This document shows, piece by piece, positions 1 to 34,329 of a stretch of DNA of 34,329 bases. Position 1 is the stretch's first letter, and each line of letters opens with the position of its first letter. The stretch is taken from NCBI GenBank assembly GCA_017601145.1, contig JAFNIV010000017.1, forward strand, positions 1 to 34,329. The letters are read 5' to 3'. The DNA is from Candidatus Brockarchaeota archaeon (GTDB lineage Archaea; Thermoproteota; EX4484-205; JAAOZO01). The notes below the pieces were generated by a model. That model did not search any database and was not told where the DNA came from. It worked only from the letters and a program-made list of their open reading frames with translations. Both the position numbers and the translations under genes were made by a program.

Positions 1-92
1 CGTTATAGAGCTATATAAAGTTAATGTTTATACACAACTGAAAAATACACTATAGAGTTGTACTTAAATATTGGAGAGGTTTCCTTATAGTT

Positions 93-1061
93 ATGAGCGA
101 ATATGAAATAAGCAGCTACGAAGGAGGAGAAGAAGAGGAAATAGTAGGACTTTGGAACGAAGTTTTGTTTAGAGATCCCATTGATATAAGTATATTCGAA
201 AGAAAAATCTTACTTGACCCAAATTTTGATGCTAACGGCCTAAAGCTTGCTAAAGTAAGAGGAGAAATCGTTGGCTTCATAATAACGATAAAAAGAAAGT
301 ATAATTTCTTCTACGAAGGGCTCAATGAAAAGGTTGGCTGGATTTTAGCTATGGGCGTAAAAAACGAGCACAGAAGAAAAGGAATAGGGAGCAAGCTCTT
401 GGAAGAAGGAACAAGTTACTTAATTAACAATGGAGCTAAAGAAATATGGTACTCAACTTATGTGCCGAACTACTTCTTCCCTGGAGTTGATGAAGATGCT
501 TACCCTGAAGGGATAACTTTTCTAGAAAAAAGAGGCTTTAAAAAAGTTTATACTGCATTAGCAATGGATGGAAGTATATGGCCAACCTTAAAGCACCCTG
601 AGAACGTCAGAGAAATTGAAGAAAAACTGAAAAAAGAAGGAATAGAAGTGAAGCCACTAGAAACTAAGTATATATGGAAATTTCTTAAATTTTTGAGAGA
701 AAACTTTTCAGCAGATTGGTATAGACACTCTTTAGAAATGCTTCAAAGGGGATGCGAAAAAGATCAAATTATGATAGCAGTAAAAGATAAAGAAGTAATT
801 GGCTATTGCCAACATTACAACGGAGAGGGCTACGATTGGTACAAACCTGGGGAACATTTTGGGCCTTTTGGAGTAAAGGAAGAATTTAGAGGAAAAGGAA
901 TAGGAACTGTACTTTTTTACAAGATAATGCAAAAAATGAGACAAAGAAACATACATCATACCTTTGTTGTTTGGACTGATGAGGAAGCAAGCCACCTTTA
1001 CTCCAGATTTGGGATGCAGGTAAGCAGAAGGTTTGCAGTTATGAGAAAAATAGCTGGGTGA
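93..1061 (+). CDS. GNAT-family N-acetyltransferase, apparently tandem two-domain
   Basis: Two GNAT acetyl-CoA loop motifs: VKNEHRRKGIGSKLLEEG (N-half) and VKEEFRGKGIGTVLFYKI (C-half). Confidence 0.85.
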   Translation: MSEYEISSYEGGEEEEIVGLWNEVLFRDPIDISIFERKILLDPNFDANGLKLAKVRGEIVGFIITIKRKYNFFYEGLNEKVGWILAMGVKNEHRRKGIGSKLLEEGTSYLINNGAKEIWYSTYVPNYFFPGVDEDAYPEGITFLEKRGFKKVYTALAMDGSIWPTLKHPENVREIEEKLKKEGIEVKPLETKYIWKFLKFLRENFSADWYRHSLEMLQRGCEKDQIMIAVKDKEVIGYCQHYNGEGYDWYKPGEHFGPFGVKEEFRGKGIGTVLFYKIMQKMRQRNIHHTFVVWTDEEASHLYSRFGMQVSRRFAVMRKIAG

Positions 1062-1066
1062 GGATA

Positions 1067-1762
1067 ATGAAAAGAATTCTCGTTGTTGGAGCACATGTGG
1101 GAGATGCTGAACTTATGGCAGGCGGAATAATAATAAAACATTCAAAAATAGAAGATGAAATTTTCATAATTCATATGAGCAAAGGAGAAAGAGGTCATCC
1201 TAGTTTATCACCAGAAGAGTATGCAAAGCAAAAAGAAAGAGAAGCTTTAGAAAGCGCAAAAATAATGAAAGCAAAAGTTATCTTTATGCCTTATGAAGAT
1301 GCTTTAATCCCAAACAATGAAGAAGCAAGATTTAAACTTGCAGAAGAAATTAGGAAGATAAGACCAAGCGTAGTAATAACACACTGGGTAGGAAGTTACC
1401 ATAAAGACCATGAAAACACTTCAAGGATTGTAAAGGATGCCATATTCCTTGCTGCGATGAGAGACTTACCAATAGGAGGAGAGACTTACTCCGTAGGTAA
1501 ACTTTACTTCGCTGAGAATTGGGAAGATCCAATTAACTTTATTCCAGAAGTGTATGTTGATATTAGCGAAGTTTTCGAAGAATACAGAAAAGCTATGGAA
1601 GTTCATGAATTTGCCTCGGGAAAATTTTGGGGTTTTAACTACATAGACTACTATACTTCGCTTGCTAGAATTAGAGGAATAGAAGTGAGAACGAAGTATG
1701 CTCAGGCTTTGATGCCAGATAAATCATGGGCATCTTACAGAGAAAAAGTCGATACGCTTTAA
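1067..1762 (+). CDS. PIG-L/LmbE family deacetylase-like protein
   Basis: N-terminal ILVVGAHVGDAELMAGG (AHPDDE-like) and HxxH motif YHKDHENT. Start trimmed to ATG 1067, preceded by GGTGAGG. Overlaps/abuts the GNAT gene. Confidence 0.8.
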   Translation: MKRILVVGAHVGDAELMAGGIIIKHSKIEDEIFIIHMSKGERGHPSLSPEEYAKQKEREALESAKIMKAKVIFMPYEDALIPNNEEARFKLAEEIRKIRPSVVITHWVGSYHKDHENTSRIVKDAIFLAAMRDLPIGGETYSVGKLYFAENWEDPINFIPEVYVDISEVFEEYRKAMEVHEFASGKFWGFNYIDYYTSLARIRGIEVRTKYAQALMPDKSWASYREKVDTL

Positions 1763-1785
1763 GTCTAAAAAAGCTTTATTTAAAC

Positions 1786-2811
1786 TTAGCTTATTTTGAT
1801 AAGAACTTTTAGTGCTTTTTCTTTTTCTTTTGCTGCTGTCTCAAAGGCTTTACTTGCATCTTTAAGCTCAAATATGTGTGTTATAAATGGCTTAACATGT
1901 ACTTTCCCTTTTCTTATTAGTTCAACTGCATCTTCAAAGTCTTCTTTTAAGTACATGAGCGAACCTCTTATGTTTATCTCTCTATCTTGAATTAAACCCG
2001 CGTTAACTTTTGTCTCTTTTCCAAAAACTCCAACAACAGTTATTCGACCACCCTTTCTTACAAGCTCTACTGCCTGTTTAATCGTAGCCTCTATACCAAC
2101 GGCTTCAAATATGACTCCAGCTTCTCTTTCTCCAAATGTTTCACGTAAGTAGTTTTTAGTTAAGTTAAATTCTCTTGAGTTTATTGCAAAGTCAGCTCCA
2201 AGCTGCTTTGCTAACTTTAGCCTAGAGTTAAAGACATCAGTTATCATTACACTTGAAGCACCAACAAACTTTGAAACTTGAGCTAACAAAAGCCCAATTG
2301 TTCCTGCACCTAAAATTAAAACATTCTCTCCAAATAAGCTGCCTGTTACTTTTACAGCATGAATAGCTACTGCTAAAGGTTCAATTAAAGCTGCATCCAT
2401 TAGATCAAAATCATCTGGCAAAGGAACTACCAATTTTGAGTCTACGTTGAACAATTCAGTCATTGCACCATCAACTTGGGCTCCAATAACTTTTAGATTT
2501 TCACAAATGTTGTACCTTCCATTTCTGCAGTTGTAGCACTTACCGCAAGTTAGTTGAGGGATGAATGTGACTTTTTGACCAACTTTAAGACCAGAAACTT
2601 TGCCCCCAAGCTTTTCAACAGTTGCAGAGCATTCGTGTCCAGGTACAATTGGCAAAGAAATAAATGGATGCTCATTAAAATAAGCGTGAACATCGCTTCC
2701 ACATATTCCACAATAGGCTACTTTAAGCCTAACTTCATGATCAGAGGGTTCAGATGGAGAATATTCTTCTAGTTCTACTAGCTCTTTTTCCTTTATCTTA
2801 ACTTTCTTCAT
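1786..2811 (-). CDS. Zn-dependent medium-chain alcohol/polyol dehydrogenase
   Basis: MDR motifs: CGICGSDVHAY, GHECSATVEKLG, structural Zn CGKCYNCRNGRYNIC, Rossmann LILGAGTIGLL. Confidence 0.88.
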   Translation of the reverse strand: MKKVKIKEKELVELEEYSPSEPSDHEVRLKVAYCGICGSDVHAYFNEHPFISLPIVPGHECSATVEKLGGKVSGLKVGQKVTFIPQLTCGKCYNCRNGRYNICENLKVIGAQVDGAMTELFNVDSKLVVPLPDDFDLMDAALIEPLAVAIHAVKVTGSLFGENVLILGAGTIGLLLAQVSKFVGASSVMITDVFNSRLKLAKQLGADFAINSREFNLTKNYLRETFGEREAGVIFEAVGIEATIKQAVELVRKGGRITVVGVFGKETKVNAGLIQDREINIRGSLMYLKEDFEDAVELIRKGKVHVKPFITHIFELKDASKAFETAAKEKEKALKVLIKIS

Positions 2812-2846
2812 GAACTGACTAATCCAGAAGAGAAATAAAAACCTTT

Positions 2847-4004
2847 TTAAAACTCTAATGGAACATTCCCAAGCTTAATGCCTTTATCCTTAGTCGCTAA
2901 AACTACGTCTTCTATTCTTATTCCAAAATTAGGACCATAGGCTCCAGGTTCTATAGTAAAAGTTGAATTTGCTTTTATTATATCATTAGAGAAAGGATGC
3001 AAGTTTGGAGGTTCATGGAGTCTAAATCCGACACCATGTCCAAGTCTATGATTGAACTCACTTGTTATTCCTTTTGAAGCTAAAAAATTTCTTGCTATGG
3101 AGTCAACTTCACTTGCTTTTGAACCAGCTTTAGCTTCAAGTACTGCTTTTTCAGTTGCTTCGTAGATAGCATTATATATACTTTTTAATCTTTCTTCTGG
3201 TTCTCCTAAGAACCACGTTCTAGTTATATCTGACCAAAATCCATCAGCGTAAGTATTGAGTTCTATTAAAATTGATTCACCTTTTTTTATCTTTTTATCT
3301 GAAGAAATATCAAAAGGCAAGTATGCCTCCGAACCATTAACTCCAGACATAACAAAAGCAAACCCTCTAACTCTTTTAACTCCCTTATATCCTATTCCTT
3401 TTGAGTAAATTTCTGATTCTATAGTTGAAGCTAATTCAGCTTCTGATACGCCTTCTCTTAGTGAAGAGAAACCAGCTTCTAAGCCAAATGCAGCTATCTC
3501 GCAAGCCACTTTTATTTTTTCAATCTCTTCTTCATCTTTAACCTCTCTTAGTTCTTGAAGCTCACTTGAAAAATCAACTAATGTTCCATTTGTTAATTTC
3601 CTTAGTAACTCAAATGTTGGAAAATTTGCAAAAGAAACTTCACCTCCAGAATGAAGAGATGCTATAGTTTCAAAAGATAACTCACAACCAATTCTAGAGT
3701 TTTCTCTTATTTTTGAATTCTCTAAGAACGACTTAATTTTCTTGTAAGGATTAAAAACTTCACTTAAGCTTTCTCTATTTAGCCATTCAATTTCATCTGC
3801 CTCTTTACCAGTTATGAACTTAATTTCACTATCTGGAACCAACAATCTTGAACTTCCGTCACTTTTAACTACGAGTAACGACCATCCAATTACTGGCCAA
3901 TATCCAGTTGCAAAGAGTATGTTTTCTGCATTCCTTATAACAATTGCATCAACACTAACTTTTTTCATCCTTTCAAGTAAAGCATTTAACTTATTTTTCT
4001 TCAT
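2847..4004 (-). CDS. M24 family metallopeptidase (Xaa-Pro dipeptidase/creatinase-like)
   Basis: SDITRTW, HRLGHGVGFRLHEPP, FTIEPGAYGPNFGIRIEDVV. ORF-track start 4115 trimmed to ATG 4004 (MKKNKLNALLERMKK) to remove overlap with the divergent gene. Confidence 0.85.
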   Translation of the reverse strand: MKKNKLNALLERMKKVSVDAIVIRNAENILFATGYWPVIGWSLLVVKSDGSSRLLVPDSEIKFITGKEADEIEWLNRESLSEVFNPYKKIKSFLENSKIRENSRIGCELSFETIASLHSGGEVSFANFPTFELLRKLTNGTLVDFSSELQELREVKDEEEIEKIKVACEIAAFGLEAGFSSLREGVSEAELASTIESEIYSKGIGYKGVKRVRGFAFVMSGVNGSEAYLPFDISSDKKIKKGESILIELNTYADGFWSDITRTWFLGEPEERLKSIYNAIYEATEKAVLEAKAGSKASEVDSIARNFLASKGITSEFNHRLGHGVGFRLHEPPNLHPFSNDIIKANSTFTIEPGAYGPNFGIRIEDVVLATKDKGIKLGNVPLEF

Positions 4005-4101
4005 ACCCTTTTTAATCAAATAAAGCAACTTATAACCTTTTACATTTACTAAAAGAATTATAATAAGTTTTAAATCCTTAAGACGTCTATAACTTAAGAT
4101 T

Positions 4102-5175
4102 ATGAGAGCAGTCATATTAAAAGGTCCAAAAGAAATTCAAATGATAGAAATCCCAAAACCAAGTCCAAAGGAAGATGAAGTATTAATAAAAGTTAAAGCA
4201 GTAGGGATATGTGGAAGTGATATTAGGTATTTCTTAGGAGAGAATCCTTGGGCTTTGCATACTTTAGGAAAAGACATTAAAGAGACTAAGAGTTTCATAT
4301 TGGGGCATGAGGTCTCAGGAGAAATCGTTGAAGTAGGAGAGTGGATAAGTAAGAATAGAATTGGAGAAAGAGTTGGAATAATAGCATTTAAAGGATGCGA
4401 AGAATGCTACTACTGCAGAAGAAACTTACCAAACTTATGCGAAAAAACATTACACATTGGACACGATGGGAGGTGGGGCAACATTGAGTACCCTCCTGGT
4501 GGTTATGCAGACTATATGCAAATATGGTCAGATAAAGCACACATAATTCCTGAAAACATAAGCTACGAAGAGGCAACACAATTAGATGGTCTTGCCGTAG
4601 CCGTGCATGCAAATAAGGTAGCTAATGTTAAACCAGGAGATAGTGTACTAGTAATAGGAACAAGCGCAATTGGACTAATGCTTCTTCAAGTTGCAAAGGC
4701 TAGAGGAGCTGTGAGTATTATAGCAGTTGACACATGGGACCTTCCTTTAAAACTAGCTGAGGAATTAGGAGCAGATTATATCATTAATGCAAAACATCAA
4801 AGAGTTATCGAAGAAGTACTAAAGATTACTAGAGGATTAGGAGTTAATGTTGTATTTGATACTGTTGGAAAGAGCGAAACCATAAAAGAAGGAATAGCAT
4901 CCTTAGCAAGAGCAGGAAGGCTAGTTATGCTTGCTGTTACAACAGAAAGAATTGAACTTAGCTTAACAGATATTAGTGGAGAAAGAATGATTACCAGCTC
5001 AGCAAACAACCAATATGAAGACTATCCTGTTGCTGTAGATTTGCTTGCTAATAACATAGTAAAGGTAAAGCCCTTTATAACGCATGTTATGAAGTTAGAT
5101 GAGTATAAAGAAGCTTTTAATATCTTATTGGAAAAAGAAAAATACAATGCAATAAAAATAGTCTTAAAACCTTAA
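4102..5175 (+). CDS. Zn-dependent medium-chain alcohol dehydrogenase
   Basis: VGICGSDIRYF, GHEVSGEIVEVGE, CEECYYCRRNLPNLC, VLVIGTSAIGLMLLQVAKARGA. Confidence 0.88.
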   Translation: MRAVILKGPKEIQMIEIPKPSPKEDEVLIKVKAVGICGSDIRYFLGENPWALHTLGKDIKETKSFILGHEVSGEIVEVGEWISKNRIGERVGIIAFKGCEECYYCRRNLPNLCEKTLHIGHDGRWGNIEYPPGGYADYMQIWSDKAHIIPENISYEEATQLDGLAVAVHANKVANVKPGDSVLVIGTSAIGLMLLQVAKARGAVSIIAVDTWDLPLKLAEELGADYIINAKHQRVIEEVLKITRGLGVNVVFDTVGKSETIKEGIASLARAGRLVMLAVTTERIELSLTDISGERMITSSANNQYEDYPVAVDLLANNIVKVKPFITHVMKLDEYKEAFNILLEKEKYNAIKIVLKP

Positions 5176-5207
5176 ATGCTTAATAAAAATAGAAAAACAA
5201 TAAAAGA

Positions 5208-6230
5208 TTATGTTATTTGCTCTTTTATAACTGGAATTACCTTTTCACTGTATATTTTTATTCCTTCATGAGAATTTTCTAATGGCATAAAATGGAGAAC
5301 AAAATGATGAACGCCTGCTTTAACAAACTTTATGACTCCCTCTATGCAATCTTCAACATTGCCCACGACAGCCCCGTATCTTACTTTCATTCCATGTGGT
5401 AATTGAACTTCAGTATTATAGGATACAATTTTGTCTATTGGATCACCAAACCATTTTTCAAGAACAGCTTTACCTTGCATATAAGCTTCTTCTCTAGATA
5501 AGCTAATAGAAGTGAAAAGCTCATAACCAACATCAAAACTTTCTAATTTAATTCCCCACTCTTCAAACTTTTCTAATCTCTCTTTTAAGTCTTCCACATT
5601 AAGTGGAGGAGCAAGCCATCCATCGGAGTGTTTCGATAGTTCTATTGCTTTGTAACCAACGCCTCCGAACCATATCTTTGGCCTTGGTTTTTGAATTGGT
5701 TTTGGCCATAACTGACCTCCTTTCATCGAATAAAATTCACCCTTGTGATTAACAACTGGTAATGTCCAGAATTTCTTTATTACTTCTATAGCTTCAGCAG
5801 TTCTTCTTAATCTAGTCGCTGTATCTTCCCATTTAAAGCCATAACCTTCAAACTCATCTTTCCTCCATCCTGCACCAATTCCAAGAATTAGTCTTCCATT
5901 TGAGATTATGTCTATAGTTGCAGTAACCTTTGCTAACAGTGCAGGATTTCTAAAAGGTGCACTTAGAACACTTGTACCTATGTAAATCTTTTTAGTTTGA
6001 GCAGCTAAAGCTGAAAGAGTAGTAGTTGATTCAAGAATGTTTAGAGACTTCTCAACTTTTTCAACACTATCAAAAGCATGTAAATGATCAACAGCCCAGA
6101 CTGAATCCATTCCTACATCTTCAACTAGTTTTGTTACCTTTAAGTTGTATTCATAAAGTTCTCGCGCATCTAGAGTTTTACTAAAAGTTGGGAGATAAAT
6201 TCCAAACTTAAGCTTCTCATCTTGAACCAT
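5208..6230 (-). CDS. LLM-class (luciferase-like, F420/FMN-dependent) oxidoreductase
   Basis: GIYLPTFS, DSVWAVDHLHAF, IISNGRLILGIGAGWRKDEFEGYGF, RPKIWFGGVG: typical bacterial-luciferase-like fold motifs. Confidence 0.88.
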   Translation of the reverse strand: MVQDEKLKFGIYLPTFSKTLDARELYEYNLKVTKLVEDVGMDSVWAVDHLHAFDSVEKVEKSLNILESTTTLSALAAQTKKIYIGTSVLSAPFRNPALLAKVTATIDIISNGRLILGIGAGWRKDEFEGYGFKWEDTATRLRRTAEAIEVIKKFWTLPVVNHKGEFYSMKGGQLWPKPIQKPRPKIWFGGVGYKAIELSKHSDGWLAPPLNVEDLKERLEKFEEWGIKLESFDVGYELFTSISLSREEAYMQGKAVLEKWFGDPIDKIVSYNTEVQLPHGMKVRYGAVVGNVEDCIEGVIKFVKAGVHHFVLHFMPLENSHEGIKIYSEKVIPVIKEQIT

Positions 6231-6283
6231 TGCAACTTGATAAAGATAAGAAAGGAAATATAAACTTTTTAAGACTCCTTAGA

Positions 6284-6550
6284 GTGACTTCCTCCCCACC
6301 CTTACGGATGGGGCTTCCAAGTTTCGTTCAACCCGTCTCTCACGAGAGCGGTGTTTCATGGAAGCTTGCGAGGTTGCCTCCTTTACTTACTCATGGAGCT
6401 TTCACGGTCACCGACCAACACTCCACGAGCTTACTCCGCATTGAAGCGGAGCGGAGGCTTATGGGCGCAGTCACAGAGTGACTGGTTCACTCCAGTCGCA
6501 CCCCGTCAAGGAGCATATAGCTCCAAGACCTCTCAACGCCGAAGCGTCAA
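6284..6550 (-). ncRNA. Candidate omegaRNA-like structured RNA (TnpB guide scaffold)
   Basis: Minus-strand hairpins: GACGC-UUCG-GCGUU, GGAGC-UAUAU-GCUCC, CAGUCAC-UCU-GUGACUG, CUCCGC-UUCAAU-GCGGAG, CUCUC-GU-GAGAG. The 3' hairpin is fully paired only in minus-strand RNA (U-G). TATA-like box about 25 nt upstream. A guide would extend to lower coordinates (<6284). Confidence 0.6.
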
Positions 6551-6567
6551 AAACACTTAAGCATTAG

Positions 6568-6580
6568 GAGTATTTAAGTT
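6568..6580 (-). promoter_or_regulatory. TATA-like box for the structured RNA
   Basis: Minus strand AAACTTAAATACT about 25 nt upstream of the GACGCTTCGGCGTT hairpin. Confidence 0.4.
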
Positions 6581-6683
6581 TAACGCAATTCATCCCCATG
6601 CGTAAGCGTGGGGTCTTCTTGCGAGGTATGAGATAAAGTCCTTACTTTCTTATCGATTTTAAATCTTGCATATTAAAGTCTAG

Positions 6684-7787
6684 CTAAGAATAAGAAATAG
6701 AAACTAGAACGTCACCATCCCAAGAAAATTTAATTCTGTTCCTTTTTAGACCTAAGTTTTTCTGCAACACATAACCAACAACAATTGGGAGAGAGACAGT
6801 TGGTTCAACGTAAGCTGTTGCCCTAGTAGCTTTTTTACTTATTTTGCCCCAAGAGGTAGCCTCTTCAAGCGTGCTTCCACTTAGTCCACCCCAATGTGGA
6901 ACATCGGTAGTTAACTGAAAAGCATAAGAATGCCCACCAGTATCGACGGAGAAAATATAACTCATAACTACAGAATCGTTTATGAAGTTCTTTGGAACGC
7001 CTCCAGCTACGTAAATTGCGGCAGTTTTTTTCGATTTTACAACTATTTGAGTTAGTTCATAGTTATCCCTTATAGAGTCTATAAATACTCTTTCTTTTCC
7101 ATTTATTTTTGCCCAATGGTAATGCGCTGTTAAGCCTATTCCTATGCTACTATCGTTTATTGCTGGAGAAAAAACTGGGATTTCCCTTTTTGAAGCAGTA
7201 TAAAGAATCGAGTTTTCATCGTTTAGCTTTTTACCTAGAAGGTAAAGGAATTCTCTACTTGAATAACCTCTTGGTTCTAATAAATCAGCAAATTTTCCGA
7301 TCCAAGTATCAGTTTCTATGAACTTTTCTTCATCGACGTAAGTATCATAGATCCTATCGATTAGTAAGTCTCTTAATTTGGCATCATCTGCATTTGGAGA
7401 ACCAACGTAATGCTTATAGCCTCTAGCTTGATAAATATCTTGGTATAGAATTGCACCCGTTGAAACTACAACGTCTACTAAGTTATACTCGATCATATCT
7501 CTTATAACTTTTCTTAAACCTCCCGCGATAAGAGGACCTGCTAACCCCAAAAACACAGTTGGTCTATCTTTGTCTGTGAGCATATTCTCAAAAACTTCTG
7601 CGCATTTGCCTATATTTCTAGCTTGAATAGACATGTACTTGAATGATTCAACTAAGTCTTCAATACTTTTTACCGAAGTTAAATCTATACTCTTCACCTC
7701 TTTACTTAATAGTTTTCTCTTTGCTACTCTTTCTTCTTCACCTAATGTTTTAGGTAAGTATATTCTATTATTGCTTTTCTTGTTCAT
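6684..7787 (-). CDS. dys: Deoxyhypusine synthase
   Basis: TVFLGLAGPLIAGGLRKVIRDMI, VVSTGAILYQDIY, GGVPKNF, GGLSGSTLEEATSWGKIS (motif region with the catalytic Lys). Confidence 0.9.
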   Translation of the reverse strand: MNKKSNNRIYLPKTLGEEERVAKRKLLSKEVKSIDLTSVKSIEDLVESFKYMSIQARNIGKCAEVFENMLTDKDRPTVFLGLAGPLIAGGLRKVIRDMIEYNLVDVVVSTGAILYQDIYQARGYKHYVGSPNADDAKLRDLLIDRIYDTYVDEEKFIETDTWIGKFADLLEPRGYSSREFLYLLGKKLNDENSILYTASKREIPVFSPAINDSSIGIGLTAHYHWAKINGKERVFIDSIRDNYELTQIVVKSKKTAAIYVAGGVPKNFINDSVVMSYIFSVDTGGHSYAFQLTTDVPHWGGLSGSTLEEATSWGKISKKATRATAYVEPTVSLPIVVGYVLQKNLGLKRNRIKFSWDGDVLVSISYS

Positions 7788-7815
7788 TTAAGTCTAATTA
7801 CTAAAAAAGGGTTAT

Positions 7816-8463
7816 TTAATTTATTCTATAGCCCTTTGAGGATACAGAGCTTTTTTCACAGAAACGTTCAAATACGCAGTAGTTACACTCCCATTCTACC
7901 CACATTGGAGAACTTTCTTTTCTGAATAGTTCAATAACTTTTTCATCGTTTAGGTCGTTCTCAATTTTAAAAATTTTTACCCCTTCTGGACTAATATAAA
8001 CCAGCAAACCAAAAGAAGAATTCGAAAGCCAAGAATAAAGTTTTAGTTGTAGTATGTGGTGCTCATGCGGAATTCCTTGAAGATCTGTTTGATACTTTAT
8101 TTCCACTGGCAGTTCATTAAATATAGCATCAATATGTCCACAAACTAGTAACTGCTTTCCATTTACAAACAGTTCTTTAGATACAAGATGATCTTTTTGA
8201 TCATTAAGTAAAATCTTAACAGCTAGTTCAATGAAATGTCCGACTAAGAAACGAGGATTGAAGAACGAAGCTTTTTCAATCTCTGGGAAAATTAACCTAA
8301 GCTTTCTTTTGTAAGCACATTCACAGAGTTCATGAACAAATACAACTTCCTTCCCTTTTGCTTTCCAAATTTCCCTAACTCTTTCTCTTTCGTCTAAATA
8401 TTTCTTTAATAAGTCATGAAAAATTGAAACTACAAGTCTTTCAAGAACATCTTCTTGACTCAT
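7816..8463 (-). CDS. Cas4/Dna2-like PD-(D/E)XK exonuclease with putative Fe-S cluster
   Basis: HELCECAYKRKLRL (N-terminal Cys), GHIDAIFNELPVEIKYQTD plus QLKLYSWL (nuclease core), C-terminal WECNYCVFERFCEKS (CxxC-x5-C). Start trimmed from 8502 to ATG 8463. Confidence 0.75.
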   Translation of the reverse strand: MSQEDVLERLVVSIFHDLLKKYLDERERVREIWKAKGKEVVFVHELCECAYKRKLRLIFPEIEKASFFNPRFLVGHFIELAVKILLNDQKDHLVSKELFVNGKQLLVCGHIDAIFNELPVEIKYQTDLQGIPHEHHILQLKLYSWLSNSSFGLLVYISPEGVKIFKIENDLNDEKVIELFRKESSPMWVEWECNYCVFERFCEKSSVSSKGYRIN

Positions 8464-8494
8464 AAGCTTAAAGCCAAAGAAAGAATTAAAAAGT

Positions 8495-9109
8495 TTATAC
8501 AAAAAGTTTTAATAAAGAATAAAAGTCGATACCCCCTTTTCTATCGATCAAATAACTTTTTATTCCAACTTTCATTGGGTTTTCCAAATCGTTTAATTTA
8601 TCATCACCTATATGAATTATTTGAGAAGGAAGTATCTTTAGGTCTTCAAGCAAAAAGCCATAGAAAGATGGGGGTTTCCCAACAATGAGCATATCGGTAG
8701 AAGAGTACACCTTGTAGAACTTAACTTTAAGAACACGGAAAGTGGGAAGTATGAGCGAAGATGAAACATTCGAAGCAATAACTAAAGTAAATTTGCTCTT
8801 AACTTTTTCAATAAAATTCAAGGCATCATCATAAAACTTTAGAGCAACCAAGGACTGCTCCACCAATTCTTTAAGGTTAGTGTTTATTCCTAGTTTCTTA
8901 AGCCAATAATCTGGTAAATACCAATTTATGTCGGTTTTACTCACTTTTTCATATTCTTCAAAAACTTTCATCTTTGCTTCTTTTAAACTCATTCCTTCTT
9001 TGAGCGAATATGCTCTCGGTATTACTTCTTTCCAAAAATATTCAAGATAATCTTCAGTTACCAGCGTTCCTGAGAAATCAAGTGAAATTGTCTTTATGTT
9101 CTTAAGCAT
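8495..9109 (-). CDS. HAD-superfamily hydrolase
   Basis: Motif I LDFSGTL, motif II VIASNVSS, motif III lysine in MLIVGKPPSFY, motif IV IIHIGDDKLNDLENPMKVGIKSYLI. Confidence 0.85.
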   Translation of the reverse strand: MLKNIKTISLDFSGTLVTEDYLEYFWKEVIPRAYSLKEGMSLKEAKMKVFEEYEKVSKTDINWYLPDYWLKKLGINTNLKELVEQSLVALKFYDDALNFIEKVKSKFTLVIASNVSSSLILPTFRVLKVKFYKVYSSTDMLIVGKPPSFYGFLLEDLKILPSQIIHIGDDKLNDLENPMKVGIKSYLIDRKGGIDFYSLLKLFV

Positions 9110-9184
9110 TTTTTATTCTCATTTTTAAGCTTAAGGCCACAGAAGTTTTTGTTGGTGAGGCTCATTAATAAAAGTTACCCTCAC

Positions 9185-10306
9185 TTAAGGATCATAAAAA
9201 TACTTTTCAAAAAACTGCCAAACATCTTTAGAAACACAGACATCTGCAAACACAAGTACACCATTAGAACCACCTTCCATAGCATACTTAACCGATTCAA
9301 GCCACTCACTGGCAGGCATGGAAATTGTATTACTATAAGAACCACCAATGCAAGGAATAAGAGTTACGTTAGTAGGAAGGTAGGAGCTTGTAACTTTGCT
9401 TGCATCTTTAACCCATGAGACTGGTTCTCCAGAATCTCTATGATAAATCATTGGTGAAATCACATCTACTAAACCATCTTTGATCCACGTTCTCCAATCA
9501 GTAAAGTACCAACTCATAGCTAGTTCTGGATCATAGACCACATCATAAGAAATTATAATTCCTGGTTTTAATCTTCTTATATTCGCTGTTAATCTTTCTA
9601 AAAAATTTGTTATTATACTAGACACCCATTTTGTATACTCTTTTCTGTACTTTCCATTCTCCAGAACATCTGAAGGCCAATTGATTGAAGAAATGTTAAA
9701 TTCTTTTTCAAAAAGAAATTTATCTAGTTGAGAATATGAACCACTGTATTCTATATCTATGTTTATTCCGTCAACATCATAATCTTTGACTATTTCTATT
9801 AGTTCATTGTACACGAAGTCTTGAACCTTTTGGTTGGCTATATCAAGTAAACCATAGTTTACTGATCCATCAGCCTTTATAGCAGCAAAACTAGGATTCT
9901 TGGAAATAAAAGCATAAGAAGCAGTAAAAGGCATAACCCATGGCCAAACCTTAATATTTCTTTTATGAGAACTTAATATAACTTCTTTTAGCAAATCAAA
10001 ATCTCCAAACTTAGTAGGATTAAGACTGCTGTTATAGTAAGAGACTCCACTATCTAAACCTTGAGGTACTACTAAGTTAAAACCAAACTTAGAAAGTTGT
10101 TCTATGTAATTGTCTATACTAGAAGGAGAAGAGAAACGAGTACCTTGCCAATAGTAATAAATGAAGACACCCTTTATAGTTGGAACTACTTTATTCTTTG
10201 AAATCTCAGACCACCAGTCTCTTTTTTGATATAAAAATGGAAACAATAGTCCTAAGAATAAGAGTATCATAAACGATAAAGTAAAGGCTAAAAGTTTTTT
10301 ATCCAT
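9185..10306 (-). CDS. Membrane-anchored putative glycoside hydrolase (GHL10/DUF187-like TIM barrel)
   Basis: N-terminal TM, KGVFIYYYWQGT, NIKVWPWVMPF, DVDGINIDIEYSG, VDVISPMIYHRD. Confidence 0.75.
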   Translation of the reverse strand: MDKKLLAFTLSFMILLFLGLLFPFLYQKRDWWSEISKNKVVPTIKGVFIYYYWQGTRFSSPSSIDNYIEQLSKFGFNLVVPQGLDSGVSYYNSSLNPTKFGDFDLLKEVILSSHKRNIKVWPWVMPFTASYAFISKNPSFAAIKADGSVNYGLLDIANQKVQDFVYNELIEIVKDYDVDGINIDIEYSGSYSQLDKFLFEKEFNISSINWPSDVLENGKYRKEYTKWVSSIITNFLERLTANIRRLKPGIIISYDVVYDPELAMSWYFTDWRTWIKDGLVDVISPMIYHRDSGEPVSWVKDASKVTSSYLPTNVTLIPCIGGSYSNTISMPASEWLESVKYAMEGGSNGVLVFADVCVSKDVWQFFEKYFYDP

Positions 10307-10311
10307 AAAAA

Positions 10312-11319
10312 TTACACCTCTCTTTTTACAACGCTATCAGCTAGTTCGCATAACAAAGTCTTCGCACTAGAATTAGGTAATAAGTTTATAACAGTCTTAG
10401 CCATTTTAACTCTTTCTTCTGCAAAATTCATCGCCCGTTCTCTTGCTCTCGTACTTTTAATTAGTTCAATACCTTCACTAATTTCATCAACAGAACTTTC
10501 TTTTCTTAATATAGACAAAAGTTTATTTTTATCTATATCTTCAAGTTCTTCCAATGCTAGCAAAATAAGAGCATTGCTTAGTTTATGCTCCTTTATATCT
10601 TTTCCTATTTCTTTTCCAAATTTTTCTTCTTTCCCAAACAAGTCTAAGTAATCATCGATAACTTGAAAAGCTATACCTAAATTTAATCCGTACTTTGAAA
10701 GACTTTCCTCGATTTCTTGAGAAGCATCAGCTACTATTGCTCCGGCTCTCGCACTTGCCACAAGTAGTGAAGCTGTTTTTTTCTGAACTAGGTTCAAGTA
10801 CAATTCCCAAGAGGGGGTTGTGATTCTTTTTTCAGTTATATATCTTTCAGTCCTTCCAGTTTGTTCGAATAAGACATCTAATCGCTCTCCTTCTGTTAAC
10901 TCTATTATTGCCTGACTTACTAGTTCATGCAACTTATATGAAGCAGGAGACCTGTTCACCAGCTTATTTATTGCTTCTCTATAATGTAATCCAGCAAGCA
11001 ATGCCATAGCATCACCATAAACAGCTCTTGTTGTCTTTTTCCCTCTTCTTAGTTCTCCTCTATCTATGATGTCGTCATAAAGTAAAGTATAGTTATGAAT
11101 CAGTTCAAGGGCAGCAGCAATCCAGATTGCCCACTCGGGATTTCCTCCAGAAGCTTCACAGGATAACAAAACTATTGCAGGTCGAATTCTTTTTCCGCCA
11201 GCCTCTATTTGATGAAGTAAGATTGGCTTAAAGTCTTCTGAAGCGCCTTCAACTAAGTATTTTATCATTATTGGGTCAACTTTTCTTCCAATCTCAAAAA
11301 GCTTTGGAACACTTGACAT
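10312..11319 (-). CDS. Polyprenyl (geranylgeranyl) diphosphate synthase
   Basis: First Asp-rich motif YDDIIDRGELRRGKKTT, second FQVIDDYLDLFGKEEKFGK, GGKRIRPAIVLL. Confidence 0.92.
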   Translation of the reverse strand: MSSVPKLFEIGRKVDPIMIKYLVEGASEDFKPILLHQIEAGGKRIRPAIVLLSCEASGGNPEWAIWIAAALELIHNYTLLYDDIIDRGELRRGKKTTRAVYGDAMALLAGLHYREAINKLVNRSPASYKLHELVSQAIIELTEGERLDVLFEQTGRTERYITEKRITTPSWELYLNLVQKKTASLLVASARAGAIVADASQEIEESLSKYGLNLGIAFQVIDDYLDLFGKEEKFGKEIGKDIKEHKLSNALILLALEELEDIDKNKLLSILRKESSVDEISEGIELIKSTRARERAMNFAEERVKMAKTVINLLPNSSAKTLLCELADSVVKREV

Positions 11320-11381
11320 TAGCTTATCAGTCTTTTAATTTTATAGCTAAATTTAAAAAGCTTTGTTTTATTGCAGAAGCC

Positions 11382-12296
11382 TTAAAAAGCAACAAAGGTA
11401 TGCTTTCGTTCTAATTTAAATGTAGTTGGTCTCTTCATCGAATCAGACATAACTACAAATTCAAACTTATCGAAAGTAGATGCAGCTCCAAAGAGTTCAT
11501 TTTTGTCAAGAGCAATTACTGCAAGCTCATTAAATCTCTTTCCATTTTTCGTTATTCTTTCAATTTCAACTTTAACAGCTTCTCTTGCAGAAAGTCCTTC
11601 TGAGATTCGCTCTACAACCAATCTTGATAAATTATGAATCATTATGTTTTCTCCCAATCCAGTAGCTGTGGCACCTCCAAAAGAATTTGCAAAAAGACCT
11701 GAGCCTACGATTGGAGAGTCACCAACTCGACCAGTTAGTTTAAACTTTAGTCCACTAGTTGAAGTTCCAGCCGCTATTCTTCCAAATTTGTCTATTGCTA
11801 CACAACCTATTGTATCATGCACAATTTGCTTCGATAATGCTTTACTAAGTAATTCTAGAGAATTGGGTTTGCTTGATAAACTCAGAGATTCTTTAAACTT
11901 TTCCCATTCTAATTTGACGTCTTGTTGAAGTTTAACTTCTTCAACGTATAACCCAAAAATTTTTGCCAACTTTGTTGCACCTTCTCCTACAATCATGACA
12001 TGAGAAGTATTTTCCATTACTTTTCTTGCGAGAGTTATTGGATGTCTTACATTTCTTACAGCCGCAACTGAACCAGCACTTAAAGTTGAACCATCCATGA
12101 TTGCAGCATCAAGTTCAACTACACCTTCAATATTGGGATATCCACCAAGTCCAACTGAATGTATTGATAAATCGTTTTCCACTTCTCTTATTCCAGCTTC
12201 AACAGCATCTAAAGCTGAGCCTTCGTTGGATAACACTTTCCAACCTGTTTCTACAGCTTTTATGCCAAAGTTCCAAGTAGCAATTATTGTAGGCAT
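11382..12296 (-). CDS. Ntn-hydrolase: isoaspartyl peptidase/glycosylasparaginase family
   Basis: HDTIGCVAIDKFGRIAAGTSTSGLKFKLTGRVGDSPIVGSGLFA: catalytic Thr region DTIG plus family signature. Confidence 0.9.
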   Translation of the reverse strand: MPTIIATWNFGIKAVETGWKVLSNEGSALDAVEAGIREVENDLSIHSVGLGGYPNIEGVVELDAAIMDGSTLSAGSVAAVRNVRHPITLARKVMENTSHVMIVGEGATKLAKIFGLYVEEVKLQQDVKLEWEKFKESLSLSSKPNSLELLSKALSKQIVHDTIGCVAIDKFGRIAAGTSTSGLKFKLTGRVGDSPIVGSGLFANSFGGATATGLGENIMIHNLSRLVVERISEGLSAREAVKVEIERITKNGKRFNELAVIALDKNELFGAASTFDKFEFVVMSDSMKRPTTFKLERKHTFVAF

Positions 12297-12345
12297 AGCT
12301 CTTTAAGGAGATTACAAAGTATTTAAAAATTTTTTATATTTAAAC

Positions 12346-13314
12346 CTAAGATTTACTGAAAAACTTTTCACCTTTCTTATGAGAGTATACAAAAGGTATA
12401 GCAAAGTCAACTTTTGAGTTACTTTGGAACTCTTTAAATATCCTTTTGTTTATTTCATGAGCAATTCTTGGTCTATCTACAGCTAGAGTCATGTATCTTA
12501 ACCTTAGATAAACTCCATAATCATAGAAGTCGGATCTTATGTATGGTTCTTGTTTTGTTTCATTTATTATATCTCCTGTGACTTCTTTAGCAACCTTTAT
12601 AAGAATACGTTCTGCTTCATCCCAATCAGAATCATAAGTTATTCTTACAACAACTTCATCAAGTATATAAGGCTGCGCTGTCTTAGCTTGTCCACTGTAG
12701 TTTATAATAACGTTACTAAAGAGTATTGCATTAGGAACTAATACGTATCTTCCCGATGGTTCTTCGCTACCGACTGTTCCACCAACTTGATTTAAAACAG
12801 TATACATCATTCCTACATCTACTACATCTCCGATGATACCCCAAGCTGGAAGGAAAATCCTATCACCCACTCTGAAGGGCCTTCTTAGTGTTATCAGGAA
12901 CCATGCTGCTAAACCAGTAACCGGTTGCTGCAAAGACCAGCCCAAGAACAAACCACTAAAGGCGCCTAGTGCTGCTACAAAAGTGATACCTCCAAAAAGA
13001 ATGTTCGTTATTGTAATAGCATACGCAAAAATTACTATTGAGCGCCACAAGCCTAATAACATCTTAATGTCTCCAGGCTTGCCTCCAGACTTTGTTATCG
13101 CAGAAGAAATAAAGTGAGAAATAGCTAAATAAACCACATAAAATATTGCTGAAGATAGTATAATTTGGTAGATGAGGTTCTTGTCTACTTGAAATGAAAT
13201 AGGCAAGCTTGGGATGAGTTCCACTATTGATTGTTTATAGTAAAACAATGTAACCAAGATTATGGTTACAGCTATGAGCAACCAAAAGAACTTTTTATTT
13301 GTCTTAGAAGACAT
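12346..13314 (-). CDS. MscS-family mechanosensitive channel
   Basis: Several N-terminal TMs, then GLFLGWSLQQPVTGLAAWFLITLRRPFRVGDRIFL..GIIGDVVDVGMMYTVL. Confidence 0.88.
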   Translation of the reverse strand: MSSKTNKKFFWLLIAVTIILVTLFYYKQSIVELIPSLPISFQVDKNLIYQIILSSAIFYVVYLAISHFISSAITKSGGKPGDIKMLLGLWRSIVIFAYAITITNILFGGITFVAALGAFSGLFLGWSLQQPVTGLAAWFLITLRRPFRVGDRIFLPAWGIIGDVVDVGMMYTVLNQVGGTVGSEEPSGRYVLVPNAILFSNVIINYSGQAKTAQPYILDEVVVRITYDSDWDEAERILIKVAKEVTGDIINETKQEPYIRSDFYDYGVYLRLRYMTLAVDRPRIAHEINKRIFKEFQSNSKVDFAIPFVYSHKKGEKFFSKS

Positions 13315-13429
13315 ATGTGAGTCACAACTCTTGTTTAGCTTTTTAAACTTTTTTACGCTCTAAGAGATTATTTTTCTTAGAAATATAGGTCTAACGATCA
13401 GAAATGTTGAAGGAAAACTGCGCTAAAAA

Positions 13430-13449
13430 TTGTGCAAAAATTCGCACAA
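13430..13449. promoter_or_regulatory. Inverted repeat TTGTGC-N8-GCACAA upstream of a TATA box
   Basis: TTGTGCAAAAATTCGCACAA directly before TTTTATAAG (13450-13458), about 40 bp upstream of the 13490 gene. A third half-site-like TGCGC lies 12 bp further upstream. Confidence 0.4.
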
Positions 13450-13489
13450 GTTTTATAAGTATGCCTAAAGTAAAATTCTTTGAACAAAG

Positions 13490-13837
13490 ATGGAAAACGA
13501 AGAAAAACATAAGGAAATAAAGATTGAAGAAATTAAGGATATAGAAGAACTTAAGGCAGTATTAAGAACTGTAAGAGAAGAAGTGCCTGGTCTTCTAAAG
13601 GATCTTGTGGGGCCTCTCAAGGAACTTATGACTGTAACTATGACTGAAGAGCAGGCTCGGGAGAAAGCTAAGGCAATAGCAGCTTTCTACAAAGAGCTTA
13701 TTGCAGCAGGCATGAAAGAAAGTGACGCTGCAGAGCTTGTAAAGAGTCAGTTTCTTAGCCCAAGTGAGGTTTTCAGGAACTTACTAACTCAAGTACAAAA
13801 ACAAAAGACAGAAGAGAGTTCAAAAAAGGAAAGTTAA
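13490..13837 (+). CDS. Small helical protein of unknown function
   Basis: Clean 115-aa ORF with promoter. Contains AFYKELIAAGMKESDAAELVKSQFLSP. Confidence 0.75.
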   Translation: MENEEKHKEIKIEEIKDIEELKAVLRTVREEVPGLLKDLVGPLKELMTVTMTEEQAREKAKAIAAFYKELIAAGMKESDAAELVKSQFLSPSEVFRNLLTQVQKQKTEESSKKES

Positions 13838-13854
13838 CCTAACAACTCTTAAAA

Positions 13855-14130
13855 ATGAGAAGAATATCACAAAAATTTTTTCTTGGTCTAGAAATACTCT
13901 TTACTTTAATTAGTTTGATGCCCTCTCTTTTATGGTTTATTTTAAATTTTTATTATGCAAAGTACAAGAATAATAGAATTAGGAAAAAGTTACTGAGAAA
14001 GCTAAACGATCAAGGTCTATCAGAACATTTATCTAGAGAGATTGTTGAATCAATATTACCAGAGATAAAAATACCAATGGGTGAATCTTTCTTCAATGGA
14101 AGACACTTCTTTAGAAGACAAGATAAATGA
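13855..14130 (+). CDS. Small N-terminally membrane-anchored protein of unknown function
   Basis: TM segment LEILFTLISLMPSLLWFILNFYY, then a basic helical tail. Cotranscribed position. Confidence 0.65.
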   Translation: MRRISQKFFLGLEILFTLISLMPSLLWFILNFYYAKYKNNRIRKKLLRKLNDQGLSEHLSREIVESILPEIKIPMGESFFNGRHFFRRQDK

Positions 14131-14536
14131 GCTTATTAGGAAGATAAGTTGGCTGGAAAACGAACTTAGAAAAGAGAAAGAAACAAATGCATTGCTGTTA
14201 AAAGAGCTGGCTGTTATAAGGAATGTTCTAACAATGAGTTCACTAACATATAACTCTTCAAGAAAAATAGTATTACTCTCGAGAAGTTTGAAGGCTGGAG
14301 AATTAGCTAAAGATATAGCTGAAATTTTAATGACAGAAGGCCCTCTAAATATATCTCAACTAACTAAAATACTTAAAGAAATGAGAGGCAGAGCTTCTAG
14401 AAAAACAGTTTCTGTGAAACTTGCGGAGTTGATGAGTTTAGGCATAGTTGAATCTATTGATAGAAAAAAGAGCGAGAAACTATACAGAATAAAGGATGTA
14501 GAGTATACTGAAGATATTCAAAATAAAAATTCTTAA
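14096..14536 (+). CDS. Coiled-coil plus C-terminal winged-HTH protein
   Basis: N-terminal heptads KINELIRKISWLENELRKEKE. C-terminal AEILMTEGPLNISQLTKILKE..SRKTVSVKLAELMSLGIVESI (wHTH). ATG 14096 overlaps the preceding ORF by about 35 nt. Confidence 0.7.
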   Translation: MEDTSLEDKINELIRKISWLENELRKEKETNALLLKELAVIRNVLTMSSLTYNSSRKIVLLSRSLKAGELAKDIAEILMTEGPLNISQLTKILKEMRGRASRKTVSVKLAELMSLGIVESIDRKKSEKLYRIKDVEYTEDIQNKNS

Positions 14537-14566
14537 ACTTACTACATTAAAGAAACTATTTTTTAA

Positions 14567-15136
14567 TTAAGCTATAGTTTCTCCTAAAGAGCCTAACTCC
14601 TTTAGTATCTTTAGTTGTTTGCTATTAAAGTAAACATACTTTCTTTTTGCTCTAATTAAGTTTAAGCAATTTTTTAACGGGAATCCTTCACTGCAAAGAA
14701 AAATGCAAGCGATCAATGGAGCTCGTCCTCTTCCTAGGTTACAGTGAATTAGCACTTTTTTACCATTTCTTAATTTACCTTTAATCCAACGAATTGCAAG
14801 CTTAACCTGTTCTAATGTTGGGGCACCACCGTCCTTTATACCTAACTTTAGATAATCAAATCCAAGTTCTTTCGAAAAATTTTCTAAAGATGGAGCTTCT
14901 TGTCTAAGGTCAAGAATACAATCCACTTTTCCTACTAAGAGACTATACTTAGTATACCCACCTATAGCTAAGTTATCTGAAAGGAAAACTATGTCTGGTT
15001 CTTTTTTTAATTTCTTTATTGTCCGTTCTAATCTGATCATGATAGCACCATAAATTAAATCAAGTACTGAAAAAGGACTTACTAACTCTTTTGATGATTG
15101 CGTAGTACTTTCCATTTTTTGATCACTCAACCTCAC
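14567..15136 (-). CDS. Dual-specificity/tyrosine protein phosphatase-like protein
   Basis: CX5R P-loop VLIHCNLGRGRAPLIACIFL, with LDLRQEAPS and LKLGIKDGGAPT. Confidence 0.8.
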   Translation of the reverse strand: MRLSDQKMESTTQSSKELVSPFSVLDLIYGAIMIRLERTIKKLKKEPDIVFLSDNLAIGGYTKYSLLVGKVDCILDLRQEAPSLENFSKELGFDYLKLGIKDGGAPTLEQVKLAIRWIKGKLRNGKKVLIHCNLGRGRAPLIACIFLCSEGFPLKNCLNLIRAKRKYVYFNSKQLKILKELGSLGETIA

Positions 15137-15160
15137 ATAGAAATATTATCTTAAACAAGG

Positions 15161-16174
15161 TTAGAGAAAAATGTTAACTTCATTTATTTTTTCTCTTATC
15201 TTGAGTTCTATAGATTTAGCATAGTTTAGATACTTGCTTATAGGAACTTTTTCTTTACTAACAGACATACCACTTGCGTAAACATGCCCACCACCACCAA
15301 AAATTTTGGCTACTTCTGCGCAGTTAATCTTTTCATTCTTTCTTCTTACACTTGCATTACCATCTTCCTTAACTACAATAAAGACGTCAGCATCTACTTT
15401 TTTCATAATATAATCCACAGCAATAGAGCTATACAATATTCTAGGGCTCCATGCAACCACAAACTTTATACTGTTCACCTCAAATTGATACAAAGAAGTT
15501 TCTACTACTTGAAGAGATTCTTCTTTCTTTTTTCTGAAAACTTCTAACATTCTTTTGTATTCTTCATTAAGAGGATTATTCAAGTTAATGTTCTTGGTTT
15601 TTCCAGCTAAATAAAGCACAAACCCATTTAACCAAGGTCTTAAGGAACTATCGTAATCAAGATAGTTAAGGTAAGAAACAAGCTCCACTAAATCCCAGCT
15701 TACAGATTCTTCAAATTTCCACATATCTGTTTGATGAGATAGATTTGCTAACCTATTTGCATATTCGTCTTTAATTCCATTTTGTTTATAAAGTACATCA
15801 AAAATTATTTCTGTAGCAGTTATTTCACTTTCTCGAATATAAAGAGCATCAACAACATTGCTTAACTTATCCTTTATTTCTTCAGTGGTTTGATGATGAT
15901 CAGCCCATATTATTTTGTTTTGAGTAGCTTTTAGCTTTCTAATTCTTTCAATTATTTCATCTATCTCTTTAACGTTTGTAGATAAGTCAGAAATTACAAA
16001 ATAAGCATTAGTAAGACTTAACAACTTATCTTCAACTACTTTTTCTTTATCTCCATAGTCCTTTAGTGAAACAATAGAAGGAAAATTATTTATAACAGAA
16101 GCATACCTAACTACCAATGAAGCCGATGCTACCCCGTCAAAATCGTTACGATGAGAAATCGACACAACCAGCAT
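15161..16174 (-). CDS. DHH/DHHA1-family phosphoesterase
   Basis: SHRNDFDGVASA, ADHHQTTEEI, and DHHA1 motif FGGGGHVYASGMSV. Confidence 0.88.
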   Translation of the reverse strand: MLVVSISHRNDFDGVASASLVVRYASVINNFPSIVSLKDYGDKEKVVEDKLLSLTNAYFVISDLSTNVKEIDEIIERIRKLKATQNKIIWADHHQTTEEIKDKLSNVVDALYIRESEITATEIIFDVLYKQNGIKDEYANRLANLSHQTDMWKFEESVSWDLVELVSYLNYLDYDSSLRPWLNGFVLYLAGKTKNINLNNPLNEEYKRMLEVFRKKKEESLQVVETSLYQFEVNSIKFVVAWSPRILYSSIAVDYIMKKVDADVFIVVKEDGNASVRRKNEKINCAEVAKIFGGGGHVYASGMSVSKEKVPISKYLNYAKSIELKIREKINEVNIFL

Positions 16175-16276
16175 GAAGCAAAGTTATAAAACGGTAACTA
16201 AATAAATCTTTATTTCTTAAAGAAATGAACGAATCGTACGTTATGTTAATATAGTTCCATAAAAATTGTAAGAACT

Positions 16277-16675
16277 ATGAGTAATGAAAAAGTTGTAGAA
16301 AGCCAAACTAAAAAAGCTGAAGAAAAGCCAATGCTTGCATTTGCATTGGTTTTAGCAGGGTTTATAGTTCAATCCTTAATTTTTGCTTTTAGAATTTTTA
16401 GGAGTTCCATATTCATTATGGTACACAGAAGAATTGTAAGCCTTATTGGTCTCCCTATGTATCCATTGATTTGGGTTTTTGTTGCGACTATTGTACTTGG
16501 ATTAGAGCTAGTTGGAGTTATTCTAATTTATTCTTCTGACATAAACAAAGTAAGAATAGGTTCAACTATAGTACTAGTTACTTCTTTACTAGCATACCCA
16601 ACGTTATGGGGATTCTTTGTAGGCTCAATTTTATCCATAATTGGTAGTATATTGGGGTTGCTCTGGAAGTCTTAA
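16277..16675 (+). CDS. Small multi-TM membrane protein of unknown function
   Basis: About 3-4 hydrophobic segments in 132 aa. Confidence 0.65.
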   Translation: MSNEKVVESQTKKAEEKPMLAFALVLAGFIVQSLIFAFRIFRSSIFIMVHRRIVSLIGLPMYPLIWVFVATIVLGLELVGVILIYSSDINKVRIGSTIVLVTSLLAYPTLWGFFVGSILSIIGSILGLLWKS

Positions 16676-16810
16676 TTCTAAAACTGAAATAGCTTTTCTT
16701 CTTATAGTTGTACAATAATATTTTACAAGAAGTTTAACTTGCTTTACACTAAAAGAACAAGAAATCTTTATAATAAAGGTATTTAAGTTTTTCAACCTAG
16801 ACCAATTTTT

Positions 16811-16830
16811 AAGTAGTTTGCAACTTACTT
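16811..16830. promoter_or_regulatory. Imperfect palindrome upstream of the por operon TATA box
   Basis: AAGTAGTTTGCAACTTACTT (core TTGCAA, arms AAGTA/TACTT) immediately upstream of GTTTATAAC (16841-16849). Confidence 0.3.
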
Positions 16831-16876
16831 GAAAGAAAAAGTTTATAACGTAAAAATGTTTTTCTAATCATGAACA

Positions 16877-17755
16877 ATGATAAAAGTAAGATTTCATGGA
16901 AGAGGAGGTCAAGGAATGAAAACATCTTCAAGGATATTAGGAACAGCTGCTTTCTTATCTGGCTTTTTTGTGCAAGATTTTCCGATATATGGTGCTGAAA
17001 GAAGGGGGGCTCCAGTTGTAGCATTTACAATTATAAGCAAAGAACCAATATTAGAAAGAGGATATATCTTTGATCCAAATATTTTGTTGATTTCAGACGA
17101 GACATTACTGTTAGATAAACAAACAGATCCAACAAAAGGAATGAGTAAAGAAAGTATAGTGTTCATAAACTCTAATAAAAACGAGGATTACTTTAAGGAA
17201 AAAATTGGAGCAAAAGTAATTGTAGAAGACTTAACTAAAATAGCGTTAGAAGTACTTGGAAGACCAATACTTAGTACCTTAATTGCAGGAGTTGCAGCAA
17301 AATTAGTTGGAATAGAACAAAAGTACCTAGAAGAAGCAGTAAAAGAAGAGTTAGAACAAATTGGAGCTAACGAAGAAATGATAAGAAAAAATATTCTTGC
17401 AGCTACCATTGGCTACAACAAAGTGCAAGAAGTGAAAATAGAGCAAACAGAAAGCTTAGAGCCTGAAGTTAAAGTTGTAGAAGTGGAATACAACGATCCA
17501 GAAATCAGTACTCCAGTTATCTCATTTGTTGCAAACAGCTACCTTAAGAAAACAGGAACATGGAGAGTATTTAAACCAATTATAAAATATCAAAAATGTA
17601 AAAGTTGTAGGTTATGTTATGTTTATTGCCCAGAAAGTGCAATAAAATGGGAAAACAACTTTCCAGTAATTGATTATGAGAATTGTAAAGGCTGCTTAAT
17701 TTGTGTTCAAGAATGCCCACTAAAGGCTATTGAAATAGTTAGAGAAGGTGAGTAA
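16877..17755 (+). CDS. porCD: 2-oxoacid (pyruvate-type):ferredoxin oxidoreductase, fused gamma-delta subunit
   Basis: Gamma: MIKVRFHGRGGQGMKTSSRILG..PIYGAERRGAPV. Delta: CKSCRLCYVYCPESAI and CKGCLICVQECPLKAI (two 4Fe-4S motifs). Confidence 0.88.
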   Translation: MIKVRFHGRGGQGMKTSSRILGTAAFLSGFFVQDFPIYGAERRGAPVVAFTIISKEPILERGYIFDPNILLISDETLLLDKQTDPTKGMSKESIVFINSNKNEDYFKEKIGAKVIVEDLTKIALEVLGRPILSTLIAGVAAKLVGIEQKYLEEAVKEELEQIGANEEMIRKNILAATIGYNKVQEVKIEQTESLEPEVKVVEVEYNDPEISTPVISFVANSYLKKTGTWRVFKPIIKYQKCKSCRLCYVYCPESAIKWENNFPVIDYENCKGCLICVQECPLKAIEIVREGE

Positions 17756-17756
17756 G

Positions 17757-18995
17757 ATGAAAAAACTAATGACTGGAAATGAAGCAGCTGCATGGGGAGC
17801 AAGGTTAGCAGAAGTTGATTACATTCCAAACTTTCCAATTACACCCCAAACTGAAATAATTGAAACTTTATCAAAATGGATAAGAGAAGGAGAAATGAAG
17901 GCTGTTTTTAGAACTATGGATTCTGAGCATTCTATGTTAACTGCTGCTGGTTCTGCATCAGCTACAGGAGCCAGAGTTTTTACCGCGACTTCAAGTCAAG
18001 GGCTACTTTATGCTTTTGAAATGCTTTACAACTTATCTGGGTGGAGAGTTCCAGTTGTTATGGTAAATGTTTCTAGAGGATTATCGGCTCCAATAACTTT
18101 AGAACCTGATCACAACGACATACTGAGCGCTAGAGATAGCGGGTTCTTACAGATACATTGTGAAACTGCGCAAGAGATCTTAGACTCAATACTTGTTGCT
18201 TACAAAATTTCAGAAGACAAGAGAGTAATGCTTCCAACTATTGTTAATTTTGATGGATTTTATTTATCGTTTACTAGAGAAATCGTTGATGTTCCAAAAT
18301 TAGAAGACGTAAGAAAGTTCTTACCGGAGTATAAGCCTACACATACATTCTTTAAAGCAAGCAAACCTCTTGCGCAAGGAACACCAGTTTTAAACAGTTC
18401 TCTTTACTCATACTTTAGATACCAAGTACATAGAGCTATGGAGAATGCTCTAGATGTTTATAAGGAAGTAAAAGAAGAATTCAATAAAAAATTTGGGAGA
18501 CCTATTGATGAGGTTGAAACCTATATGATGGACGATGCGGAGTACGCATTACTTATGACAAATAGCTTTTCTACAAAAGGGAAAAAAGCAGTTATAAAAA
18601 TGAGAGAAAAGAAAATAAATGTTGGTCTGATAAAGCTAAGGCTCTTCAGACCATTTCCAACGAAAGAATTAATGAAACAAACAAGAGGCTTAAAAGGACT
18701 AGCGATCATAGACCAAAACATTTCACCTGGGAAAGGAGGTGTGATTTATTCAGAAGTTTCTAGTGAACTTTATAACTATGAAGAGAAACCTAAAGTGATA
18801 ACTTCCTTTATAGGTGGTCTAGGAGGAAAAAATATTAGTGAAACTGAGTTTGAATTTGCTATAAATTACACAAGGAAAGTTTATGAAGAAAGAACCACAC
18901 TAAGAGTACCAATTTTGCTGTTTACAGAAGAAGATAAGAAAACAAGTAAAACGCTAATTGATATTGCTCATGGAGGCGAGAAAAATGAAGCTTGA
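17757..18995 (+). CDS. porA: 2-oxoacid:ferredoxin oxidoreductase alpha subunit
   Basis: LMTGNEAAAWGARLAEVDYIPNFPITPQTEIIE, MDSEHSMLTAAGSASATGARVFTATSSQGL. Start ATG 17757. Confidence 0.9.
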   Translation: MKKLMTGNEAAAWGARLAEVDYIPNFPITPQTEIIETLSKWIREGEMKAVFRTMDSEHSMLTAAGSASATGARVFTATSSQGLLYAFEMLYNLSGWRVPVVMVNVSRGLSAPITLEPDHNDILSARDSGFLQIHCETAQEILDSILVAYKISEDKRVMLPTIVNFDGFYLSFTREIVDVPKLEDVRKFLPEYKPTHTFFKASKPLAQGTPVLNSSLYSYFRYQVHRAMENALDVYKEVKEEFNKKFGRPIDEVETYMMDDAEYALLMTNSFSTKGKKAVIKMREKKINVGLIKLRLFRPFPTKELMKQTRGLKGLAIIDQNISPGKGGVIYSEVSSELYNYEEKPKVITSFIGGLGGKNISETEFEFAINYTRKVYEERTTLRVPILLFTEEDKKTSKTLIDIAHGGEKNEA

Positions 18996-19926
18996 AAAAA
19001 AGATTAAAACAATTTTCGATATACCAATTCAAGAATATGTAGCACCTGGCGGTATCTTTTGTCAAGGATGTGGAGCAATACTCGCAGCAAGACTTATACT
19101 TAAATTACTTGGAGAAAGAACAGTCGTAGTTAATGCTGCAGGATGCTTTACTTTAGCAGTTGTATATCCATATACTGTATTTAAAGCTTCTTGGCTCTAT
19201 ACTGCAATGGCATGCGCACCTGCAGGTGCACAAGGCATTAGAGATGCTTTAGACATACTAATTGAGAAGAGAAAAATAGACAAGAATGAAGACCTAAACA
19301 TACTTGTAGTAACAGGAGATGGAGCTGCAAGTTCAATTGGATTACAAAGTACGATCACAGCAATACACAGAAATTTAGATTTTTGGTATTTAGCTTACGA
19401 TAACCAAGCTTTTATGAATACAGGAGCACAAAAAACTGAAACAACTCCATTTGGAGCAGCAACCTCAACAACAAAACCAACCAGTCTTTCTCCACTTGGG
19501 ACAGAACAGGAACCATTAGACCTATTCAGTGTTTGGGTTTCGGCTGGAGCACCATACGTAGCAACTGTATCGCCTTCTTATCCTGTCGACTTCTTAGACA
19601 AAGTAGAAAGAGCAAAAGAAATAAAAGGCCCGAAGCTTTTCCATTGTCTTTCTGGATGTCCGCCTGGATGGAACTACGAACCAGCTCTTACAATAAAAGT
19701 TGGGAGGTTAGCTGTAGAGAGTGGAGTTTGGGCACTTAAGGAAGCTGTAAACGGAACTATAAAACACACCTATATTCCAAAGAAGAGAATTCCAGTAGAA
19801 GAGTACTTAAAAATTCAAGGGAGGTTTGAGCATCTATTTAAACCTGTGAAGAACAAAGAAGCAATAGAAGAAATTCAAAGAAAGGTAGATAAATATTGGG
19901 AATATGAACTACATGATGCCAAATAG
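18985..19926 (+). CDS. porB: 2-oxoacid:ferredoxin oxidoreductase beta subunit (TPP)
   Basis: GGIFCQGCGAILAARL, VVTGDGAASSIGLQSTITAIHRNLDFWYLAYDNQAFMNTGAQKT. Start ATG 18985 with upstream GGAGG. Confidence 0.9.
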   Translation: MKLEKKIKTIFDIPIQEYVAPGGIFCQGCGAILAARLILKLLGERTVVVNAAGCFTLAVVYPYTVFKASWLYTAMACAPAGAQGIRDALDILIEKRKIDKNEDLNILVVTGDGAASSIGLQSTITAIHRNLDFWYLAYDNQAFMNTGAQKTETTPFGAATSTTKPTSLSPLGTEQEPLDLFSVWVSAGAPYVATVSPSYPVDFLDKVERAKEIKGPKLFHCLSGCPPGWNYEPALTIKVGRLAVESGVWALKEAVNGTIKHTYIPKKRIPVEEYLKIQGRFEHLFKPVKNKEAIEEIQRKVDKYWEYELHDAK

Positions 19927-20055
19927 AATTATAATTAGTAGTTTCGAATTATGTAACTTTTATTCTAGACTTACCAATAATTAAACAAACCATAACTAAA
20001 GAATATGAGTCAAAACGGTAGTGTTTATACTTTTCAAGAAAACTAAAGAGAGAAT

Positions 20056-21318
20056 TTAAAGTTTGTAGCCTCTTTCTTTAAAGTAGTCTTGAACTTTCTT
20101 TTTTATGTCTTCTGGTATTTCTCTCGAAAACGGAAGCACTTCTGCGTTTGCCACTCTAAATAAAAAGTTAAAAACCACTAGTTCAACATTTCTAAAACCA
20201 ATAGGCGCTGCAAACCTCAGGTCATCATCAGGAGTATGATTAAAAAATCCAGCACCGCTTCTTCTAAAGAAGCTTACAGAAGGTACACTATTATAAGAAA
20301 AGAAATTGCTGTCAGAACTCATGATATCTTGATTAACCCTCAAGTTTATCCCAAGTTCCTTTGAAATAGTCTCAACGTAAGTCTTTAGCTCCTGATTTCC
20401 AGTTACTATTGCATTGCATCCCCCAATTGCACCACCATTTACGTCTAAATTTATCATAAGCTTTACTTTTTCTAGTTCTTCTTTGTGGTTATTGCAATAG
20501 TTTATAGAACCTCTTAATCCAAGCTCCTCTCCAGAAAATAAAATAAATCTAATCGTTCTCTTTGTATCAAGTTTAGAAATAATCTTTGCAATTTCCATTA
20601 GAAGAGCGGTTCCTCCAGCATTGTCTATGATTCCAGGAGCATTGTAAACGCTATCGTAATGGGCACCAACCACTATTACTTCGTCAGGATATATGCTACC
20701 TTCTTTCTCAAAAATTATGTTGCTAGCAACTGCTTCACGCTTTTCTTGCAACAAAACTAACTTAACCTTTTTTGCCTTCTTTTTCACCAGATTTACGGCA
20801 TCTTCAAAACTTATAAATACTGTTGGTACACTGAATTTTTCACTTACTTCAGGCAAGCGAGCAACATGAGAAGGCTTTCTTCCTGGCGCACTTTCACTTA
20901 CGATTATTCCTTTTGGATCATAGTTCTTTAACTCAAGTAAGACATTAAAACTTGGCGGTAACTCTGAAAGTAAAAATATGCTATTCTTAGCTTTCAACAA
21001 TAGATGTCTGTCACCTGTTTCCACGTAATTCAATGGTGCAGTTATTCCTTCTTCAGGAGTAGACCCACTGAAACCTAAACCTTCGCATTCTATTTTCTCT
21101 GTCCATGGCTCAACAACAAAAAGTTCACTCCTTATTATTTTGTAGGTGTTTGTTGCGAACTCTTCAAACTTTACTTTGTATCCTGCTTCTTCCATTGCTT
21201 TTGTAATAAACTCTCTCGCTTTCTTTTCTCCTTCAGAACCAGCAAATCGTTCATGATTTAACTGAGTTAAAAAATAGTAAGCTTCTTCGCCTAGAGAGTT
21301 TTCATCAATATTTTCCAT
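20056..21318 (-). CDS. M28-family zinc peptidase with PA-type insert
   Basis: VVGAHYDSVYNAPGIIDNAGGTALLMEIAKI, FILFSGEELGLRGSINYCNNH, HTPDDDL. Confidence 0.9.
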   Translation of the reverse strand: MENIDENSLGEEAYYFLTQLNHERFAGSEGEKKAREFITKAMEEAGYKVKFEEFATNTYKIIRSELFVVEPWTEKIECEGLGFSGSTPEEGITAPLNYVETGDRHLLLKAKNSIFLLSELPPSFNVLLELKNYDPKGIIVSESAPGRKPSHVARLPEVSEKFSVPTVFISFEDAVNLVKKKAKKVKLVLLQEKREAVASNIIFEKEGSIYPDEVIVVGAHYDSVYNAPGIIDNAGGTALLMEIAKIISKLDTKRTIRFILFSGEELGLRGSINYCNNHKEELEKVKLMINLDVNGGAIGGCNAIVTGNQELKTYVETISKELGINLRVNQDIMSSDSNFFSYNSVPSVSFFRRSGAGFFNHTPDDDLRFAAPIGFRNVELVVFNFLFRVANAEVLPFSREIPEDIKKKVQDYFKERGYKL

Positions 21319-21430
21319 TTGTTTCCTAGTTTATTTAGAAGTTATTTAAAGCTTTCATTAATTAATAAAAATACGAACTAAATTTTTGAAATAGGAATAA
21401 GAAAAAGTTTAGATAAAACAAGTACATTTC

Positions 21431-22714
21431 TTAAGTTTCAGAAGATTCTTTCTTTGAAAACTCTTGAACTAACTCTTGTGCTCTATCGAATCTTATTTTC
21501 TTTTCTTTTACCATTTGTTCTGCAACCTTCTCTATTAAATCTCCTGTTGCTCCAGCTTGTATCGCTATGTTTCTTGCATGCAAACGCATATGACCAAGCT
21601 GGATACCTTCTAAAGCTAGAGCTCTTAAAGCTGCGAAGTTTTGAGCTAAACCAACTGCAACCATAACTCTAGCTAACTCTGTAGCAGTTTTCACACCAAG
21701 AATCTTTACAGCAACTTTTGCTATTGGATGTACTTTAGTAGCGCCTCCTATTAGTCCAACTGCCATTGGCATTTCTAATGTTCCAACTAAGTCACCATTT
21801 TCGTCTTTTTCCCAGTGACTTAATGGCAAGTACCTTCCAGTCCTTGCGGCATAAGCATGCGCACCAGCTTCTATTGCTCTATGATCTTGGCATGTTGCTA
21901 AAGCTACTGCTATAACTCCGTTCATTATCCCCTTGTTGTGAGTAGCAGCACGATATGGATCAGAAGCAGCGAAGGCATAAGCCTTTATTATAGCATCTAC
22001 AGCTTCTTCCCCGCCTATTTCTTCTTTGGCTATTGTTGCTCTAGCTCTTACTATTCTTCTATCGGCTAAGTTTGAGATTATTCTTAGATAAACTTTACCT
22101 CCAGTTATCTTTTCAATGTATGGAGCTACAGCCTCAGACATTGTATTTACAGCATTAGCACCCATGGCATCTCTAACATCAACTAGAAGATGCGTAATTA
22201 CCATTGGTCCTACTTCAGTATCAATTACTCTAGCTTCTAGATCTTTTGCTCCTCCTCCAAATTTAACTAAAGTTGGATCTTGGTCATTAGCTAATTTAAT
22301 TATTTCCTGTTTATGTTCAAGAATTTTTAGTTTAGCTGCCCAAGGATCCTTTACACCAGTTAACTGGATTTGCCCTATCATTACTGGATCTGTTGCACTA
22401 GTGAAAATGCCTCCCTTTGACCTCATTATCTTCGCTGCATTGCTAGCCGCTGCTACAACAGATGTTTCTTCGATAACCATAGGCACTATGTAATCTTTTT
22501 CATCAATTAGGAAGTTTAAAGCCACTGCAAAAGGATAAGACATTGTTCCTATTACGTTTTCTATCATTCTATCAGCAATATCAAAGCTAATGTTGCCTTC
22601 TTTAAACAAAAGTTGTGTTTCTTCTTTTGTCAGATTTGCAAACTCAACCACTTTTTTTAATCTTTCTTCTACCGAAAAGTTATAGAAACCCGGTATTCTT
22701 GAAGACTTGCTCAT
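21431..22714 (-). CDS. mvaA: Class II hydroxymethylglutaryl-CoA reductase
   Basis: SRIPGFYNFSVEERL, VIEETSVVAAASNAAKIMR, VDVRDAMGANAVNTMSEAVAP, ATHNKGIMNGV, LGHMRLHARNIA (class II signatures). Start trimmed to ATG 22714. Confidence 0.93.
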   Translation of the reverse strand: MSKSSRIPGFYNFSVEERLKKVVEFANLTKEETQLLFKEGNISFDIADRMIENVIGTMSYPFAVALNFLIDEKDYIVPMVIEETSVVAAASNAAKIMRSKGGIFTSATDPVMIGQIQLTGVKDPWAAKLKILEHKQEIIKLANDQDPTLVKFGGGAKDLEARVIDTEVGPMVITHLLVDVRDAMGANAVNTMSEAVAPYIEKITGGKVYLRIISNLADRRIVRARATIAKEEIGGEEAVDAIIKAYAFAASDPYRAATHNKGIMNGVIAVALATCQDHRAIEAGAHAYAARTGRYLPLSHWEKDENGDLVGTLEMPMAVGLIGGATKVHPIAKVAVKILGVKTATELARVMVAVGLAQNFAALRALALEGIQLGHMRLHARNIAIQAGATGDLIEKVAEQMVKEKKIRFDRAQELVQEFSKKESSET

Positions 22715-22971
22715 ACCTTTAGTTAGAAACAAATGGTTAAAAAGTTTTACTAATACTTAATGAGGTTGCAACTTAAAATACTGATACTCTTTAAATACTT
22801 TTTTATAGTTCAAGATATTAAGCTAAAAACTAAGCTATTTTAGCCCTTACTCTTGTTAAGGCAAGATCTATATTTTACCTTATTAACAAATTACTTTGTT
22901 GGAAAGCTAAATTTATTTAAAGCTTATAACCTGAAGAGAGAGTCAAGCTACTGCTAAAATTTTTTATGATT

Positions 22972-22987
22972 TAAAAGGAACCTTTTA
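22972..22987. terminator. Perfect inverted repeat downstream of the acd operon
   Basis: TAAAAGG-AA-CCTTTTA just past the ACD beta stop. Possible terminator/attenuator for the minus-strand operon. Confidence 0.3.
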
Positions 22988-23024
22988 GCTATAATTCTGA
23001 AAACAAAGCTGAATTAATCTATCC

Positions 23025-23702
23025 TTACTTTAGTACCATTTTTGCATCTACAACTGTAGCTTTATCTTTGTCTAAGATTATTGGATTTAAGTCTAAACCT
23101 AAGATATAATTTTTGTACTTTCTACCTATGTCTGAAAGTTTTAAAACTAAGTCTACAAAGGCATCCTTGTTAACTTTTATTCCCCTAAAGCCTTCCAACA
23201 AATCTTTTCCTCTTAGTTCTTCTATCATCTGTAATATATCATCCTTAGAAACGGGGACCACCCTAGTTGAAGTATCTTTGTATATCTCGGTGTATATGCC
23301 ACCAACACCAATCATAATACACATTCCAAAGTTACTGTCGTAAACTAAACCGGAGATCATCTCAACATTACCATTTACCATCTCTTCAACTATTAATTTT
23401 TCTTCTTTAAACTTTTTCTTAAAAACTATAACAGACTTTTTAAGTTCTGATCTATCTTTTATATTTAATACAACTCCACCAACATCTGTTTTATGAATAA
23501 ATTTACTTGAAGAAACTTTTAGTGCAACTGGAAAATGCAGTCTACTTGTTTTTTCTAGATCAGACAACTTATCTATTAACACATAACGCGGAACGTTTAT
23601 TCCTTCCTCCTTGAGTAGCGGCTTAACTAAGTGCTCTGGAATTACTTTGTTTTTTGTTTTAAAAGAGTAGCTTAAGATCTCTTGAAAATATTTTTTGTTC
23701 AT
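23025..23702 (-). CDS. acdB: ADP-forming acetate/acyl-CoA ligase (acetyl-CoA synthetase) beta subunit
   Basis: ATP-grasp_5 motifs: FPVALKVSSSKFIHKTDVGGVVLNI, FGMCIMIGVGGIYTEIYKDTSTRVVPVS. Confidence 0.88.
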   Translation of the reverse strand: MNKKYFQEILSYSFKTKNKVIPEHLVKPLLKEEGINVPRYVLIDKLSDLEKTSRLHFPVALKVSSSKFIHKTDVGGVVLNIKDRSELKKSVIVFKKKFKEEKLIVEEMVNGNVEMISGLVYDSNFGMCIMIGVGGIYTEIYKDTSTRVVPVSKDDILQMIEELRGKDLLEGFRGIKVNKDAFVDLVLKLSDIGRKYKNYILGLDLNPIILDKDKATVVDAKMVLK

Positions 23703-25159
23703 AATAGCTCACTCACCTTTCTAAACTTAAATTTTCCTTTTTTCTTTACCTTCATTAAATACTTTCCTCTCTCATAAAGAACTCTGAGGGAAAGCACTGC
23801 TCGCCTTATATCAGGAAAAACAGGAACTTCTAATGCTTCAAGCTTTCTTATCACTTCTTCTGAATATGACCCTCCAATGATACAAGGAACCATTGGTTTT
23901 TTTCCATTTTTAAACCACCATTCTGTAATATCAATCAATTTATCTGTTGTTAGGGGAGTTTGAATTAAAGGAAATGCTAAAACACCATCAACGTTTTCAT
24001 CTTCATTTACAACTTTAAATGCATAATCAAACATTTCGTCTGTTACGTTTCCAGTAAGATCGATTGGATTGTCAACTGAAGCGAAGCTTGGTAGTTTTTC
24101 CCTTAATTTTAGTTTTGAATGAGCAGAAAGCTCAGCCATCTTTAAACCTCCACCTACACTACTATCTTCGATATAGTCTGTTGCGATTACTCCATAACCT
24201 CCACCTGAAGTTACTACTGCCACTCTTGGTCCAAACATTGGTTTTTGATATGCAAGAATACGAGAGTAATCAAAAAGTTCAAGCATATCATTTGCTTTGA
24301 TTACTCCAACTTGTTTAAAGGCTCCATCTATGACTTGACTAGTCTTAGCCATTGAGCCTGTATGCAACATAGCAGCTTTAGCTCCAGCTTCTGTTCTTCC
24401 GGCTTTTAGTATTATTATTGGTTTGAAAGGAGTTATCTTTTTACACAGTTTTAATAAACGATGACCGTCTACGATGCTTTCTAGATGCATACAAATAACT
24501 TTAGTATCTTTTTCATTGAAAAACAGTTCTAGCATGTCGTTCTCGTTAACGTCTAGTTTATTTCCTAACCCAATAAAAGCAGATATGCCATAATGATGAC
24601 ACTCAGCCATATCCATAAAACCAACTGCTGAAGCACCACTTTGCGAAATATAAGCTATAGGACCACTACTTGGTCTTTTTGATTTTTCTCTTACAACGAA
24701 CATAGAATCTAGATTAACACTTGGAACATACACACCTAAAGTATTTGGTCCAAGTACTACTAGGTCAGTATTTGAGATTTTATTTCTGATTTCGTCTTCT
24801 AGCTTTCTTCCTTGCTCTCCAGTTTCACTGAAGCCACTAGAGATTATTATAGCAGCCTTAACATTCTTTTTTATACAGTCATCAATTACACTTAAAATAT
24901 TTTTTGCAGGTATTGCAATTATTGCAAGATCAACTTCTTCTGGGATATCAGTTAAACTACTGTATGTCTTGGCACCATCGATCGCTTCTTGTTTAATATT
25001 AACAGGATATTTTTTTCCAGGAAAGCTTTGTAAATAGCTCCACATAATTCCACCAATTTTTGATTTATTTGCAGAAGCACCTACTAAAGCAATACTCTTT
25101 GGGCGAATTAAGTAACTTAAGTTTAAGTACTTTTTCTTTTTTTGTTCAACAGCAAGCAT
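23699..25159 (-). CDS. acdA: ADP-forming acetate/acyl-CoA ligase alpha subunit
   Basis: LIRPKSIALVGASANKSKIGG, VLGPNTLGVYVPS, IAYISQSGASAVGFMD, LKAGRTEAGAKAAMLHTGSMA. Start trimmed to ATG 25159. Confidence 0.9.
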   Translation of the reverse strand: MLAVEQKKKKYLNLSYLIRPKSIALVGASANKSKIGGIMWSYLQSFPGKKYPVNIKQEAIDGAKTYSSLTDIPEEVDLAIIAIPAKNILSVIDDCIKKNVKAAIIISSGFSETGEQGRKLEDEIRNKISNTDLVVLGPNTLGVYVPSVNLDSMFVVREKSKRPSSGPIAYISQSGASAVGFMDMAECHHYGISAFIGLGNKLDVNENDMLELFFNEKDTKVICMHLESIVDGHRLLKLCKKITPFKPIIILKAGRTEAGAKAAMLHTGSMAKTSQVIDGAFKQVGVIKANDMLELFDYSRILAYQKPMFGPRVAVVTSGGGYGVIATDYIEDSSVGGGLKMAELSAHSKLKLREKLPSFASVDNPIDLTGNVTDEMFDYAFKVVNEDENVDGVLAFPLIQTPLTTDKLIDITEWWFKNGKKPMVPCIIGGSYSEEVIRKLEALEVPVFPDIRRAVLSLRVLYERGKYLMKVKKKGKFKFRKVSELL

Positions 25160-25166
25160 TTTCAAT

Positions 25167-26279
25167 TTACGTTGAAACTTGCTTAATATAATCTTCAAGA
25201 CTCTCTATTATTTTCACTTTTCTCTTACTAACTATTCTTTCAATCTTACTTATAAAGGATTCAATTTCAGCTCCTTCAAGTATTCCAATCTCAAGATGAA
25301 ATTCTCTTTTTTCCATTGGAGAAATTCTTTCTAAAGTTCCGAGCTTTCTTTCAACGTCCCTTCCAAGAACAAGACAGTTTGCAGGCTCTATGCCTAGAAC
25401 ATATTCACCTTCCCCGCACATTTTCCACTCAATTAATCTTTTTAGTTCGTTTTTCTTAAATTTTATATAAACTCCTAAACCTCCATTTAATTTTGGGTTT
25501 ATTAATGCACCATATGAAAAGCCTTCTTCGTCTGCAACAGGAACATGAAAATAAACTCTTTCTTTGAAATCCTTTGTAGGCGATAAAAATTTGTCAAACT
25601 TTTCAGGCTCAATCCAAGCATCTTTGTCTCTGGGATAAACTCCAACTGTAGTTGAAATAAAGAAGGAATCTTCACTTAACAAAGGATATCCTAAGTTAAA
25701 ATGGTATATAATCATCAAAGGTTGTTCTCTCCAACCTTCGTTTGTTATTATGTCGCGTATTTTTATAGTCTTACTAAACAACTTCGTTTCTATCCTTCTA
25801 CTTAGGGATAGATTTGGCCCAAAAAAGCTTGATTCTTTTACTATGCCTTCAACAAACATAGTGTATTCATCATTTTCCCAGTAACCACCATAGTTTAAGT
25901 TTGAGGCAGGGGAATAAGAGATCCTTCCATGTAGACCAAGTTGTTCGCCCTCATCTACTGTTGGCTTTCCAGCATAAGTTAAGCCACACGTTGTTAACAA
26001 CCCTGCAAAGAAACCACGCAACCAACCATAATTTTCCGGCTCAAAGTAGTAAGGAGCAACATTTCCTGTCCAGCTTCTGTAACCTATTGCTAATCCCTTA
26101 TAGTCAGCTCTTGAGATATCTAAGCTACGATCGGCAAGAACTGTAAAGCTTAGACCTGAACTAGTTCTAAACTCGAAAGCTCTCACACCCTTTTCTTTCC
26201 CGTCAGCATACTCAAAGAAAGAAACCCCTCCGATTTGGCTTATGTCTCCAATACGTCTAAGAAGTTCCTCTTTTTTCAT
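25167..26279 (-). CDS. DUF4432/aldose-1-epimerase-like protein
   Basis: VRAFEFRTSSGLSFTVLADRSLDISRADYKGLAIGYRSWTG, GLLTTCGLTYAGKP, LGLHGRIS. Confidence 0.75.
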   Translation of the reverse strand: MKKEELLRRIGDISQIGGVSFFEYADGKEKGVRAFEFRTSSGLSFTVLADRSLDISRADYKGLAIGYRSWTGNVAPYYFEPENYGWLRGFFAGLLTTCGLTYAGKPTVDEGEQLGLHGRISYSPASNLNYGGYWENDEYTMFVEGIVKESSFFGPNLSLSRRIETKLFSKTIKIRDIITNEGWREQPLMIIYHFNLGYPLLSEDSFFISTTVGVYPRDKDAWIEPEKFDKFLSPTKDFKERVYFHVPVADEEGFSYGALINPKLNGGLGVYIKFKKNELKRLIEWKMCGEGEYVLGIEPANCLVLGRDVERKLGTLERISPMEKREFHLEIGILEGAEIESFISKIERIVSKRKVKIIESLEDYIKQVST

Positions 26280-26384
26280 TTTTCCTTCGCTTTATTATGC
26301 TTAAAGAAAGAATTTAACTTTTTCTGAGTAAACGGACTTCTATTTGTTGACTTACACGAAGTAGCTTTTTATACAGGATTTTTA

Positions 26385-27113
26385 GTGCATGACTCTGAAG
26401 GATTGAAAGCGCCAACAATATCAATAATAGTTCCAACACTTAACGAGGCACTATACATCAAAAGAACACTTATTTCATTAAGGTCACAAGAAATAGACTA
26501 TGACTACGAAATAATCATCTCAGACGGTTGTAGCGAAGATAATACTATAGAAATTGCAAGAGAGTATGCAGACAAAATTGTCGTGGAACCAAAAAGGACT
26601 ATTGCTGCTGGAAGGAATAAAGGAGCTTCTGTTGCAGAAGGAAAGATTTTAGTTTTTTGTACAGCTGATACTTACTACCCAAGAAAATGGCTGAAGCTAG
26701 TCACTTCTCCAATAATAAAAGAAGGTTATGGTGTAGTTTTTGGACCACTTTATCCTCTCGATGGAAGCTTAATAGAAGATGTTTTTTCAAGACTATTTCT
26801 CTTACCGTATAGCTACTTTGCTTCTTTACTTAGATTTTATTATGTTGGGGGGGAGAACATCGCAATACGTAAGGATGTTTTTAAAAATCTGTCAGGATTT
26901 AACTCAGACTTGGTTACAAGTGAAGATACAGACCTTATAAAACGTGCTTCTAATATTGCGAAGGTAAAATTTGAGCTAAAAGCAGGAGTTTATGTGTCTA
27001 TGAGAAGAGTACATAAGTGGGGTTATGTTAATTACATTAAGTTTCACACTAGAAATTACATAAATTACCACTTTTTCAAGAGAACTTATAGTAAGTACGA
27101 ACCAGTAAGATAA
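26385..27113 (+). CDS. Family 2 glycosyltransferase
   Basis: ISIIVPTLNEALYIKRTLISLRSQ, IIISDGCSEDNTIEIA, GASVAEGKILVFCTADTYY. Confidence 0.88.
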   Translation: MHDSEGLKAPTISIIVPTLNEALYIKRTLISLRSQEIDYDYEIIISDGCSEDNTIEIAREYADKIVVEPKRTIAAGRNKGASVAEGKILVFCTADTYYPRKWLKLVTSPIIKEGYGVVFGPLYPLDGSLIEDVFSRLFLLPYSYFASLLRFYYVGGENIAIRKDVFKNLSGFNSDLVTSEDTDLIKRASNIAKVKFELKAGVYVSMRRVHKWGYVNYIKFHTRNYINYHFFKRTYSKYEPVR

Positions 27114-27148
27114 AAGAATTTCTTCATTTAACTAGTTGGCAAGGTAAG

Positions 27149-27949
27149 CTAAATTTTAGTTATTGTTACTTCGCTTCCTGTCTTCATACCAAGCTTTTCT
27201 GAAGCATTGCCTTGATTTATTGATAGCTCCAATACACCGATACTGTTTGCAAGTAAGGCTAATTGACCAACATCAACATCAGAATACGTAAAAACAAATT
27301 TAGCAGGATGAACTTCTTCTTTTGAAGAAGAAACAATTACGTAATCTCCTAAGTTTACTCCTATTTTTTTAAGATGCTCTTCGTTAGCATTAAGCACTAT
27401 ATTTCCAAAGCTATCAATAAACAAGACACTTGCTTTAATGAAGGATTCACCTATACTAATTTCCTCTGGTTCAAGTAAAGTTATACTATTTATCTTTTTC
27501 CCAAGCTCATCTAGTTTTACACTCTTAGAAATATAGGCAGCAACATAGGAATATACATCGCGTCCATGAAATGTTTTTGAGACATTTTTACTGATGTATT
27601 TTTCGTTTTCTATTTCCCAACAATCAAATATCTTTCCACTTATAACTCCAGTAAAGATACCATTATCTGGACCAATGAATATCTTATTGTCAACTTTTAG
27701 AACTATGTTTTTTCGACTACTTCCTACACCAGGGTCTACAACTGCGATAAATATTGTACCTGGAGGGAAATACTCTACAGTTTTACTAAGTAAAAACGAG
27801 GCCTGTCGTATGTTGTGGCGTTCTACAGAATTTGTTATTTCTATTATTGTCACCTCTTTGTTAATTGATAAGATGACACCTTTCATTTGAGCCACATAGA
27901 TGCTTCCTTCTCCAAAGTCTGTAAGTATTGCTATTATCGATCTTTTCAA
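27149..27949 (-). CDS. SAM hydroxide adenosyltransferase/SAM hydrolase (DUF62 family)
   Basis: AILTDFGEGSIYVAQMKGVI, FIAVVDPGVGSSRKNIVLKVDNKIFIGPDNGIFTG, FHGRDVYSYVAAY. Confidence 0.9.
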   Translation of the reverse strand: MKRSIIAILTDFGEGSIYVAQMKGVILSINKEVTIIEITNSVERHNIRQASFLLSKTVEYFPPGTIFIAVVDPGVGSSRKNIVLKVDNKIFIGPDNGIFTGVISGKIFDCWEIENEKYISKNVSKTFHGRDVYSYVAAYISKSVKLDELGKKINSITLLEPEEISIGESFIKASVLFIDSFGNIVLNANEEHLKKIGVNLGDYVIVSSSKEEVHPAKFVFTYSDVDVGQLALLANSIGVLELSINQGNASEKLGMKTGSEVTITKI

Positions 27950-28040
27950 CTTTTTCCCTACTTTAATATTTGTAATTGTTTAAATATTTTTTGCTAAGAG
28001 CTAAAAAACATTAATAAGGCATTATTCCATTTCCTAAAGC

Positions 28041-28883
28041 ATGGAATGGGGTATCGACACTTGGATTTTCAGCGAAGTTCCAATACAAGAAGCGTTAACA
28101 AGAATAAAAAACAACAACATAAGATATGCAGAAATAGCATACGAACATCTTGAAAAATCAGATAAAAACAACAACCTAGAAAAGCAGTTCGATGAACTCA
28201 ATGAAGCTTTAGCTTCCGTTGATATCAAAGCCACTCAAATTCATGGCCCATTTGGAGAAATCGACTATCAACTTGGCTCTCTTAACGAAAGTGTAAGAGC
28301 TGGCGCTATCAAAAGGATAATTAATTGGATAAAAAATATTAACAAAACTAGTATAGAAGTTCTAGTATTACATACAAACCTAATACAGACAGATTATAAC
28401 CTAAATTCAGAAAGCTTTCTGCATAAAATCAAAGAAATAAATTTGATAAATTTTTCTGAAGTTGTTAAAAGTGCTCAGGACTTTGGTGTAAAGATTGCGA
28501 TAGAAAATAGGCTCGAACAAACTTTTGGAGCATTTCCAAATGACCTAATAGAGCTAGTAGATGAAATAAATAACGACTACGTTGGAATATGTCTTGATAC
28601 AGGACATGCTAACGTTAACGGAATACAACCATCAAAAGCTGTTAGGATGTTTGAAGAAAGGCTTATAGCAACGCATGTCCATGACAACAACGGAAAAGAA
28701 GACCAACACTTACTACCACTTCTAGGGAACATAAAATGGGCTGATTTTATTGCTGCTCTTAACGACATCCATTACAACATTCCAATAATAGTTGAGACAC
28801 CTGGAGGAATTGGGGATGTTACAGTAGGAATGAATAAGATCAAGGCAGCATCAATAATTATGAAAGAAATTCTTCAAGGTTGA
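28041..28883 (+). CDS. Sugar-phosphate isomerase/epimerase-like TIM barrel (AP endonuclease 2 superfamily)
   Basis: ATQIHGPFGEIDY, VKIAIENRLEQTFGAFP, VGICLDTGHANVNGI, ATHVHDNNGKEDQHLLPLLGNIKW, IPIIVETPGG. Confidence 0.85.
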   Translation: MEWGIDTWIFSEVPIQEALTRIKNNNIRYAEIAYEHLEKSDKNNNLEKQFDELNEALASVDIKATQIHGPFGEIDYQLGSLNESVRAGAIKRIINWIKNINKTSIEVLVLHTNLIQTDYNLNSESFLHKIKEINLINFSEVVKSAQDFGVKIAIENRLEQTFGAFPNDLIELVDEINNDYVGICLDTGHANVNGIQPSKAVRMFEERLIATHVHDNNGKEDQHLLPLLGNIKWADFIAALNDIHYNIPIIVETPGGIGDVTVGMNKIKAASIIMKEILQG

Positions 28884-28958
28884 TACTCTTCATAATAAAG
28901 TTTAGGAGTTCTTATTTATTCCTCAAATTATTCATTGTCCTTAGGCTTCCAGTCCTAT

Positions 28959-28976
28959 TTCATCTTAGAAGATGAA
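28959..28976. terminator. Perfect inverted repeat between convergent genes (possible bidirectional terminator)
   Basis: TTCATCTT-AG-AAGATGAA between the convergent genes ending at 28883 and 29018. Confidence 0.3.
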
Positions 28977-29017
28977 CTTAATGGAAATTGCCAACTTTGG
29001 TTTTTGAGCTTACGCAT

Positions 29018-29857
29018 CTAGTTGGGATGATCTTCTTTTTTGCTTCCTTCTCTGTTTTCTGTTTTATCAGCTTGCCCACTAATTATCTTTTCTAATTCCG
29101 CCTTAGCTTCTTCTTGAAGTTTTCTAATTTCGTCCAGCTTTTCTTTAACCTTTATAAGCCATTCCTTACTGGATTCAATGCCTTTATGCGCAAAGAATAC
29201 TATGCCTTCATTCCTACTCTTGAAGATACCAGCATCAACTAAAGCATCTATTAGCTTTAGGTCCGTTTCAGGTAATCTAATAGAAGACACTACTACTGAA
29301 GGACCCCCTATTTGAACTTTTGAGAGAGCCTCATTAATTATGCTTCCTATTTCAGGTATTTTTATTTCAGGCATTCTTATTGTAATGTCTCGAGAGCGAG
29401 GAGATTCTGCATAAATAAAGTATTTTCTTCTCTCTTTTATTTTGTCCTTAATTCTGTCTTCTAATTCTTCAACTTTATCAAAAAACGAATCTAGCTTATC
29501 CTCGACAACATCTAATTTTTCATCTAAGAAGTCTGTCAGGTTTTCAAGCTTTTCTAAGGCTATTTCAAGAGTTTCTCTTGGAGCTCCAGAATAGCTTTCT
29601 CTTATTTTTTTCTTAAGCTCAGAAACTTTATTTACTAAATCTTCTTTTATCTTGATTTTTTCTATCCTTGCCTCATCTTTTAAGCTTCTTATTTCTAAAA
29701 GCTTATCCCAAAGTTTCCCATATTCTTTTTCTGAGATCATTTCTTCTTCTATTTCTGAAACTCTCGAAAAATGATCATCTAACAGTTTTGAAAGTTCTTC
29801 TATTCTTTTTTCTATTTCTTTTTTTATTTTTTCGACTTCCTCGTCCACCGTATTCAT
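29018..29857 (-). CDS. Long coiled-coil protein with C-terminal ribbon-helix-helix-like domain
   Basis: Long Glu/Lys heptad region, then VVVSSIRLPETDLKLIDALVDAGIFKSRNEGIVFFAHKGIE (CopG/RHH-like). ATG at 29857; the ORF-track TTG start at 29875 lies inside the palindrome. Confidence 0.7.
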   Translation of the reverse strand: MNTVDEEVEKIKKEIEKRIEELSKLLDDHFSRVSEIEEEMISEKEYGKLWDKLLEIRSLKDEARIEKIKIKEDLVNKVSELKKKIRESYSGAPRETLEIALEKLENLTDFLDEKLDVVEDKLDSFFDKVEELEDRIKDKIKERRKYFIYAESPRSRDITIRMPEIKIPEIGSIINEALSKVQIGGPSVVVSSIRLPETDLKLIDALVDAGIFKSRNEGIVFFAHKGIESSKEWLIKVKEKLDEIRKLQEEAKAELEKIISGQADKTENREGSKKEDHPN

Positions 29858-29858
29858 G

Positions 29859-29878
29859 GTATTGTATTGATACAATAC
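29859..29878. promoter_or_regulatory. Perfect palindromic operator candidate
   Basis: GTATTGTAT-TG-ATACAATAC (9-bp perfect arms), one base upstream of the start codon and just downstream of the TATA-like ATTTAAATA. Confidence 0.6.
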
Positions 29879-29965
29879 AAGTATTTAAATCTTTCTTAAA
29901 TTCATAATTACAACATAAGAGAACTCTAATAAAAAAGAAAACAAAAACAAGCGTTTTTAAGTAGT

Positions 29966-30162
29966 GTGAACTACCCCTCGCTATTGCAAGGAGCTTCCTG
30001 CTTCCACGGACAGACTCGCTCTCCACTCACCCACAGCGGAGGCCTCGGCAAGTGAGGCCGTTTCGAGGAACCCGTGTGGAAGGTGGGTTACGGAGGTCTT
30101 GCCCTCAGCAGGCGTCTCTTTCGGCCTGTCCCATGCCTACTAGGTCTGCCAGCCAAGCAGAC
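29966..30162 (-). ncRNA. Candidate omegaRNA-like structured RNA
   Basis: TATA-like CTTATATTTTT (30181-30191, minus strand), then 5' hairpin GUCUGC-UUGGCUG-GCAGAC, CAGGC...GCCUG, GGCCUC-ACUUGCC-GAGGCC and the 3' hairpin CUCCUUGC-AAUA-GCGAGGGG, fully paired only with minus-strand G-U wobbles. Confidence 0.6.
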
Positions 30163-30236
30163 GATGACAAATGTAATGAGAAAAATATAAGCTTTTCGGC
30201 TTTCATCCCCCAGCTTTCGCAAGAAGACTTCCCGCC
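29966..30236 (-). mobile_element. Second non-autonomous IS200/IS605-like (PATE/MITE-like) element, no ORF of its own
   Basis: GTGAACTACCCCTCGC-TATT-GCAAGGAGCTTCCTGCTTCCACGG (RE-like on the minus strand). The other end on the minus strand is AAGTCTTCTTGCGAAAGCTGGGGGATGAA, aligning with the first element's AAGACCCCACGCTTACGCATGGGGATGAA. GC-rich, ORF-less interior. Confidence 0.65.
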
Positions 30237-30400
30237 ATCAAAGTTAAAAATGCTTTTTTGAAAGACATAAAAATACTTCAGGATAGCCGGTAAGAAGATT
30301 TTTTACTAACAAAGTTAGAGCTTACGAAAAATAACTCTCTTTAGAGTATTAGTTGAATAAGTTTTTATATAGCAACGTTATAAGAATTGTCCGACACACC

Positions 30401-31339
30401 ATGGAATACATCAGTCTTGGGAGAAGTGGTATAAAAGTTTCAATTATTGGCCTAGGAGCTTGGCAGGCAGGTGGAAAAGCTTGGGGAGCAGACGTCGAAG
30501 ATGAAAACATACTGAAAGCGATAAAGAGAGCATATGAGCTAGGAATTAATTTCATAGACACTGCCGAAGCATACGGAAATGGACACTCAGAAGAAGTCGT
30601 TGGGGAAGCAATAAAAGAAATAGGGAGAGAAAACCTTGTTATAGCTACAAAGGTTCATGGCGCTCATTTAAGATATAATGAGCTTTTAAAAGCTGCAGAA
30701 CATAGCTTAAGGCGATTAGGAGTAAAAGAAATTGATCTGTATCAAGTTCATTGGCCAGACCCTTGGGAACAAATTCCACTTAAGCATACGATGAAAGCAA
30801 TGGACCAACTTTACAAAGAAGGAAAAATAAGGGCAATTGGAGTCAGTAATTTTGCGGTTCGTGATTTGGAAGAAGCAAGAAAATATCTTTCTGCTACAGA
30901 TATCGTTTCAAATCAAGTTAGGTATAATATGCTTCAAAGGGAAATAGAAGAAGAAGTATTACCCTATTGTAAAAAAGAGAATATTACTGTAATTGCATGG
31001 AGTCCAATCGCACAAGGAGCATTAACAGGAAAGTACGATATAAACAACAAGCCTTTTGATGATGTAAGAAGAGGCAACAAGCTTTTCTCTGATCATAACT
31101 TAAAGGAAATATCAAGGTTAATTCCAGTACTTGGCAGAATTGCAAGAACTAGAAATAAAACAATAACGCAAGTTGCATTAAATTGGTTGCTAAGAGAAGG
31201 TAATGTAGTTCCAATTCCAGGTGCAAAAAATCCAAAACAAGCTGAAGAGAATGCAGGAGCTGCAGGTTGGAGGCTAGACGATCAGGAACTTAAAGAAATA
31301 GAAGAGGTGCTAAAGGGTATAAGCTTAGATTATTTTTAA
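30401..31339 (+). CDS. Aldo/keto reductase
   Basis: GINFIDTAEAYGNGHSEEVVGEAI, VIATKVHG, IDLYQVHWPDP, IRAIGVSNF, PIPGAKNPKQAEENAGAAGW. ATG 30401 sits downstream of TATA GTTTTTATATAG. Confidence 0.92.
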   Translation: MEYISLGRSGIKVSIIGLGAWQAGGKAWGADVEDENILKAIKRAYELGINFIDTAEAYGNGHSEEVVGEAIKEIGRENLVIATKVHGAHLRYNELLKAAEHSLRRLGVKEIDLYQVHWPDPWEQIPLKHTMKAMDQLYKEGKIRAIGVSNFAVRDLEEARKYLSATDIVSNQVRYNMLQREIEEEVLPYCKKENITVIAWSPIAQGALTGKYDINNKPFDDVRRGNKLFSDHNLKEISRLIPVLGRIARTRNKTITQVALNWLLREGNVVPIPGAKNPKQAEENAGAAGWRLDDQELKEIEEVLKGISLDYF

Positions 31340-31655
31340 AAACTAAAAATTTAGTAAATCTCTAAACTTTGAATTTAGTATTGACAACAGTATTACCTGT
31401 CATATCTAAATTTTTGTAATCGAGTTAGACCTACTTTCTCGCCATTTTAATGATAAAAATAACATTTTCAATAGCAATATATATCTAAATGATTATAACG
31501 TTATCAATGCAATTTTACTAAGACCAATAGATAATCTACCTCTTTAATACGAATGTTTCGAAATATTCCTTTGGACAATATTTTATAACTCTGATCTGCT
31601 AAAGTATTTATGAATATAGAAAAATCTGGACATTTAAAACTTTAATGATTCATCA

Positions 31656-31750
31656 ACCGAATAGGAAGCGACCAACTAGTAAAACAATAACGCAAGTTGA
31701 AGTATAAGTTTAAAGGTTCAAATTCTATTTTAATTGGTTTAGTTATCGCA
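31656..31750 (+). pseudogene. Possible decayed aldo/keto reductase fragment
   Basis: 20-nt exact repeat TAAAACAATAACGCAAGTTG at 31156-31175 (in the AKR gene, encoding KTITQV) and 31680-31699 (intergenic), both preceded by AACTAG. Confidence 0.3.
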
Positions 31751-31793
31751 AAAAACTTATAAACATTTCTAAATAAAAGCACGAATAATAAGG

Positions 31794-32978
31794 ATGCAAA
31801 AAAGGATAATTTTATGCACAGTACTGTTTCTATTATTTCTTGTATTTATGACGCAACCAAGTAAACTTGAAAGGGAAGTGTCAGGAGTAACTTACAAGAT
31901 AAATCTTTTTGAAAACGGAGATGCATTATGGACCATACAACAAAAAATAAACTTAACTAACGAAGTTGAAATAAGTGCATTCTCTAGCTATGCTACTCAG
32001 TTTTACAAAGAAAAAAATAAGTACGTAAATGATTTTAAAGTTTTGTTTAATCAGATTATCCTAAACGCTTCTGAGCTAGCAGGAAGACCGATGGAAGGTA
32101 AATACTATAACGCATCTGTTTATACTCTTAAAACAATTTCTACAACTTTTGGAGTAATAGAATACAGTTTTTTGTGGGTTAATTTTTCAAAAAAAGTTAA
32201 CGAAGGTATTTTCATTATTAGTGATGTTTTTGAAGGCGGATTTTACCTTTACTCAGGCGATATGCTAGAAATCATAGTACCGAAAAACTACACGACATTA
32301 TATATTATTCCAACACCAGACTTTCAATATGATAATGCTCTCATCTGGTATGGCCCAAAATCGTTTATGCAATACCAGCCAAACTTAGAGATTATTAGTC
32401 GAGTTATAAGAGTAATCGCGAACTATTCGTTGAATAAAGAAAACTTAAAAATATTTGGGCAAGTAATCCCACCTTTAGAAAACCTCAGGATATCAATAGT
32501 CCTAATAAAACCAAGTGGAGAACTAACTACATTTTTTATAACAACTGATAGGAATGGAAACTTTGAAAGAACCTTTATACTTAACGAAAGCGGAACTTGG
32601 AATATGAAGATAATTTATGAAGGCAACGAAACATTTTACAGAAGCGAAAAGGATTTTTTATTCAATGTAAATGTAGAAGGTAACTACATCTTATACTTGG
32701 TTATACTTGCTGCTTTTTTAGTTCTATTATTTATTGTAACTATTTTCTTCATTAAGAAACTAAAAATGAAACAAGTAGAAATTTTTGGAGAAAAGGATGA
32801 AAGCGTTGTTATATCATTACTGAGCAGCCATGGAGGAGTATTAAGCCAAAACGATATACGAAGAATGACAGGATTTTCTAAGTCAAAAACTTCTGTTATA
32901 ATAAAGTTACTTGAGTCAAAGGGAAAGATTAAGAAGAAGAAAATAGGCAGAGAAAACATAATTTATCTAGTTTCTTAA
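31794..32978 (+). CDS. Membrane-anchored protein with large extracytoplasmic domain and cytosolic C-terminal wHTH
   Basis: N-terminal signal/TM RIILCTVLFLLFLVFM, C-terminal TM YILYLVILAAFLVLLFIVTIFFI, then VISLLSSHGGVLSQNDIRRMTGFSKSKTSVIIKLLESKGKIKKKKIGRENIIYLVS (wHTH). Confidence 0.75.
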   Translation: MQKRIILCTVLFLLFLVFMTQPSKLEREVSGVTYKINLFENGDALWTIQQKINLTNEVEISAFSSYATQFYKEKNKYVNDFKVLFNQIILNASELAGRPMEGKYYNASVYTLKTISTTFGVIEYSFLWVNFSKKVNEGIFIISDVFEGGFYLYSGDMLEIIVPKNYTTLYIIPTPDFQYDNALIWYGPKSFMQYQPNLEIISRVIRVIANYSLNKENLKIFGQVIPPLENLRISIVLIKPSGELTTFFITTDRNGNFERTFILNESGTWNMKIIYEGNETFYRSEKDFLFNVNVEGNYILYLVILAAFLVLLFIVTIFFIKKLKMKQVEIFGEKDESVVISLLSSHGGVLSQNDIRRMTGFSKSKTSVIIKLLESKGKIKKKKIGRENIIYLVS

Positions 32979-33012
32979 TTCTAGTTCATTTAAAGAAAAT
33001 TTGTTGGTTTAG

Positions 33013-34203
33013 TTATCCTTGCTTCCAAACTGTAGAAGATTTTCTAAATCCATACTCATAACCATAAGTATAAGCCCTATAGCCAGAATTCCACGTTCCA
33101 GTTTTTACTACTATATTTCCAGCTGGAGAAGACTGATAACTTACCCCAAGGCCTACAGAAACACCACTACTAAAGCTAACACCTACACTAAAAACAAAAC
33201 CATACGCTTTGTAAATGTTGATTGTTCTTTCTTTATTTTGCTCAGTTATGTAAGGGTTACTTCCAGAAGTAAAGCCATTCCAGGAATTAACGAGTCTACT
33301 ATCTGCAATGGGATCCTGGTTTGTGTCAACAGCATAAACATGTTCAACCCAGTAAATTTCATCAACTAACACTGCGGTGTGGAGATACTTAAAGTAAAAT
33401 TGTTCTGTTATAGTCTTTTGACCAGTATAAAAATCAGAACTTAAGCCAGAATCCATAGTAACTGTAGTTCTACCATTTGAATACCAATCCGTTATATACT
33501 TCCCTTGTGTTGTATCGTAAACTCTTTCTTTTACTTCAACATCAATCTTTGTACCAATCCCAAAGTCAAACTTTACAAAAATGTTATCCCATGTAGAAAA
33601 TTCAACTACAGTTGTATATTCCCAAGTTTCTTCATTTGGAGGATTGTACGACAGTAAACTGATTCTATTACTTGCTGTTAAAGATCCTAATTTTTGTTCT
33701 CTCAATTTCTTTAAGGATACGTTAACAGAGAAAAAATCTAGAGGAAAAATCATAGAAGAAGGATCAACTGAAAAGGCCAAACTACCAAGTAAACCTTCGT
33801 CCTTCTTACTTGCTATTACCAGAAGATTAACAGAAGCATAAATGTCTCTTAAAGTTCCACTTATGTTTAACTTACCTTTATATACTCTTGGAATTCCTAC
33901 TGTTGTACTAAAAACCCCTCTTTCATCGCTTACTCCACTAGAAAGTAACTCTGGGCCACTATCAGTCAAGTGAAAGATGTATACTTTCGAATAAGGAACT
34001 ATAGTATTATTAAAGTTAGTCCTTACTGTAAAGATAACTTTTTGTGGATTGTTGATAAGGTCTTTTACGATGTATTCTACGGTAAATGGAATAGAAGCTG
34101 AGATAAAAGGAATGAGAAGAATTGCAATGAGAATCCTTCTATCAATTTCCTTTTTTCCAAAATAATTAAAAAAACTGTATATAAGCTTAAAGCTACCTTT
34201 CAT
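33013..34203 (-). CDS. Secreted/surface-anchored beta-rich protein of unknown function
   Basis: N-terminal TM ILIAILLIPFISASIPF. Ser/Thr/Gly/Tyr-rich beta pattern, C-terminal GFVFSVGVSFSSGVSVGLGVSYQSSPAGNIVVKTGTW. Confidence 0.65.
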   Translation of the reverse strand: MKGSFKLIYSFFNYFGKKEIDRRILIAILLIPFISASIPFTVEYIVKDLINNPQKVIFTVRTNFNNTIVPYSKVYIFHLTDSGPELLSSGVSDERGVFSTTVGIPRVYKGKLNISGTLRDIYASVNLLVIASKKDEGLLGSLAFSVDPSSMIFPLDFFSVNVSLKKLREQKLGSLTASNRISLLSYNPPNEETWEYTTVVEFSTWDNIFVKFDFGIGTKIDVEVKERVYDTTQGKYITDWYSNGRTTVTMDSGLSSDFYTGQKTITEQFYFKYLHTAVLVDEIYWVEHVYAVDTNQDPIADSRLVNSWNGFTSGSNPYITEQNKERTINIYKAYGFVFSVGVSFSSGVSVGLGVSYQSSPAGNIVVKTGTWNSGYRAYTYGYEYGFRKSSTVWKQG

Positions 34204-34329
34204 TCCATTTCACCTTTTCAAATAGTTGTTCGATTTCTTAGCTTATATCTTTTCTTTTTAAGTTTTAAAGTAAAAATTTTGTCCAGAAATTAGAACAGTT
34301 TGTCTTCATTTATGCTAAAATATTTAAGA

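Follow-up and report, generated by a model that had tools for sequence, protein, structure and literature searches.

The guide of TnpB normally comes from the tnpB transcript itself. Stand-alone omegaRNAs of IscB were reportedly described by Altae-Tran in 2021 from Ktedonobacter racemifer; there, as proposed for the locus considered here, an OMEGA guide is encoded away from its nuclease gene, although the RNA family is a different one. Palindrome-associated transposable elements (PATEs) carry IS605-like near-terminal palindromes but neither terminal inverted repeats nor a transposase gene, and are present in multiple copies in Haloquadratum walsbyi (PMC3119063). A Halanaerobium PATE keeps the 3’ end of tnpB and the full right end (PMC7290912). 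In Sulfolobus islandicus, solo-tnpB elements have TTTAT as their adjacent motif and tnpA-tnpB elements have TTTAA (PMC10640517). SMN1, a 320 bp MITE of the same species, is thought to depend on the ISC1733 transposase, with no omegaRNA role described (PMC3718332).

The element described here lies in a 34,329-nt stretch of DNA (the window) from the genome of a hot-spring archaeon, of 1.62 Mb in 55 contigs, the assembly being ~86.5% complete. Like the PATEs of H. walsbyi and Halanaerobium, it has near-terminal palindromes and no transposase gene; unlike them, it has an omegaRNA core recognized by covariation, a left-end TATA box, and an extra RNA domain found across phyla. With solo-tnpB (IS1341-type) elements, such as those of S. 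islandicus and one on contig C5 of the same genome, it has in common the left end, TTTAT, the TATA box, the omegaRNA core and the right-end hairpin, but it has no tnpB, its right boundary is AGTCAC rather than GTTCAC, and its body is ~150 nt longer. SMN1, compared by its description only, is likewise archaeal, similar in size and thought to be mobilized in trans. Transposase-less elements are thus an already known kind; what is new is the covarying omegaRNA, its own predicted promoter, and a possible cross-phylum lineage without tnpB. We consider it likely, from sequence comparisons, that the element is a non-autonomous IS200/IS605-type element (a PATE) carrying a complete TnpB omegaRNA gene.

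A multicopy element without tnpA or tnpB

The source genome contains five full or nearly full copies of the element and at least three partial copies cut by contig ends. The copies are 94–99% identical, each has its own flank, and their alignment ends sharply at window positions 6284 and 6637, TTTAT included. The initial annotation had placed the element at 6284–6630, which is nearly exact; comparison of the copies gives 6284 to 6632 (Table 1). It had further described an ORF-less, GC-rich, foldable island, and this island is real: GC content reaches 0.58 against ~0.34 in the surroundings, the minus strand folds with a z-score of -6.07 (-125 kcal/mol) and the plus strand with one of -5.08, and the sole ORF across the element is a spurious one of 83 aa with a TTG start. 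The end hairpins, the UUCG hairpin and the minus-strand TATA-like box that it listed were all recovered. Near-terminal palindromes are present, terminal inverted repeats are absent, and the length is too small for a transposase, as in PATEs. No tnpB or tnpA gene lies inside the element, which is classed as tnpB-less, and not as a solo-tnpB IS605 element, because no ORF within it encodes tnpB.

Table 1. Features of the element and its flanks in the window
Feature	Position	Strand	Evidence
Non-autonomous IS200/IS605-type element (left end 6632, right end 6284)	6284..6632	-	Identity among the five full genome copies is lost at both ends
TTTAT target / transposon-adjacent motif	6633..6637	-	Adjoins left end; at 6/6 loci with a readable left end
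Left end with near-terminal hairpin (6594-6613)	6580..6632	-	Like the left ends of solo-tnpB elements, both on contig C5 and in other genomes
TATA-box-like CTTAAATA	6571..6578	-	Position behind the left-end hairpin is the same whether or not an element carries tnpB
Predicted omegaRNA scaffold, ~265 nt	6284..6548	-	Fold z -6.07; homology and covariation with TnpB-linked omegaRNAs
5’ UUCG hairpin	6533..6550	-	Fold; TTTGACGCTTCGGCG kept in L046, another genome
Stem 1, UAUAU loop	6505..6529	-	Helix 1 of A1: 90% of cells paired, 3 pairs changed on both sides
Stem 2 (GGGUGC:GCGCCC) with inserted hairpin	6463..6503	-	Helix 2 of A1: 98.1% of cells paired
Pseudoknot 5’ strand, GTGACT	6469..6474	-	Helix 3 of A1: 95.4% of cells paired, 3 pairs changed on both sides
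Pseudoknot 3’ strand, AGTCAC (last six bases of the element)	6284..6289	-	Helix 3 of A1
Extra 3’ domain, GCUUCC-AUGAAACACCG-hairpin-CGGGUUGAACGAAAC-UUGGAAGC	6313..6367	-	Kept in L035/L052, L099, L118 and L240
Right-end hairpin	6294..6313	-	Fold; consensus fold with compensatory pairs
Predicted guide TCTAAGGAGTCTTAAAAAGT, from flanking DNA	6264..6283	-	Adjoins right boundary; differs in all eight copies

TTTAT is constant at the six loci of the source genome whose left end is readable, the right flanks are all different and the copies are many, so that the element appears to belong to a mobile family rather than to be a single domesticated gene. The initial annotation had allowed for domestication. 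The stand-alone nature of the gene is the one feature that speaks for a host-useful guide RNA, which is very unlikely given that a single genome holds eight or more nearly identical copies, among which eight guides differ; the window copy, moreover, sits in an intergenic gap. An empty site was looked for in a sister genome (G001), whose contig begins just beside the insertion site. A 98.6% identical element lies on L135 (a contig with the title ‘Nitrososphaeria archaeon isolate DRTY7.bin_36’), where it has the right flank of one of the copies in the source genome. The element had no match in the plasmid and phage collections.

Some copies vary at the left end. L004 and L005, which are different loci, have a common 21-base deletion in the inner arm of the left-end hairpin, and the left tip of L005 resembles that of the C5 tnpB element. 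Between L002 and the otherwise nearly identical L001 and L003, the loop of the left-end hairpin is inverted, as if it had been flipped in single-strand processing.

The same kind of left end occurs beside solo tnpB genes in other Thermoproteota (L036, L037, L041, L053 and L056). In tnpB-carrying elements the TATA-like box would drive tnpB. In the window element, a minus-strand transcription start is predicted near 6548, at the UUCG hairpin, and L046 keeps the same TTTGACGCTTCGGCG...GAGAGGTCT start. A sigma-70 promoter scan was set aside as not meaningful for an archaeon.

A predicted omegaRNA with a covarying pseudoknot

The predicted RNA has the layout of a TnpB omegaRNA. First, the scaffold shares homology with the tnpB 3’ end and with the right end of TnpB elements; the stem 1 region corresponds, in tnpB-carrying elements, to the region coding for the TnpB C-terminus. 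Second, bases in a scaffold loop can form a pseudoknot with the bases adjoining the guide. Third, the predicted guide reads from 6283 downwards, and all eight copies have a distinct sequence beyond the right boundary.

Covariation was assessed in an alignment of 18 sequences (A1 in Table 1), made up of 14 TnpB-linked omegaRNAs, the window element and three other elements that lack tnpB. The aligned blocks were the stem with a UAYAU-like loop, the second stem, six bases from a loop and the element’s final six bases. Across the two stems and the pseudoknot, 94.8% of cells are standard pairs, and pairing falls to 25–44% when the partners are slid by one to three columns. Shuffles have a covariation score of 0.122 (sd 0.021); the alignment scores 0.342, a value attained in none of 500 shuffles. 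Since kin sequences can exceed shuffles without any structure and the blocks were hand-chosen around conserved landmarks, this is strong but not independent proof of an omegaRNA structure. The pseudoknot, GTGACT:AGTCAC in the window copy, occurs elsewhere as GTGAAC:GTTCAC, TTGACA:TGTCAA and GTGACC:GGTCAC. The covariation places the predicted window RNA among TnpB omegaRNAs, on the minus strand. An earlier covariation run on pattern hits alone yielded too few core matches to judge.

The initial annotation had proposed an IS605-like stand-alone omegaRNA gene, and two minus-strand features, the conserved pseudoknot and a predicted guide located at the right boundary, support that proposal. Its argument for a minus-strand RNA was a pair in an end hairpin that reads U-G on the minus strand and C-A on the plus strand. 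This holds for the hairpin at 6294–6313; the hairpin at the other end shows the reverse, and is flipped in L002. The argument is weak on its own, because the end hairpins contradict each other and the loop has opposite orientations in different copies, and the case for the minus strand therefore now rests on the covariation. A search of Rfam with the window and six loci gave no match at the gathering score, to the model of the IscB omegaRNA (HEARO) or to any other.

An alternative is a plain DNA-level MITE, whose hairpins would serve TnpA on single-stranded DNA with no RNA function. IS605 ends need hairpins for TnpA, and SMN1 offers a precedent for a small archaeal MITE. However, the structure of the window element is mostly internal, and the covarying pseudoknot and stems 1 and 2, which are common to TnpB omegaRNAs, extend beyond the end hairpins. 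A purely DNA-level role is consequently very improbable.

TnpB and TnpA in the source genome

As the initial annotation had suggested, the genome was searched for tnpB, tnpA and elements with similar ends. It contains 27 matches to PF07282 (the TnpB domain) and one Y1 TnpA, and contig C5 (L014) carries a solo tnpB of 347 aa with a left end like that of the window element, TTTATC...CTCGCAAGAAGACCCC-hairpin-GGGGATGAATTGCG...TTTAAAT, a right end that is similar but not identical, and an omegaRNA homologous to the window RNA. The C5 TnpB passes the NCBIfam model guided_TnpB (170.9 bits, cut-off 100). It is without the canonical RuvC-II glutamate, and an alternative glutamate is found six residues before the zinc finger (ISEAYSSTICHIC); this ‘Ealt’ arrangement has been described for some TnpBs and Fanzors (PMC10711439). 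Since it passes the model and has the Ealt glutamate, the C5 TnpB may well be active. It may not be the partner of the window RNA, because its own omegaRNA is much shorter (by ~150 nt) and has another pseudoknot pair, GTGAAC:GTTCAC. Since the assembly is incomplete, a TnpB that fits better may be absent from it. The resident Y1 TnpA has an HUH-like motif, and the left end of its element appears to have TTTAA, not TTTAT, a difference in target motif that counts against this TnpA as the partner.

The tnpB beside the only TnpA (L028/L030, contig C1 of G000, ~8.3–9.9 kb) lacks the zinc finger and RuvC-III region, and a C-terminus shortened in the same way is seen on two further contigs (L023 and L024), which suggests a common, perhaps nuclease-dead, family of shortened TnpBs spreading with TnpA. 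The whole of the solo-TnpB family examined (L083, L088, L202, L203, L204, L209–L214 and L216) has glycine at the position of the canonical RuvC-II glutamate, within the motif I/L/M-G-x-L-x-G-[IV]-R.

Enlarged RNAs without tnpB in other archaea

The match of the left end and omegaRNA core to the resident C5 element would fit a recent local deletion derivative of that element, mobile through its ends only and carrying its omegaRNA as a non-functional remnant. Core deletion is a documented origin of palindrome-associated elements in Haloquadratum (PMC3119063), and a Halanaerobium element of this kind has been described (PMC7290912). Yet the body of the window element is unlike that of C5, the extra domain is common to tnpB-less elements of other archaeal phyla, and the pseudoknot and stem 2 carry compensatory changes that a dead remnant would not keep. 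Such a recent origin is therefore unlikely.

Two further Thermoproteota genomes, an Asgard MAG, Bathyarchaeota and Aenigmatarchaeota contain RNAs related to the enlarged window RNA. G373 (L035 and L052), Bathyarchaeota (L118 and L240) and Aenigmatarchaeota (L099) have the extra domain, CCATGAAACACCG-hairpin-CGGGTTGAACGAAAC, while the stem-2 insert and the general layout recur in the Asgard MAG (Sifarchaeum, L174) and in L046. The window RNA aligns with its enlarged relatives at scores above those of shuffled sequences (z ~9 to 17), and the consensus fold of the enlarged RNAs retains compensatory pairs. In a scan of 401 Thermoproteota genomes, the domain pattern was present only in the source genome and G373, and no match was found among the viral contigs scanned. 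None of the complete enlarged-RNA elements contains tnpB; L118, which is cut by a contig end, was left out of this comparison. A broader count covered 119 right ends of the GGAAGYCCC...GGAGGARGTCAC type. A TnpB motif lay upstream of 32 of them, in most cases within ~230 nt, and was absent from 46 others for which over 1.5 kb of upstream sequence was available; the count is rough because a simple TnpB motif was used.

Four further loci from Hadesarchaea and Methanomethylicota (L068, L074, L127 and L144) form another tnpB-less group. They combine a TATA-like box and a long, structured body with ends resembling those of IS605, and on the left side the resemblance is to tnpA-tnpB elements. They were kept out of the alignment, their cores not being confidently placed, though their layout looks related.

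Because the enlarged RNAs span phyla and the complete examples are without tnpB, they suggest descent from an old lineage lacking TnpB, and not a deletion of recent date. It is a serious, if tentative, possibility that the window element belongs to such an old lineage of tnpB-less mobile guide RNAs, present in several archaeal phyla, marked by the extra RNA domain, and acting in trans as a partner or parasite of TnpBs encoded elsewhere.

Proposed activity and implications

The non-autonomous element with a complete predicted omegaRNA gene retains a left end, TTTAT, a TATA box, an omegaRNA scaffold with its pseudoknot, and a right end. It very probably needs both TnpA and TnpB in trans and makes the omegaRNA from its own promoter. 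In the proposed cycle, the left-end TATA box would start a minus-strand RNA near 6548 that passes through the right end into flanking DNA; because the RNA would read into this flank, the element’s own guide would be reprogrammed at every insertion. A Y1 TnpA acting in trans would move the element as single-stranded DNA. TnpB, also in trans, would bind the RNA and, once the empty site is restored, cut it at TTTAT plus guide (for the window insertion, the empty site is predicted to be AGGACTTTATTCTAAGGAG); repair after the cut would put the element back.

If this is true, a single TnpB could work for many small mobile elements, each programming itself by its insertion site, which would explain the persistence of such short elements. 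Guide and nuclease would then be naturally separated in the manner of CRISPR arrays, and tnpB-independent omegaRNA scaffolds with an enlarged, conserved architecture would become available.
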